The position numbers and the translations under genes were made by a program. The notes below the pieces were generated by a model. That model did not search any database and was not told where the DNA came from. It worked only from the letters and a program-made list of their open reading frames with translations. 64,000 bases of DNA from Alphaproteobacteria bacterium. GTDB lineage: Bacteria > Pseudomonadota > Alphaproteobacteria > Caulobacterales > Caulobacteraceae. The stretch spans positions 1 through 64,000 of the forward strand of contig JAHKAM010000060.1 of the NCBI GenBank assembly GCA_018826515.1, in the 5' to 3' direction. Shown in pieces: positions 1 to 64,000 of the stretch (position 1 is the stretch's first letter; every line of letters starts with the position of its first letter).

Positions 1-608
1 ACGTCGACGCCGAGGGCGCGATAGAAGCTGCCGAACTCGATGCCGATGGCCCCCGAGCCGATGACGATGATCGATTTGGGCAGGCGTTTTGGGGCCATGG
101 CCTCGCGATAGGCCCAGATGCGCTCGCCGTCGGCCTCGAGCCCGATCTGCGGCAGGGCCCGGGCCCGGGCCCCGACCGCCAGCATGACCGTCTTGGCCTC
201 GACCGTGCGGCTGCCACCGGCCTTGAGGGCGATGACCACCTTCGGGGCGGCGCTGCCCTTTTCAAGCGTCGCGGTCCCCTCGATGACCTCGATCTTGTTC
301 TTCTTCATCAGATAGCCGACGCCGGCGTTCAGCTGTTTGGCCACGCCGCGCGAACGGGCAATGATGGCGTCGAAATCAAAGCTGACCTTGTCCGCGGACA
401 GACCGAATTCCTTAAGGTGGGACAGGCTCTCGAACTTCTCGCCCGACTTGAGCAGGGCCTTGGTCGGGATACAGCCCCAGTTGAGGCAGATGCCACCGAG
501 GTTTTCGCGCTCGACGATGGCGACCTTCAGGCCCAGCTGGGTGGCGCGGATGGCGGCGACATAGCCGCCCGGTCCCGAGCCGATGACGATGAGATCGAAT
601 TCAGCCAC
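1..608 (-). CDS. lpd: Dihydrolipoyl dehydrogenase (E3), C-terminal part off the window
   Basis: Partial gene: 202 codons are visible and it runs off the left edge. E3 reoxidises the dihydrolipoyl arm of the pyruvate dehydrogenase complex in the cytoplasm using FAD and NAD+. The N terminus has the FAD dinucleotide fold (IGSGPGGYVAA, from residue 9) and the redox-active disulphide motif CLNWGCIPTK (Cys41 and Cys46). A second dinucleotide fold (IVIGSGAIGIEFGS) begins near the edge. I chose the GTG at 608 because AAGGA lies 7 nt upstream and GTG is followed directly by AEFDLIVIGSG. It follows pdhC by 10 nt, so it is the last visible gene of the pdh operon. Confidence 0.95.
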   Translation of the reverse strand, partial: MAEFDLIVIGSGPGGYVAAIRATQLGLKVAIVERENLGGICLNWGCIPTKALLKSGEKFESLSHLKEFGLSADKVSFDFDAIIARSRGVAKQLNAGVGYLMKKNKIEVIEGTATLEKGSAAPKVVIALKAGGSRTVEAKTVMLAVGARARALPQIGLEADGERIWAYREAMAPKRLPKSIIVIGSGAIGIEFGSFYRALGVD

Positions 609-618
609 GGTGTCGTCC

Positions 619-1914
619 TTACGCCAGCATCGTCACAGGGTTTTCGATCATCGCCTTGAACACCTGCAGGAATTTCGCACCGATCGCGCCGTCGACCACG
701 CGGTGATCGCAGGTCAGGGTCACGGTCATCACCGTGGCCACGGCCAGCTGGCCATCGCGGACGACCGGGCGGGGCTCCCCTGCCCCGACGCTCATGATCG
801 CGCCCTGGGGCTCGTTGATGATCGAGGCGAAGGCTTTGATCCCGAACATGCCCAGGTTGGAGACCGAGAAGGTGCCGCCCTGGAACTCGTCCGGCTTCAG
901 CTTGCGGTCGCGGGCGCGTTTGGCGAGGTCCTTCGACTCCGTGGCAATCTGCGACAGGGTCTTGGTCTCGGCCTTGCGGATGATCGGGGTGATCAGGCCG
1001 CCGTCGATGGCCACGGCCATGGCGACATCGGCGTGATGGTGCAGGGCGATGCCCTCGGGCGAATAGCTGGCATTGGCCTCCGGTACGGCCTTCAGCGCCA
1101 TGGCCGAGGCCTTGATGATGAAGTCGTTGACCGAGACCTTGATCCCGTCCTTTTCGAGCAGGGCGTTGACCTTGACCCGCGAGGCCAGCAGGCCGTCGAT
1201 GTCACAGTCGATGGTCAGGGGGAAATGCGGCACGTCGCGGAAGCTGTCGGTCAGGCGCCGGGCGATGGCCTTGCGCATGCCGTCCAGCGGCACGAGGTCG
1301 TAGCTGCCGTCCGGAATGCCCATCTGGGCCAGGGACTGGACCTTGCGCGGCTCGGCGGTCATGGCTGGTGCGGTCGCGGGCCGGTCACCGCCCTTGCCGG
1401 CGGCCTCGATGTCGCGTTTGACGATCCGGCCGTGCGGACCGGTGCCGGTGACGGCGTTCAGGTCCAGACCGGCCTGTTCGGCCAGGCGCCGGGCCAGGGG
1501 CGAGGCGAAGACGCGCGCACCATCGGCCCGTTTGGTGGCCGGTGCGGCCTTGGCGGGTGCCTTCGCGGGCTCTGCGTCGGCATTTTCGGCTTTCGGCGTG
1601 TCAGCCTTCGTTGGCTCAGCCTTCGGCGTGTCAGCCTTGGGGGCGTCGGCCTTAGGGGCGGCGGCGGCGGTCTCGCCGTCCTGTTTCAGGCGGGCGATGG
1701 GGGTGTTGACCTTTACCCCCTCGGTGCCTTCGGCCACGAGGATTTCGGTAATCTCGCCCTCGTCGACCGCCTCGACCTCCATCGTCGCCTTGTCGGTCTC
1801 GATCTCGGCCATGACGTCACCGGCCTTGACCGAGTCGCCGACCTTCACGTGCCATTTGGAGAGGACGCCCTCCTCCATCGTCGGCGACAGGGCGGGCATC
1901 AGGATGTCGGTCAT
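619..1914 (-). CDS. pdhC: Pyruvate dehydrogenase E2, dihydrolipoamide acetyltransferase
   Basis: 431 aa core enzyme of the PDH complex; it transfers acetyl from lipoamide to CoA. There is one N-terminal lipoyl domain with the lipoylated lysine in [11 protein letters not shown] (Lys42), then a repetitive Ala/Pro/Lys linker with PKADTPKAE-like units. The peripheral-subunit binding domain lies near residues 133-170 ([19 protein letters not shown]). The catalytic domain ends with [11 protein letters not shown], giving the catalytic His404 and Asp408. Its ATG overlaps the stop of the DUF5076 gene by 4 nt, implying translational coupling. Its lipoyl domain is nearly identical to that on pdhB, a sign of duplication or gene conversion between the two. 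Confidence 0.97.
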
Positions 1915-2242
1915 TGGGTCTCCCCGGATGCCTCGACCTTGTCACCGGCCGCGGCGGCCGCGCGGATGCCCGCAGAGCGGTCGTGGGCCTCGGTCCAGGA
2001 CTGACGGATGGTGTCCAGCACCTCTTCCTGGTTCAGGCCCCGGCGCTCGGCATAGGCGCGCGAGAAATGCCAGGCGGCCTCGGCCAGGACGCTGCCGACC
2101 ATGCGTTCATCGTTCAGGACAGGACGCAGGATCATCTGCGGGCGATCGCCGCCCCACCAGATGCGGATCAGTTCGGAGACGTCATCGGTGCGGCCGCTTT
2201 CCAGCAGCTCGGGCGGAATCGGCAGGGCCTTGCTTTCAACAG

Positions 2243-2246
<4 letters not shown>
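1911..2246 (-). CDS. DUF5076-type small protein embedded in the pdh operon
   Basis: 111 aa protein of unknown function that I associate with DUF5076, from memory of Caulobacterales annotations. There is no signal peptide and no membrane segment, so it is probably cytoplasmic. It has a conserved-looking core ([16 protein letters not shown]) and a helical second half ([13 protein letters not shown]). It is sandwiched between pdhB and pdhC with 4-nt ATGA overlaps on both sides, so it is translated stoichiometrically with the PDH subunits. That suggests, but does not prove, an accessory role for the complex. No catalytic motif is visible. Confidence 0.8.
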
Positions 2247-3663
<1,417 letters not shown>

Positions 3664-3667
<4 letters not shown>

Positions 3668-4689
3668 GCTGAGGCCTCCACATAGACGTCGGTATAGAGC
3701 TCGGACGGGTCCGGCTCCGGACTTTCCTGGGCGAATTGAACAGCTTCGGCGACGATCGACTTGATCTCGGCGTCGATGGCCTTGAGGTCATCCTCGGTGG
3801 CGCCGGCCTGGTCGAGCAGCATTTTGACATGGTCGATCGGGTCGCGGGTCTTCTTGACCTCGTCGACCTCTTCCTTGGCGCGGTATTTGGCCGGATCGCT
3901 CATGGAATGGCCGCGATAGCGGTAGGTCTTCATCTCCAGAATGAAGGGGCCGCCGCCCTCGCGGGCGCGTTTGACCGCCTTGGACACCGCGTCGCGCACG
4001 GCCAGGACGTCCATGCCGTCGACCTGTTCGCCGGGAATGCCGAAGCTGGACCCTCGCTCGCTCAGTTGGGTCGTGGATGACGAGCGTTCGATGCTCGTGC
4101 CCATGGCGTACTGGTTGTTCTCGATGATGTAGATGGCCGGCAGCTTCCACAGCTGGGCCATGTTGAAGCTCTCATAGACCTGGCCCTGGTTGGCCGCGCC
4201 GTCGCCGAAATAGATGAAGGCCACCGAGTCATCGCCGCGGTACCGGCCGGCGAAGGCCAGACCCGTGCCCAGCGCGACCTGCGCGCCGACGATGCCGTGG
4301 CCGCCATAGAAGCCGGTGGCGGTGTCGAACATATGCATCGACCCGCCCTTGCCCTTGGACGAGCCGCCGATCCGCCCGGTCAACTCGGCCATGACCTCTT
4401 TCGGGTCCATGCCGGCGCACAGCATGTGGCCGTGGTCGCGATAGCCGGTGATGATCTTGTCATGGCCCTGTTTGACGCTCTCCTGAACGCCCACGGCCAC
4501 GGCTTCCTGACCGATGTACAGGTGGCAGAAGCCGCCGATTAGCCCCATGCCGTACAGCTGGCCCGCGCGCTCCTCGAAGCGGCGGATCAGCACCATCTCG
4601 CGATAGAAGCGCAGCAGATCCTCCTTCGAGGCCGCCGGCGTGTTCGGAATTTTCTTGGACGCTGTCTTTGCGGCGGGGGCTTTCGCCAT
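3664..4689 (-). CDS. pdhA: Pyruvate dehydrogenase E1 component, alpha subunit
   Basis: 341 aa, the usual length for the alpha chain of the heterotetrameric E1. It binds thiamine diphosphate through the motif GDGAANQG followed by NNQYAMGT. The phosphorylation-loop region [15 protein letters not shown] is intact, as is the substrate segment GSMHMFD. The N terminus is a short Ala/Lys-rich extension ([12 protein letters not shown]). ATG at 4689 is preceded by GGGAG at 7 nt. It is the first pdh gene after ftsB (112-nt gap, so a promoter could lie there) and overlaps the pdhB GTG start. Confidence 0.97.
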
Positions 4690-4801
4690 CCGTCATCTCC
4701 CGGCTGGCCCCCGGCATCAGAGGCTCTTGTCGTTACGGTAAGGGGCTTTAGCAGCCTTCGTTCCCGAAAGGCAAAGCCGCCTCAGACCCTGTAACGAAAG
4801 T

Positions 4802-5131
4802 TCACGCCGCCGGCGCGGACGTCCTGGGCGGAACCGGAGCCGAGACCCGGATGACATAGTCGCGCGGATCGGCGAAGCCGAGCACCGCGCGCGCCCGCTC
4901 TTCCAGCAGATCGCGGGACAGGCTGTCTGTGCGCAGATAGCGGACCCGGACCTCGAGGTCCCGGCGTTGTTCCAGAATGCCGGCCAGCTGGGCCTCGCGC
5001 CGGACCATCAGGGCGTCCCGCTCATGCCCGCTCAGCAGGCCGCGCTGCCCCGTCAGGGCCTGAACGCCCAGATAGACGACAAGCAACAGGAGGATGGCGG
5101 AGGGAAAATACGGCTTCATCCGTTCGGGCAC
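4802..5131 (-). CDS. ftsB: Septum formation initiator, FtsB/DivIC family
   Basis: 109 aa single-pass membrane protein of the divisome. The N terminus has a membrane helix (YFPSAILLLLVVYLGVQAL), then a short linker and a coiled coil rich in Arg/Glu/Leu (REAQLAGILEQRRDLEVRVR), ending with the family-typical region containing ARAVLGFADPRDYVIR. I chose GTG at 5131 because AAGGAG sits 8 nt upstream. The ATG at 5119 is too far from that site. Placement between eno and pdhA is the usual alphaproteobacterial order, which supports the assignment. Confidence 0.88.
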   Translation of the reverse strand: MPERMKPYFPSAILLLLVVYLGVQALTGQRGLLSGHERDALMVRREAQLAGILEQRRDLEVRVRYLRTDSLSRDLLEERARAVLGFADPRDYVIRVSAPVPPRTSAPAA

Positions 5132-5509
5132 TACAGACGCTCCTTCTGAGCGTGGACTCTTGATCAATGAATCCTGACCGAAAATGCCTAACGAACCGTA
5201 GCTTGGCGGTAAGATTTGGCGCCGCGCCAACGAGAAACTTCGGCCGGATGGTTCGTCACAACGGACCCAACGAATTCACAAAGGACACGACGGGACTCCG
5301 GCGCGGACGGGCCGGCGTTCTGTTGCGCGTGGCCTGAGATCGCGGCGTACGCCGCATTGATCCGATGCACGGCGTATGCCGCAGTTTCTCAACGCGCATT
5401 GACGACGGGTCCGCTCCGCACAGGACCCCCGTCGTGTCCTTTGTGAATTCGCTGTGTTCGTCGTGATGAACCAACAGTGGCGAGGCGAGATTACACCCGC
5501 GCGGACACG
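5132..5509. other. Gene-free stretch between ftsB and eno
   Basis: 378 bp without a convincing gene. Short open frames here lack ribosome binding sites and recognisable protein features. The first 100 bp would carry the ftsB leader; the rest is dominated by the inverted-repeat element at 5250-5472. No T-rich terminator follows the eno stop at 5510 on the minus strand, so the large hairpin itself may serve as the 3' structure of the eno transcript. Confidence 0.7.
5250..5472. repeat. Long inverted repeat (about 45-bp arms, 133-bp interior)
   Basis: The 24-bp segments at 5271-5294 (CGAATTCACAAAGGACACGA...) and 5428-5451 are perfect reverse complements. The similarity continues outward imperfectly for about 21 bp (GGTTCGTCAC against GGTTCATCAC). 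The interior contains a perfect 14-bp palindrome, GCGGCGTACGCCGC (5342-5355), and a near copy at 5370-5381. The phrase TTCACAAAGGACACGA resembles a repeat style seen dispersed in many bacterial genomes. It could be a MITE-like element or a long-stem RNA; no transposase is nearby. Confidence 0.85.
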
Positions 5510-6805
<1,296 letters not shown>

Positions 6806-6868
6806 TCAGGGAAGTCGGCGGGGTTTAGCGCAGCCCCCGCCGAATCGCCAACCTTCAGGCCGCCGGGG

Positions 6869-7480
6869 TCATGAGCAGCCTTCAACCAGCTGGATCGCCG
6901 GTCCGCCCACATGGACCATCCCGACCTCGCCCTCGGCGTTGATCTCGTAGCGAACGCCTCGCGCCGCCGCATCCTCGACATAGACGTCGGGCGTGGCGGG
7001 CCCGCCGGAGGCCCAGACAAAGATGTCTTCGGCCGGGGCCGAGACATATTTGTGCGGTCGCGATGCGGCGTCGGCGCCGTAGGCCGCCTTGATCGCCGCG
7101 GCGGCATCTCCCACGCCGAAGCCGCGATCGGTTTCCAGGGTCGCGGGCTCGGCGACGGAGATCCGGGTCAGGACGCCGTCCTGGATCATGACCAGCAGGC
7201 CGTCCGGCGCGCGCTCGGGCCGCCACTGGTCGCAGACCTCGGGCTCCGCGCCGCCGACCGCTCCCGGATTGCTGTCAGGGCCCAGCGCCGCCTCGACCTC
7301 GGCCCTGGTCATGCCGATGCGCAGCGGACCCCAGCCCTGGGCCGTCAGGGCGTTGGCGTCGACGGGGGTGGCGGGGGCCGCCGGCGGCGCGGCCGGGGCG
7401 GCCGGAGCCGGCTCGGAGTCCGGCGCGCCGCAGGCGGCCAGCATCAGGACGGCGGAGGTCAGCAACAGGGGACGGATCAT
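6869..7480 (-). CDS. Putative lipoprotein with SmpA/OmlA-like motif
   Basis: 203 aa predicted lipoprotein of unknown function. It has a short hydrophobic signal with lipobox LAAC (Cys17), then a Pro/Ala-rich spacer. A segment reading WGPLRIGMTRAEVEAALG resembles the start of SmpA/OmlA (BamE)-like domains, and the rest is a soluble domain with DRGFGVGDAAAAIKAAYG. I chose ATG at 7480 because GAGGAG lies 7 nt upstream and the signal peptide begins there; an in-frame extension upstream has no such support. It sits between eno and rpmF and is probably anchored to the inner or outer membrane. Confidence 0.75.
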   Translation of the reverse strand: MIRPLLLTSAVLMLAACGAPDSEPAPAAPAAPPAAPATPVDANALTAQGWGPLRIGMTRAEVEAALGPDSNPGAVGGAEPEVCDQWRPERAPDGLLVMIQDGVLTRISVAEPATLETDRGFGVGDAAAAIKAAYGADAASRPHKYVSAPAEDIFVWASGGPATPDVYVEDAAARGVRYEINAEGEVGMVHVGGPAIQLVEGCS

Positions 7481-7515
7481 CGGGCGACTCCTCGGGTTCG
7501 AAGCCACAACGCATG

Positions 7516-7542
7516 AAAACGGCGCGCGGTGAACCGCGCGCC
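7516..7542 (-). terminator. Intrinsic terminator downstream of rpmF
   Basis: On the minus strand a 9-bp perfect stem, GGCGCGCGG/CCGCGCGCC, with a 4-nt loop is followed directly by GTTTTC. It lies 33 nt past the rpmF stop and before the lipoprotein start, as expected for a Rho-independent terminator, though the U run is short. Confidence 0.75.
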
Positions 7543-7574
7543 GACATTCAGTCGAAAACCGGGTCTGGAGAGAC

Positions 7575-7757
7575 CTAGTCTTCCTTGGGCGTCAGGACCT
7601 GGCGGCCCCGATAGGTGCCGGTCTTCAGGTCGATGTGGTGCGAGCGACGCAGCTCGCCCGTGTCCTTGTCCTCGACGTGCGGGTTGGAGCCCAGCGAGTC
7701 GTGCGAGCGGCGCATGTTGCGACGCGAGGGCGATACTTTGCGCTTCGGAACGGCCAT
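7575..7757 (-). CDS. rpmF: 50S ribosomal protein L32
   Basis: 60 aa, the usual size for bL32. The start [20 protein letters not shown] is the family signature and the C terminus reads [15 protein letters not shown]. The zinc-binding cysteine pairs found in some L32 proteins are absent, so this is the cysteine-free form common in alphaproteobacteria. It is followed by a terminator-like hairpin at 7516-7542. A GNAT gene lies upstream on the same strand with a 110-nt gap that can hold its own promoter. Confidence 0.96.
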
Positions 7758-7867
7758 GTCCGTCTCAATCTTCTCAAGGGTGGCGCCGGCGGAGGCGCGA
7801 AAACAACAGCGGCGGCCCGAAAGAGCCGCCTGCGAGGGCGGGCTTATGCCTCAACCCGGGCCGGAGT

Positions 7868-8395
7868 TCAAGCGGGAGCTTGTCCGGTTCTCTTCGCCGC
7901 CCGATCCGAGCGCGACAGCGCGTAATAGAGGCTGTCCTTCCACTCGCCGCCGACGTTCCAGGTTCGCTCGCCCGAACCGGTCCCGACGAAGCCCAGCCGC
8001 TCCAGCAAGCGAATCGAGGCGGCGTTCTCGGGATCGACGTCGGCCGTCAGGGTCTCGACATCATGGACGCCGAAGACGTGGTCGACAGCCGCCGCCGCGG
8101 CCTCCGCCGCCAACCCCTGCCCCCAGGCGTCGGGATGCAGGATGTAGCCAATGTCGGGCATGACATAGAAGCCGGCCTTGCCGATCACCCGGCCGTTCAG
8201 CTCGATGACGAAGTCCGGATGGTCGGGGCCGTTGGCGATCATGTCGTCCATCCAGGCCCTCGTCTGCTCAAGCGTCTCGTGCGGCGGCGTCGACCACCAG
8301 CGGGTGGCGCGCGGGTCCGACAGGACGGCGTGCATGGCCTCCAGATCGTCCGGCCGGGCGGAGCGCAGGATCAGGCGGGAGGTGACGATTTCCAT
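7868..8395 (-). CDS. GNAT family N-acetyltransferase (RimJ/RimL-like)
   Basis: 175 aa. It begins TSRLILRSARPDDLEAM, typical of the RimJ/RimL branch of GNAT enzymes, and has the acetyl-CoA binding region [19 protein letters not shown] followed by VDPENAASIRLLERLGF. It probably acetylates an amino group of a protein or small molecule; the substrate cannot be read from sequence. ATG at 8395. It is transcribed toward rpmF and diverges from the thioredoxin-ccdA pair across 137 nt. Confidence 0.88.
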   Translation of the reverse strand: MEIVTSRLILRSARPDDLEAMHAVLSDPRATRWWSTPPHETLEQTRAWMDDMIANGPDHPDFVIELNGRVIGKAGFYVMPDIGYILHPDAWGQGLAAEAAAAAVDHVFGVHDVETLTADVDPENAASIRLLERLGFVGTGSGERTWNVGGEWKDSLYYALSRSDRAAKRTGQAPA

Positions 8396-8532
8396 TTCGC
8401 CGTTTCAGTAGCGCGCGGTCCGCCGCCGGCCAAGCCAGGGCCGGCCGATGTAACCTCGCGCCGGTCGCCCGCGAATAGGCAGGGACCGGAACCGCCAGCG
8501 ATTCCGTCCCACCAACATACGGAAAGCCCGCC

Positions 8533-8943
8533 ATGAACCGTCGCCAACTCTTCGCCGCCAGCGTGGCCGGGCTCAGCCTGTTCTCCGCCGCCGCCGCCCT
8601 GGCGCTTGCGCCGGCCGCCACGCCGGGCCCGGTGGCCTTTGACCGCGCCGCCTTCGAACAGGCCCAGGCCGCCGACAAGCGTATCCTCGTCGATATCTGG
8701 GCGCCGTGGTGCCCGACCTGCCGAGCCCAGGAGCCGATCATCAGCCGTGTCGCCGCCGCGCGCGGCAATGAGGACCTGATCGTCTTCCGGGTCCATTTCG
8801 ACGACCAGAAGGCCGAGGTGCGGCGCTTCGGGGCCCAGCGTCAGTCGACCCTGATCGCCTATCGCGGAAGCCGCGAGACGGCCCGTTCGGTGGCCGACAC
8901 CAATCCGGACCGCATCGCCGCCCTCGTTGCGTCGACCCGCTGA
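8533..8943 (+). CDS. Exported thioredoxin-fold protein
   Basis: 136 aa. The N terminus (NRRQLFAASVAGLSLFSAAA) is a signal sequence with a twin-arginine-like RRQLF motif, so export by Tat or Sec is expected. The mature domain carries the redox motif WAPWCPTC with two cysteines and ends with ADTNPDRIAALVA. It is likely a periplasmic thiol reductase or donor. It lies 3 nt upstream of a CcdA-type membrane protein, which would pass electrons from cytoplasmic thioredoxin to it. Together they look like a split, minimal version of DsbD. The target (cytochrome c, copper protein or other) is unknown. Confidence 0.85.
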   Translation: MNRRQLFAASVAGLSLFSAAAALALAPAATPGPVAFDRAAFEQAQAADKRILVDIWAPWCPTCRAQEPIISRVAAARGNEDLIVFRVHFDDQKAEVRRFGAQRQSTLIAYRGSRETARSVADTNPDRIAALVASTR

Positions 8944-8946
8944 TCC

Positions 8947-9672
8947 ATGGGGATCGACCTGAACCTGACCCTGGCCTTCGTGGCCGGAGTCCTGACCATG
9001 CTGTCACCCTGCGTCCTGCCGCTGCTGCCGATCGTACTGGGCGCCGCGCAGTCAGATCACAGGCTCGGACCGGCGGCCCTTGGACTCGGGCTGGCGCTGA
9101 GCTTCACCCTCGTCGGCCTGTTCGTCGCAACCATCGGATTCGCGATCGGCCTTGACGGCGACCTGTTCCGCACGATCGGCGGGACCATCATGATCGGGAT
9201 CGGCGCCGTGCTGGTCATCCCCGCGGCGCAACGCGGCCTGGCGAACGCCGGCGGTCCGTTGACCGGGTGGGCCCACGGACCGATGCGGCGGCTGGAGGAG
9301 AAGGGACCGGTCGGCCAGTTGGCCATGGGTCTGCTGCTGGGTGTGGTCTGGGCTCCCTGCGTCGGGCCGACGCTCGGGGCGGCTTCGGTTCTCGCCGCCC
9401 GGGGCGAAAGCCTTGGCCTGGTCTTCCTGACCATGCTGGTCTTCGGAATCGGGGCGGCCCTGCCGCTGGTGCTCATCGGCCTTGCGTCGCGGCCGCTGCT
9501 TGCCCGGCTGCGGGGAAGACTGGCCGGCGCCGGCCGGGTCGGCAAGGGTGTGCTCGGCGGCCTGCTGCTGGTGATGGGCCTTCTGATCGTCAGCGGCCTG
9601 GACCGAAGCCTGGAGACCTGGCTGATCGATATCTCTCCCGTGTGGCTGACCGAACTGACCACGCGCTACTGA
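8947..9672 (+). CDS. CcdA/DsbD-family transmembrane electron transporter
   Basis: 241 aa integral membrane protein with about six hydrophobic helices. The two family cysteines sit in LSPCVLPLLPIVLGAA (TM1) and WAPCVGPTLGAA (TM4), related by the internal pseudo-symmetry typical of CcdA. It carries reducing equivalents across the inner membrane. It starts 3 nt after the thioredoxin-like gene, so the two are one operon. Its last 7 nt overlap the 3' end of the convergent GNAT gene. Confidence 0.9.
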   Translation: MGIDLNLTLAFVAGVLTMLSPCVLPLLPIVLGAAQSDHRLGPAALGLGLALSFTLVGLFVATIGFAIGLDGDLFRTIGGTIMIGIGAVLVIPAAQRGLANAGGPLTGWAHGPMRRLEEKGPVGQLAMGLLLGVVWAPCVGPTLGAASVLAARGESLGLVFLTMLVFGIGAALPLVLIGLASRPLLARLRGRLAGAGRVGKGVLGGLLLVMGLLIVSGLDRSLETWLIDISPVWLTELTTRY

Positions 9673-10196
9673 AGCGGACGCTCCATGACGACGAAATGCA
9701 GGTCGTCACGCAGGGGCAGGCCGAACCTCGGATTGCCATAGGGGAACGGCAGGGTGTCGCCGGTCCGGCGGTAGCCCAGCCGCTCATACCAGGCGATCAG
9801 CGTTTCGCGCTGCGGGAACACGGAGATGCGCACCCGGCGGGCCGCAAAGCGGTCGGCCAGCGCGGCGTGCGCGGCCTCGACCAGCCGGCGGCCCAGCCCC
9901 CCGCCCTGCAGCGTCGGGCGGATCGACAGCATGCCGAAATAGCCGGTCCCCTCGCCGCGGTCGGCGATCAGCACGCAGCCGACGAGCTCATCGCCGCGCC
10001 ATGCGGTCAGCAGGCCCTGTTTCGGATCGGCGAGGATGTCGGCGAGGTCGTCGGGGTCGGTGCGCTGGCCATCCAGGAGGTCGGCCTCGGTGGTCCAGCC
10101 CGCGCGCGAGGCTTCCCCCCGATAGGCGCTCTCGATCAGCCGGTGCAGGGCCGGGATGTCGGCCGTCGTGGCGTCGCGGATGGCGAACTCAGTCAT
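9666..10196 (-). CDS. GNAT family N-acetyltransferase
   Basis: 176 aa. It starts TEFAIRDATTADIPALHRL, has the acetyl-CoA signature region SIRPTLQGGGLGRRLVEAAH, and ends with IAWYERLGYRRTGDTLPFPY, all standard for GNAT folds. The substrate is unknown. I chose ATG at 10196, which overlaps the stop of the upstream oxidoreductase by 8 nt; upstream in-frame extension is unlikely. The two genes are co-transcribed, but I see no direct functional link. Confidence 0.87.
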   Translation of the reverse strand: MTEFAIRDATTADIPALHRLIESAYRGEASRAGWTTEADLLDGQRTDPDDLADILADPKQGLLTAWRGDELVGCVLIADRGEGTGYFGMLSIRPTLQGGGLGRRLVEAAHAALADRFAARRVRISVFPQRETLIAWYERLGYRRTGDTLPFPYGNPRFGLPLRDDLHFVVMERPLQ

Positions 10197-11301
10197 GGGC
10201 CAGCATTTCGCTGACCGCCTCGCCGATCGCAAGGGAGCTGGTCAGGCCGGGGCTTTCGATGCCGAACAGGGCGACCAGACCGTCGAGGCCGTGGACCTCG
10301 CGGCCGTGCAGCTGGAAGTCGGGCTGCGGCTCGCCCGGCCCGTGCAGCTTGGGCCGGATGCCGGCATAGTCCGGCGTCAGGGCCCCTTCGGGCAGGCCGG
10401 GCCAGAAGCGGCGGATGTAGCGGGCGAACTCTTCGACCTTGGCCGGATCGACCGAATAGTCCTCGGTTTCGACATAGACGAGGTCGGGGCCGAACACCGC
10501 CTGGTCGCCGAGGTCCTTGCGGTAGTGGGTGCCCAGCGCGCCGGGGATCGGCGGCGGATAAATCAGCCGCTCGAACGGGGCCTTGCCGGTCAGGCGGAAA
10601 TAGACGCCCTTGCCGAAATGGCCGGCCGGGATGCGGTCGGCGGAATAGCCCTCGATCCGGGACGCAACCGCCTGCGCGCCGAGACCGGGCGCCGTGACCA
10701 GCAGCCGGGTGGTCAGGGTCGCCCCGCCCTCCCCGCCCGCGGTGATCGTGAAGCCGCCGCCGGCCAGAGGCGTCGCACGTTCGAAGGGGGTGGAGACGAC
10801 GACCGAGCCGCCCGCCTCCCCGATCTCCCCCTCGAGGGCCAGCATATAGCCGTGGCTGTCGAACACGCCGCTCTCGGGCGAGAGGATGGCGGCATAGGCG
10901 TTGAGCCCCGGCTCGAGGCCGCGGGCCTGGTCGCCGGTCAGGTGTTCGAGGCCCTCGACGCCGTTGTCGGTCGCCTGACGGAAGATCGCCTCGATCCGTT
11001 CGACCTCGGCCGCCTCCGTGGCCACGACGAGTTTGCCGCATTTGCGGAAATCGACCTTGCGGCTTTCGAGGAAGGCGTAGAGCCGTCGCCGACCCTCGAC
11101 GCAGAACCGGGCCTTCAGCGAGCCGGTGGGATAGTAGAGGCCGCCGTGGATGACCTCGGAGTTGCGAGAGGAGACGCCCTGGCCGATGTGAGGCTCCTTC
11201 TCCAGCACCAGCACCGAAAGGCCCCGCTTCGCCAGAGCCCGGCCGCAGGCGAGGCCGACCGCGCCGGCGCCCACCACCGTTGCGTCGAAGTCGAAGCTCA
11301 C
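10189..11301 (-). CDS. FAD-dependent oxidoreductase, L-2-hydroxyglutarate oxidase-like
   Basis: 370 aa. The N-terminal Rossmann fold reads DATVVGAGAVGLACGRALA. HIGQGVSSRNSEVIHGGLYY is characteristic of the L-2-hydroxyglutarate dehydrogenase/oxidase (LhgO/L2HGDH) branch of the DAO family. The C-terminal part has IRPKLHGPG and FGIESPGLTSSLAIGE, also typical. It probably oxidises an L-2-hydroxyacid and feeds electrons to oxygen or quinone. I chose GTG at 11301 because it overlaps the upstream stop as GTGA and gives SFDFDATVVGAG directly. Confidence 0.85.
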   Translation of the reverse strand: MSFDFDATVVGAGAVGLACGRALAKRGLSVLVLEKEPHIGQGVSSRNSEVIHGGLYYPTGSLKARFCVEGRRRLYAFLESRKVDFRKCGKLVVATEAAEVERIEAIFRQATDNGVEGLEHLTGDQARGLEPGLNAYAAILSPESGVFDSHGYMLALEGEIGEAGGSVVVSTPFERATPLAGGGFTITAGGEGGATLTTRLLVTAPGLGAQAVASRIEGYSADRIPAGHFGKGVYFRLTGKAPFERLIYPPPIPGALGTHYRKDLGDQAVFGPDLVYVETEDYSVDPAKVEEFARYIRRFWPGLPEGALTPDYAGIRPKLHGPGEPQPDFQLHGREVHGLDGLVALFGIESPGLTSSLAIGEAVSEMLAHD

Positions 11302-11753
11302 ACGCCGGGTCCGTAGAGATGCGCCGCCCGCGCCTCGAAACACGCCATCAGCTTGCCGACCGCCCGGTCAAAATTGGCGTGCAGCATGCCGTCCAGAAGC
11401 CGCGATTTGAAGGCGAAGTCGATCATGAACTCGATCCGCGTCCCGGCCGGATCAGGGAAAAACTCCCAGCGGTTCTTCAGATGCCGGAACGGCCCCCGGA
11501 TCAGGCCGACCTCGACCATGGGACGGTTGCGGTCATGGCGGGACCAGGTCGAGAACCGCTCCCTGAGAAACGAAAAGCCGACCGCCGCCTCGGCGTCCAG
11601 CACCGACACCCCGGGGGCCTCCTCGCGCTCGTTCCAGACCCGCATCGCCGTGACCCAGGGCACGAACTCCGGATAGGCGCGCACATCGGCGACCAGCGCG
11701 GCCAGCTGGTCGGGCGCATAGGGCAGGATTTTGGTGACGCGGTGGATTGCCAA
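11298..11753 (-). CDS. COQ10/RatA-type START-domain protein
   Basis: 151 aa SRPBCC/START-fold protein. It begins AIHRVTKILPYAPDQLAALV, has the family-typical YPEFVPWVTAMRVWN, and ends near FEARAAHLYG. Members bind ubiquinone (COQ10) or were named RatA. Function here is likely ubiquinone handling, since the next gene is a membrane-associated-type flavoprotein and lipA is upstream. The start is TTG at 11753, 7 nt after the lipA stop; no ATG fits. Confidence 0.88.
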   Translation of the reverse strand: MAIHRVTKILPYAPDQLAALVADVRAYPEFVPWVTAMRVWNEREEAPGVSVLDAEAAVGFSFLRERFSTWSRHDRNRPMVEVGLIRGPFRHLKNRWEFFPDPAGTRIEFMIDFAFKSRLLDGMLHANFDRAVGKLMACFEARAAHLYGPGV

Positions 11754-11760
11754 GCGCGGC

Positions 11761-12723
11761 TCAGCGTCCGGTATGCGCCAGCCGCGCCGCCCTCAGCCGC
11801 GCGAAATCGTCGCCGGCGTGGTGCGAACTGCGGGTCAGGGGCGAGGACGACACCATCAGGAAGCCCTTGGCCCGGGCGATGGCCTCATAGGCCTTGAACT
11901 CGTCCGGCGTGACGAACCGGTCGATGGCGGCGTGTTTGCGCGTCGGCTGCAGGTACTGGCCGATGGTGATGAAGTCGACGCCGGCTGAACGCATGTCGTC
12001 CATCACCTGCATGACCTCTTCGCGGGTCTCGCCCAGGCCGACCATGATGCCGGACTTGGTGAACTGGTTGGGGTCGCGCTCCTTGACCATCTGCAGCAGG
12101 CGCAGCGAGTGGAAGTAGCGGGCCCCGGGCCGGATCTTCAGATACAGCCGCGGCACGGTCTCGAGGTTGTGGTTGAAGACGTCCGGCGTGGCGTCGATCA
12201 TCACCTCGGCGGCCCCGTCCTTGCGCAGGAAGTCGGGGGTCAGGATCTCGATGGTGGTGTTGGGCGCCTGCAGGCGGATCTGGCGGACGACCTCGGCGAA
12301 ATGGGCCGCGCCGCCGTCGGAGACGTCGTCCCGGTCCACGCTGGTGATGACGACGTGGTTGAGGCCCAGTTGGGCCACGGCCAGGCCGACCTTGCCCGGT
12401 TCCTCCGGATCCAGCGGCTGGGGCAGGCCCGTCTTGACGTTGCAGAAGGCGCAGGCCCGGGTGCAGGTGTCGCCCATGATCATCAGGGTGGCGTGCTTCT
12501 GGCTCCAGCACTCGCCGATGTTCGGGCAGGCCGCCTCCTCGCAGACGGTGACGAGCCCCTTGTCCTTCACGATGGCTTTCGTGGCGTTGTACTGGCCCGA
12601 GCCGGGCGCCTTGACGCGCAGCCAGTCGGGCTTCTTCAGCACCGCCGTCTCGGGGCGGTTCTGTTTCTCGGGATGACGCAACTCTGCCGGCGTCTTTGTA
12701 AGGGTGTCGATCAGCGTGACCAT
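11761..12723 (-). CDS. lipA: Lipoyl synthase
   Basis: 320 aa radical-SAM enzyme that inserts two sulfurs into octanoyl groups on lipoyl domains such as those of PdhB and PdhC in this window. The auxiliary cluster cysteines are in [12 protein letters not shown], the radical-SAM cluster is in CTRACAFC, and the C-terminal RSSHHA matches the RSSxxA element supplying the serine ligand. ATG at 12723. It is followed by the COQ10-like gene. Its leader contains an imperfect hairpin (12736-12797). Confidence 0.97.
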
Positions 12724-12735
12724 CGCCGGGGAACA

Positions 12736-12797
12736 GGGCTCCTTGCCAGAGCCGCTATGTCGGTCTTTCGGTCGTCAAAGGCAAGGTGGCGGAGCCC
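12736..12797. other. Imperfect inverted repeat between lipA and the toroid gene
   Basis: GGGCTCCTTGCC (12736-12747) pairs with GGCAA...GGAGCCC (12780-12797) through a 12-bp stem interrupted by a 6-nt bulge. It lies just upstream of the lipA start and just downstream of the preceding stop on the minus strand, so it may be a 3' structure of the upstream gene or a leader structure of lipA. No T run follows it. Confidence 0.4.
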
Positions 12798-12800
12798 GGC

Positions 12801-14366
12801 TCAGGGATTCAGCACCGCGTCGTTGCGCATCCGCACCCCCAGTCCGAACAGGGTCTCGGCCGTCGGATAGAGGACGGTGTTTTCGAGGTCCTTCTGGGTC
12901 ATTTCGGGCAGACGGCGGGTCAGGATGTCATCCAGCACATCGAGGCGGCGGCGCTCATCCGCAGACAGCTTGGTCGAGCGCGACAGTTCGCTGACCGCCG
13001 CCACCGTCCACGGGTACCAGAGGAAGGTGGAGCGCTCGAGGGTGAAGTCGGGCTGGCCGAACAGGTAGGATTCGCTGTCCTGCAGCTGGCAATTCATGTC
13101 CAGCGGCCGCTTCTGGATCGAGGCGAACTGGCCGTCGCCCTCGCGCAGCCGCTCCAGATAGCCCGTGCGCAGCTCGGCGAAGGCGGCGTCATACGGCCGC
13201 AGGCCAAGGGCCCGGTCGACATGGGCCAGGACGTACATGACCTGGGAGGTCAGGCCGAGGCAGTCGCCGTCGGTCCGCCGCACATAGGGGTTGGGCCACC
13301 AGCCCTTGGCCCCCTCCTGCCCCTCGGTGGCGTTCAGCATCAGCCAGCGCGCGCCCCTGCGGATGTCGTTGTCATAGGTCCAGCGGGCGTCGCCGCGCAC
13401 CAGGTCGGCGTCCCGCGCGGCGAGGAAGGCCATCATGCTGACCACGGTGGAATAGGTCCGCTGGTGTTCCCGCTCGGCCGTCGGCGACAGCGGGCCCCAG
13501 CCGCCGTCGGCATGCTGCCGGCCGGCCAGCTCATGCAGGTCCGTGAACAGCCGGTCCCGGGCAGGTCCTTCTTCCGCCGGCGTCCAGACGGGCTGGTGGG
13601 GGTCGGGATGCAGGGCCAGCGCCTCGGCCGTCGTGACCCAGCCGATGATTTCCGTGACCGTGGTCCTGGCCCCGTCCTGATAGCCCCAGCCGTTCGGCTG
13701 CCGGATCGATTCGATGTAGGCGAGGCTGCGCCGGACCCGCTCGACGGTCTGGGCCCGGCCTTCGACGCTGGAGGGCGCCTGCAGGACGCCGGAGACCACC
13801 TGGGCCGTGGTCCAGCCCTGCGGTCCCATGGAGGCGTTGTCCGTGGCGAACCAGTAGCCGCCATGCTCAGCGCCCGCGCTGACGTAGTTCTGATCGACCA
13901 TGGCCAGGAGCTCGGCGAGCCGCTCGGACTGCATCGGCCCGAGATCGCTGGCCGGACGCAGGCTGAGACTGAAGAACAGGACGAAGGGCGCCAGGGCGCC
14001 GGCGCCGATCAGGAAGGGCAGTTTGAAGCGCGGCTGCTTGCGAACCCACAGGAAGTACAACAGGGCGCAGCCGCAGAAATAGCCGGCGCCGAGGCCGAGA
14101 ACCATCAGGGCCCCGGCGAAGGTGCTGAAGCTTTCGAAGGCGATGAGGCCGAAGGATTCCTGCAGGGCGGTCCGCAGCGCGGCGATGTGCGGCAGCAGGA
14201 CGGAAAGGTTGGCCGTCAGAACCCCGAGGGCGCCCGTCCAGGCGATGGACTTCAGGAACCACGGCGGCAGGCCGGCCGCCGGCTCGGCCACATAGGCGGC
14301 CGGCAGCTCCGTCACCTTCGGAGGCGACTGCTTCTCCACCTTCGGCGGCGGCTTCTTCTCCGGCAC
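12801..14366 (-). CDS. Membrane-anchored protein with predicted terpenoid-cyclase-like alpha/alpha toroid domain
   Basis: 521 aa, unknown function. A Pro/Lys-rich cytoplasmic N terminus is followed by about three membrane helices (residues ~38-140). A soluble domain then contains repeats with QW-like and toroid-like motifs: NGWGYQDGARTTVTEIIGW, DGGWGPLSPTAE and GWWPNPYVRRTDGDCLGLTS. These recall squalene-cyclase/prenyltransferase repeats, but no DxDD or clear catalytic motif is seen. It could be a peptide- or polymer-processing scaffold. The start is GTG at 14366 with AGGGGA 5 nt upstream. It diverges from an Aas-like acyl ligase. Confidence 0.7.
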   Translation of the reverse strand: MPEKKPPPKVEKQSPPKVTELPAAYVAEPAAGLPPWFLKSIAWTGALGVLTANLSVLLPHIAALRTALQESFGLIAFESFSTFAGALMVLGLGAGYFCGCALLYFLWVRKQPRFKLPFLIGAGALAPFVLFFSLSLRPASDLGPMQSERLAELLAMVDQNYVSAGAEHGGYWFATDNASMGPQGWTTAQVVSGVLQAPSSVEGRAQTVERVRRSLAYIESIRQPNGWGYQDGARTTVTEIIGWVTTAEALALHPDPHQPVWTPAEEGPARDRLFTDLHELAGRQHADGGWGPLSPTAEREHQRTYSTVVSMMAFLAARDADLVRGDARWTYDNDIRRGARWLMLNATEGQEGAKGWWPNPYVRRTDGDCLGLTSQVMYVLAHVDRALGLRPYDAAFAELRTGYLERLREGDGQFASIQKRPLDMNCQLQDSESYLFGQPDFTLERSTFLWYPWTVAAVSELSRSTKLSADERRRLDVLDDILTRRLPEMTQKDLENTVLYPTAETLFGLGVRMRNDAVLNP

Positions 14367-14573
14367 GCGATTCCCCTGCCCTCAGCGAAACCGGCGTAGA
14401 GAGAACACCGGTCGAATTCCAGAGGTTCGGCGACCGGGTCAGATTCGATCAGCCGGACGAACGACGGCCGGAGTCATGCGAGGCAACGCACCTTTTCAAT
14501 ACCGGGCGGCGGCCCTAGTCTGATCCCTGAAGACAAAGGCTGCGGGACAACCGCATCCGCACGGAGGATGGAC

Positions 14574-16127
14574 TTGCGCGTAGCCCTGGATGCCAAGGAC
14601 GGCGAACAGACCATATTCGACGGCCTGATCGCGGCGCGCGACAGGTTCGGCGACAAGGAAATCCTCGAGGATCTTGATCGCAAGCCGTTGACCTATACCG
14701 GCCTGATCCGCGCCGCCTTCGTGCTCGGGCGCAAGATCGCCGCCATGACCGAACTGTCGGAACGCGTCGGCATCCTGCTGCCGTCCAGCGCCGGCGTGGT
14801 GGTCACCTACTACGGCCTGCACGCGCATGGCCGGGTGCCGGTGATGCTCAATTTCACCTCGGGCCAGGCCAACATCAAGGCGGCCATCAAGGCCGCCGGG
14901 GTGAGGAAGATCCTGTGCGCCAAGCGGTTCGTGACCCAGGCCAAGCTCGAGGATCTGCTGGACGACCTCGCCACTGTCGCCGAGATCATCTGGCTGGACG
15001 ATGTCCGCAAGACCATCGGGCTGCCGGACAAGCTCTACGGCCTGATGGCCGGGTTGATGCCGAAGCAGTTCCGGGTGAAGACGGAGCCGTCGTCGCCGGG
15101 GGTGGTGCTCTTCACCTCAGGCAGTTTCGGGGCGCCCAAGGGCGTGGTGCTGAGCCAGTGGAACCTGGTCGCCAACTGCCGGCAGGTGGCCCAGCACATC
15201 GACCTGAAGCCCGAATGGGTGATGTTCAATCCGCTGCCGACCTTCCACTGTTTCGGCCTGACCGGCGGCGTTCTGCTCCCGATCCTGCACGGGATGAAGG
15301 CGTTCCAGTATCCGTCGCCGCTGCACGCCAAACAGATTGTCGAGCTGCTGCCGGACGTGAAGGCCTCGATCCTGTTCGCCACCGACACCTTCCTGAACCA
15401 GTACGCCCGCGTCGCCGGGGCGGACGACTTCGCCACCCTGCAGTTCGTGGTCGCCGGGGCCGAGAAGGTCCGGCCCGAGACCCATCACCTGTTCAACACC
15501 CGTTTCCACGGCCTGAAGCTGCTGGAAGGCTACGGCGCGACCGAAGCGGCGCCCGTGGTGGCGGTGAACCATCCCGACCGCAATCGCCCCGGCACCGTCG
15601 GCCAGATGATGCCGGGCATGGAATGGCGCATCGACCCGGTCGACGGCATCCCCGATGGCGGGCGACTGTTCCTGCGCGGCCCCAATGTCATGAAGGGCTA
15701 TCTGTCGCCCGACGATCCCCTCGGCCTCGATCCGTTGCCGGGCGGGTGGCATGACACGGGCGACATCGTCGACATCGACAAGGACGGCTATGTCTCGATC
15801 CTGGGGCGGGTGAAGCGGTTTGCCAAGATCGGCGGCGAGATGGTCTCCCTGACCGCCGTCGAGGGCCTCGCCAGCGCGGTCTGGCCGGATGCGCGGCACG
15901 CGGTCGTCTCCATTCCCGACAGCCGCAAGGGCGAAAAGCTGGTGCTGGTCACCGACCGCCGCGACGCCGACGTCGCCCGGCTGGCCGAGTGGGCCCGCAG
16001 CCACGGCGCGCCGGAATTGGCCGTGCCAAAGAAGATCCTGCGCGTCGTCGAGATTCCGGTCCTCGGCACCGGCAAGACCGACTATGTCCGCATCCAGCAG
16101 ATGGCCGAGCTGGAAAAGGCCGCCTGA
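14574..16127 (+). CDS. AMP-binding acyl ligase, related to the acyl-ACP synthetase half of Aas
   Basis: About 517 aa ANL-superfamily enzyme. Motifs: P-loop-like LFTSGSFGAPKG, adenylate-binding GYGATEAAP, hinge HDTGDIVDIDKDGYVSILGR, and the catalytic lysine in VLGTGKTDY. The spacing and wording (FTSGSxGxPKGVVLSQ, KRFAKIGGEMVSL) resemble the C-terminal synthetase half of the bifunctional lysophospholipid acyltransferase Aas. The acyltransferase half is absent. I prefer TTG at 14574 because GGAGG ends 6 nt before it; the ATG at 14568 abuts the GGAGG with no spacer. It probably activates fatty acids for phospholipid repair. Confidence 0.82.
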   Translation: MRVALDAKDGEQTIFDGLIAARDRFGDKEILEDLDRKPLTYTGLIRAAFVLGRKIAAMTELSERVGILLPSSAGVVVTYYGLHAHGRVPVMLNFTSGQANIKAAIKAAGVRKILCAKRFVTQAKLEDLLDDLATVAEIIWLDDVRKTIGLPDKLYGLMAGLMPKQFRVKTEPSSPGVVLFTSGSFGAPKGVVLSQWNLVANCRQVAQHIDLKPEWVMFNPLPTFHCFGLTGGVLLPILHGMKAFQYPSPLHAKQIVELLPDVKASILFATDTFLNQYARVAGADDFATLQFVVAGAEKVRPETHHLFNTRFHGLKLLEGYGATEAAPVVAVNHPDRNRPGTVGQMMPGMEWRIDPVDGIPDGGRLFLRGPNVMKGYLSPDDPLGLDPLPGGWHDTGDIVDIDKDGYVSILGRVKRFAKIGGEMVSLTAVEGLASAVWPDARHAVVSIPDSRKGEKLVLVTDRRDADVARLAEWARSHGAPELAVPKKILRVVEIPVLGTGKTDYVRIQQMAELEKAA

Positions 16128-16193
16128 TCCGGCGACTTTGAGGCGGGGGCGACTCGGTCGCAGACTGTCCCGTTCGACATATGGGAGGGTTTC

Positions 16194-16595
16194 ATGTTCG
16201 ACAGGTTCGCTGCTTACCAACCCCAGTTGCTCAGCCTGCTGCGTATTGTCGCCGGCCTGCTGTTCCTCTGTCACGGCACAGCCAAGGTGCTCGGATTTCC
16301 CGCGGTTGAGGGTGTGCCTTCGCCCGGAATGAGTCTGGCGGGCCTGTCCGGACCGCTCGAGCTGATCCTCGGCCTGCTGCTGGTTCTCGGACTTTTCACT
16401 CGCCCCGCCGCCTTCCTCGCCGCCGGCTTCTGCGCCGTCGGCTACTGGGCGGTGCACGGCGGACAGGGCTTCTTCCCCATACTGAACGGCGGCGAGACGA
16501 TCGCCCTTCACTGTTTCGTCTGGCTGTATTTCGCCGCCGCGGGCCCCGGTCCGTGGAGCCTCGATGCGGTCCTGCGCAAGAACCCCTACGCCTGA
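16194..16595 (+). CDS. DoxX family membrane protein
   Basis: 133 aa with four predicted membrane helices. The N terminus FAAYQPQLLSLLRIVAGLLF, followed by CHGTAKVLGF, is typical of DoxX. There is a central GPLELILGLLLVLGLFTRPA and a third helix with FLAAGFCAVGYWAVHG. The family includes thiosulfate:quinone oxidoreductase small subunits and many uncharacterised redox-associated proteins. ATG at 16194 has GGAGG 5 nt upstream. It is convergent with the dioxygenase gene and the two 3' ends overlap by 10 nt. Confidence 0.9.
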   Translation: MFDRFAAYQPQLLSLLRIVAGLLFLCHGTAKVLGFPAVEGVPSPGMSLAGLSGPLELILGLLLVLGLFTRPAAFLAAGFCAVGYWAVHGGQGFFPILNGGETIALHCFVWLYFAAAGPGPWSLDAVLRKNPYA

Positions 16596-17347
16596 TCTAT
16601 CCGCACGCCCGTCATCGAGATTGATCCGCCCTCGATGACGTCGTTGAAGAAGCTCACCTCGTCGCCCGGCCCGCGCTGGGCGGCGACGTAGAGCAGCGGC
16701 AGATAGTGTTCGTCGGTGGGGACGCTGAGCTGCGCGTCCTCGGCCAGACTGACCCAGTCGATCAGGGCGTCGTCGTCGCCGCGCAGCAGCGCGGCCTTGA
16801 CCGCCTCGTTGAACCGTCCGGCCCAGTCATAGGCCTCGCCGCCGGCCCGTTTCCAGGTGCGCAGATTGTGCACGAAGTCGCCGGAGCCGGCGATGATGAC
16901 CTCCTCATCCCGCAACGGCGCCAGCTGCTTCGCCAGCTCATGATGGCCGCGTGCATCCAGCCGGCGGTCCAGCGACAGCTGCACCACCGGCACATCGGCC
17001 TCGGGCCAGACATGGGCCAGCACCGACCAGGTCCCGTGATCCAGGCCCCAGTCGGTCGCGAGCGCGGCGCCGGTCAGCTCCGCGACCCGCGCCGCCAGTC
17101 CGGGCGAGCCGGGCGCGGGATACTGCATCGCATGCAGTTCCGGGGGAAAACCGCCGAAATCATGCATGGTTTTCGGCCGCAGTTGCGCAGTCACAGCCAG
17201 CCCGTCGGTCTCCCAATGGGCTGAGACCATGACCACGCCCTTTGGCTTGCCGACCGTTTCGCCCAAGGCGCGCCAGGCCTCGGCATGCGGGCCGCCCAGA
17301 GCGTTCATCGGCGAGCCGTGGCCGAAGAAAAGGGCCGGCTGGCGCAT
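16586..17347 (-). CDS. ygiD: Extradiol dioxygenase, DODA-type (4,5-DOPA dioxygenase family)
   Basis: 253 aa, close to E. coli YgiD length. Non-haem metal ligands are suggested by FFGHGSPMNAL, VVMVSAHWET and GLDHGTWSVLAHVWPEADVP. The C terminus has DEHYLPLLYVAAQRG. It belongs to the class III extradiol ring-cleaving dioxygenases; the physiological substrate is unclear. ATG at 17347 overlaps the wrbA stop as ATGA, so the two are coupled. A quinone reductase beside an aromatic ring-opening enzyme suggests handling of catechols or quinones. Confidence 0.9.
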   Translation of the reverse strand: MRQPALFFGHGSPMNALGGPHAEAWRALGETVGKPKGVVMVSAHWETDGLAVTAQLRPKTMHDFGGFPPELHAMQYPAPGSPGLAARVAELTGAALATDWGLDHGTWSVLAHVWPEADVPVVQLSLDRRLDARGHHELAKQLAPLRDEEVIIAGSGDFVHNLRTWKRAGGEAYDWAGRFNEAVKAALLRGDDDALIDWVSLAEDAQLSVPTDEHYLPLLYVAAQRGPGDEVSFFNDVIEGGSISMTGVRIDQA

Positions 17348-17949
17348 CAGGCGGCCAGTCTGGCCGCCGTCTCGGCGACATAGCGGCCTTGCCAGCGGGC
17401 GCCTTCGAGCTCGTTTTCGCTGGGCCAGCGCGAGCCGTCTCCGCCCGTGATGGTGGTCGCGCCATAGGGCGAGCCGCCGGTGATCTCGTCGATACGGCTC
17501 TGGCCGGCCCAGGCGTACGGCAGGCCGGCGATGAGCATGCCGTGGTGCAGCAGGGTCTGGATCAGACCGATCAGGGTGGTCTCCTGACCGCCGTGCTGGG
17601 TCGCGGTCGAGGTGAAGGCCGAGCCGACCTTGCCGACCAGCGCCCCCCTGGCCCACAGGCCGCCGGTCTGGTCGAGGAAGTTCCGCATCTGGGAGGCGGC
17701 CGTGCCGTAGCGGGTTCCGGCCCCGACGATGATCGCGTCATAGTCGCCCAGTTCGTCGACCGCGGCGACCGGGGCGGCCTGGTCCAGCTTGTAGCCGCTC
17801 TTTTTCGCCAGTTCCTCGGGCACCAGTTCGGGCACGCGACGAATGTCGACCACGGCGCCCTCGACCGAACGGGCGCCTTCGGCGACCGCCTCGGCCATGG
17901 CTTCAACGTGGCCGTAGGTCGAATGGTAAAGAACGAGGATGCGGGGCAT
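17347..17949 (-). CDS. wrbA: NAD(P)H:quinone oxidoreductase, WrbA type
   Basis: 200 aa flavodoxin-fold FMN enzyme reducing quinones by two electrons. The N terminus [20 protein letters not shown] is the FMN phosphate loop. [22 protein letters not shown] and [15 protein letters not shown] are diagnostic for WrbA. ATG at 17949 has GGAG 6 nt upstream. It is the first gene of a two-gene operon with the DODA-type dioxygenase. Confidence 0.95.
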
Positions 17950-18046
17950 GAAGGTCTCCGTGAAGGCGCATTAAGTTTCGCAACAGTATCAGTGCTTGAT
18001 CTGGGTACGCAGCGCCCTCGCGCAAGGGCCTGCCCTTCCCGAACCC

Positions 18047-18541
18047 TCAGACGACCGGCGGAGTTCCGACGTTTCCGGACGACGCGCGCGGCCCGACGGG
18101 GCACACGCGGTTGTAGAAGCCCGCATCCGCCGGCGTCTTCTGACCGCGCGACAGCCGGAACCGGTGCTCGACGATCATGGCCTGCTGTTCGATGTTCAGA
18201 GACCCCCAGTCGCAGTCCACGCCGACCGGATAGTGATAGGACGACGGCCGGTCGCCCGCCCTCAGCTTGCCGGTGAGCAGATTGACCCCCTGCTGGGCCT
18301 GCCAGACATGGGTCAATTCGTGAACCAGCAGGGCCTGCAGGCGGAGCGGCGCAGCGGCGATGTCGGGCGGCAGCGTCCGCCGCGGCCAGACGATCCAGTC
18401 CCGCCCGAACCATCGCCCCGGTACGAAGGCGCGATCGAACGGCCAGGGCGCCGGCAGGAAACGGACCCCCTCAGGCGCCAGGGCGTCGCCGAAAGCCTCG
18501 ACCGCCAGCCCGCGCTCGCCCGGCGTCAGGCCGCGGATCAC
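18047..18541 (-). CDS. Small HExxH-containing protein, 'vgr related protein' type
   Basis: 164 aa. It carries LLVHELTHVWQAQQG, an HExxH zinc-metalloprotease-like motif, preceded by FGRDWIVWPRRTLPPD and followed by LNIEQQAMIVEHRFRLSRG. I recall near-identical proteins annotated as 'vgr related protein' in Caulobacterales, without known function. There is no signal peptide. The start is GTG at 18541, overlapping the upstream M15 peptidase stop as GTGA. Coupling to a peptidoglycan hydrolase suggests an envelope role, but catalytic activity is not established. Confidence 0.8.
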   Translation of the reverse strand: MIRGLTPGERGLAVEAFGDALAPEGVRFLPAPWPFDRAFVPGRWFGRDWIVWPRRTLPPDIAAAPLRLQALLVHELTHVWQAQQGVNLLTGKLRAGDRPSSYHYPVGVDCDWGSLNIEQQAMIVEHRFRLSRGQKTPADAGFYNRVCPVGPRASSGNVGTPPVV

Positions 18542-19413
18542 GGCGCCGGCGGTCCGACGTAGCCGCCCGTCGGACTGATCCACTCCCAGTGCCAGGGCTC
18601 GAACGCATAGGGGGTGAAGCCGAAGCGTCCGGCATTGCGGACCAGCCAGCGATAGGTGGCGCCCCGGCTCATGTGCAGGCGGCTGGCCGGCGAGGTGTTG
18701 TCGACGCCGAGGCCGACGATCTGGCCGACGTACAGGTCCACCGCCGTCCCCGTCCGGTGCGCAGAACAAACCGCCCGGCGCAGCCCGTCGCAATTGCCGG
18801 ACGCTGCGCACCGCGCCGCATCGGCCTCCGGATCCCGGAAGCCCGAGAATATCTGCAGCAGCTCAGGATCGGCCGCGACCTCGGGAACCTCGGCGCGCGC
18901 GGCCGCCACCATCCGGCGATAGGCCTCCAGCACGTCGCGGCGCAGCAGGCGGGTCAGGCGGTCGGCGTGTTCCTCGGACTCGACCAGATAGCCGAGCTGG
19001 TAAAGCGGCGGCGGGTCGGGACACGGTTCGTCGCGGACGCGGGCCATGATGAAGGGCCGCCGCTCCTGCCAGACGCCGCGAAACACCTGGAAGGTGGCTT
19101 CGTCGAAGACGCCGGTCGACGCCAGCTGGTGGGCGGTCTGGAAGTCCGCCAGCCGGCGTGCGAACATCGGCGAATTGGCGGCGCAGCCGGTGCCCAGCTC
19201 CTGCTGGATCAGCGGCACATAGGTTTCCCAGCCCCATTCCGCCGAACCATAGGGCGCCCACTCCAGCGATTGCAGCGAGATGCCGTTGGCGAGGGCGGAG
19301 CCGCCCCAGTCCTCGATCTGGCGGTCGCAGAACTCGGCCTGAGCCCGCGCCGGCCCCGCGACCAGCACGGTCGCGAGGGCGCTGATCATCAGCAGGACAA
19401 GGCGCAACGACAT
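18538..19413 (-). CDS. D-alanyl-D-alanine carboxypeptidase, peptidase M15B/VanY family
   Basis: 291 aa exported enzyme. The signal peptide ends near VAGPARAQA. A PGBD1-like segment (VPLIQQELG ... LADFQTAHQLASTG) may bind peptidoglycan. The catalytic domain has the zinc motif SAHRTGTAVDLYVG (His and Asp) and a second histidine in AFEPWHWEW. It should trim peptide stems in the periplasm. I chose ATG at 19413 at the start of the signal peptide; a GTG at 19458 would add a non-hydrophobic leader. Coupled to the vgr-related gene. Confidence 0.87.
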   Translation of the reverse strand: MSLRLVLLMISALATVLVAGPARAQAEFCDRQIEDWGGSALANGISLQSLEWAPYGSAEWGWETYVPLIQQELGTGCAANSPMFARRLADFQTAHQLASTGVFDEATFQVFRGVWQERRPFIMARVRDEPCPDPPPLYQLGYLVESEEHADRLTRLLRRDVLEAYRRMVAAARAEVPEVAADPELLQIFSGFRDPEADAARCAASGNCDGLRRAVCSAHRTGTAVDLYVGQIVGLGVDNTSPASRLHMSRGATYRWLVRNAGRFGFTPYAFEPWHWEWISPTGGYVGPPAP

Positions 19414-19554
19414 GGCGGAAGCTGAGCCCACCTCTGTGTCCGCCGCAAGGCCCTTCACGTTGCGCCAGAACCCGCCCCCGGCGGCTCGCGCGGCGGGCGC
19501 AAAGGCGGCATGGTGGAGCTACGGCCGACTCAGGGCCGGATCGCCGGACACCTC

Positions 19555-20994
19555 ATGACCGACGCCGCCCAAACCGCGACCGCAAACCCCGCCACGCGCC
19601 GCAGCAACGGCGTCCTGGCCGCCTTTTCCGCAGCCTGCCTGCCCTATGCCGCGCTGGGCCTGCCAGTCTATGTCACCCTGCCGGAATTCTACGCCAGCCA
19701 TGTCGGCGTCGACCTGGCCCTGGTCGGGGTGATCTTTCTGATCATCCGCATGGCCGACATCGTCATCGATCCGGCGCTCGGCATGGTCATCGACCGGACG
19801 AACAGCCGCTTCGGCCGCTATCGTCTGTGGATGGGGCTGGCCGCGCCCGTGCTGATGCTGGCCGTGGGCATGCTCTTCATGGCCAAACCGGGCGCCGGGG
19901 CCGCCTGGCTGACCGTGTGGCTGGTGGTGCTGTCGCTGGGTTTTTCGGTCAGTCTGCTGTCGCAGGTCAGCTGGGCCTCGGCCCTGTCCTCGGACTACAA
20001 CCAGCGCTCGCGCATCTACGGCTGGTGGCAGACGGCCAACATCATCGGCGTCCTGGCCGTGCTGATGGTGCCGGTGCTGGTGCAGAACATGGGCTGGGGC
20101 GACTACGCCCGCGCGGTGCAGTGGCAGGGCTGGTTCATCATCATCGCCCTGCCCCTCTCGCTGGCGGTGACCTTCGCCTTCACCCCGGAGCCCCCTCCCG
20201 GACCCGCGAGCGCCGCCGAGACCCGGTTCGGCTATCTGGCCCTGTTCAAACGCCCGGTGATCCAGCGGCTGCTGGGAGCGGACCTGGCCCTGGGCGTGGC
20301 GCGGGGCGTGGTCGGGGCGCTGTTCTTCTATTTCTTCGAGGCCGCCCGCGGTTTCGAGCGCGCCGAGACCTCGATCCTGCTGCTGGTCTATTTCGTCTTC
20401 GGCCTGTTCGGCGCCCCGGTGTGGAGCTGGCTGGCCGTCAAACTCGGCAAGCACCGGGCGTTGATCTGGGCCTGCGTCTATTTCGCCGTCACCCTGATGT
20501 TCGCCGCCTTCCTGGCCCCGGCGCTGGTCGAGCCGGCGCAGGGCGTGCTGGAGGCCATGACCGGCCGGCCGGCGCCGTACGCCGATCTGCTGATGGCCGG
20601 GGCGATGGTGGCGTTGGTCGGCCTGGCCTTCGCCTCGGGGGACCTGCTGTTGCGGGCGATGATGGCCGACGTCAGCGATCAGGTGCGGCTGGACGACGGC
20701 GCTGACCGCACGGGCCTGCTGTTCTCGATCCTGACCGCCACCAGCAAGCTCGGCTACGCGGTCTCGGTCCTGACCTTCGCCGGCCTGCAGATGGCCGGGT
20801 TCGATCCGGGACTGGGCGAAGAAAACGCCGGTCCGGCGCTGATGTGGCTGCAGATCATGTTCGCCGGCCTGCCGGCCCTCTGCCTGCTGCTGGCGGCCGT
20901 GGCCCTGCACCGCTATCCGCTGGACCAGGATCGCCACGCCGAGATCCGCGCCGCGCTCGAGGCGCGCGGAGCAACGCCGCAGGCCGGTTCATGA
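19555..20994 (+). CDS. MFS transporter, glycoside-pentoside-hexuronide (GPH) type
   Basis: About 479 aa with twelve predicted membrane helices. The motif IDRTNSRFGRYRLWMG after the second helix is diagnostic of the GPH:cation symporter family, which transports sugars or related solutes with Na+ or H+. A second-half counterpart with DLLLRAMMADVSDQ matches the family pattern. I prefer ATG at 19555 (TDAAQTATANPATRRSN); an ATG 45 nt upstream is also open and neither has a clear Shine-Dalgarno. It overlaps mazG as ATGA. Substrate unknown. Confidence 0.85.
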   Translation: MTDAAQTATANPATRRSNGVLAAFSAACLPYAALGLPVYVTLPEFYASHVGVDLALVGVIFLIIRMADIVIDPALGMVIDRTNSRFGRYRLWMGLAAPVLMLAVGMLFMAKPGAGAAWLTVWLVVLSLGFSVSLLSQVSWASALSSDYNQRSRIYGWWQTANIIGVLAVLMVPVLVQNMGWGDYARAVQWQGWFIIIALPLSLAVTFAFTPEPPPGPASAAETRFGYLALFKRPVIQRLLGADLALGVARGVVGALFFYFFEAARGFERAETSILLLVYFVFGLFGAPVWSWLAVKLGKHRALIWACVYFAVTLMFAAFLAPALVEPAQGVLEAMTGRPAPYADLLMAGAMVALVGLAFASGDLLLRAMMADVSDQVRLDDGADRTGLLFSILTATSKLGYAVSVLTFAGLQMAGFDPGLGEENAGPALMWLQIMFAGLPALCLLLAAVALHRYPLDQDRHAEIRAALEARGATPQAGS

Positions 20995-21791
20995 GCGACT
21001 CCACGCCGCGCCCGATCGACCGCCTGATCGGCATCATGGCGAAGCTGCGCGCCCCGGTCGGCGGATGCCCGTGGGACGTGGAGCAGACCTTCGCCACCAT
21101 CGCCCCCTATACGATCGAGGAGGCCTATGAGGTCGCCGACGCCATCGAGCGGGGCGACATGGACGAACTGAAGTCCGAGCTCGGCGACCTGCTGTTCCAG
21201 ACGGTCTTCCACGCCCGCATGGCCGAGGAACAGGGGCTGTTCGCCTTCGACGACGTGGCGAACGCCATCGCCGACAAGCTGGAGCGGCGGCATCCCCACG
21301 TCTTCGGGGACGAGGCGGCCAAGGTTGACGGCGTGGCGCAGAAGGCGCGGTGGGAGGACATCAAGGCGGCCGAACGGGTCGCCAGGGCCCAGCACGGCGC
21401 CCTGGACGACGTGCCGGTCGGCCTTCCGGCCCTGGCGCGGGCGGCGAAATTGACCAAGCGGGCGGCCCGCGTGGGCTTCGACTGGCCCTCGACCGACGAG
21501 GTGTTCGACAAGCTGGACGAGGAGGTCGCCGAGCTGCGGGTCGAGATCGCCGCCGGAGACCTCGACAAGGCGCGGGACGAGGTCGGGGACCTGCTGTTCG
21601 TGGTCGCCAATCTGGCGCGGAAACTGGGGGTGGAGCCGGAGGATGCGTTGCGCGGGGCGAATGCGAAATTCGTGCGGCGGTTCGGCTTTATCGAGGCCGA
21701 GCTGGCGAAGGACGGGCGCGGACCGGAACAGAGCGATCTGGCCGAGATGGACGGGCTCTGGGACGCGGCCAAGGCGGCGGAGCGGGGGTGA
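20991..21791 (+). CDS. mazG: Nucleoside triphosphate pyrophosphohydrolase MazG
   Basis: 266 aa, the full two-domain MazG length. The N-terminal domain has GGCPWDVEQTFATIAPYTIEE with the EExxE/ExxD metal motif, and the C-terminal domain has KLDEEVAELRVEI followed by DEVGDLLFVVANLAR. It hydrolyses NTPs to NMP and pyrophosphate as nucleotide housekeeping. ATG at 20991 overlaps the transporter stop. Its TGA is immediately followed by CCCCTCCACCA, the start of a palindromic repeat. Confidence 0.96.
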   Translation: MSDSTPRPIDRLIGIMAKLRAPVGGCPWDVEQTFATIAPYTIEEAYEVADAIERGDMDELKSELGDLLFQTVFHARMAEEQGLFAFDDVANAIADKLERRHPHVFGDEAAKVDGVAQKARWEDIKAAERVARAQHGALDDVPVGLPALARAAKLTKRAARVGFDWPSTDEVFDKLDEEVAELRVEIAAGDLDKARDEVGDLLFVVANLARKLGVEPEDALRGANAKFVRRFGFIEAELAKDGRGPEQSDLAEMDGLWDAAKAAERG

Positions 21792-21846
21792 CCCCTCCAC
21801 CACGCTGCGCGCGGTCCCCCTCCCCACCAAAGATGGGGAAGAGACA
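21791..21846 (+). repeat. REP-like unit U1, diverged, downstream of mazG
   Basis: It begins ACCCCTCCACCACGCTGCGC directly at the mazG stop and continues through GGTCCCCCTCCCC to GAGAC. It aligns with units U2-U4, but its hairpins are degraded (GCGCGC in place of the ATGCTTCGCAT stem). Confidence 0.75.
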
Positions 21847-21898
21847 GGTTGCTCGCTTCGGTTGCACATCATAGACAGCCGAAGGCGGCATGCCTACC

Positions 21899-21960
21899 GT
21901 CTCCTCCCTGTCGGCGAAGCCGATGGGGAGGGGGACCATGCGAAGCATGGTGGAGGGGTG
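21899..21960 (-). repeat. REP-like unit U2, inverted, ending at the DUF559 start codon
   Basis: Reverse-oriented copy: read on the minus strand it is CCCCTCCACCATGCTTCGCA, then GGTCCCCCTCCCC, then a CGGC-TTC-GCCG hairpin and AGGGAGGAGAC. Two stems are visible, ACCATGC/GCATGGT and CGGC/GCCG. Its outer edge touches the ATG at 21961, so the GGAGGGG in the repeat doubles as the ribosome binding region of that gene. Confidence 0.88.
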
Positions 21961-22320
21961 ATGCCCGCACTGCTGACCGTCGAAAGAGCGCGGGCCTTGC
22001 GACGGCGACTGTCGCCGCCGGAGGCGCGGCTGTGGGTTCGACTACGGGGACGCAAGCTCGCCGGGCTGAAGTTCCGGCGGCAGCATCCGATCGGTCCGTA
22101 CATTCTCGACTTCTACTGCGCGGAGGCGAGACTGGCGGTCGAGGTCGACGGGCAATGCCATGATCATCCGGATCGGATCGCCCACGATCGACGACGCACC
22201 GCCTGGCTACGCGAGCAGAACATTCGGGTGATGCGGCTGGCGGCGGAGAGCGTGCGGGCGGATCTCGACGACGTGCTGGAGTTAATCGCGCGGACCGCGA
22301 GGGAGCAGTGCGGGGCCTGA
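21961..22320 (+). CDS. DUF559 domain protein, predicted PD-(D/E)xK (Vsr-like) nuclease
   Basis: 119 aa. An N-terminal helix RARALRRRLSPPEARLWVRL is followed by KFRRQHPIGPYILDFYCAE and RLAVEVDGQCH. The Asp of ILDFYC and the Glu/Asp of VEVDG fit a PD-(D/E)xK active site as in DUF559/Vsr-like proteins. The family function is unproven. The gene is tightly framed: its ATG abuts inverted repeat U2 and its TGA abuts direct repeat U3, with U1 and U4 outside. It looks like a nuclease carried by, or acting on, a hairpin repeat element. Confidence 0.88.
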   Translation: MPALLTVERARALRRRLSPPEARLWVRLRGRKLAGLKFRRQHPIGPYILDFYCAEARLAVEVDGQCHDHPDRIAHDRRRTAWLREQNIRVMRLAAESVRADLDDVLELIARTAREQCGA

Positions 22321-22383
22321 CCCCTCCACCATGCTTCGCATGGTCCCCCTCCCCATTCGCTTCGCGAACAGGGAGGAGACAGG
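22321..22383 (+). repeat. REP-like unit U3, directly after the DUF559 stop
   Basis: CCCCTCCACCATGCTTCGCA, then GGTCCCCCTCCCC, then a TCGC-TTC-GCGA hairpin, then AGGGAGGAGAC. Its first half is identical to U2 read in reverse complement. The preceding TGA stop is shared in position with the mazG/U1 junction. Confidence 0.88.
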
Positions 22384-22395
22384 TCGCGCCGCCGC

Positions 22396-22449
22396 GTCTC
22401 CTCCCCAAATTCGATGGGGAGGGGGACTGCCCGAAGGGTGGTGGAGGGG
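22396..22449 (-). repeat. REP-like unit U4, inverted, at the hflX 3' end
   Basis: Reverse-oriented unit: GTCTCCTCCCC..., a CCCAAATTCGATGGG-type hairpin, GGGGGACTGCCCGAAGGGTG, then GTGGAGGGG. The hairpin cores differ from U2 but the edges match. It ends 5 nt before the hflX stop codon (22455-22457), so it would lie in the hflX mRNA 3' end. Confidence 0.82.
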
Positions 22450-22454
22450 CGCCC

Positions 22455-23867
22455 CTACCCGAACTGCCGCTCGAACCGTCCCAGCGCCGCCGGGTGCAGT
22501 CGCACCGTTACATGGGTCCGGCCCTCGTCGTCCGTCTCGCGCCCCGTGACCCGCCCGTTCTCATACAACCAGGCCAGGGCCTCGCCCTGCGAGGGGGCCA
22601 GCACCAGCTCGGTCTCCGGATCATCGTCGATGAGGCCGGCGATGGTCTCGCGCAGGGGTTCGATCCCCTCCCCGGTCCAGGCCGAGACGGCGACCGCCTT
22701 GCCGTCGCGGGACAGGCGTTCGGCCTGCCCCAGCACGGCCTCGCGGACCTCGTCGTCGAGCAGGTCGATCTTGTTCCAGACCTCCAGCACCCGGCGGGTC
22801 TTGCCCTCCGGCGTCTCGATCTGCTTCAGCACCGCCTCGACATCCTTCGACTGGGCCTCGCTGTCGGGCGAGGCGATGTCACGGACGTGCAGGATCAGGT
22901 CGGCCTCGCCCACCTCCTCCAGCGTCGCCCGGAAGCTCTCGACCAGTTCGTGCGGCAGGTCGGAGATGAAGCCGACGGTGTCGGCCACGATGGCCGGGCG
23001 GCCCTGCGGCAGGCGGATGGTGCGCTGGGTGGTGTCGAGGGTGGCGAACAGCAGGTCCTTGGCCACCACGTCGGAACCGGTCAGCCGGTTGAACAGGGTC
23101 GACTTCCCGGCGTTGGTGTAGCCGACCAGGGCGATGGTCGGGAACGGGACCTTCTGGCGCTGCTTGCGGTGGAGGCCGCGGGTGCGGCGCACTTCGTCCA
23201 GCTCGACCTTCAGCTTGACGATGCGGTCGGCGATCAGGCGGCGGTCGAGTTCGATCTGGGTCTCGCCGGGGCCGCCCGTCGAGCCGGTGCCGCCCCGCTG
23301 CCGCTCCAGGTGGGTCCAGGTGCGGACGAGTCGGGACTTCTCATAGTCCAGCCGGGCCAGCTCGACCTGCAGCCGGCCCTCCTTGGTGCGGGCGCGACGG
23401 CCGAAGATTTCCAGGATCAGGCCGGTGCGGTCGATGACCTTGCAGTCCCAGGCCTTTTCCAGATTGCGCTGCTGCACCGGCGACAACTGGTCGTCGATGA
23501 CCACGGCCTCGGCCTCGGCGGCGCGAACCAGGGCGGCCAGCTCCTCGACCTTGCCCGAGCCGAACAGGGTGGCGGGGGTGACCTTGCGGATGCGCACGAT
23601 CTCCTCGCCGCGCACGTCGAGGTCCAGCGCGCGGGCGAGGCCGACGGCTTCTTCAAGCCGTTCGACCGACTGGCGCGAGCTTTCGCTGGCGCCGGAGTCG
23701 GAGCGCTCGGGATGGATGACGACCGCCCGGATCAGGGGAACGGCGTGGTCGATGTGTTTGGTGGTCAGGTCTCGGGCTTTCTCTGCGCCGTCATCCTCGG
23801 GCTTGACCCGAGGATCGGATGTTGTGGTGCTGATCGACAGATAGGAAGTCGACGGCCGTTGGGCCAT
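22455..23867 (-). CDS. hflX: GTPase HflX
   Basis: 470 aa ribosome-associated GTPase involved in rescue or splitting of stalled ribosomes. The HflX domain has VTPATLFGSGKVEELAALV, the linker has QRNLEKAWDCKVIDRTGLIL, and the G domain has Walker A GYTNAGKSTLFN, DTVGFISDLPHELVESF and NKIDLL. The first ~30 residues come from a palindromic repeat (peptide SDPRVKPEDDG), so the biological N terminus is uncertain. No ATG, GTG or TTG follows in frame before the conserved RAVVIHPE region, so ATG 23867 is kept. hfq lies upstream, the classic hfq-hflX order. Confidence 0.93.
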   Translation of the reverse strand: MAQRPSTSYLSISTTTSDPRVKPEDDGAEKARDLTTKHIDHAVPLIRAVVIHPERSDSGASESSRQSVERLEEAVGLARALDLDVRGEEIVRIRKVTPATLFGSGKVEELAALVRAAEAEAVVIDDQLSPVQQRNLEKAWDCKVIDRTGLILEIFGRRARTKEGRLQVELARLDYEKSRLVRTWTHLERQRGGTGSTGGPGETQIELDRRLIADRIVKLKVELDEVRRTRGLHRKQRQKVPFPTIALVGYTNAGKSTLFNRLTGSDVVAKDLLFATLDTTQRTIRLPQGRPAIVADTVGFISDLPHELVESFRATLEEVGEADLILHVRDIASPDSEAQSKDVEAVLKQIETPEGKTRRVLEVWNKIDLLDDEVREAVLGQAERLSRDGKAVAVSAWTGEGIEPLRETIAGLIDDDPETELVLAPSQGEALAWLYENGRVTGRETDDEGRTHVTVRLHPAALGRFERQFG

Positions 23868-23922
23868 CCCTGACGCAGGGCCGCACCACGTCTGGCCCTC
23901 GGGTCAAGCCCGAGGGTGACGG
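23788..23922. repeat. Paired palindromic repeats spanning the hflX 5' end
   Basis: Arm 23788-23816 contains CCTCGGGCTTGACCCGAGG and arm 23896-23922 contains CCTCGGGTCAAGCCCGAGG. Each arm is itself a 7-bp hairpin, and the two arms are inverted copies separated by about 80 bp. One arm is translated as part of HflX; the other lies between hflX and hfq. This type of repeat is widespread in alphaproteobacterial genomes, from memory. Confidence 0.85.
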
Positions 23923-23939
23923 TCGAAGGGACGGAGCGA

Positions 23940-24185
23940 TCAGTCCTCGTCGGCGTCGGGCTCGTACAGCTGCACGGGCGCGGACGGCATGATGGTCGAG
24001 ATGGCGTGTTTGTAGACCAGCTGCGACTGGCCGTCGCGGCGCAGCAGCACACAGAAGTTGTCGAACCAGGTCACGATGCCCTGCAGCTTGACGCCATTGA
24101 CGAGAAAGATGGTCAGGGGCGTCTTGGTCTTGCGGACGCTGTTGAGGAAGGTGTCCTGAAGGTTCTTGGACTTGTCTTGCGACAT
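23940..24185 (-). CDS. hfq: RNA chaperone Hfq
   Basis: 81 aa, typical for alphaproteobacteria. Sm1 motif: [20 protein letters not shown]; Sm2 motif: [13 protein letters not shown]. The N terminus [17 protein letters not shown] is also canonical. It forms a hexameric ring that pairs small RNAs with mRNAs. ATG at 24185; the 108-nt gap upstream to the transaminase can hold a promoter. hflX follows. Confidence 0.97.
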
Positions 24186-24293
24186 GGCAGGTTCAGCCTG
24201 TTCTTGCTTGTTCTCCGGCCGAGGGAGCGGCGCGGGGCTGGATCGAATGTCCGGCCCGGCACCTTAGCCACCGCCCGGACGGGGCCGCAACGC

Positions 24294-25157
24294 CTAGATG
24301 GCGTCGCGGCTCGCCTGATCAAGGTAGAGGGTGCGCAACCGGGTGGCGATCGGGCCGGGCTTGCCGTCGCCGATCTTGACCCCGTCGATCGAGGTCGCCG
24401 GCATCACGAAGCCGCTGGCGGACGTGTAGAAAGCCTCCCGGGCGCGTTTGGCTTCGTCGACGCTGAAGGCCCGCTCTTCCAGCTCCAGCCCCTCGTCGGC
24501 GATCAGGGCCATGACCGCCGCGCGGGTGACGCCCTGCAGGATGTTGGCCTGGGTATCCCGCGTCCTCAGCTTGCCGTTCTCGTCCACGATCCAGGCGTTG
24601 GTGGACGAGCCCTCGGTGACCAGCCCCATCTCGTCGACCAGCCAGGCCTCGGCGGCGCCGCGTTCCTTGGCGGCCTGTTTGGCGAGCACATTGGCCAGCA
24701 GGCCGACCGTCTTGATGTCGCACCGGCCCCAGCGGATGTCCGGATGGGTGATCACGGCCACCCCTTTCTTCGCGCTGGCGTTGCCTTTCGACAGCGGCAA
24801 GGAGCGGGCGGTAACCACGACGCTGGGGGCGGTGCCCTCGGGCGGGAACGGGTGGTCGCGGCGGGCCGTGCCGCGGGTGACCTGCAGATAGACCAGTCCC
24901 TCCCGCACCCGGTTTCGCCGCACCGTCTCGTTCAACACCCGCCCCAGGGCCTCGCGCGTCATCGGAATCGGGATGCGCAGTTCATTCAGGCTGCGGTGCA
25001 GACGGGTCATGTGACCGTCGAAATCGGCCAGCCGACCATCGAAGACGGACCAGACCTCATAGACGCCGTCGGCGAACTGGAAGCCGCGATCCTCGACATG
25101 GATCACGGCCTGACCATGCGGCTGGTACTGGCCGTTGACATAGGCGACGCGGCTCAT
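24294..25157 (-). CDS. dat: D-amino-acid transaminase (class IV aminotransferase)
   Basis: 287 aa fold-type IV PLP enzyme. The N terminus SRVAYVNGQYQPHGQAVIHV and GFQFADGVYEVWSVFDGR are typical of Dat. The PLP lysine is in RCDIKTVGLLANVLAKQ and the phosphate-binding region is EMGLVTEGSSTNAW. It probably interconverts D-alanine and D-glutamate for peptidoglycan; a branched-chain role is less likely given the DHPFPPEG arm. ATG at 25157 overlaps the ntrX stop as ATGA, so it is in the ntrYX transcript. Confidence 0.9.
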   Translation of the reverse strand: MSRVAYVNGQYQPHGQAVIHVEDRGFQFADGVYEVWSVFDGRLADFDGHMTRLHRSLNELRIPIPMTREALGRVLNETVRRNRVREGLVYLQVTRGTARRDHPFPPEGTAPSVVVTARSLPLSKGNASAKKGVAVITHPDIRWGRCDIKTVGLLANVLAKQAAKERGAAEAWLVDEMGLVTEGSSTNAWIVDENGKLRTRDTQANILQGVTRAAVMALIADEGLELEERAFSVDEAKRAREAFYTSASGFVMPATSIDGVKIGDGKPGPIATRLRTLYLDQASRDAI

Positions 25158-26569
25158 GCCTCGACGGGCTCCTCAAGATCGTCCTCGCCGCCGCGCGACG
25201 GCGACACGCCCAGCGATTTCAGCTTCCGGTGCAGGGCCGAGCGCTCCATGCCGATGAAGGCCGCGGTGCGCGAGATATTGCCGCCGAAGCGCATGATCTG
25301 GGCGGCCAGATATTCGCGCTCGAACACCTCCCGCGCCTCGCGCAGCGGCAGGGCGATGATGCGCTCGCCGCCGAGGGTGCCGGTCGAATTGGCGTTGGTC
25401 GCCTCCTGCGGCAGCATGTCGGCGCTGATCGGCTCGTCGGGATCGCCGGTGGCGAGGATCAGCAGCCGTTCGACGTTGTTCCTCAGCTGGCGGACGTTGC
25501 CCGGCCAGGGATGGACCTGCAACACGGCGATGGCGTCGTCGCCCATCCGCCGCTTGGTCAGGCCCTGCGAGGCCGACAGGGTGTCGATGAAATAGTCGAT
25601 CAGTTCCTGGATGTCCTCGCGACGTTCCGACAGGGCGGGCACCCGGATCGGCACGACGTTAAGGCGGTGGAACAGGTCCTCGCGGAAGCGGCCCTCGGCG
25701 ATCTCCTGCTTCAGGTCGCGCGAGGTCGAGGTGACCACCCGGATATCGACCTGCACGTCCTGCTCGCCGCCGACCCGGCGGAAGCGCTGTTCGACCAGGA
25801 CCCGCAGGACCCGGCTCTGGCTCTCGCGCGGCATGTCGCCGACATCGTCCAGATAGAGGGTGCCGTTGTGGGCGCGTTCGAAGACGCCGATCTTGCGCGG
25901 GCGGCCGTCGTGGCCCTCCTCGCCGAACAGTTCGAGGTCGAGCCGCTCGGGCGTCATGCCGGCGGCGGCGATGGCCACGAACTCGCCCTTGGAGCGGGCG
26001 CTGGCCTCGTGGATCTGGCGCGCCACCAGTTCCTTGCCCGACCCGGGCGGCCCCGAGATCAGGACCCGGCTGTTGGCGGGGGCGACCTTGGCGATGGTGC
26101 TGCGCAGGGCCTGGGCCGCCGCGGACCGGCCGATAAAGCCGCTGGGAGCCGCCACCTGGGCCCGCAGCCGCCGGTTCTCGCGCTTGAGCGACGACGCTTC
26201 GAGCGCACGTTGAACAACCACGACCAAACGATCGGATTTGAACGGTTTTTCTATGAAGTCATAAGCTCCACGCTGGAGCGCCGTGACCGCCGTTTCGATA
26301 TTGCCGTGACCCGAGATCATCACCACGGGCAGGTCGGGATCCAGCTCCTTGATGACATCCAGCAGTTCCAGACCGTCCAGTCCCCCGCCCTGCATCCAGA
26401 TGTCGAGCAGGGCGAGGGACGGACGCCGGGCCCGGATCGCGGCCAGGGCCTCGTCCGAGTTGGAGGCGACGCGTACGGCGTGGCCCTCGTCCTCGAGCAG
26501 GCCGGAGACCAGCTCGCGGATGTCGGCCTCGTCGTCGACGACCAGAATATCGGCTCCCGTGGATCGCAT
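25154..26569 (-). CDS. ntrX: Response regulator NtrX lacking the GAFTGA loop
   Basis: 471 aa. The receiver domain has acidic pocket VVDDEAD and phosphoacceptor Asp56 (LALLDIW). The AAA+ domain has Walker A GPPGSGKELVARQ, but the position of GAFTGA reads EEGHDGRPRKIG, and Walker B is DDVGDM. It therefore should not activate sigma-54 in the classical way, as I recall for other alphaproteobacterial NtrX. The C-terminal Fis-type helix-turn-helix is ISRTAAFIGMERSALHRKL. ATG at 26569 has GAGG upstream. It is the partner of NtrY (9-nt gap). Confidence 0.95.
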   Translation of the reverse strand: MRSTGADILVVDDEADIRELVSGLLEDEGHAVRVASNSDEALAAIRARRPSLALLDIWMQGGGLDGLELLDVIKELDPDLPVVMISGHGNIETAVTALQRGAYDFIEKPFKSDRLVVVVQRALEASSLKRENRRLRAQVAAPSGFIGRSAAAQALRSTIAKVAPANSRVLISGPPGSGKELVARQIHEASARSKGEFVAIAAAGMTPERLDLELFGEEGHDGRPRKIGVFERAHNGTLYLDDVGDMPRESQSRVLRVLVEQRFRRVGGEQDVQVDIRVVTSTSRDLKQEIAEGRFREDLFHRLNVVPIRVPALSERREDIQELIDYFIDTLSASQGLTKRRMGDDAIAVLQVHPWPGNVRQLRNNVERLLILATGDPDEPISADMLPQEATNANSTGTLGGERIIALPLREAREVFEREYLAAQIMRFGGNISRTAAFIGMERSALHRKLKSLGVSPSRGGEDDLEEPVEA

Positions 26570-26578
26570 ATCGCCTCG

Positions 26579-28876
26579 CTATTCGGCGGCCGGAGCCGTG
26601 CGGGACCGGGACGCTTTCGCATCCTTCGTCCCGGCGGCGCCGGTCGGCTTCGGTTGGGATTTGAGGGGGAAGATCAGGCACACGCGCGCGCCGGCCAGGA
26701 CCTCGGCGTCGGCCAGCTTCAGCTCGCCGCCGTGTTCCTCGCAGATGCGTTTGACGATGGCCAGGCCGAGGCCTGTGCCCTTCTCGCGGGTGGTGACATA
26801 GGGCTCGGTCAGTCGATCGCGGTCCTTGGCGGGCAGGCCCATGCCGTCGTCCTCGATGATGAAGACCACGGTCTCGTCCTCGACCAGCAGCCGCGCGGAA
26901 ATGCCCGGACGCGTGTCGTCGCCCGCCTTCGGCGCGATGGCGCGCCGGGCCGCCACGGCCTCGCCGGCGTTCTTGAGGATGTTGGTCAGGGCCTGACCGA
27001 CCATGGGCCGGTCGGCGTGCAGGGTGACGGCCGGCAGGGGCTCGATCAGCTCGACCCCGATGTCGGCCTCGGCCACCCGCTGGGCGAACACCGCCTCGCG
27101 CAGCAGTTCGGCCGGATCGGCGGCGGTGAAGCGCGGCGCCGGCATGCGGGCGAAGGACGAGAACTCATCGACCATCCGGCCGATATCGCCGACCTGGCGG
27201 ATGATGGTTTCGGTGCAACGGTCGAAGACCTCGACATCGTCTACAACCTGGCTTCGATAGCGGCGGCGCAGACGCTCGGCCGACAGCTGGATGGGGGTCA
27301 GCGGGTTCTTGATCTCATGGGCGATACGCCGCGCCACGTCGCGCCACGCCGCATTGCGCTGGGCCGTAACCAGCCGGGTGATGTCGTCGAAGGTCAGCAC
27401 CATCTCGCCGCCCACGCCGCCCTCGATGCGGACGCGCAGACGCCGGGTCTCACCCTCAAGGGTCACATCGATCTCTTCCTCGATATGAGCCTCGGCGCGG
27501 GCGGCCAGTTCGCTGAGCTCGGGCGAGACCTCGCCCAGCGGACGGCCGATGATGGCGGAGTCGCGGATGGCCAGCAGCTCCACCGCGCTGTCGTTGATGG
27601 CCGAGACGCGGCGCTGGCGGTCCAAACCGATCACGCCGGCAGAAACGCCTGACAGCACGGTCTCGATGAAGCGGGTGCGGCCCGTGGCCTCCTCGCTGGC
27701 CGCCCTCAACGCGGCCTGCTGCGCTTCGAGGTCGCCGGTCATCCGATTGAAGGCGGCGGACAGGGTCTTGATTTCTCCGGGCCCATCCTTGTCGTCGACC
27801 CGCGCGCTCAGGTCGCCGGCGGCGACCTTGTCGGCCGCCTCGACCAGCCGGCCGATCGGGGCGGAGATGGCGCTGGCGGCCGACATGCCCAGCCATATGG
27901 CGCCGACCAGCACCAGCAGGGCGGTCTCGAAATAGCCGAGGGCGAAGGCCGCCTGGATACGGGCGCGGCTTTCCTCGGCCTCGCGGAAGGCCACAATGGA
28001 TTCCTCGCCGTTGCGCATCTGGGCGATCAGGCCGGGCTTCAACGGCCGGACCAGATACAGATAGGCTTCACCATAGGAAGGCAGCGCCATGAGCGACCTT
28101 ACGGCGTCGGGACTTTCCGTGACCTGCTGGGGCGGAGAGCTGCCCTCCGCGGCCGCCTCCAGCACCGCCCGGGGCGGCGCCACATAGGGCGGAGCGCCCT
28201 CCATCTCGCCGCTGGCGAGAACCTCGCCATCCTGTCCGAGAATATAGATGGCGGGATAGCCGAACAGTTCGGCGATCTGTCCGAGGGCGTCGGAAAACTG
28301 GATTCGGCTCGCGAACATGGGCCGGATCGGGCCAAGCTGTTCCGCGATCACGGCCAGGTCGCCGTCCATTTCGTTGGAAACGTCATCCAGATAGGCGTCT
28401 CCAATCAGCGCGCCGTTCTGGACGGCCGACGTAACATTGTCGCTAAACCACTGATCCACGCCGCGATTGACCAACACGCCGAACACCAGCGCGACAAGCA
28501 CAGCCGGGATCAGAGCGACCATGGAGAACAGGGTCACGAACCGCAGGTGCAGACGCGCGCCGGCGTCGGTTCGCCGCCGGAACAGCAGCAGGGCCCGCCG
28601 GCCGACCACCACCGCCAGCCCGCCGATCAGCAGCAGGTTGAGCCCGAGGATGACCAGGACCGCCTGGCTTGCAGCCGCTCGCGCGCCTTCGCCGCTGGCG
28701 TTGGGCGCCACGGCCACCAGCCAGATCGCGGCGGCGGTCACGAGGAAGGCAAGGGCGTAGACGACGAGGAAGGCGTTGCGGCGGCGCTCTTCCGACCAGC
28801 CGGCGAACCAACGCACCGCGCCGCGTCGATCGGCGGGTGCAGCGGGGTTCGGGTCGGCGGCCGGGCTATCCGTCAT
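26579..28876 (-). CDS. ntrY: Sensor histidine kinase NtrY
   Basis: 765 aa membrane kinase. Four N-terminal helices (residues ~25-125 and near 310-335) flank a periplasmic sensor region. They are followed by a HAMP domain (ISAPIGRLVEAADKVAAGDL), a PAS domain (GVSAGVIGLDRQRRVSAIND), the phosphorylated His in ARRIAHEIKNPLTPIQLSAE, and the ATPase core with NILKNAGEA, EDDGMGLP and TREKGTGLGLAIVK. It senses nitrogen or redox state in relatives. ATG at 28876 overlaps the dusB stop as ATGA, so dusB-ntrY-ntrX-dat read as one operon. Confidence 0.96.
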   Translation of the reverse strand: MTDSPAADPNPAAPADRRGAVRWFAGWSEERRRNAFLVVYALAFLVTAAAIWLVAVAPNASGEGARAAASQAVLVILGLNLLLIGGLAVVVGRRALLLFRRRTDAGARLHLRFVTLFSMVALIPAVLVALVFGVLVNRGVDQWFSDNVTSAVQNGALIGDAYLDDVSNEMDGDLAVIAEQLGPIRPMFASRIQFSDALGQIAELFGYPAIYILGQDGEVLASGEMEGAPPYVAPPRAVLEAAAEGSSPPQQVTESPDAVRSLMALPSYGEAYLYLVRPLKPGLIAQMRNGEESIVAFREAEESRARIQAAFALGYFETALLVLVGAIWLGMSAASAISAPIGRLVEAADKVAAGDLSARVDDKDGPGEIKTLSAAFNRMTGDLEAQQAALRAASEEATGRTRFIETVLSGVSAGVIGLDRQRRVSAINDSAVELLAIRDSAIIGRPLGEVSPELSELAARAEAHIEEEIDVTLEGETRRLRVRIEGGVGGEMVLTFDDITRLVTAQRNAAWRDVARRIAHEIKNPLTPIQLSAERLRRRYRSQVVDDVEVFDRCTETIIRQVGDIGRMVDEFSSFARMPAPRFTAADPAELLREAVFAQRVAEADIGVELIEPLPAVTLHADRPMVGQALTNILKNAGEAVAARRAIAPKAGDDTRPGISARLLVEDETVVFIIEDDGMGLPAKDRDRLTEPYVTTREKGTGLGLAIVKRICEEHGGELKLADAEVLAGARVCLIFPLKSQPKPTGAAGTKDAKASRSRTAPAAE

Positions 28877-29925
28877 ACACGGGCAGCTTCCGCTAACTGT
28901 GGCGAAATATCAACACCTCGGTTGCCCGAAAGCGTCACTCCGGCCCAGAGCACCGTCAGGGCCTCGTTCACCTGCTCTGGCGTCTCCAGTCGACACAGCC
29001 GGGACTTGGCCGCCCGCCGTTCCATCGGGTCGGCGGGCCACGGCGCCTGCTCGATGTACCAGCCGAGGTGTTTGCGGAACATCTTCAGCCCCAGCGGCAG
29101 GCCATAGAAGGCGACCGAGGCCTGCAGATGTTCGATGACGATGGCCAGCCGCTCCTCGCGGTCCGGTTCCTGCAGCACGGTCCCGTCGGCCAGCGCCCGC
29201 TCGAGATGCGCCGCCAGCCACGGCCGGCCATAGACGCCGCGCCCCAGCATCAGGGCGTCGGCGCCCGACTGTCGGAGGGCTTCGCGGGCATCGTCGGCGG
29301 TGAGGATGTCGCCATTGACGATGACAGGAATGCCGACCGCCGCCTTGACCTCTCCGACGGCGGTCCAGTCGGCGACACCGGTGTAGAACTGGGCCCGGGT
29401 GCGCCCGTGTACGGTCACGGCGCGGACGCCGATCTCCTCGGCCCGTCGCGCGATCAGGGGCGCGTTGCGATGGGCGTCGTCCCAGCCCAGCCGCATCTTG
29501 ACGGTCACGGGCCGGCTGGTCGCCTCCACCGCCGCCTGCATCAGCCGGCTGGCCAGGTCGGGCGTGCGCATCAGGGCCGAACCGCAGGCCGAACCCGTGA
29601 CCTCCTTGGCCGGGCAGCCGAAATTCAGATCGATGATGTCGGCGCCGGCGGCCTCGGCCATGCGCGCGCCCTCAGCCATGGCGGCGGGATCGCGCCCGAC
29701 CAGCTGGATCACCGTCAGCGGCAGACCCTCGCCGACGGCCGCGCGACGGACCACATCCGGACGCGCCCGCGCCAGCTCGGCGGCGGCCACCATCTCGGTC
29801 GCCACATAGGCCGCGCCCAGCCTGGACGCCAACCGCCGGAACGGCAGGTCGGTGATCCCCGTCATGGGCGCGGTCAGCACCCGGCCGGGCACCCACACAT
29901 CGCCGATCTGAAGGCCGCTTTCCAT
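28873..29925 (-). CDS. dusB: tRNA-dihydrouridine synthase (NifR3/DusB type)
   Basis: 350 aa FMN enzyme reducing uridines in tRNA. Motifs: VLTAPMTGITDLPFRRLA, catalytic-cysteine motif IDLNFGCPAKEVTGS, KMRLGWDD, VHGRTRAQFYTG, and FMN-binding VNGDI plus LMLGRGVYGRPWL. This is the nifR3 gene that precedes ntrBC in many alphaproteobacteria. Here it overlaps ntrY directly. I chose ATG at 29925 because homology begins at ESGLQIGDVWVPGRV; the open frame continues upstream into the MAPEG gene in another frame. Confidence 0.94.
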   Translation of the reverse strand: MESGLQIGDVWVPGRVLTAPMTGITDLPFRRLASRLGAAYVATEMVAAAELARARPDVVRRAAVGEGLPLTVIQLVGRDPAAMAEGARMAEAAGADIIDLNFGCPAKEVTGSACGSALMRTPDLASRLMQAAVEATSRPVTVKMRLGWDDAHRNAPLIARRAEEIGVRAVTVHGRTRAQFYTGVADWTAVGEVKAAVGIPVIVNGDILTADDAREALRQSGADALMLGRGVYGRPWLAAHLERALADGTVLQEPDREERLAIVIEHLQASVAFYGLPLGLKMFRKHLGWYIEQAPWPADPMERRAAKSRLCRLETPEQVNEALTVLWAGVTLSGNRGVDISPQLAEAARV

Positions 29926-29969
29926 GCCGGGGCAGATAGGGGGTTTGGACCGCCGGGTCCATTCCGGGC

Positions 29970-30395
29970 TCAGGCCTGAAAAACAACCGCCGCGGCGCGA
30001 AGGGCGAAGACGACCAGAACGCCGCTTGCAATCATGAATACCGAAAACCTGACGATGATCACATTGACGAGGGCCTGGATCAGACTGTGCAAGATCCGGA
30101 GGCCGACATAGGCCCATGCCAGTCCGACCGTCAGCGCATCGCCCTGTTCCAGCAGGGCCAGCGTCAGCGCCGTCGCATAGAACAGGGTCGGCTGTTCCAT
30201 CAGGTGGTTGTAGTTGTCCGCCTTCCACCGCACCTGCGGCGGCAGGCCGCCCAGCATGACGTCGCGCGGCAGGGTCGGATCCAGCTTCGTCCGCGCCCGA
30301 AGCATGGCCGGCACCCGGGTCACGTACAGCCAGACCCACATGACCATCGACCAGAGCACCAGAACAATAATCGGCTGCAGAATTGCCAAGCTCAT
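29970..30395 (-). CDS. MAPEG family membrane protein
   Basis: 141 aa with four predicted helices. It begins [20 protein letters not shown]; the middle holds [20 protein letters not shown], the MAPEG signature (here with the E-Q-P-T-L-F-Y motif), and it ends [14 protein letters not shown] members are glutathione- or eicosanoid-type membrane enzymes; the bacterial role is unknown. ATG at 30395 has GGAGG 7 nt upstream. It lies upstream of dusB with 44 nt between. Confidence 0.88.
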
Positions 30396-30506
30396 CGGAT
30401 GTCCTCCCATCCACAGGCTGACGCCCGACTGGTCCGTTGTCAAACAGGATGCACCCGGAACCGGGAGGCCTCGTCAGCGCCGTTCCGGATCGCTAGAAGC
30501 GGCGCC

Positions 30507-31646
30507 ATGTGTTTCTCCGCCATCATCGTCGCCGCCGGCTCAGGCTCCCGCGCGGGCGGGGACAAGCAGTGGCGCACACTCGGCGGGAAGCCGGTGGTGC
30601 GCTGGTCTGTCGAAGCCTTGCTGGACGCCGGAGCCGAGGATGTGGTGGTGGTGATCCCGCCCACGGCCACTGACAAGATCGAGGCCGCCCTGACCGGCCT
30701 ATCGGGTTGGCGGCTGGCCGTCGGGGGCCAGACGCGGGCCGACTCGGTCCGGAACGGCCTGACTGCGCTGGGGGGCCCTGAACAACGACCCGTGCTCATT
30801 CATGACGCCGCCCGCCCTTTGCTGAGCCGAGCGGTCATCGGCCGGTTGCTCGTAGCGCTGGACTCCGCCGACGGCGCCCTGCCCGCCTTGCCGGTCGCCG
30901 ACAGCCTGCGCCGGGCGACCGACGGCCATCTGTGCGGCGGGGTCGACCGCGAGAACCTGTGGCGCGCCCAGACCCCCCAGGCCTTCCGCTATCGGACCAT
31001 CGTTGACGCCTATGCCGCCTGGCCGGCCGACGAGACCGCCACCGACGAAGCCGCCGTGGTCGAACGCAACGGCGGCGTGGTCCGGATCGTCGAGGGCGAT
31101 GCGCGGCTGATGAAACTCACTGTTCCCGAGGATTTCGCCATGGCCGAAGCGCTGATTCCCCGCCAGATCCGCGTCGGCCAGGGCTTCGACGCCCACCGTT
31201 GGGGGCCGGGGTCCTCGGTATGGCTCTGCGGGGTCGAGATTGCTCACAACCAGACCCTGATCGGCCATTCGGACGCCGACGCCGGGCTGCACGCCCTGAC
31301 CGACGCCATCCTGGGCGCCATGGGCGACGGCGATATCGGCGACCATTTCCCGCCGACCGATCCGCAATGGAAGGGCGCGGCCTCGGACCGGTTTCTGGTG
31401 CACGCCGTCGAGCGACTGGCGGCGCGTGGCGGGCGGCTGGTCAATGTTGACGTGACCCTGATCTGCGAACAGCCCAAGGTGAAGCCGCACCGTCAGGCCA
31501 TGCGCGAACGGCTGGCCGAACTGCTGTCGCTCCCGCTCGACGCGGTCAGCGTCAAGGCGACGACCACCGAGGCCATGGGCTTCACCGGACGCGGCGAGGG
31601 CCTGGCGGCCCAGGCCATCGCCACGATCGAGCTTACTGGCTCCTGA
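30507..31646 (+). CDS. ispDF: Bifunctional IspD/IspF isoprenoid enzyme
   Basis: 379 aa fusion of 2-C-methyl-D-erythritol 4-phosphate cytidylyltransferase (residues 1-~220; [23 protein letters not shown]) and 2-C-methyl-D-erythritol 2,4-cyclodiphosphate synthase (from [11 protein letters not shown], with [20 protein letters not shown] and the C-terminal [14 protein letters not shown]). Fused IspDF is characteristic of many alphaproteobacteria. ATG at 30507; it diverges from the MAPEG gene across 111 nt. Its last 14 nt overlap the convergent spermidine-synthase-like gene. Confidence 0.95.
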
Positions 31647-33951
31647 GCGCCTGCAGTTCCGGTGAGTCGAACATGCTGCGCTGAAGCGATCCGAACAGGT
31701 TGACGTAGTCGTCGGTCCACGGCCGCACCGCGGTCCGCGCCGGGACGTTCCACCGGCTGTCGGCGCGGAAATCGGTCAGCCCCTCCGGCGTCGGCGACAG
31801 GATCAGGGCCTCGGTGGAGGCCTCGGCCATCACCGGCCGGTTGTCGCCCTCATAATAGAGCTGGTGCAGGCTCGGCTTGCCGAGGGCCTGGGCCGCCGCG
31901 ATGGCCGGCAGGGTGATGTCGAGATTGCGGTTCGACAGGTGCAGCAGCACCACGCCGTCAGGCTTCAGCAACGCCAGATAGCCTTCGATCGCTTCCTGGG
32001 TCAGCAGATGGGTCGGCACGGCGTCCGACGAGAAGGCGTCGATGATCAGCAGGTCGTAGGAGCCCGGCGCCTCGCTCGCCAACGTCAGGCGGGCGTCGCC
32101 CAGCACCGTATTGATCGGTCCCGCGGCGCAGTCCGAGATATAGGTGAACCACTGCGGATCGCGAGACAGCCGGTCCACCATCGGATCGATCTCGAAGAAG
32201 GTCATGGTGTCTTCGGCGCGCTTGTAGGCCGCCATGGCGCCCGAGCCCTGGCCGACCACGCCGATCCGCGCCGGACCGCGCCGCGCGACCATGTCCGCGG
32301 CCTGGCCGATCGGCGTCGCCTCGGCATAGTAGAGCGTCGGCACACAGTCGAAGCGATCGTCACGCGCCTGGGCGCCGTGCAGGGTGGTGCCGTGCATCAG
32401 CACATGAACGTCACCGCCCAGCCCGGGGTCTGGCGAATTGGCCACCCGCATCACCCCGAAGAAGCTGCGCTCTGACAGGCTCCAGTCGTAGCCGCGCGCG
32501 ATCCACTGGGCCGAGAGGGTGATCATCACGAGAACGGCGGTGAACGCCAGCGCCCGGTCGCGGATCAGGAAGGCGCAGATGGCGGCGGGCATCAGCATGA
32601 TCATGGTCAGCTGATCCATGCCGAGGGGGAAGTTGGCGTAGAACCAGCCGCGCGCGCCGTCGTCGCCGTTCAGCCAGATCGCCAGCAGCACCGGGGCGGC
32701 GGCCACCACGGCGGCGGCCACGAGGGCTCCGGTGTAGGTTCCGGACATCCGCCCCCGGCCCCACGGCCGGGCGAGGCCGACCAGCACCAGAACAAGGGGG
32801 TACTCCCAGACCATGTTGAAGATGACGGGGGCCAGCAGGGCGGTGAAGGCGCCGCCGACGACGCCGCCAAGCGACATCAGCAGATAGAATTCGGTCAGCC
32901 GGTCCGGCGGGGGCCGCCTTGACGCCAGCAACTGGTGGCACATCAGGGCGGCGAAGAAGAAGGCGATCAGGTGCAGGCCGAAGGCCAGCGACCAGTTGGC
33001 CGAGCGGAAGGCCACCAGCAGCACCACGATCGCCCCGGTCGCCCCCTGGATGATCAGGGTGACGTTGAGCGGGATCCACGGCCGGTTCTGGAAGGCGATG
33101 ACGAAGGTCAGCAGATACAGCGCCAGCGGCAGAACCCACAGGAAGGGCGCCGAGGCGACGTCGGTCGAAAGGTGGGAGGTCACCCCCAGCATCAGGCTGG
33201 ACGGCGCGGCCGCCAGCAGGACAAGGATTCCTTTCTCGCGCCATGACAACGGCGCGCTGGCCGCGAGCTGGGCGGGCTCCGTTGTCCGGTCCAGCCGCCG
33301 GCGCCAGACCGTGAAGGCCAGGGCCACGACCAGCAGGACGAAGACGACATAGCCGCCGCTCCACCCGAACCAGCCGCGCTGTCCCGACAGGGTCGCCAGC
33401 GGCTCGATCACGATCGGATAGGACAGCAGGGCGAGAAAACTGCCGAGATTGGAGGCGGCGTACAGGACATAGGGGTTCTTGCCGTCGGCATAGCCGGCGC
33501 GGACGCGCGCGTACCAGGCCTGAAGCAGCGGCGCGGTGGCCGAGAGCACGGCGAACGGCGCGCCCACCGACAGGGTCAGGGTGGCCAGCAGCCAGACGAT
33601 CGGCGCGGCCGGGTCCGGGTCGCCGAGCAGGCCGTTGACGCTCAGGGGCAGAAACAGGGCCGCGACCAGAAGCAGGGCCAGATGGATCCCCACCTGCGTC
33701 TTGATCGATCCGACCTTCTGCAGCAGGTGGGCGTAGCCGTAGCCGGCCAGCAGGGCGGTCTGGAAGAAGACCATGGCGGTGTTCCACACTGCCGGCGATC
33801 CGCCCAGCATGGGCAGGACCAGCTTGGTCACCATCGGCTGGACCACGAACACCAGCGCCGCCGAGGTGAAGATCGCCACGGCGAACAGGATCGGCGTGAG
33901 CCGGTCAGGAGCGCCCGCGCCGATCCCGGAGTCCGCTGTGGTGTCGCTCAT
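31633..33951 (-). CDS. Fused MFS / spermidine synthase-like protein
   Basis: 772 aa. The N-terminal two-thirds contain about 12-14 membrane helices ([20 protein letters not shown] near the start, typical of this fusion family). The C-terminal third is a spermidine-synthase-like Rossmann domain ([50 protein letters not shown]). The real substrate is unknown, and polyamine synthesis is not shown. I chose ATG at 33951 ([12 protein letters not shown]) with a GGGGCGGGC upstream; an upstream start would extend by 12 residues. It is convergent with ispDF and divergent from cinA. Confidence 0.88.
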
Positions 33952-34036
33952 GCCCGCCCCGTATGCTGGCGCCATCCCCGGGCGCATCCCGTCACCCTAG
34001 ACCGACTCGCGCCGCCTTCGGAAAGCCCCTCGATCC

Positions 34037-34528
34037 ATGTTTCCCGACGACATCCAGATGCTGGCCCGGAGGGTGATTGAAGCGGCCGTCGCGCGGGACC
34101 TGACCCTCGCCACGGCCGAGAGCTGCACCGGCGGCCTGGTCGCCGGCGCCCTGACCGCCGTGGCCGGCTCCTCCGCGGTCGTGGACCGGGGTTTCGTGAC
34201 CTACAGCAATGCGGCCAAGATCGAACTTCTGGGCGTGCCTGCGGACCTGATCGAGGCCCATGGCGCGGTATCCGGGCCCGTGGCCCGCGCCATGGCCGAG
34301 GGCGCAGTGGCGCGGTCGCGGGCCACGGTGTCGGTCTCGGTGACAGGAATCGCCGGCCCGGGCGGCGGTTCGTCGGACAAGCCGGTCGGGCTGGTGCATT
34401 TCGGCGCGATCGGTCCGCATGGCGCGGTCCATGCCGAGCACCGGTTCGGCGACGCCGGGCGGGAGAGCGTGCGTCTCTCCAGTGTTCGCGTCGCCCTGAA
34501 CCTGCTGCTCGACCGGATCGAAGCATGA
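34037..34528 (+). CDS. CinA C-terminal domain protein (nicotinamide-nucleotide amidase type)
   Basis: 163 aa stand-alone CinA C-terminal domain. Motifs: ATAESCTGGLVAGALTAVAG, FVTYSNAAKIELLGVP, and VTGIAGPGGGSSDKPVGLVH. This family deamidates nicotinamide mononucleotide (PncC), salvaging NAD precursors. ATG at 34037. Its stop overlaps the tusA ATG by 4 nt. Confidence 0.93.
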   Translation: MFPDDIQMLARRVIEAAVARDLTLATAESCTGGLVAGALTAVAGSSAVVDRGFVTYSNAAKIELLGVPADLIEAHGAVSGPVARAMAEGAVARSRATVSVSVTGIAGPGGGSSDKPVGLVHFGAIGPHGAVHAEHRFGDAGRESVRLSSVRVALNLLLDRIEA

Positions 34529-34755
34529 TCATCGACGCGCGCGGCCATCGCTGCCCGACCCCCAGCCTGAAACTTCAGAAAGCCTTCCACGGCGCGCCTC
34601 CCGGGACGCGTCTGACGCTGCTGGCCACCGATCCGATGGCGCGGATCGACGTACCGCATCTGATGGCCGGCCTGGGCGGGGAAACCGTCTCGATCAACGA
34701 GGACGACGGCGTCCTGACTATCGTCGTCTCGACGCCCGCCGCTCCGACAGGCTGA
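34525..34755 (+). CDS. TusA/SirA-family sulfurtransferase-like protein
   Basis: 76 aa. The signature DARGHRCPTPSLKLQKAF contains the active cysteine in the CPxP motif. TusA-like proteins relay sulfur for tRNA thiolation or other pathways. It overlaps the upstream cinA-type gene (ATGA). Its last 38 nt are overlapped by the convergent BrkB-like gene. Confidence 0.9.
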   Translation: MIIDARGHRCPTPSLKLQKAFHGAPPGTRLTLLATDPMARIDVPHLMAGLGGETVSINEDDGVLTIVVSTPAAPTG

Positions 34756-35692
34756 CGACCGACTCCGGCAGGGGTTCGTCGGGCTCGATCTCGGGCGCGT
34801 CCATCGAGCGGGCCGCGATCTCCATCTCGGTGGCGAAGGCCCCACCGTAGAAGATGGCGTTGACGTTCCACGACAGCCAGATCAGCAGCACCACCACGGC
34901 GCCGACCGAGCCATAGGTCGCCCCCAGCGGAGCGATCTGTTCGACATAGATGGCGCACAGCCACGAGGAGATGGTCGACATCACCGTCGCCACCACCCCG
35001 CCCGCGATCGACGGCGCCCAGGCCACCGGCGTGCGGTGCGACATGGCATAGCGGTAGAGCATGGTCAGGCCGATCGCGAGGCCAAGCGCCGGCCACAGCC
35101 CTTCCAGCGGCAGGCCGCCGCCTCCGGCCGCTTCTCCCGGCCCCGCATGCTCCAGCAGCCGCGAGGTCACCACCGCCCCGGACACCACGGTGAACAGCAG
35201 GAAGGCCGCCAGGGCCACGAAGAAGGCGAGCAGATTGAATTTGAAGAAGCCGTGCGGCTCCGTCTCGTCGTGGATCAGGTTCAGCCCCGCCAGCAAGGCC
35301 TTGAAACCCCGGTGCGCGGCGTATCCGCCGATGACCACGGCGAAGAAGCTCTGGGCCGAGACGGTCCGGGCCGAGGCGTTGGCCAGCCGCTCGATCTCGG
35401 CGTAGAAAATCGCCCGCGCGGCCGTCGGCATGACATCGGCGAGGGCCGCGGCCTGTTCGCTGACCTGGCTGATCGACAGCACCGCCTTGTAGAAGCCGAT
35501 CAGGATGGCGATGGCCGGAAACACCGCCAGCAGAGCGAAGAAGGACACTCCGCCCGTGTAGAGCATCACGTCGCGGCCCCAGCTGCGGGAGAACGCCTTG
35601 ACCGACAGGCGGCCCCACAGCATGGGCATGGCCCAGCGCGCCGCGGTCTCAATATCCGATTTGGCCTGCAACCCGGTCCCCGCACCCTGCAA
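34718..35692 (-). CDS. YihY/BrkB family membrane protein
   Basis: 324 aa with about six membrane helices. The family motif region WGRDVMLYTGGVSFFALLAV, KVNSL-like FKFNLLAFFVALAAFLLFTV, and SWNVNAIFYGGAFATEMEIA are visible. Formerly called ribonuclease BN, the family has no agreed function. The start is uncertain: TTG at 35692 gives the longest form, a TTG at 35671 and an internal ATG are alternatives. It shares a 99-nt divergent region with popA and overlaps tusA at the 3' end. Confidence 0.87.
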   Translation of the reverse strand: MQGAGTGLQAKSDIETAARWAMPMLWGRLSVKAFSRSWGRDVMLYTGGVSFFALLAVFPAIAILIGFYKAVLSISQVSEQAAALADVMPTAARAIFYAEIERLANASARTVSAQSFFAVVIGGYAAHRGFKALLAGLNLIHDETEPHGFFKFNLLAFFVALAAFLLFTVVSGAVVTSRLLEHAGPGEAAGGGGLPLEGLWPALGLAIGLTMLYRYAMSHRTPVAWAPSIAGGVVATVMSTISSWLCAIYVEQIAPLGATYGSVGAVVVLLIWLSWNVNAIFYGGAFATEMEIAARSMDAPEIEPDEPLPESVVSLSERRASRRR

Positions 35693-35833
35693 GCCCCCAC
35701 TTCTACCCCAATTCGGCGGCGGGGAAACCCGCCGCTGAAAGCGCGGCGCCCGGTTGCCTCCCGACGCCCGCCCTCGCTATGGTCCGCCGCCATGAGACCG
35801 CGCCCGGGGCTGGGGGCGGCTGGAGATTTCGCC

Positions 35834-37147
35834 TTGGGTTCCGATCCGCGCATACTGGTCGTCGCCCCCGACGACGGCCTGATCGGTCCGTTGTGTCAGG
35901 GGCTGGACGCTCTTGGCTGGCGCACCGTGACCGCCCGTTCGCTGGCCGGCGCCATACAGGTGCTGATCGACTGGCCACTGGAGACGGTGATTCTCGACGC
36001 CCGCCTGCCGGACGCCGTCGAGGGCATAGGCGCCCTGCGCCAGACCGTATCGCCGCGTCGGTTGCCAATTCTGGCCATCGGCGCCGAGGCCGCGGCCTGG
36101 GCGCCGGGACTGGCCGATATCGTCATGTCCCATACGCCCCACGCCGCCCAGGCGGCGCTGAGGCTGGAGAATCTGGTCCGGTCCGCCATCGCCGAGGAAG
36201 AGGTGTCGCTGCGCGAGGCCACCTTCGCCGCGCGCGGACAACCGTTGCCGATCGTCGAACCCGACGCCACCCCGCTGCGGGTCCTGGCGGCGGGCAAGCC
36301 TGACCGGCATTTCCTCGCCCTCTCGAACGCCCTGACCGCGCGCGGCTGTGAGGTGGTGGCGGCCCCGACGCCCTATACCGCCTTTGACTATCTGCACGAG
36401 CGACCCTTCGACGCCGCCGTTCTGTGGGGCGCCGAGGATCATACGCCGGCGCTGTCCATCGCTTCGGGCATGAAGCGGAATACGCGGCTCTACCACATCC
36501 CGGCGGTGCTCTATCTGCGCGGTTCGGGCGAGATCAATCTCTCCGAGCTCTACAACCGGGGCTTCGCCGACGTCGCCGCGGCCGATACGCCCGAGGACGA
36601 GACCGCGGAGCGAATCGCCGCCCTGGCCCGGGTCCACCGCCGCCACGTCGCCATCCGCAAGGCGCTGGAGAGCGCCCGCGGCTCGGGCCTGACAGATCCG
36701 TCGACCGGCCTGTTCACCCCCGAACTGTTCGCCAGCCACCTGGCGCGCGTGGCCGAAGGCGCGCGCCTGCGCCGCCGGCCCCTGTCCGTCGCGGTGCTGC
36801 GGGTGTCAGAGACCGAGGCTGTGATCGAGGCGCGCAAGGGCGGCTGGCTCGACCGCGCCCTGCCCCAGATCGGCGCCATGGTCTCGCGCCTGATCCGCAC
36901 CGAGGACACGGCCGCCCGGCTGTCGCCCGACGTCTTCGCCCTGGCCCTGCCTGCGACCCACGGACCGGCCGGCCGAATCGCCGCCGACCGCATCGCGGCG
37001 GTGATCGGTTGCACGGCCTTCGACGCCGGCCCCGACCGCTCGCCCTTCGTGGTCGAGTTCGAGGTCGGGGTGGCCGAGGTGACCCTGGGGGAATCCCCGG
37101 CGGCGGTGCTGGAGCGCGCCTCAAGGGACGTTCGCGTTCCCGCCTGA
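35834..37147 (+). CDS. popA: Cyclic di-GMP effector PopA-like: two receiver domains and degenerate GGDEF
   Basis: 437 aa. REC1 begins DPRILVVAPDD with phosphoacceptor Asp55 (ETVILDARLPD). REC2 (LRVLAAGKPDRHFLALSNAL) lacks a clear phosphoacceptor. The C-terminal GGDEF domain is degenerate: SPDVF (364-368) replaces GGDEF, but the inhibitory-site RxxD is kept as RTED (Arg355). That is the pattern of Caulobacter PopA, which binds c-di-GMP without making it and promotes CtrA degradation. TTG at 35834 has GGAG 8 nt upstream and sets Asp55, the number I recall for Caulobacter. ATG at 35792 is an alternative. Confidence 0.83.
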   Translation: MGSDPRILVVAPDDGLIGPLCQGLDALGWRTVTARSLAGAIQVLIDWPLETVILDARLPDAVEGIGALRQTVSPRRLPILAIGAEAAAWAPGLADIVMSHTPHAAQAALRLENLVRSAIAEEEVSLREATFAARGQPLPIVEPDATPLRVLAAGKPDRHFLALSNALTARGCEVVAAPTPYTAFDYLHERPFDAAVLWGAEDHTPALSIASGMKRNTRLYHIPAVLYLRGSGEINLSELYNRGFADVAAADTPEDETAERIAALARVHRRHVAIRKALESARGSGLTDPSTGLFTPELFASHLARVAEGARLRRRPLSVAVLRVSETEAVIEARKGGWLDRALPQIGAMVSRLIRTEDTAARLSPDVFALALPATHGPAGRIAADRIAAVIGCTAFDAGPDRSPFVVEFEVGVAEVTLGESPAAVLERASRDVRVPA

Positions 37148-37156
37148 GCGTCATTT

Positions 37157-37172
37157 GACAATTATACTTGTC
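37157..37172. promoter_or_regulatory. Inverted-repeat operator candidate upstream of the wHTH regulator
   Basis: GACAA-TTATAC-TTGTC, a perfect 5-bp inverted repeat around an A/T-rich core, 18 nt before the regulator ATG. The core TATACT could be a -10 element, so binding of the encoded regulator would block its own transcription. The site stands out in an otherwise GC-rich region. Confidence 0.55.
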
Positions 37173-37189
37173 TAATACAGGGTGGCGCC

Positions 37190-37789
37190 ATGGCGGCCCG
37201 CCCTTCAGCCCTGCTCGACGATCTGGACACCGCCCTTGTGGCGCTCGCGCCGATCCGTCGGCGTATTCTGTCGGCCCTGATCGAGCCGGCTTCCGCCGCC
37301 GGTCTGGCGGACCAACTGGGACTGCCGCGTCAGAACATCGGCTATCACCTGAACGCGCTCGAAGCCGCCGGCCTGGTCCGGCTGGCCGGAGAACGGCGCA
37401 AGCGCGGCTTCACCGAGCGGCTGTTCGTCGCCGCCCGCAACCCGGTGCTCGACCCCGCCCTGCTCCAGGCGCCGCCCCACCCCGATGCGGTCGACGCCCA
37501 GGACCGCCACGCCGCCGACCACCTGATCGCCGCCGCCTCGACGCTGGTGCGCGATGTGGCGCGGATGCGTCAGGCGGCCGACGCCGAGGGCTCGCGCCTC
37601 CTGACCCTGACGGTGGAGGCCGACGTCGGCTTCGCCACGCCCGCCGATTTCGACGCCTTCACCGAGGATGTCAGCGCCGCCGTCGCCGCCCTCGCCCGCA
37701 AATACGCCGCGCCTTCCGGCCGCCGCTACCGTCTCACCGCCGTCGCCCATCCCGCCGCGCCCGACAGGCCGGCCGCGTTGAAGAACTGA
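37190..37789 (+). CDS. Winged-helix (ArsR-like) transcriptional regulator
   Basis: 199 aa. The N-terminal winged helix is RRRILSALIEPASAAGLADQ, then LGLPRQNIGYHLNALEAAGL and VRLAGERRKRGFTERLF. A C-terminal helical region with HAADHLIAAASTLVRDVARM may dimerise or sense a ligand. It is 12 nt upstream of an SRPBCC-domain gene, the usual pairing of ArsR-like regulators with AHSA1/SRPBCC proteins. It is probably autoregulated via the palindrome 18 nt upstream. Confidence 0.88.
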   Translation: MAARPSALLDDLDTALVALAPIRRRILSALIEPASAAGLADQLGLPRQNIGYHLNALEAAGLVRLAGERRKRGFTERLFVAARNPVLDPALLQAPPHPDAVDAQDRHAADHLIAAASTLVRDVARMRQAADAEGSRLLTLTVEADVGFATPADFDAFTEDVSAAVAALARKYAAPSGRRYRLTAVAHPAAPDRPAALKN

Positions 37790-37801
37790 GAAAGTCCGAT
37801 C

Positions 37802-38557
37802 ATGAGCGAACAACCGCCCGCCGCTGACGCCCCGACCGTCGACCATGTCCTCGTCGAGGTCACCGTCCCCGCGCCCGCCGACGTGGTCTGGGCCGCCTTG
37901 CGCGACCCGCAGAAGATCAAACAATGGTTCGGCTGGGACGCCGACAGTCTGAAGGACGAGATCGATTTCATCTTCGTCACCCACGCCAACGCCGACGACG
38001 CGCGGATGGTGGTGGACTTCGTCGGCGTCCCGGATCGCTATGAGGTCGAGGCGCGGGGCGGCTCCAGCATTGTCCGCGTGGTGCGGTCGGCGCCGGCGGG
38101 CGAGGACTGGTCCGACGTCTTCGACGGCATGATCGAGGGCTGGATTTCCTTCACCTGGCAGCTGGCCTTCGCCCTCGCCCGCCATCCCGGCCAGACCCGC
38201 CGGACCCTGTTTCTGTCAGGCCCGCCGCGAGAAGACCGGCTGGCGCGCTCGCTGCTCGGTCTCGACGCCGGCCCGGCCCCGGGCGAGAAGTGGTCGACGC
38301 CGCTGGGCCCGGACGCAGAGGCCGCGGGCGAGGTCTGGTTCCTCGCCCGCCACCAGACGGGCGTCACGGTCGATGCCTGGGGCGATGGTCTGCTGGTCGT
38401 GGTCGATCAGCCGCCCACGGAGAAACGCCCGCGCGGCGTGACCATGCTGACCCTGACCACCTACGGCCTCGGCGACGCGGCCTTCGCCGATCTCGAGACG
38501 CGCTGGAAGAGCTGGTGGGACCCGCGGTTCGAAACCGTGGCCCCCGGCTGCGACTGA
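37802..38557 (+). CDS. SRPBCC (AHSA1-like) domain protein
   Basis: 251 aa. The N-terminal half matches the SRPBCC/AHSA1 fold: VEVTVPAPADVVWAALRD, KIKQWFGWDADSLKDEIDFI, and WISFTWQLAFALARH. The rest is a second, less conserved domain with GVTVDAWGDGLLVV and TLTTYGLGDAAFADL, so it is longer than single-domain members and may be a tandem START fold. It binds hydrophobic ligands in the family. ATG at 37802, in the operon with the regulator. Confidence 0.85.
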   Translation: MSEQPPAADAPTVDHVLVEVTVPAPADVVWAALRDPQKIKQWFGWDADSLKDEIDFIFVTHANADDARMVVDFVGVPDRYEVEARGGSSIVRVVRSAPAGEDWSDVFDGMIEGWISFTWQLAFALARHPGQTRRTLFLSGPPREDRLARSLLGLDAGPAPGEKWSTPLGPDAEAAGEVWFLARHQTGVTVDAWGDGLLVVVDQPPTEKRPRGVTMLTLTTYGLGDAAFADLETRWKSWWDPRFETVAPGCD

Positions 38558-38583
38558 CGGGATCCGCAGCCCGTCGCCGGAGG

Positions 38584-39351
38584 CTATGGTTCCGGGTCGC
38601 CGACATAGCGGCTGGCCCAGGCGGCGATCACCCCGGCCGCATAGTCGGCATCGGATCGCCGGGTCAGCAGATGGTTCGCATCGTCCAGCGAGACGAAGCT
38701 CTTGGGGTGGCGCGCGGCCTGAAAGATGGCCGCCGCATTGTCGATCGAGACCACGTCGTCGACCGGAGAGTGCAGGACCAGCACGGCGCGCCCGAGGGTC
38801 TCTATCCGGCCTTGCTGGTTATGGGAGCGGATATCCTCGACGAAATCCGCGCCGAGCTCGAACGCCCGCCCGGCGATCGAAACCGGCACACGCCGGCCCG
38901 GCGCCACGCCTTCGAGCGCCTCCGGGACGTGGGCCAGCACATGTTCCGCGTCGAACGGCGTCCCGATCACCGCCACGGCCGTGACCGACTCCAGCGCCCC
39001 GGCCGCCGCCAGCACGGCGGCGCCGCCGAAACTGTGGCCGATCAGCAGGCGCGGCGTCCGGCCCGACGCCGCCATGGCGCGGACGGCGCGGACCACGTCC
39101 TGAACATCGCTGGACAGCCCCTGCCCGAACGCGCCTTCGCTCTCGCCCAGTCCCGTGAAGTCGAAGCGAAGCACCCCGATGCCGTGATCGGCCAGGGCGC
39201 GGCACACCCAGGTCGCGGCCAATGAGGTCTTGTCGCAGGTGAAGCAGTGGGCGAACACGGCCCAGGCCCGAACGGGCCCCTCACCGGTCTCCAGCACCCC
39301 CGTCAGCCTGCCCCCGGCGGCGTTGGTGAAATCAAAATCCTCGGCGGTCAT
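38584..39351 (-). CDS. Alpha/beta hydrolase, OsmC-adjacent-type fold protein
   Basis: 255 aa serine hydrolase. The nucleophile elbow is LLIGHSFGGAAVLAA, the acid is likely in VLHSPVDDVVSIDNAA and the His in SLDDANHLLTR. The opening AEDFDFTNAAGGRLTGVLE and AVFAHCFTCDKTSLAATWV match the predicted redox-type alpha/beta hydrolases often found with OsmC, but OsmC is not here. ATG at 39351 is preferred; a TTG at 39360 has no suitable spacing from GGAG. Confidence 0.86.
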   Translation of the reverse strand: MTAEDFDFTNAAGGRLTGVLETGEGPVRAWAVFAHCFTCDKTSLAATWVCRALADHGIGVLRFDFTGLGESEGAFGQGLSSDVQDVVRAVRAMAASGRTPRLLIGHSFGGAAVLAAAGALESVTAVAVIGTPFDAEHVLAHVPEALEGVAPGRRVPVSIAGRAFELGADFVEDIRSHNQQGRIETLGRAVLVLHSPVDDVVSIDNAAAIFQAARHPKSFVSLDDANHLLTRRSDADYAAGVIAAWASRYVGDPEP

Positions 39352-39518
39352 GGCAGGCAATGCTCCGTGTCCGGACGATCAATCCGACAGCCCTTCCGGT
39401 CGCCCGTCGACGCAATCGATCGTACCGTGAGATACCCCTCAAGGGGCTAGGATGGCGCCCGATGCAGGTTCGCGCCTTGTCAGCCTTCTTCGACGGGCGT
39501 GTGGACGAGCGTCGTCGC

Positions 39519-41081
39519 TCACTCCCACTCAATCGTCCCCGGCGGCTTGGACGTCACGTCATAGACCACCCGGTTCACCCCCCGAACCTCATTGACGATC
39601 CGCGTGGCGCAGCGGCTCAGCACATCCCACGGAAATTCGAAGAAGTCGGCCGTCATGCCGTCGGTCGAGGTCACGGCGCGCAGGGCCAGCACCTTCTCAT
39701 AGGTGCGGGCGTCGCCCATCACGCCCACCGTCTTCACCGGCAGCAGCACGGCGAAGGCCTGCCAGATGCTGTCGTAGAGGCCGGCCTTGCGGATCTCCTC
39801 GAGGTAGATGGCGTCGGCCTGCTGCAGGGTCTCGACCGCCTCGGGCGTGATCTCGCCGGGAATGCGGATGGCGAGGCCGGGCCCCGGGAAGGGATGGCGT
39901 CCCACGAAAGCGTCCGTAAGCCCCAGCTCGCGGCCCAGCGCCCTCACCTCGTCCTTGAACAGTTCACGCAGCGGCTCGACCAGCTTCAGCTTCATGAAGT
40001 CCGGCAGGCCGCCGACATTGTGGTGGCTCTTGATCACCGCCGACGGCCCGCCCGAGGCCGAGACGCTCTCGATCACGTCGGGATAGAGGGTGCCCTGGGC
40101 GAGGAATTCCGCGCCCTCGATCTTGTGGGCCTCGCGATCGAAGATCTCGATGAACACCCGGCCGATGGTCTTGCGCTTGGTCTCGGGGTCGGAGACGCCG
40201 GCCAGCTGCCCGAGGAATTCCTTCGACGCATCAACGTGCACCAGCGGGATATTGTAGTGCTCACGGAACAGGGTGGTGACCTGGGTCGCCTCATCCTTGC
40301 GCAGCAGGCCGGTGTCGACGAAGACGCAGGTCAGCTGGTCGCCGATGGCCTCGTGGATCAGAACGGCGGCCACCGAGGAATCGACCCCGCCCGACAGGCC
40401 GCAGATCACCTTCGCGTCGCCGACCTGTTCGCGGATCTGGGCGATCTTCTCGTCGCGATAGGCGGCCATGGTCCAGTCGCCCTTCAACCCGGCGATGCCG
40501 AACAGGAAGTTGCGATAGATTTCGGTCCCGCGCGGCGTGTGATGCACCTCCGGGTGGAACTGCACGGCGTAAATCCGGCGCGCCTCGTCGGCGATGGCCG
40601 CGAAGGGCGCTCCGGCCGAGGTGGCGATCACCCGGAAGCCCTCGGGGATGGCGGCGACGCGGTCGCCGTGGCTCATCCATACCGGCTCGCGATGGTCGAC
40701 CGCGCCGATGCCCGCGAACAGCGGGGTCTCGTCGGCGATGACGATCTCGGCCCGTCCGAACTCGCGGTGATGGCCGCCCTCGACCTTGCCGCCCAGCACG
40801 TCGCACAGCAGCTGCTGGCCGTAGCAGATGGCCAGCATCGGCAGGCCGAGGTCGAACAGCTTGCGGCCGATACGGGGACTGTCGGCCTCCAGCACGCTCG
40901 CCGGTCCGCCCGACAGGATGATGGCCTGCGGCCTCATCTCGTCGACCACGGCCTCGGCCTTGTTGAACGGATGGATCTCGCAATAGACGTTCGCCTCGCG
41001 CAGGCGCCGCGCGATCAGCTGCGTCACCTGGCTGCCGAAATCGACGATCAGGACCTTCTGGTGATCAGCGGGGGCGGTCAT
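39519..41081 (-). CDS. guaA: GMP synthase (glutamine-hydrolysing)
   Basis: 520 aa. The class I amidotransferase domain has Cys86 in LAICYGQQL and the His/Glu pair in QFHPEVHHT. The ATP-pyrophosphatase P-loop is [12 protein letters not shown]. The dimerisation domain holds [13 protein letters not shown] and ends KPPGTIEWE, the invariant GMPS terminus. It converts XMP to GMP, the step after GuaB, which is encoded upstream in the same direction. ATG at 41081 overlaps the mtnN-like stop. Confidence 0.98.
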
Positions 41082-41725
41082 GCGAACTCCGTGCGGGCAG
41101 GCGTGAAAGGGTCATGCAACAGGTCGAGCGCCGCGGCCAGAGCCTGGTCGACCTCGGCGAGCGCATCGGTCCAGTGCGCGAGCGTGGACAGGTCGGTGCG
41201 GCCGTCCGAGACCCCGCGAAGACCCATCACCGGCACGCCGAACCGGGCGGCGGCGCGGACCACGGCGAAAGTCTCCATATCGACCATGTCGGCCTCGACG
41301 GCGTCATAGGCGCCGCCGGAGACGACGCTGGCCCCGGTGGCGAGGCGGGCCGGCGGCAGGGCGGCGGGCCCGTCGAGCAGGGGCAGGACGGCGGGAAGGC
41401 GCGGATACGGCGTCTCCCCCTTCGGGAAACCCAGGACGCTGGCGTCCATGTCGCGATAGCTGACCCCGGTCACCCGATAGACCCGGGCGTGGTCGAGGGT
41501 GCGCGATCCGGCCGAACCCAGTGAGACGAGCAGGTCCGGCAGGGCGTCCTCAGCCTGCAGAAGGGCCAGCGCATGGGCCACGCCTGCGGCCGCCTCGACC
41601 GGGCCGACGCCGGTGATCAGAGGCCGGATGCGGGCGCGCAAGGCCGGGCCGTATTCAGGCTCGGCGGCCATGACGCAGAGGGCGGTCTTCGGACCGAAGG
41701 TGGAAAGGGTCCAGTCCCGACTCAC
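41078..41725 (-). CDS. mtnN: 5'-methylthioadenosine/S-adenosylhomocysteine nucleosidase-like
   Basis: 215 aa nucleoside phosphorylase-fold protein. Motifs: [42 protein letters not shown], and [20 protein letters not shown] followed by LRGVSDG, with the catalytic Asp in the last motif. It should remove adenine from methylthioadenosine or SAH. Start GTG at 41725 overlaps the rsmB stop as GTGA, and its stop overlaps guaA, consistent with a purine operon. Phosphorylase activity cannot be excluded. Confidence 0.87.
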
Positions 41726-43128
41726 GCCCGCCGCTCATAGAGGGCGACGAAGAAGCCGTCGGTGCCGGTCGAGGCCGGCGAAAGGCGCAGGCGTCCGCCC
41801 GTCGCGGCCGCGCCGAACCGGGTGCGGGCGGCGTCGGTCAGGGCAGCGGACGCCAGCGCTTCGACGACCGGCAGCGGGCGGAAGCCGCTGTTGGCGGCCT
41901 CGAAGGCGTCGGCGACGGCCTCGTTCTCGCGGCTGAGCACTGAACAGGTGACATAGACCAGCCGGCCGCCCGGCTTCACCAGCGCCGCGGCCTGGCCGAG
42001 AATGCGCAACTGCAGGGCGTGCAGCCGCTCGATCTCGTCGGCCTTCAGCCGCCAGGCGTCCTCGGGACGACGGCGCCAGGCGCCCGAGCCGCTGCACGGC
42101 GCGTCGACGAAGACCAGATCGGCCTTGCCGTTGAATTCCTCGACCCCGCCGCCGTTCTGGCCGATCAACCTCAGGTCGGCGGCGACGCCGGCGCGGGCGA
42201 GGCGCGGCCGGATGTTGTCGAGCCGCTTCTGCACGACGTCGCAGGCGATCAGCCGCATCGGCGCGGCCGCCGGTTTGGCCTTCGCCGCCGCCAGTTCATC
42301 GGCGCCGGTCGGCGACCAGCCGGCCGGGCTGGGCGCCGCCGCCCGTGACGGGTCGGCGGCGGGCAGGCCCTGCACGGCCAACGCCAGCGTCTTGCCGCCG
42401 CCGCCGGCGCAATAGTCCACCACGATGCTGTCGGGGGTGAACGACAGGCCGGCCCCGGCCAGCCAGGCGGTCAGCTGGCTGCCCTCGTCCTGGATCTCGA
42501 CGCGGCCGGCGTTGAAAGCGTCCAGCCCCTGAACATTCGGCGCCGGCTCCGACGGCAGGCGCAGGCCGACCGCCGACCACGGCGTGGGTTCCGGCGTCAG
42601 GCCCGTGGCCTTCAGCTCGGCCCGGGCGGCCTCGACTGTGGTCTTGGCGGTATTCACCCGCAGATCGACCGGCGCCCGCGCCATCAGGCCGGCGGCCTCC
42701 TCGCTCCAGCGCTCGCCGAAGGTGGCTTTCAGATCCTCGACCACGAAGGCCGGCAGGTCGGCGGCTGCTTCAGGCAGGTCGCCCTCCCCCGCCGCGATCC
42801 GGGCCCGCTCCTGTTTCGACAGCGGCCGCGGGCCGTAGCCCTCGCCCGAATGCAGGGCCTCGATTTCTTCCAGCGACAGTCTGTCGAGGAAGGCCAGCGC
42901 TCCGACCACCAGGGCCCGTCCGTCCTCGCGCCCGCCCATGGCGGCGACCAGACGACCGCGGGCGCGCAGCACCTGATAGACGCGTTCGGCGACGGCGCGG
43001 CGGTCGCCGGATCCGGCGTAGCGGTTGGCGGCCCCCCAGGCCTTGATCACCACCTCGGCAGGGGCGCGCCCCTGGGCGATGCTGTCCAGGACGGAGGCGG
43101 CGGCGGCGAGTCGGGCGGCTGGGGTCAA
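41722..43128 (-). CDS. rsmB: RsmB/NOP-type 16S rRNA (cytosine-5) methyltransferase
   Basis: 468 aa. An N-terminal NusB-like helical region (ARLAAAASVLDSIAQG) is followed by a SAM-binding fold (VVDYCAGGGGKTLALAVQG), the PC motif VDAPCSGSGAWRRRPED and the catalytic TC motif YVTCSVLSRENE. It methylates C5 of a cytosine in rRNA. The start is TTG at 43128; no ATG fits the N terminus. It follows the MAPEG gene and overlaps the nucleosidase gene. Confidence 0.92.
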   Translation of the reverse strand: MTPAARLAAAASVLDSIAQGRAPAEVVIKAWGAANRYAGSGDRRAVAERVYQVLRARGRLVAAMGGREDGRALVVGALAFLDRLSLEEIEALHSGEGYGPRPLSKQERARIAAGEGDLPEAAADLPAFVVEDLKATFGERWSEEAAGLMARAPVDLRVNTAKTTVEAARAELKATGLTPEPTPWSAVGLRLPSEPAPNVQGLDAFNAGRVEIQDEGSQLTAWLAGAGLSFTPDSIVVDYCAGGGGKTLALAVQGLPAADPSRAAAPSPAGWSPTGADELAAAKAKPAAAPMRLIACDVVQKRLDNIRPRLARAGVAADLRLIGQNGGGVEEFNGKADLVFVDAPCSGSGAWRRRPEDAWRLKADEIERLHALQLRILGQAAALVKPGGRLVYVTCSVLSRENEAVADAFEAANSGFRPLPVVEALASAALTDAARTRFGAAATGGRLRLSPASTGTDGFFVALYERRA

Positions 43129-43137
43129 TTCAGGCTT

Positions 43138-43536
43138 TCAAAGGAACAGGGCGACGATGACCGACACCAGACCGCCGGTGGCGACGAGCCAGACCAGCGA
43201 GCGGATGTAGGGCACGCCGAAGGCGTACAGCGGCAGGTAGAGGAGCCGCCCGAAGAAATAGAGGTGGGCGCCGACAAACGTCAGTTGCCCGTCCTTACCG
43301 GCGATATGCGCCATGATCACGGCGGCGGCGAAGATCGGCAGGGTCTCGAACAGATTGGCCTGGGCGCGCAGGAGCCGTCCCGCCAGCTTGCCCGGCGGCG
43401 GCGTGTCGCCGTCACGGGGTCCCGCGTTCCATTTTCCGCCGAGCTCCGCGGTGCGCGCTGCGCCCGCCGACCCGATCTGGACCAGCGCCAGGACCAGCAC
43501 AAAGGCCAGCATGATGAATTCCGGCGTCATATCCAT
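43138..43536 (-). CDS. MAPEG family membrane protein (second copy)
   Basis: 132 aa with four predicted helices. DMTPEFIMLAFVLVLALVQI starts the first; GPRDGDTPPPGKLAGRLLRA and NLFETLPIFAAAVIMAHIAG are the MAPEG signature region; it ends with YLPLYAFGVPYIRSLVWLVA. It is a different subtype from the gene at 29970. ATG at 43536 has GGGAGG 8 nt upstream. It lies between guaB and rsmB, a location that suggests co-transcription but no purine role. Confidence 0.88.
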   Translation of the reverse strand: MDMTPEFIMLAFVLVLALVQIGSAGAARTAELGGKWNAGPRDGDTPPPGKLAGRLLRAQANLFETLPIFAAAVIMAHIAGKDGQLTFVGAHLYFFGRLLYLPLYAFGVPYIRSLVWLVATGGLVSVIVALFL

Positions 43537-43553
43537 GGCGTGAGCCTCCCCGC

Positions 43554-45695
<2,142 letters not shown>

Positions 45696-46715
45696 TCAGG
45701 GGCGGTAGCCGTAGTCCGAACAGCCGGGCCGCACTTCGTCCAGCAGCCCCTCCGCGTTCAGGCAAAGGGCGTCCGACAGGCCCAACCGCCCCGTCGCCGC
45801 GGGCCCCGCCATCCAGACGACGCGCCGATCCCTCACGCCGACCAGCGCCAGACCCGGCGAGGACCCCCGGAGGCCCAGCTTGATGGCGACGATCGCGAAG
45901 GCCGGATCGGCGCGATCCCGGAACATCCGGACGCCGCGCTGGCCCCGCGCCAGGTCTTCCGGCGCCCGCGGCAGTTCGGCCCCGGGCTGGAACTGCGCCA
46001 GCAGCGCCCCGCCCTCGCGTTGGGCCCGCTCATGCTCGGCCTCCGCGAGGGGCTGGGTCACGGCGTAAACCGGCCACAAGGTCATCGCCCCGGCGAGGGC
46101 CAGCGCCCAGTCGCCGCTGGTCGGCGAAGACTGCGAGGGGTCGGACAACGGTCTGCAGTCGCTCCGCATCACGGCGCCCTCCCCGACCGCCGGACCGAGG
46201 CGCGCCACCGCCGTGGCCTCATCACTGAGCGGCAACCGGCCCGGCGAGACCGGCCACGGCGAGGCCTGGGCCCGGCTCCGATTGTAGGCCCGCCCCTCCC
46301 TCGCATTGCGGGGGGTGGGGCGGCTGTCGCTTCGCGGCGGCGTGAGATGCACGGAGCGGAGCTGACCGTCGACGAAGACGAACTGTCCCCGGCTTCCGGC
46401 CAGAAGCGGGCGAATCGCCCCCGCGCCGAGATCGCCGGCGAGCACGACCCCGGACAGGCAGACAACACCCTCGGGCCGAACGCCAAGATCGCCGTGCAGG
46501 GCGGGCTCGCGCCAGAATCGCTGGGTCGGGTAAATCTCGACGACCTGCTCGCCGTCTGCGATCCGCAGCGCCTCATCCGGAACCGGATCGGACGCGGCGC
46601 CGAGACGCGCCGCCACCTCCGAGGGCGTTCGGCCGATCAGCTCGCCCACAGGGGTGGAGGTCCCGACGCCGGGCGTCTGCAAGGCGACGGCCATGGCCAG
46701 CGCCGTCAGACTCAT
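45696..46715 (-). CDS. Hypothetical protein with signal-like N terminus
   Basis: 339 aa, unrecognised. The N terminus SLTALAMAVALQTPGVG could be a weak signal or anchor. The rest has two halves: VGELIGRTPSEVAARLG, and a C-terminal part (ALVGVRDRRVVWMAGPAATG) with a hydrophobic segment GDWALALAGAMTLWPVYAV. It ends with a Cys-containing LDEVRPGCSDYGYRP. No domain is recognised. ATG at 46715 overlaps the rlmE stop as ATGA. Its 3' end is convergent with the DUF2061 gene across 3 nt. Confidence 0.7.
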   Translation of the reverse strand: MSLTALAMAVALQTPGVGTSTPVGELIGRTPSEVAARLGAASDPVPDEALRIADGEQVVEIYPTQRFWREPALHGDLGVRPEGVVCLSGVVLAGDLGAGAIRPLLAGSRGQFVFVDGQLRSVHLTPPRSDSRPTPRNAREGRAYNRSRAQASPWPVSPGRLPLSDEATAVARLGPAVGEGAVMRSDCRPLSDPSQSSPTSGDWALALAGAMTLWPVYAVTQPLAEAEHERAQREGGALLAQFQPGAELPRAPEDLARGQRGVRMFRDRADPAFAIVAIKLGLRGSSPGLALVGVRDRRVVWMAGPAATGRLGLSDALCLNAEGLLDEVRPGCSDYGYRP

Positions 46716-47422
46716 CGGCGGTTCATCGCCACCAGGAACACCTCGGCGCTGTCCTTCCGGCTCGACTCGGGCTTGACGTATTTCACCGTCTCGAACTCGG
46801 CGCGGAGCCGCGCCAGCACCCCGCCCGCGTCGCCGCCCTGGAAATTCTTCGACACGAAATGCCCGCCGGGCCTCAGCGTGCGGATGGCGAAATCGGCGGC
46901 GATCTCGATCAGGGCGATGATCTTCAGGTGGTCGGTCTGGCGGTGGCCGACCGTATTGTGGGCCATGTCGGACAGCACCAGGTCCGGCGCCCCGCCCAGC
47001 AGGTCCATCATCTGCTGATCCACGCCCGGATGGGTGAAGTCGGCCTGGATCATGATCGCGCCGGGCACCGGCTCGACCGGCAGCAGGTCGACCCCGACCA
47101 CCGCGATCGCCCCACGCTTGACCGCCACCTGGGCCCAGCCGCCCGGCGCGGCGCCCAGGTCGATGACCCGGCTGCCCTGTTTGATCAGATGGAACCGGTC
47201 GTCGATCTCCAGCAGTTTGAAGGCCGCGCGGCTGCGCCAGCCCTCGGCCCGGGCGCGCTCGGACCACTTGTCCGACAGCTGGCGCTTGATCCACTGCTGG
47301 CTGGACATCGACTTGGTGTCGGCCGTCTTCATCTTGGTGCCCATGCCGCGGCCGGCGGCGGTCCCGCCCGAGGGCGGGCGCACCATCCGTCTGCGTTCGG
47401 CAGGCTTTTCTTCGTCGGTCAT
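46712..47422 (-). CDS. rlmE: 23S rRNA (uridine 2'-O) methyltransferase
   Basis: 236 aa RrmJ/FtsJ family enzyme methylating U2552 (E. coli numbering). After an N-terminal basic extension, QQWIKRQLSDKWSERARAEG and WRSRAAFKLLEIDDRFHLI contain the catalytic Lys. SAM-binding GAAPGGWAQVAVKRG and catalytic SDMAHNTVGHRQTDHLKI follow, then PGGHFVSKNFQGGD. ATG at 47422. It diverges from the cyclophilin gene and overlaps the hypothetical gene downstream. Confidence 0.96.
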   Translation of the reverse strand: MTDEEKPAERRRMVRPPSGGTAAGRGMGTKMKTADTKSMSSQQWIKRQLSDKWSERARAEGWRSRAAFKLLEIDDRFHLIKQGSRVIDLGAAPGGWAQVAVKRGAIAVVGVDLLPVEPVPGAIMIQADFTHPGVDQQMMDLLGGAPDLVLSDMAHNTVGHRQTDHLKIIALIEIAADFAIRTLRPGGHFVSKNFQGGDAGGVLARLRAEFETVKYVKPESSRKDSAEVFLVAMNRR

Positions 47423-47489
47423 CGCATCCACATAGCCGTCAGCGGGTTTGCGGGCTATGGACCCGCGACAATTCACGAGGAGCGCGCCG

Positions 47490-47954
47490 ATGGCCGACCA
47501 GACCCTGACCTTTTCCCTCGACACCGGCGACGGCGCCGACCGCGATGTGGTCATCAAGCTTCGCCCCGACCTGGCTCCCGGCCACGTCGCCCGGATCACC
47601 GAGCTGGCGAATGAAGGCTTCTATGACGGCGTGGTCTTCCACCGCGTCATCGCCGGCTTCATGGCCCAGGGCGGCGATCCGACCGGCACCGGCACCTCGG
47701 GCTCGAAGAAGCCGAACCTGAAGGCCGAGTTCTCCAAGGAACGTCACGCCCGCGGCGTCTGCTCCATGGCCCGCACCTCGGATCCCAACAGCGCCAACAG
47801 CCAGTTCTTCATCTGCCTGGACGACGCCTCCTTCCTCGACGGCCAGTACACCGTCTGGGGCGAGGTCATCGAAGGCATGGACCACGTCGACGCCCTGCCC
47901 AAGGGCGAGCCGCCCCGCAACCCGGGCAAGATCGTCAAGGCCACGGTGGCCTGA
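47490..47954 (+). CDS. Cyclophilin-type peptidyl-prolyl cis-trans isomerase
   Basis: 154 aa, a cytoplasmic-type cyclophilin without signal peptide. The catalytic core has FYDGVVFHRVIAGFMAQGGD, then SMARTSDPNSANSQFFICLD, and GQYTVWGEVIEGMDHV. It accelerates proline isomerisation in protein folding. ATG at 47490 has AGGAG 7 nt upstream; an earlier in-frame start lacks one. It is 4 nt upstream of the HD-domain gene, so probably co-transcribed. Confidence 0.95.
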   Translation: MADQTLTFSLDTGDGADRDVVIKLRPDLAPGHVARITELANEGFYDGVVFHRVIAGFMAQGGDPTGTGTSGSKKPNLKAEFSKERHARGVCSMARTSDPNSANSQFFICLDDASFLDGQYTVWGEVIEGMDHVDALPKGEPPRNPGKIVKATVA

Positions 47955-47958
47955 GGCC

Positions 47959-48534
47959 ATGATCTCCGGTGCGGTTCGCGATGAGCTGATCGCGCGCTAC
48001 AGCGAGCCGCACCGGCGCTATCACACCGTGACCCACATCGAGGACTGCCTGGCGCAGGTCGCCGCCTCGACGGACATGGACGAGAACCAGCGGACGTTGA
48101 TGGACGTCGCGATCTGGTTTCACGACGCGATCTATGATGCGACCCGAACCGACAACGAAGCCGAAAGCGCGAAGCTGGCGGCGGACCGGCTCGCCGCCGA
48201 GGGTGCCTCACAGGCCTTCATCGACGAGGTCGTCCGCCTGATTCTGCTGACCGCCGGCCATTCGGTGCAGGCCGACGACGTCCTCGGCGCGCGGCTGGTT
48301 TCGATCGATCTTTCGATCCTGGGCGCGGAGCCGGACCGATATGACGCCTACGCCGCCGCGATCCGCGAGGAATACGCCCATGTGCCCGAGCCCCTCTACC
48401 GGGCGGGACGTGCTGCGATCCTCGGTCGCTTTCTGGAAAGCGAGGCGCTGTTCGCCGATCCGATCTGGGCGGAACGATTCGAAGCGCAGGCCCGGGCGAA
48501 TCTCACCCGCGAAATCGCCGACCTGACCGCCTGA
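47959..48534 (+). CDS. HD-superfamily predicted metal-dependent phosphohydrolase
   Basis: 191 aa helical protein. PHRRYHTVTHIEDCLAQV and DVAIWFHDAIYD supply the His and His-Asp metal ligands of an HD domain; LILLTAGHS and VSIDLSILG continue it. Related proteins are annotated as predicted metal-dependent HD superfamily phosphohydrolases of unknown substrate. It starts 4 nt after the cyclophilin gene stop and converges with rnd. Confidence 0.86.
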   Translation: MISGAVRDELIARYSEPHRRYHTVTHIEDCLAQVAASTDMDENQRTLMDVAIWFHDAIYDATRTDNEAESAKLAADRLAAEGASQAFIDEVVRLILLTAGHSVQADDVLGARLVSIDLSILGAEPDRYDAYAAAIREEYAHVPEPLYRAGRAAILGRFLESEALFADPIWAERFEAQARANLTREIADLTA

Positions 48535-49683
48535 CTACTCGATCTCCACCACCTCGACCCGGGCGCCGTTCAGCACCAGGGCGATCTCGCCGCGCTTGAG
48601 CTTCAGCGCGTCATCGCCGAACAGCTGACGACGCCAACCCTTGAGCGCATCAACGTCGGCCTCGTCGTCCAGCGCGATCTTCTCGAGATCGGCGACATTG
48701 GCCAGCAGCTTGGTCGCCACCCCGGCGTTGTCGCTCTTGGCCTTCAGCAGCACCTTTAACAACTCAACCACCGACGGCGGCGCCGGCTGGTTGTGCGCCG
48801 GTCGGTCCAGCTTGGGCGCATGGGCCTCGGGATCGGCCAGCACGCGCTTCAGTTCGGCCGACAACTCCAGACCGAGGCGCGACGCCCCGAATCCCTTGGG
48901 CACCGAGCGCAGCCGGTTGAAGGCGTCCGGGTCGGTCGGCCCCTGGGCCGCGATCTCGTCGATGGCCTCGTCCTTGAGAATCCGGCCGCGCGGCTGGTCG
49001 CGATCCTGCGCCGCCCGCTCCCGCCACACGGCGGTGGCGACGAAGGCGGCGAGGTATTTGGCCGACCATTTCTTGGGCTTCAGCCGCTTCCAGGCCTTTT
49101 CCGGATCGGTGTCGTAGAGGTCCGGATTGGTCAGATCCTCCATCTCGGCCATCACCCAGTCGAGCCGTCCGTCCTTCTGCAGCCGGTCGCGCAGCTTGGG
49201 ATACAGGGCGGCGAGATGGGTCACATCCCCCAGCGCATAGACCAGCTGGGCGTCCGACAGCGGCCGGCGGGCCCAGTCGGTGAAACGGCTGCCCTTGTCG
49301 ACTTCCTGGCGCAGCATCTGGCGGACCAGCGCCTCATAGGAGACCTGGTCGCCGAAGCCCGCGGCCATGGCGGCGACCTGGGTGTCGAACATCGGCTTGG
49401 GCATGGCGCCCAGTTTGACGAAAATCTCGGTGTCCTGACGGGCGGCATGGAAGACCTTGAGAATCTTCGGATCGCGCAGCAGGTCGAGGAACGGCTCCAG
49501 ATCCAGGCCCTCGGCCATCGGGTCGATGATGGCCGCGTCCGTGGCCGACGCCGCCTGGATCAGGCACAGGCGCGGCCAGTAGGTCGTCTCCCGCATGAAC
49601 TCGGTGTCGACCGTGATGAAGGGCTGGTTGGCGAGGCGGCCGCAGAATTCGCGCAGGACCTCGGTGGTGGTGATGGGCGTCAT
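48535..49683 (-). CDS. rnd: Ribonuclease D
   Basis: 382 aa 3'-5' exonuclease for tRNA and other small RNA maturation. The DEDDy domain has FITVDTEFMRETTYW (Asp/Glu of Exo I), KVFHAARQDTEIFVKLG (Exo II) and DAQLVYALGDVTHLAALY (Exo III, Tyr/Asp). The HRDC-like helical domain reads KDEAIDEIAAQGPTDPDAFN onwards. ATG at 49683. It is divergent from purM with an 80-nt gap. Confidence 0.96.
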   Translation of the reverse strand: MTPITTTEVLREFCGRLANQPFITVDTEFMRETTYWPRLCLIQAASATDAAIIDPMAEGLDLEPFLDLLRDPKILKVFHAARQDTEIFVKLGAMPKPMFDTQVAAMAAGFGDQVSYEALVRQMLRQEVDKGSRFTDWARRPLSDAQLVYALGDVTHLAALYPKLRDRLQKDGRLDWVMAEMEDLTNPDLYDTDPEKAWKRLKPKKWSAKYLAAFVATAVWRERAAQDRDQPRGRILKDEAIDEIAAQGPTDPDAFNRLRSVPKGFGASRLGLELSAELKRVLADPEAHAPKLDRPAHNQPAPPSVVELLKVLLKAKSDNAGVATKLLANVADLEKIALDDEADVDALKGWRRQLFGDDALKLKRGEIALVLNGARVEVVEIE

Positions 49684-49763
49684 TCGGATGCTATAGCCCC
49701 GCGCGACGTGGTTGTGGCAAGACCCGCCGCAGAAATCCGCCCACTGATTCAGGCCCGTGACCG

Positions 49764-50801
49764 ATGAGCGACACCCCCGACAGCGAGCGCAACGGCCTCA
49801 CCTATGCCGATGCGGGCGTGGATATCGACGCCGGCGAGATGCTGGTGGACGCCATCAAGCCGCTGGCGAAGTCGACTCGCCGGCCCGGCGCCGAGGCGTC
49901 GCTGGGGGGATTCGGCGCCCTGTTCGACCTCAAGGCGGCCGGTTTCGAGGACCCGCTGATCGTCGCCACCACCGACGGCGTCGGCACCAAGCTCAAGATC
50001 GCCATCGAGACCGGACGCCATGACGGCGTCGGCGTCGACCTGGTCGCCATGTGCGTCAACGATCTGCTGGCCCAGGGCGCCGAGCCGCTGCTGTTCCTCG
50101 ACTATTACGCCACCGGCAAGCTCGAGATCGACGCCGCCAAGCGCGTCGTCGCCGGAATCGCCGAGGGCTGCCGTCAGGCGGGCTGCGCCCTGGTGGGCGG
50201 CGAAACCGCCGAAATGCCCGGCATGTACCAGGGCGGCGACTACGACCTGGCCGGTTTCTCGCTGGGCGCCGTCGAGCGCGGCCACGCCCTGCCGTACCTC
50301 GACCGCCAGCAGGCCGGCGACCTCATCATCGGCCTCGCCTCCTCCGGCCCCCACTCCAACGGCTACTCCCTGATCCGCAAGGTGGTCGAGAAGTCCGGTC
50401 TGGCCTGGGCCGACGACGCCCCCTTCGCCCGTGACCGCACCCTGGCCCAGGCCCTGATGGAGCCGACCCGCATCTATGTGAAGCCGGTCCTGCCGCTGAT
50501 GAAGGCCGGTCTGATCAAGGGCGCCGCCCACATCACCGGCGGCGGGCTGGTCGAAAATCCGCCGCGCTGCATCGCCGACGGCCTTCAGGCCCGCTTCGAC
50601 TGGGACGCCTGGCCCATGCCGCACGTGTTCCAGTGGCTGGGCGAGACCGGCGGCATTTCGGACCACGAACTGCGCCGTACCTTCAACTGCGGCGTCGGCT
50701 TCATGCTGATCGTGTCGCCCGAGAACGCCGAACCGGTTCTGGCCGACCTGCTGACCGCCGGCGAGGTCGCCTTCGTCTGCGGCCAGCTGGAAGCGGCCTA
50801 G
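49764..50801 (+). CDS. purM: Phosphoribosylformylglycinamidine cyclo-ligase (AIR synthetase)
   Basis: 345 aa, standard length. [20 protein letters not shown] is the N-terminal nucleotide loop; [34 protein letters not shown] and [11 protein letters not shown] are hallmark motifs, and [14 protein letters not shown] and [13 protein letters not shown] follow. It catalyses step 5 of purine synthesis. ATG at 49764. The TAG stop shares a CTAG with the stop of the convergent hypothetical gene. purN normally follows directly; here two genes intervene. Confidence 0.98.
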
Positions 50802-51262
50802 AGGCCGGCGTCCAGGCTGCTGTAGGTCACACGAACCACGACCGCCGCGCCGGGGTTCTGGCGCAAGGACACGGTAACCCCGTCCTTCGTCCAGATCGGG
50901 CGGTCGGCCGGCGCGTCCGCCTCGGCCGCGAACCCCTGCTGACGCAGGACCGGCGTGACCGCGCCGCGCACCCGACCCAGTTCGCCGCGGCGGGACTGGA
51001 TGACACAGACCCGGTTGAGGGTCTCGTCCGCGACCGAGCCGGTCGTCGTCAGCCGCAGCAGATAGGCCTGGTCTTCGGTCGCATACATCCGCCCCTCGCC
51101 GGACGGCGGCGCCGCCACGAAGCCGAGGAACTCCAGCGCGGCCGTGTCGTCGCTTTCGCCGGTCACATACGGCAGGCAGACATCGGTCAGGATGCTGCGG
51201 GTCGCGTCCCGGGCCTGGACGGGGCTGGCGAGCAGGACGGCGGCGAGGGCGACGGCGAGCAT
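50798..51262 (-). CDS. Hypothetical exported protein
   Basis: 154 aa. The N terminus [16 protein letters not shown] is a cleavable signal peptide, so it is periplasmic. The mature part has paired cysteines ([11 protein letters not shown] and [12 protein letters not shown]), likely a disulphide, and [19 protein letters not shown]. No family recognised. ATG at 51262 has GGAG 7 nt upstream. It is antisense to its neighbours, between purM and the M28 peptidase. Confidence 0.75.
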
Positions 51263-51397
51263 GGGGAAACTCCGGAGCGACGGCCGCACTGTTTCCGAGG
51301 CGGTCCTGAAGCGCAAGCGGCGTCCGCCGCTCCGGCCGTTGACCCGTCGCGACCCGCCCGGCAAGGTCCGCGCCCTGTGCATTTTGTGAGGTCGCCG

Positions 51398-52774
51398 ATG
51401 CGTGCGCTGTCCATTGCCCTGACCGGGGCGCTTCTGGCCTCGGCCCCCGCCGCGGCCCAGACCGTTCAGGAACAGGCCCTGCTGCACCGGCTCGCCGGCG
51501 AGATCCGGCCGGAGCGGATGCGGGCCGACATCGAGGCCATGGTCGGCTTCGGCACACGCCACACCATGTCGGAGACCGCCTCCGACACGCGCGGCATCGG
51601 CGCGGCCCGGCGTTGGGCGCAAGGCCGGTTCGAGGCCATCAGCCGTGACTGCGGCGGCTGCCTGACCGTCGCGACCCCGTCCGACACCGTCACCAGCCCG
51701 CGCATCCCGACGCCGACCGAGGTGGTCGATATCGTCGCCATCCAGCGCGGCACAGGCGACCCGAACCGCGTCATCATCATCTCGGGCCACATCGATTCCC
51801 GCGTCTCCGACGTGATGAATTTCACCGACGACGCCCCCGGCGCCAATGACGACGCCTCGGGCGTGGCGGCGGTGCTGGAAGCCGCGCGGGTGCTGTCGGG
51901 TCACTCGTTCGACGCCACGCTCGTCTACGCCGCCCTGTCCGGCGAGGAACAAGGGCTGTTCGGCGGCAAGATCCTGGCCGACTACGCCCGCGCCCGGGGC
52001 TGGCGGGTCGAGGCCAATCTGAACAATGACATCGTCGGCAATTCGGAAGGCCAGTCGGGGGTGCGCGACACCACCCGGGTCCGTGTCTTCTCGGAAGGCA
52101 CCAAGACCGTCGAGACCGAGGCCCAGGAAGAACGCCGTCGCTATAACGGCGGCGAGGTCGACTCCTCCTCGCGCAATCTCGCGCGGTTCATCGACGGGAT
52201 CGCCGACCGCTACCTCGCCAATTTCGACGTCGATCTGATCTATCGGACCGACCGCTACGGCCGCGGCGGGGACCAGGTCGAGATGCTGCGCGCCGGCTTC
52301 CCCGCCGTTCGCATCTCCGAGGGGGCCGAAAACTACGACCGCCAGCATCAGGACCTGCGCGTCGAGGACGGGGTCCACTATGGCGACACCATCGACGGAG
52401 TCGATTTCGACTATCTGGGTCAGGTCGCGCGGCTGAACATCGTGGCCATGGCGGCGCTGGCCAACGCCCCCGCCAGCCCGCTGGGCGTGACGATCGAGGG
52501 CGCGGTCAAGCCGGACACCACGGTCAAATGGCAGGCCGTGCCCGGCGCGGCCGGCTATCGCGTCTGGTGGCGATCAACCACCGCCCCGCAATGGACCCAC
52601 AGCCGCTGGGCCGGGTCGGCGACCGAGCTCACCCTGCCGGGCATCGTCATTGACGACTGGTTCTTCGGCGTCTCGGCCGTGTCCGATGACGGATATGAAA
52701 GCCCGGTCGTGTTCCCCGGCCCGGCTGGCTCGTTCGTCTCTGTGGGCGATCCGGCGCCCCGCGCGGCCCGCTGA
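51398..52774 (+). CDS. M28 family zinc aminopeptidase with C-terminal fibronectin-like domain
   Basis: 458 aa exported metallopeptidase. Signal peptide LSIALTGALLASAPAAAQ. Metal ligands are suggested by IIISGHIDSRVSDVMNFTDD, GANDDASGVAAVLEAARVL, AALSGEEQGLFGG and EANLNNDIVGNSEG; the later His may be in NYDRQHQDL. A C-terminal beta domain (VKWQAVPGAAGYRVWWR) looks FnIII-like. ATG at 51398 has GAGG 6 nt upstream. Its TGA overlaps the purN ATG by one base, so it is co-transcribed with purN. Confidence 0.88.
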   Translation: MRALSIALTGALLASAPAAAQTVQEQALLHRLAGEIRPERMRADIEAMVGFGTRHTMSETASDTRGIGAARRWAQGRFEAISRDCGGCLTVATPSDTVTSPRIPTPTEVVDIVAIQRGTGDPNRVIIISGHIDSRVSDVMNFTDDAPGANDDASGVAAVLEAARVLSGHSFDATLVYAALSGEEQGLFGGKILADYARARGWRVEANLNNDIVGNSEGQSGVRDTTRVRVFSEGTKTVETEAQEERRRYNGGEVDSSSRNLARFIDGIADRYLANFDVDLIYRTDRYGRGGDQVEMLRAGFPAVRISEGAENYDRQHQDLRVEDGVHYGDTIDGVDFDYLGQVARLNIVAMAALANAPASPLGVTIEGAVKPDTTVKWQAVPGAAGYRVWWRSTTAPQWTHSRWAGSATELTLPGIVIDDWFFGVSAVSDDGYESPVVFPGPAGSFVSVGDPAPRAAR

Positions 52775-53367
52775 TGCCGCAATCCCGCACCGGCCGCGTG
52801 CGCGTGGCCGTCCTGATCTCGGGCGCCGGCTCAAACATGGCGGCGCTGATCGATGCCGCCGGTCAGACGGAGGCGTCGTTCGAGGTGGGTCTGGTCCTGT
52901 CCAACCGGCCGGACGCCGGCGGTCTGGCGGTCGCCGAGGCCAAGGGCGTCGCCACGGCCGTTGTCGATCACCGTCCGTTCGGCAAGGACCGGGCCGCGCA
53001 CGAACAGGCGGTCCAGTCCGTGCTGGAGGCCCACGGCATCGAGGTCGTGGCTCTCGCCGGCTATATGCGGCTGCTGACGCCCTTGCTCGTCGGCCGCTGG
53101 GCCGGGCGGATGCTGAACATCCACCCCAGCCTGCTTCCGAAATACCCCGGCCTCGACACCCACGCCCGCGCCCTCGCCGCCGGCGACGCCGAGGCCGGCT
53201 GTACGGTGCATCTGGTCACGGAAGGCGTCGACGACGGTCCCGTGCTGGGTCAGTCGGCCGTGCCGATCCAGCCCGACGACACCCCCGGCTCGCTGGCGCA
53301 GCGCGTCCTGGCGGCCGAGCACGCCCTCTATCCGCGCGTGCTGGCGGACTTCTGCCAACGCCCCTGA
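52774..53367 (+). CDS. purN: Phosphoribosylglycinamide formyltransferase
   Basis: 197 aa. RVAVLISGAGSNMAALIDA starts the domain; the catalytic triad Asn-His-Asp is in NIHPSLLPKYPGLDTHARAL and VTEGVDDGPVLGQ. It transfers a formyl group from 10-formyl-THF to GAR in purine synthesis. ATG at 52774 overlaps the M28 stop by one base. Confidence 0.97.
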   Translation: MPQSRTGRVRVAVLISGAGSNMAALIDAAGQTEASFEVGLVLSNRPDAGGLAVAEAKGVATAVVDHRPFGKDRAAHEQAVQSVLEAHGIEVVALAGYMRLLTPLLVGRWAGRMLNIHPSLLPKYPGLDTHARALAAGDAEAGCTVHLVTEGVDDGPVLGQSAVPIQPDDTPGSLAQRVLAAEHALYPRVLADFCQRP

Positions 53368-53369
53368 CC

Positions 53370-54020
53370 TCAGGCCCGGTCGGCCCGGACCTCGGCCCGC
53401 CGGACCGCCAGCGTCAGCGCCGCCACGACCGCGAAGGCCGGCCACAGCGCCAGCACGTCAAACCTCAGGAAGCTGACCGCCCCGATCGCCCCGCCGACCG
53501 CCAGTCCGGTCCACAGCATCAGGAACGGGACCCAGTCCCACCGTGCCCCGCCGTGCAGGGCGGTGGCGATCCGCTGGCCCATCCGCACCAGGGTTCCGGT
53601 CATATAGGTCAGGCCGACCCCGACATCGCCCTGCCGCTGGAACACCGCATTCTCGACCCCCACGGCCATGACCACGGCCACCATGCCGGCCTCACGCCAG
53701 CCGGCGGTGCAAAGGCCCGCGCCGGTCAGCAGCAGGACCGCCTCGGCCGCCAGAACCGCGGATCGCCGTTCCTCGCCGAAGCGCCGCGCCACGGTCGCGC
53801 CCATCACCACCCCGACCACGAACAGGACGATCAGGCCCAGGGCGATCGCCGCCTGGTCCCATTCGCCCAGCGACAGGCCGACGCCCAGCCGGGTGGAGTT
53901 GCCGCTCATGAAGGAGACGAAAAACCCGCCCAGGGTCATGAACCCGACGGCGTCGACATAGCCGGCCAGGGCCGACAGGGTCGCGGCCAGCATCACGCCC
54001 TTGCGGCTATAGTCCTTCAC
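53370..54020 (-). CDS. YoaK/DUF1275 family membrane protein
   Basis: 216 aa with about six membrane helices. The family motif LSALAGYVDAVGFMTLGGFF, followed by VSFMSGNSTRLGVGLS, is clear. The C terminus reads LALWPAFAVVAALTLAVRRA. Function unknown. The start is GTG at 54020. It lies between purN (2 nt apart, convergent) and ndk on the same strand, separated from ndk by a terminator-like hairpin. Confidence 0.9.
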   Translation of the reverse strand: MKDYSRKGVMLAATLSALAGYVDAVGFMTLGGFFVSFMSGNSTRLGVGLSLGEWDQAAIALGLIVLFVVGVVMGATVARRFGEERRSAVLAAEAVLLLTGAGLCTAGWREAGMVAVVMAVGVENAVFQRQGDVGVGLTYMTGTLVRMGQRIATALHGGARWDWVPFLMLWTGLAVGGAIGAVSFLRFDVLALWPAFAVVAALTLAVRRAEVRADRA

Positions 54021-54052
54021 GGCGATTCCCCGACGAAGCCCCAGCCTGACAC

Positions 54053-54083
54053 GAAAACGGCCGGATCGTCACCGATCCGGCCG
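54053..54083 (-). terminator. Intrinsic terminator downstream of ndk
   Basis: On the minus strand an 11-bp perfect stem CGGCCGGATCG/CGATCCGGCCG with a 4-nt loop is followed by TTTTCGTG. It lies 28 nt past the ndk stop, between ndk and the YoaK-like gene. Confidence 0.85.
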
Positions 54084-54110
54084 CAGTCAGACGAATTGGC
54101 TTGGGGCCGA

Positions 54111-54530
54111 TCAGCCGACGATCTGGTCGTCCGTGAAGAACTGGGCGATCTCGATGCCGGCGTTCTCGATCGAGTCCGAACCGTGGACCGAGTTCTCGCC
54201 GATCGACAGGGCGAACTGCTTGCGGATGGTGCCGTCAGCGGCGTCCTTGGGGTTGGTGGCGCCCATGACTTCGCGATAGGCGGCGACGGCGTTCGGGCCT
54301 TCCAGCACCTGGACGACGACCGGCTCGGCGGTCATCTGGCCGACCAGTTCGCCGTAGAACGGGCGTTCGGCGTGGACTTCGTAGAATTTCTTCGCCTGGG
54401 CGTCGGTCAGCTTGACGCGGCGCTGGGCGACGATGCGCAGGCCGGCGCCCTCGATCACGGCGTTGATCGCGCCGGTCAGGTTGCGGCGCGTGGCGTCGGG
54501 CTTGATGATCGAGAAGGTGCGTTCGGTCAT
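54111..54530 (-). CDS. ndk: Nucleoside diphosphate kinase
   Basis: 139 aa, standard size. It starts [20 protein letters not shown], carries [18 protein letters not shown], and the phospho-histidine is in [20 protein letters not shown]. It equilibrates NTP pools, consistent with the purine genes nearby. ATG at 54530; an upstream in-frame extension carries no homology. It ends in a terminator. Confidence 0.98.
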
Positions 54531-54712
54531 GGGAGTGACTTCTTGTTGGGAGATTGAAGGTCGCGGGCTTATAGACGCGCCCTCCGCCCTTTCCAAGGCG
54601 TCCCTGATGCGCGCGGCGCGGCCGCTCGCGGCTTGGGGGACGATCCCTATCTGACCTGTCGCTCACCGCCCGTCGGCGAGCCGCCCTCGCCTATCGGACC
54701 CTCGTCTTCGCC

Positions 54713-56599
54713 ATGCTCCAGATCACCGACCTGACCTTCAACGCCTGGGGCCGCAAATTCCTCGAGGACGCCTCCGTCTCCCTGCCGCCCGGATCCAAGG
54801 TCGGGCTGGTGGGCCGCAACGGCATCGGCAAATCGACCCTGTTCAAACTGATCCTCGGCGAACTGGCCGCCGGCGGCGACGAGATCAGCCTGCCGAAGAC
54901 GGCCCGCATCGGCTCGGTCGACCAGGAACACCCGGCCACGCCCGTCAGCGTGCTGGAGACCATCCTCGAAGCCGACGAGGAGCGCCACACCCTGCTGGGC
55001 CGGCTGGAAACCGCCGAACCCGAGGAGATGGGCGAGATCTGGACCCGGCTGATCGAGATCGACGCCGACGCCGCCCCCGCCCGCGCCGCGGAAATCCTCG
55101 TCGGCCTCGGTTTCGACCAGGAGAACCAGCAGCGGCCGATGTCCGAGTTCTCGGGCGGCTGGCGCATGCGCGTCGCCCTCGCCGCGGCCCTGTTCGCCGA
55201 GCCGGACATGCTGCTGCTCGACGAACCGACCAACTACCTCGACCTCGAAGGCGCCCTGTGGCTGGAGGCCCGCCTCAAGAAATACCCGCACACGGCCCTG
55301 ATCATCTCCCACGACCGCGAGATGCTGAACGAGGTCTGCACCCACATCCTGCACCTCGCGAACCGGACGCTGGAGCTCTACACCGGCAACTACGACCAGT
55401 TCGAAAGGGCCCGCGCCGAAAAGGCCCGGCTGCAGATGTCGGCCAAGGCCAAGCAGGACGCCGAGCGCGCCCACCTCCAGGCCTTCGTCGACCGCTTCAA
55501 GGCCAAGGCCTCCAAGGCCGCCCAGGCCCAGTCGCGCATGAAGCGGCTGGCCAAGATGCAGCCGGTGGCCACGACCATCGAGGAACGCGTCGCCCCCTTC
55601 ATCCTGCCGTCGCCGCCACGCCCCCTCGCCCCGCCGCTGATCCGGCTGGAGCGCGCCAATGTCGGCTATGAGCCCGGCAAGCCGATCCTGCGCAATCTCA
55701 ACCTGCGCATGGATCTGGACGACCGCATCGGCCTGCTGGGCGTCAACGGCGCCGGCAAGTCGACCTTCGCCAAGATGATCGCCGGCGCCCTGAACGTCTC
55801 CGAGGGCGAACTGCACCGCGACCGCAAGATGCGCGTCGGCTGGTTCCACCAGCACCAGATCGAGGCCATGGACCCGACCGACACGCCGCTGGAGATCATC
55901 CGCCGCGCCATGCCCGACGCCCCCGAGAGCGCCCGCCGCTCCAAACTGGCGCAGTGGGGCCTCGGCTACGAGAAGCAGGAGACCACCGTCGCCTCCCTGT
56001 CCGGCGGCGAGCGGGCCCGCCTGCTGCTCAACCAGGTGGCCATGGACGCGCCGCACATCCTGATCCTCGACGAACCGACCAACCACCTCGACATCGACAG
56101 CCGCCGCGCCCTGCTCGACGCCCTCAACGACTACTCCGGCGCCGTCATCCTGATCACCCACGACCGCTCGCTGATGGAGATGGTCGCCGACCGCCTGTGG
56201 CTGGCCGCCGACGGCACCGTGAAGCCGTGGGACGGTGACATGGACGACTACGCCAAATTCGTCCTCGACCGCGCCAAACAGGCCGCCGTCAAGCCGACCC
56301 AGATCAAGGACGAGACGGTCGCCGCCGCGCCCGCTTCGAACAACAAGGGCAAGAAGAACGACAAGAAGTCCGGCCCGTCTCCCTCGACCCTGCGTCACGC
56401 GGTGAAGAAGGCCGAGGAACGGATGGCCCAGCTGACCGCCGAAATCGCCCGCATCGACGACGACATGGCCAACGCCTCGGTCAGCAACCCCAAGGCCCTC
56501 GAAGGCCTGACGCGGGCGCGGGCGAAGACCCAGTCCGACCTCGACGCCGCCGAGGCGGCCTGGGTGGCGGCGGAAGAGGCGCTCGCGGAGGTGAGCTGA
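54713..56599 (+). CDS. ABC-F family ATPase (YheS-like)
   Basis: 628 aa cytoplasmic protein with two ABC domains in one chain and no membrane segment. First: Walker A GLVGRNGIGKSTLFK, signature EFSGGWRMRVALA, Walker B MLLLDEPTNYLDL. Second: GLLGVNGAGKSTFAK, SLSGGERARLLL, ILILDEPTNHLDI. The linker FKAKASKAAQAQSRMKRLAK is the P-site interaction motif region of ABC-F translation factors. The C terminus is a charged coiled coil. It resembles YheS/Uup; ribosome role inferred. ATG at 54713. Confidence 0.92.
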   Translation: MLQITDLTFNAWGRKFLEDASVSLPPGSKVGLVGRNGIGKSTLFKLILGELAAGGDEISLPKTARIGSVDQEHPATPVSVLETILEADEERHTLLGRLETAEPEEMGEIWTRLIEIDADAAPARAAEILVGLGFDQENQQRPMSEFSGGWRMRVALAAALFAEPDMLLLDEPTNYLDLEGALWLEARLKKYPHTALIISHDREMLNEVCTHILHLANRTLELYTGNYDQFERARAEKARLQMSAKAKQDAERAHLQAFVDRFKAKASKAAQAQSRMKRLAKMQPVATTIEERVAPFILPSPPRPLAPPLIRLERANVGYEPGKPILRNLNLRMDLDDRIGLLGVNGAGKSTFAKMIAGALNVSEGELHRDRKMRVGWFHQHQIEAMDPTDTPLEIIRRAMPDAPESARRSKLAQWGLGYEKQETTVASLSGGERARLLLNQVAMDAPHILILDEPTNHLDIDSRRALLDALNDYSGAVILITHDRSLMEMVADRLWLAADGTVKPWDGDMDDYAKFVLDRAKQAAVKPTQIKDETVAAAPASNNKGKKNDKKSGPSPSTLRHAVKKAEERMAQLTAEIARIDDDMANASVSNPKALEGLTRARAKTQSDLDAAEAAWVAAEEALAEVS

Positions 56600-56828
56600 G
56601 CCAATGGGTCAGCGCAGGGCCCATGTTCGCCAGCGGACGTGAATCTTGCCCACAAATATTGGATCAAGCGCTGATTTCGGTGATCACTGACTCCGAATAA
56701 TACAGCCTCTACCCGGGGATTCTCGGGCGCTCGCCCGATTTGACGCCGGAGCGGACCAGGAAGAACCGGCTCGCGGCAATATGGTACACACGCAAGCGGG
56801 CCGGGCTCGCGCTTCACGGGGGCCTGTT

Positions 56829-57302
56829 GTGCACGACCGGATTCGTCAGGGGACACGGGCGCAGCATGAGCGCGTCGACGCCGCCTACGCCGGATACGAC
56901 CTGTCGACCCGCCCGGACTACATCCAATTTCTCCAGGCCCACCGCAAGGCGCTCTGGCGGCTGGAGCCGTCCTGGCGGCCGGTCGATCGCGCCGAGTTCA
57001 CGGACCTTGCGGCCAACCTTGACGCCGACCTCGACGAGCTTTCCGCCCGTCCCGCCAGACCCGAAGCCGTGGCTTGCCTCGACGGCCTCGCCGTGGCCTA
57101 TGTGATGCGGGGCTCAAGACTGGGGGGCGCGATCCTCAGGCGGCGCATCGGCCGGGGTCTGCCGGGCCGGTACATGCACCTTCCGATGACGCTTTCTTGG
57201 CCCGAGTTCACACGGCAACTCGATCAGGTCTCCCTTGACGACGCGATCATCGCCGATGCCCGCGCGGCGTTCGCCGCTTTCCTGCCGACGGATGACCGCT
57301 GA
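56829..57302 (+). CDS. bphO: Biliverdin-producing heme oxygenase
   Basis: 157 aa. HDRIRQGTRAQHERVDAAYA contains the proximal heme histidine region typical of bacterial heme oxygenases, and YVMRGSRLGGAILRRRIG matches the distal GSxxGG region. It opens heme to biliverdin, the chromophore of the phytochrome encoded next. I prefer GTG at 56829 because GGGGG lies 6 nt upstream and homology begins there; ATG at 56781 is an alternative. TGA overlaps the phytochrome ATG. The 229 bp before it hold an A/T-rich segment (AATAATAC near 56695) but no confident promoter. Confidence 0.87.
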   Translation: MHDRIRQGTRAQHERVDAAYAGYDLSTRPDYIQFLQAHRKALWRLEPSWRPVDRAEFTDLAANLDADLDELSARPARPEAVACLDGLAVAYVMRGSRLGGAILRRRIGRGLPGRYMHLPMTLSWPEFTRQLDQVSLDDAIIADARAAFAAFLPTDDR

Positions 57303-59869
57303 TGAAACGCCCCCAGGCCCCGGACCTGTCATCCTGCGACCGCGAGCCCATCACGCGCCTCGATCGAGTCCAGGCGTTCGGATTTCTGCTGGCCCTGACG
57401 AACGACTGGCTGGTCTCCCGCGCTTCGGAGAACCTGTCCGAGTTCCTCCCGCGCTCGGCCAGTGAGTCGATCGGCGAACCGATCGAACACCTCATCGACA
57501 AGGAAGCCCTGCACGAAATTCGCAACCGACTCGCCATCCTCCGCCCCGGCGGAAGCGAACGACTCTACGGCCTGCCGCTGGAAGCCGGCGGACCTCCCTT
57601 CGACATCGCGCTTCACTATGCGGATGACCTGCTTGTCATTGAAGGAGAACGCGCCAGCCAAGAGGATCGGACCGACGCCGCCTCCCTCGTGCGGACCCTG
57701 GTCGGCAGGCTGCAGTCGCAAACCAGCCTTGAGGCTTTTCACCGCGACGCGGCACGACAGATCCGCGCGATCACGGGCTTCGATCGGGTGATGGTCTACC
57801 GGTTCGACGAAGAAGGGGCCGGAGAGGTGATCGCCGAGTCTGTCGGCGCCGGCGTGGAGAGCTTCCTCGGACTGCACTATCCGGCTTCGGACATCCCCCC
57901 CCAGGCCCGGGCCCTTTATCTTCGCAACCCGTTCCGGATTATCGCCGATGTCGAGGGCGGGGTCGCAGCCCTGTTGCCGGTCGAGGCGCCGCCGCTCGAT
58001 CTGTCCCTGTCGATCGCGCGCGCCGTTTCGCCCGTTCACCTCGAATACCTCGTCAACATGGGGGTTTCGGCCTCGATGTCGATCTCCATCATCGTGGACG
58101 GACGCCTCTGGGGTCTGTTCGCCTGCCACCATCTCCAGCCCCGGCTTCCCAGCTTCACCCTGCGCAGTTGCGCCGAGCTGTTCGGCCAGATGTATGCGAT
58201 GGCGCTGGAGAACCGGCTGCGGAAGTCGGCGGAGGGCGCGGAACAGGACGCCCGCCGGTTGGCGGACCGGATGATCCTCGCGATCGCGGGAGACGAGCGC
58301 CGGCTGAGCGACACCGCCTGGATGAAGGATGCCATCAGCGAAGTCATTCCCAGTGACGGGGTCGCGGTCTATTCAGCCGGCGCCCTGGCGACTCATGGAC
58401 GGGTGCCGGTCTCGAGCCAGATCCTGGAACTGACCGAATATCTGAACGGCCAGTCCGCCAGTCAGGTTTTCTGCACCGACCGGATTGCGACCGTGCTGTC
58501 CGGCGGGGTCCGCGACGGGCGTGACGTCGGCGGCCTGCTGGCCATTCCGATCTCACGTATGCCCCGGGACTACCTGTTGTTGTTTCGGGGCGAGAAGCTG
58601 CGGCAGATCGCCTGGGGCGGCGATCCGGAAAAGGCGGTGATCGAGGACGAGACGGGCGTGCGGTTGTCGCCCCGCAAGAGTTTCGCCGCCTTCACCCAGT
58701 TGATCAGCGGCCGGTCGCTCCCCTTCACCGACAGCGAGAGGCGGATCGCCGAAGCGATCCGGATCGCCCTGATCGAGGTTGTGCTTCGCCTGTCGGAGGA
58801 AGCCGGCGCCGAGCGGTCCCGGGCGTTCGAGCGTCAGGAATTGCTGATCGCCGAGCTGAACCATCGGGTGCGCAACATCCTGGCCCTGATCCGCGGCCTC
58901 ATGAGCCAGACGTCATCTGAAGGCGTCAGTACGGCCGAGTACGTCGCCGCCCTCGGCGGACGGGTCCAGGCGCTCGCCCGCGCCCACGACCGGATCACGC
59001 TCCAGAACTGGGGCTCGGCGCCCGTCTCCGCCCTGTTCGAGGACGAGTTCGCCGCCTTCATGTCGGACCGGCCCGACTGTTTCACCATCGTGGGCCCGAC
59101 CGTGTTGCTGAGCCCCCTCGCCTTCTCAACCCTCGCGCTGGTCAGCCACGAGCTGGTGACCAACTCCATGAAATACGGGGCCCTTTCGAACGGGGGAACA
59201 GTGAACGTCGAACTCGATCGCGTCCCGGGCGGGCTGAATGTCCGCTGGCGTGAAAGCGGCGGGCCGCCGGTCGAGGCGCCGCTTCGGCGCGGTTTCGGGT
59301 CGGTGATCATCGAGCGCACCGTGCCCTTCGATCTCCAGGGACGGGCCGAGATTCGTTACCCGGTGACGGGTTTCGAAGCCGATTTCTTCGTGCCGGACGC
59401 CTGCCTGCAGGACCCTGCCGAATTCCAGCCCCGGACGGGGATCGTCCGGCAGCCTGCGCCGTCGGCCGGGCTGCCGGCCGTCGCTCCGGAACGCCCCCTC
59501 GAGGGGATCGACGTCCTGCTGTTGGAGGACAATATGATCGTCGCCCTCGAGGCCGAGGACGCCCTGCAGGCGATGGGCGCCCGCACGATCTGGACCGCCT
59601 CCACCCTGTCCCAGGCAGACGCCATCTGCGCGGCCGAAACGGTGCGCTTCGCCATGCTCGACATCAATATCGGCACGGGCACCAGCCTCTCGCTCGCCAA
59701 CAGCCTGCTGCGCCGCGGCATACCGCTGATCTTCGCCTCGGGCTACGGCGACACGGCCAATCTGGGTGCGCCGCACGACCATGCGCCGGTGCTGCGCAAA
59801 CCCTACAGCCGGGATCAACTCCGCGCGGCCGTCCTCGCCTGTATCGGCCCGTCCTTGCTCTCCACCTGA
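57302..59869 (+). CDS. bphP: Bacteriophytochrome with HWE histidine kinase and C-terminal receiver
   Basis: 855 aa red/far-red photoreceptor. PAS region with candidate biliverdin-binding Cys12 ([18 protein letters not shown]), whose surrounding motif departs from the usual EPIHIPGxIQPHG. GAF domain with PASDIP (194-199), PHY domain with the tongue motif PRKSF (457-461). The HWE-type kinase has phospho-His521 in [18 protein letters not shown], an N box [15 protein letters not shown] and VRWRESGG. A receiver with Asp787 (FAMLDINIG) ends the chain. Coupled to heme oxygenase, so it should be holo-protein in vivo. Confidence 0.92.
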
Positions 59870-59949
59870 GGACGACTGCAGCCCTTGCGGGCGCCTCCCC
59901 GGTCGCCGGCTTCTTCCGGTCGCCGGAACGCGCCATACTGCCGAATCCC

Positions 59950-61812
59950 ATGCCCATCCGCCGCCTCCCCCCCGAAACCGTCAACCGCATCGCCGCCGGC
60001 GAGGTGGTCGAACGCCCGGCCAGCGCCATCAAGGAGCTGGTCGAGAATGCGCTCGACGCCGGCGCCACGCGCATCGAGGTCCAGGCCGATGGCGGCGGCC
60101 TGACGCGAATCCTGATCGCCGACGACGGTTGCGGCATGGCGGCCGACCAGCTGGCCCTGGCGGTCGAGCGCCACGCCACCTCCAAGCTCGAGGCCGACGA
60201 CGCCGGCGACGTCGACCTGCTGCGCATCTCGACCCTCGGCTTCCGCGGCGAGGCCCTGCCCTCGATCGGCTCGGTCGCCCGCCTGACCATCACCAGCCGT
60301 CCGCGAGAGGGCGGCGACGCCCATCAGATCACCGTCGAGGGCGGCGACCAGCGCCCGGTCGCCCCCGCCGGCTTCCCCGGCCCGCACGGCGCCCGGGTCG
60401 AGGTCCGCGACCTGTTCTACGCCACCCCCGCCCGGCTCAAATTCATGAAGTCCGAGCGCTCCGAGGCCATGGCCATCTCGGAAGAGATCAAGCGTCAGGC
60501 CATGGCCCATGAGACCGTCGCCTTCACCCTCGACCTCGACGGCAAGACCACCCTGCGCCTGCCCGCCGAACACCCCGGCGACGCCGGCCGGCTGAAGCGG
60601 CTCGCCGCCCTGCTCGGCCGCGATTTCGAGGCCAACGCCCTGCTGATCGACCAGGCGCGGGACAATGTGCGACTGACCGGCTACGCCGGCCTGCCGACCT
60701 ACAGTCGCGGCAACGCCGGCCACCAGTACCTCTTCGTCAACGGCCGCCCGGTGAAGGACCGCCTGCTGCAGGGCGCCTTGCGCGGCGCCTATGCCGACTT
60801 CCTCGCCCGCGACCGGCATCCGGCGGCGGTCCTCTTCCTCGAGGTCGACCCGCTCTACGTCGATGTGAACGTCCACCCGGCCAAGGCCGAGGTGCGGTTC
60901 CGCGACCCGGCGCTGGTGCGCGGTCTGATCGTCGGCGCCCTGCGCCACGCCCTCGCCGCCGCCGGCCACCGCGCCTCGACCACGGTGGCGGCGGACGCCC
61001 TCGCCGGCTTCCGCCCCCATTCGGGCGTCGGCCCAGGCCCCGCCTTCAGCCCCTCCGCCCCTTCGGCCCAGGGCTGGAGCGGCTGGCAGGGCTGGGCCGC
61101 CCCCGCGACCGCGACGGCGCAGGTCATTCCCGGCCTCAACGACCGTTCGGCGCGGGTCGAAGCTCATCCGGGGCTCGCCGATCAATCGTTGATTCATGAT
61201 GAATTGCGCGGCGGCGGCGTCGACCCCCTCGACTTCCCCCTCGGCGCCGCCCGGGCGCAGTTGCACGGCACCTATATCGTCGCCCAGACCCGCGACGGCC
61301 TCGTCGTCGTCGACCAGCACGCCGCCCACGAACGCCTCGTCTACGAGCGGATGAAGGTGCAGATGGCGCGCGGCGCGGTCACCCGTCAGGCCCTGCTGAC
61401 CCCCGAGGTGGTTGAACTGGACCCCGCCGAGGCCGAGCGCGTCTCGGCCCGCGCCGACGAACTGGCCGAGCTGGGCCTGATCGTCGAACCATTCGGCGCC
61501 GGCGCCGTGCTGGTGCGCGAGACCCCCGCCCTGCTGGGCGACACGGATGTCCAGGGCCTGATCCGCGACATCGCCGACGACCTGGCCGAACACGGCGCCG
61601 CCCTCGCCTTGTCCGAACGGCTGGGCGAGGTCTGCGGCACCATGGCCTGCCACGGCAGCGTCCGCGCCGGCCGCGTGCTGTCCGCCCCCGAGATGAACGC
61701 CCTGCTGCGCGAGATGGAAGCCACCCCCCACTCGGGCCAGTGCAACCACGGCCGCCCGACCTATGTCGAGCTCAAGCTCGCGGATCTTGAGAAGCTGTTC
61801 GGCCGCCGATGA
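59950..61812 (+). CDS. mutL: DNA mismatch repair protein MutL
   Basis: 620 aa. The GHKL ATPase has [28 protein letters not shown] and [13 protein letters not shown], and the transducer has [16 protein letters not shown]. The C-terminal domain has [12 protein letters not shown], matching the latent endonuclease motif DQHA(x)2E(x)4E, and [12 protein letters not shown]. So it can probably nick DNA itself, as in bacteria without MutH. ATG at 59950, 80 nt after bphP. Its stop overlaps the phosphatase start. Confidence 0.97.
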
Positions 61813-62279
61813 CCCCCTCCGTCCTCTTCGTCTGCCTCGGCAACATCTGTCGCTCGCCGCTGGCGGAGGCCGCCCTGCGCGCCGAAGCCGCCCGGCTAGA
61901 TCTCGACCTGATCGTCGACTCCGCCGGCACCGGCGACTGGCACGCCGGCGAGCCGCCCGACGAGCGCGCGCAGCGCACGGCCCTGCGCAATGGCGTCGAC
62001 ATCTCGGCTCTGCGCGCCCGGCAGGTCAGGCCCGCCGACTTCCGCCGCTTCACCCATGTGATCGCCCTCGACCACGACAATCTCGCCAATCTGCGCAAGC
62101 TGGCGCCGGCCGACGCGACCGCCGAGCTCAGCCTGCTGCTGGACCATGTCGAGGGCCGCGAGGGTCAGGCCGTCACGGACCCCTGGTTCGGGGACGAGGC
62201 CGGGTTCGAGGTCACCTGGTCTGAAGTCACGGCCGCCGCCGCGACCCTCGCCGGCCGGCTGCGCCGCGACGCCCGCTAG
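61809..62279 (+). CDS. Low molecular weight protein-tyrosine phosphatase
   Basis: 156 aa. The catalytic loop is [18 protein letters not shown] (C(x)5R), with [15 protein letters not shown] and the general acid in VTDPWFGDE. It dephosphorylates tyrosines of proteins or arsenate-like substrates; arsenate reductase activity is less likely in this context. ATG at 61809 overlaps the mutL stop. Its TAG shares CTAG with the convergent kelch gene stop. Confidence 0.94.
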
Positions 62280-63301
62280 AGCCGCAGCGCCTCGGCCACG
62301 CCCCCCGCGCGGCCGCCGGAGACCACCTCGCCCCCGGCGATCGCATGGATCACCCCGTCCACCGCCGCCGCCGCAAGACCGTGCCGCGGCGTCCGCATCG
62401 GCGGTCCCGGCTCCCAGCGGTCGGTCGCCGGATCATAGATCCAGGTCTCGGCGAACACCCCGCCGCCGCCCGGTGCGAACCACTCCCCGCCGAAGGCGAC
62501 CAGCTTGCCCCCGGCCGCCGCCATGGCCAGCCCGCCGCCGACCTGCTGGCCCGTGGCCGACGAGGCCGGAATGGGGGCCAGCGTATCCCAGCGGTCCCCG
62601 GCCGGATCATAGCGGTCCAGCCGCCCGGTCCCCCCGCCGCTCACCGTCCGGCCGCCGGCAACCCACAACGCTCCGTCCAGCACCGCCCCGGCCGCGCTGT
62701 TGCGCGCCATCGGACAGGGCTGCGCTGTCTCCCACCGGCCCTCCCCCGGCAGGAAGATGCGATGCGTATCGACGTCGACCTGATCGTTCCACTGCCCGTT
62801 GGCGGCGCCCGGCGACCGTCCGGTGACCAGATGCAGCCGGCCGCCCAGATCAACCCCGACCGTCTCGCTCAGCGGCCCCGGCATCCGCCCCGCCTCGCGC
62901 CAGCCGTCGGCCTCCATGGCCCAGACCTCGGTCATGCCGGTCCAGTCGCCCGCCTCCGACCGGCCGTATCCGCCCAGGGCGAACACCGTCCCGTCGGCCC
63001 CGGCGATCAGCATCGGATGGTGCCGCGGCTGCGGCAGGCGCGGGCCCTCGCTCCAGACGTCGCTCGCCGGGTCATAGATCCCGGTGCGATCCTCGATCTC
63101 CGTCACCCGTCCGGGCCGGCGCAGCCCGCCGGCGGTGATGATCCGCCCGCCCGAAACCGCGCAATAGATCTCCTGCACCGCCCACGGCAGCGGGGCCCGG
63201 GCGGTCCAGCCTTCGGCCTGCGGCGCGGCCGGGGTGACCAGCGGTACCGCCGCCGTGGCTCCGGCGGCGGCGAGGAAGGCGCGGCGATCGATCTGGCTCA
63301 T
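62276..63301 (-). CDS. Kelch-repeat exported protein with Tat signal
   Basis: 341 aa. N-terminal Tat signal DRRAFLAAAGATAAVPLV. It has about five to six kelch repeats with GG-like turns (YDPASDVWSEGPRLPQPRH, YDPAGDRWDTLAPIPASSA, YDPATDRWEPGPPMRTPRH). These form a beta-propeller, probably periplasmic. No galactose-oxidase copper ligands are identified. ATG at 63301. The gene lies between the phosphatase and rsmD. Confidence 0.88.
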   Translation of the reverse strand: MSQIDRRAFLAAAGATAAVPLVTPAAPQAEGWTARAPLPWAVQEIYCAVSGGRIITAGGLRRPGRVTEIEDRTGIYDPASDVWSEGPRLPQPRHHPMLIAGADGTVFALGGYGRSEAGDWTGMTEVWAMEADGWREAGRMPGPLSETVGVDLGGRLHLVTGRSPGAANGQWNDQVDVDTHRIFLPGEGRWETAQPCPMARNSAAGAVLDGALWVAGGRTVSGGGTGRLDRYDPAGDRWDTLAPIPASSATGQQVGGGLAMAAAGGKLVAFGGEWFAPGGGGVFAETWIYDPATDRWEPGPPMRTPRHGLAAAAVDGVIHAIAGGEVVSGGRAGGVAEALRL

Positions 63302-63334
63302 GCCGCCAGCCTAACCCGAAGCGAGTGGCCGCGC

Positions 63335-63916
63335 CTATCCCGCCGCGCCGGTCGCCTGCAGCCTGAGGAACAGCACCCGGGCCGCGCCATAGTCGCGCGC
63401 GTCCAGACGTTCATAGCCCGGCGTGTCGATCTCGGGCTCGTCAGAGCCGCGTTCGAAGACCACGATCGCGCCGGGCCGGAGCCAATTGCCCTCGATCAGC
63501 CGGGCCAGCGCCTGCTCGCCCATCCCCTGGCGATACGGGGGGTCGAGGAAGGCCAGGTCGAAGGCCTCGCCGTCAGATCCGGGACGAACGCCCAGATCGA
63601 TCGCGCTGCGCCGGTGCACCCGGGTGCGACCCATGACGCCATAGGCGTCGGCGTTCTCGCGGATGGCCCCGCGCGCCTCGTCATCGGTCTCGACGAACAG
63701 GGCGAAGGCCGCGCCGCGACTGATGGCCTCGAAGCCCAGCGCGCCGGAGCCGGCGAACAGGTCCATGACCCGCATCCCCTCCAGCGGCTCGGCCCACGAC
63801 GCATGTTCCAACACATTGAACACGGCCTGACGGGCGCGATCCGAGGTCGGGCGCGTGCCCTGCCCCTCCGGCGCGACGATGGCCCGGCCCTTCAGGCTGC
63901 CGGCGACGATCCGCAT
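63335..63916 (-). CDS. rsmD: 16S rRNA (guanine966-N2)-methyltransferase
   Basis: 193 aa. RIVAGSLKGRAIVAPEG starts it, then TRPTSDRARQAVFNVLEHA, the SAM-binding VMDLFAGSGALGFEAISRGA, and catalytic LAFLDPPYRQG. It methylates G966 of 16S rRNA (E. coli numbering). ATG at 63916 is 3 nt after the stop of the upstream partial gene. The pair rsmD with a pseudouridine synthase is common. Confidence 0.96.
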   Translation of the reverse strand: MRIVAGSLKGRAIVAPEGQGTRPTSDRARQAVFNVLEHASWAEPLEGMRVMDLFAGSGALGFEAISRGAAFALFVETDDEARGAIRENADAYGVMGRTRVHRRSAIDLGVRPGSDGEAFDLAFLDPPYRQGMGEQALARLIEGNWLRPGAIVVFERGSDEPEIDTPGYERLDARDYGAARVLFLRLQATGAAG

Positions 63917-63919
63917 CGA

Positions 63920-64000
63920 TCAGTCCTTGGAACGGGGACCGCGCGGACTGCCGCGTCCACCGGCCGGTCCCGCACCTGGACGGGGGCTGCCGCGCCCGCC
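63920..64000 (-). CDS. C-terminal tail of a probable pseudouridine synthase (RluB/RsuA-type), partial
   Basis: Only the last 26 codons are visible: an Arg/Gly/Pro/Ser-rich tail with two similar units (GGRGSPRPGAGP and GGRGSPRGPRSKD). Such tails are common on alphaproteobacterial RluB-type pseudouridine synthases, which lie next to rsmD. Assignment is by position and composition, not by a catalytic motif. The stop is 3 nt before rsmD. Confidence 0.5.
   Translation of the reverse strand, partial: GGRGSPRPGAGPAGGRGSPRGPRSKD

Follow-up and report, generated by a model that had tools for sequence, protein, structure and literature searches.

A sub-clade of HWE-receiver bacteriophytochromes with a divergent strap past the attachment cysteine and a phenylalanine at the tongue tryptophan switch

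We found that the bacteriophytochrome BphP, encoded next to a putative heme oxygenase gene on an alphaproteobacterial contig (Caulobacteraceae; JAHKAM010000060.1, a stretch of 64,000 nucleotides hereafter called the window), belongs to a group that is, as judged from aligned sequences, a monophyletic sub-clade of HWE-receiver bacteriophytochromes and neither unique to this genome nor a product of decay. Its members combine a TRLD strap with Phe464 in the tongue. The bphOP operon itself and the receiver fusion are ordinary. We consider it likely that BphP works as a biliverdin-binding hybrid kinase responding to red and far-red light, and that its strap and tongue changed together and tune how Pr or Pfr is held.

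Results

The bphO-bphP gene pair

The first-pass annotation had described a translationally coupled pair of heme oxygenase and bacteriophytochrome genes in which the PASDIP and PRxSF motifs, the HWE kinase and a C-terminal receiver are intact, and both the gene identities and the coupling were borne out (Table 1). The genes overlap at 57300-57304, with the stop codon of bphO (TGA) at 57300-57302 and the start codon of bphP (ATG) at 57302-57304. The reading frame of bphP is intact, and Pfam places PAS_2 (residues 12-116), GAF (143-304), PHY (321-497) and HWE_HK (518-599) on its product, the first three above their cut-offs and HWE_HK at 74.6 bits against a cut-off of 22.8. A PhyR-like receiver is found at 737-845 with 47-48 bits, under the NCBIfam cut-off of 240; PhyR itself is encoded elsewhere in the same genome. 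The NCBIfam equivalog for BphP (NF041576) scores 269 bits against a cut-off of 1040. Asp197, Arg458, His521, Asp787 and Lys833 are all present. The only full-length match to BphP in its own genome is BphP itself, the eight others covering the kinase or receiver part.

The product of bphO reaches 18.7 bits with Pfam Heme_oxygenase (PF01126), below the gathering cut-off of 23, yet it groups with genes near other HWE-receiver bacteriophytochromes in an iterated profile that was started from bphO itself, and from this we infer its heme oxygenase function. Congener L168 has a gene 81% identical to it in the corresponding position. The first 17 residues of bphO are the less conserved part in comparison with the congener.

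Table 1. Features of the bphO-bphP locus (positions in the window)
Feature	Coordinates	Strand	Remarks
bphO, putative heme oxygenase, biliverdin supply	56829..57302	+	GTG start; alternative ATG at 56781
bphP, PAS-GAF-PHY-HWE kinase-receiver bacteriophytochrome, 855 aa	57302..59869	+	Domain and fold matches
Cys12 codon, expected biliverdin attachment	57335..57337	+	C in 13/13 clade rows and 108/108 others
Clade signature Thr18-Arg19-Leu20-Asp21, strap past the attachment Cys	57344..57382	+	Alignment
GAF domain (PASDIP Asp197, His246, Tyr249, His276)	57728..58213	+	Pfam, alignment
PHY domain with tongue (WGG ... PRKSFAAF)	58262..58792	+	Pfam, alignment
Phe464, at the second tryptophan-switch position in the tongue	58691..58693	+	F in 13/13 clade rows, W in 108/108 others
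HWE kinase: His521 phosphoacceptor, Trp649 (W.E), ATP-binding part	58853..59395	+	Pfam HWE_HK 518-599; NCBIfam 507-698, below cut-off
C-terminal receiver, Asp787, FASGYG (FATGUY-like), Lys833	59510..59836	+	NCBIfam PhyR receiver part, below cut-off

A strap and tongue signature shared by a sub-clade

The odd motif past Cys12 is real and can be read from the translation. It had been contrasted with a typical EPIHIPGxIQPHG, a contrast that stands for Thr18, Arg19 and Asp21, whereas the remaining differences are ordinary in HWE-receiver phytochromes; the comparison overstates the oddity because IPG is often LG, and PHG often PFG or PIG, in other members of this family. Among 56 other full-length HWE-receiver phytochromes, strap positions 19, 20, 22, 25 and 26 are loose, with Arg19 occurring once, while position 18 is His in 53 and Gln in 3, and position 21 is Gly in 52, Ser in 3 and Ala in 1.

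The comparison with Brevundimonas and Sphingomonas BphPs that the first-pass annotation had proposed reveals that the motif is common to a sub-clade of 13 aligned rows, from Brevundimonas, the Sphingomonas group and Agrobacterium/Allorhizobium plasmids. Thr18, Asp21, Tyr298 and Phe464 each occur in all 13 rows and in none of 108 other aligned HWE-receiver phytochromes, in which position 464, three residues past PRxSF, is always Trp. A one-off or a sequencing error in the motif can be rejected, as the same strap is found in 13 rows from separate assemblies. Position 27 is Gly in 108/108 others and in the window's BphP, and Ala in 7 of the 13 clade rows. The first alignment had given nine clade-specific positions with one exception permitted among 56 others; Asn34, found ten times in all, is present nine times in the clade and once among 106 others, and the clade claim therefore rests on positions 18, 21, 298 and 464. 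The 106- and 108-row counts leave out duplicate loci, identical sequences and hits that are below 440 bits or do not cover query residues 15-800, as well as L264, which runs off its record and whose strap reads the same EPITRLD.

Two quick trees with no bootstrap were computed from part of the rows (68 of 115, and 44 of 121 including four plasmid rows that are near copies) after the trait columns had been taken out. In both, a single branch separates the clade from all other rows, with SH-aLRT support of 100 in the first (9 clade rows among 68) and 99 in the second (13 among 44). Such a single origin would also fit neutral drift in one lineage, in which the signature is simply inherited without functional consequence, as would the variation at strap positions 19, 20, 22, 25 and 26 in other HWE-receiver phytochromes. 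However, Thr18, Arg19, Asp21, Tyr298 and Phe464 are fixed between clade branches that are about 52-60% identical, whereas positions 22, 25 and 27 vary inside the clade. We regard drift as possible but not probable.

The first-pass annotation had counted a wide occurrence of the motif in a known subfamily as evidence against its reading. This holds in part, in that the motif is conserved in a sub-clade; a description of the strap or of the sub-clade was not found in our literature searches, most subscription papers being beyond their reach, and a search on the strap letters likewise returned nothing.

Conservation of functional residues and purifying selection

Cys12, Tyr166, Asp197, His246, Tyr249, His276, Trp438, Arg458, His521, Trp649, Glu742, Asp787 and Lys833 are present in 8/8 clade rows and 56/56 others, and in the larger alignment Cys12, Asp197, His246, His276, His521 and Asp787 are found in 13/13 clade rows and 108/108 others. 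Furthermore, the comparison with congener L038, a Brevundimonas metagenome bin, gives a dN/dS of 0.15 for bphP and 0.29 for bphO. The former value indicates that bphP is under purifying selection, and on this ground we reject decay as the source of the strap motif.

The departure from the textbook consensus in the strap that follows the attachment cysteine could point to a phytochrome in decay or without photochromism, its chromophore no longer properly attached. With Cys12 retained in 13/13 clade rows, an intact bphP frame, the low dN/dS and bphO directly upstream in both Brevundimonas, we consider this highly improbable.

Fold and predicted resting state

An AlphaFold2 model of BphP residues 1-505, based on an alignment of 74 rows (73 of 114 listed related photosensory stretches were used), has a pLDDT of 86 and a pTM of 0.83, and its 50 best PDB matches are all phytochromes (TM by query length 0.77-0.88). 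Residues 1-6 and 13-15, the latter right past Cys12, have a pLDDT below 50, and the strap is resolved only as a local strand at 18-24.

The bathy criteria given in PMC12362586 are a +5 tongue, Arg at PRxSF-3, Gln at PASDIP-3 and Gly at PRxSF-8. BphP has the +5 tongue (counted over residues 433-469) and Arg454 at PRxSF-3, but carries Leu191 instead of Gln at PASDIP-3 and Asp449 instead of Gly at PRxSF-8. The Gln and the Gly are frequent, not strict, among bathy members, and such bathy residues are not exclusive to bathy phytochromes (PMC12362586). The resting state of BphP appears on balance to be Pr-type and not bathy, with the tongue length and Arg454, both found in bathy phytochromes, pointing the other way. 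A literature search on Brevundimonas and bathy returned nothing.

Distribution of the clade and of the receiver fusion

Across 295 genomes of the Sphingomonas glacialis genus group, a degenerate DNA pattern for EPITRLD gave 10 matches in 9 genomes; the occurrence is beyond chance because the reversed pattern, as a control, gave 0 matches in every row of the same 295 genomes. Six of the ten matches lie inside bacteriophytochromes, in six genomes, and no bphP relative was found at the other four loci (L154, L157, L160 and L162). In a protein search of these 295 genomes, 90 had a hit with an E value no higher than 1e-150, with the six clade genomes on top at 941.5-976.5 bits and the next at 873.5; the clade sequences of this group comprise five full sequences that were fetched and L039 (S. 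glacialis, G738). Three of the six clade genomes (G738, G793 and G854) also encode a canonical HWE-receiver phytochrome and two (G752 and G871) a more distant phytochrome relative; in G951 there was no second phytochrome match at E 1e-60. When 298 genomes were sampled from the S. glacialis family, one further clade member, L202 (G1063), was added.

In the window's genus, scores and the straps read give a clade member in 2 of 131 genomes, that of the window and G107, the two being 92% identical. The G107 locus, L009, agrees in strap, score and coordinates with L038, the Brevundimonas metagenome bin, from which the window's genome is probably a Brevundimonas too. In overlapping samples of 299 Caulobacteraceae and 385 class genomes, where straps were read for the fetched loci, only the window scored above 850 bits. 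A related photosensory part is present in 121 plasmid records; the best 7 of these 121 are from Agrobacterium vitis or Allorhizobium ampelinum (53.7-53.9% identical), and the five of those seven loci that were read (L258 and L262-L265) all have EPITRLD. Phages gave no match to the first 99 residues of BphP. Matches that span the receiver as well are frequent in the Caulobacteraceae sample and in the S. glacialis genus and family samples, indicating that the fusion of HWE kinase and receiver is not unusual.

Neighbouring genes

A heme oxygenase profile matched within the fetched stretch of 43/57 non-clade HWE-receiver loci, and of 94/111 with later loci and a few duplicates added; these counts refer to presence in a stretch with flanks of mostly 1.5 kb, regardless of strand and order. 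Inside the clade, the heme oxygenase gene is directly upstream of bphP in both Brevundimonas, L167 has a match on the other strand, L202 also has one in its fetched stretch, and the fetched stretches of L039, L163-L166 and the five plasmid loci have none. An AraC-family regulator directly precedes bphP in L164, L166, L167, L202 and the five plasmid loci, the regulators of L164 and pAtS4c being 64% identical. At this place L163 has only a partial reading frame, and L039 and L165 have other upstream genes that are common to both.

In the window and in L168, bphOP lies between genes for an ABC-F ATPase and mutL. No bphP was found in the flank of 18 other mutL loci of relatives, one of which is cut short. 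In 2 of the 18, L232 (G104, mutL 93% identical) and L233 (G044, whose ABC-F/mutL gap holds a run of N), ABC-F is followed by mutL without bphOP; the other 16 have no ABC-F match. As these two genus relatives have the flanking genes but no bphOP in between, the pair was probably acquired between ABC-F and mutL, by insertion or in exchange for other sequence; a loss in L232 and L233 is the less probable alternative. The clade-bearing plasmids are labelled conjugative, which offers a route for spread of the clade, without being proof of it.

A direct link to a stress sigma factor through an EcfG promoter before bphO was also considered. We take GGAAC-N15-18-CGTT to be the EcfG consensus; it was found 0 times in the window, where 1.6 occurrences are expected by chance, and thus gives no sign of such a direct link, although the genome encodes PhyR.

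Comparison with known phytochromes

Nearest among solved structures is Agp2 (AtBphP2) of Agrobacterium fabrum, PDB 6g1y, the best PDB sequence match of BphP (E 6.7e-99 over residues 8-499), which likewise has an HWE kinase and a C-terminal response regulator and whose D783 is a precedent for the receiver aspartate (PMC11021371). In contrast to BphP, with its TRLD strap, Leu191 and Phe464, Agp2 is bathy, reads EPIHIPGYIQPHG and has Gln at PASDIP-3. The other Brevundimonas HWE-receiver BphPs (L010-L018) are 48-50% identical and share the kinase and receiver residues, but have His18 and Gly21 in an H-I/L-L/P-G-A-I-Q-P-I-G strap, and Trp464.

A known relative with the same signature is WP_012650515.1 from plasmid pAtS4c of Allorhizobium ampelinum (A. 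vitis) S4, a clade member with the same EPITRLD and a Phe after PRKSFAA. It differs in being 54% identical over the photosensory part, in residing on a conjugative plasmid and in having an AraC regulator upstream instead of bphO. Strain S4 reportedly (in an abstract by Rottwinkel et al., 2010) possesses a bathy phytochrome and, besides it, a second one "with novel spectral properties". The pAtS4c protein is unlikely to be the characterised bathy AvBphP2, as AvBphP2 from pETavi3496 has Asp793 and the pAtS4c protein Asp790.

The tongue change at position 464 was absent from the first-pass annotation. Oat phytochrome A attaches its bilin at a GAF cysteine. Its tongue has a phenylalanine (F558) at the second switch position, at the same distance from PRxSF (PMC5928327), and the clade therefore carries a plant phytochrome's residue at 464.

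Discussion

The HWE-receiver bacteriophytochromes described here retain the residues of a working photoreceptor kinase and share changes in two places, the strap and the tongue. Under the reading that we favour, a tuned but functional photoreceptor, BphO would make biliverdin, which, from what is known of the family, would attach covalently at Cys12. Light would then flip the tongue between sheet and helix and so alter the activity of the HWE kinase, and phosphate would pass from His521 to Asp787 of the fused receiver, acting as a sink or a relay, and probably onward to partner receivers. The strap and the Trp-to-Phe change of the tongue would most likely tune the hold on Pr or Pfr, with photochemistry kept. 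Counting against this reading, the strap differs at 18 and 21, where His and Gly are otherwise almost invariant.

Internal phosphotransfer or feedback, as suggested by the first-pass annotation, is plausible by analogy with characterised systems. Wild-type Agp2 does not autophosphorylate until the receiver Asp is replaced, and the autophosphorylation of the receiver mutants is independent of Pr or Pfr (PMC8117939). Another laboratory found the autophosphorylation of such Agp2 receiver mutants to be reduced in darkness (PMC11021371); with two laboratories differing, the light control of such kinases is unsettled. The FASGYG of the BphP receiver resembles FATGUY, a motif found in receivers serving as phosphotransfer intermediates and one whose significance is, according to PMC9981736, not resolved.

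A stronger reading holds that the strap and Phe464 give a spectrally distinct class, with band shifts, partial conversion or atypical dark reversion. It is consistent with the strict co-variation of strap positions 18 and 21 with tongue position 464 (13/13 against 0/108), and would gain from the S4 phytochrome mentioned above, given that pAtS4c of this strain encodes a clade member, should the two be the same protein. Cross-talk between the N-terminal segment and the tongue, for its part, is on record (PMC6433076). Against this, the pocket residues Tyr166, Asp197, His246, Tyr249 and His276 are unchanged, and oat phyA likewise has Phe in the switch (PMC5928327). In addition, a DrBphP-based construct remained prototypical when bathy tongues or N-terminal segments were swapped into it (PMC12362586), a result that also weakens the tuning role of strap and tongue in the reading that we favour. 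Collectively, a spectrally distinct class seems somewhat unlikely. The most far-reaching form, in which the TRLD/Phe464 phytochromes would be an undescribed photochemical class with a co-evolved strap and switch, spectra or reversion unlike those of prototypical and bathy phytochromes, and spread by conjugative plasmids between orders, we hold to be unlikely.

Should the pAtS4c protein prove to be the second phytochrome of S4, then altered photochemistry in this clade would already be partly on record. A clade that changes the strap and the second residue of the tryptophan switch together provides a natural test of how these two parts determine the stability of Pr and Pfr, and its members may serve as scaffolds for red/far-red tools.

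Sequence divergence and neighbourhood of bphP

We compared the bphP of the window (57302-59869) with its counterpart in L038, a Brevundimonas metagenome-bin locus (772-3336), and found that synonymous divergence is 0.30-0.64 over residues 1-475 and only 0.11-0.15 from residue 476 onward, a drop in the 3′ half of the gene that looks, from the sequences, as if recombination had taken place. Within the clade that shares the EPITRLD strap, the second His of ACHH is replaced by Ala in 8 of the 13 aligned rows, among them L039, L164, L165 and L202 of the Sphingomonas group and the A. vitis-type plasmid locus L258; the window protein retains it (His277).

Two other HWE-receiver phytochromes of the window's genus, L021 (G039) and L022 (G018), carry another odd strap, CALEAIQFLGEVQSHG.

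The window bphO (56829-57302) scores below the Pfam heme oxygenase cut-off, and a search of the PDB sequences with its translation from 56781 found nothing at E 1 or better. In place of the window's bphOP, the L232 locus of a relative has a small reading frame in the stretch between ABC-F and mutL (about 1204-1450), which may encode a DUF2164 protein.

AraC-family regulators

An AraC-family regulator lies directly 5′ of the clade bphP in the Sphingomonas group and in A. vitis plasmids.

AraC-family regulators directly upstream of clade bphP
Locus	Position
L164	4098-5051
L166	4228-5172
L167	4292-5260
L202	606-1466
L258	3094-3954

This pairing of a light sensor with an AraC regulator may hint at the output of the clade phytochrome.
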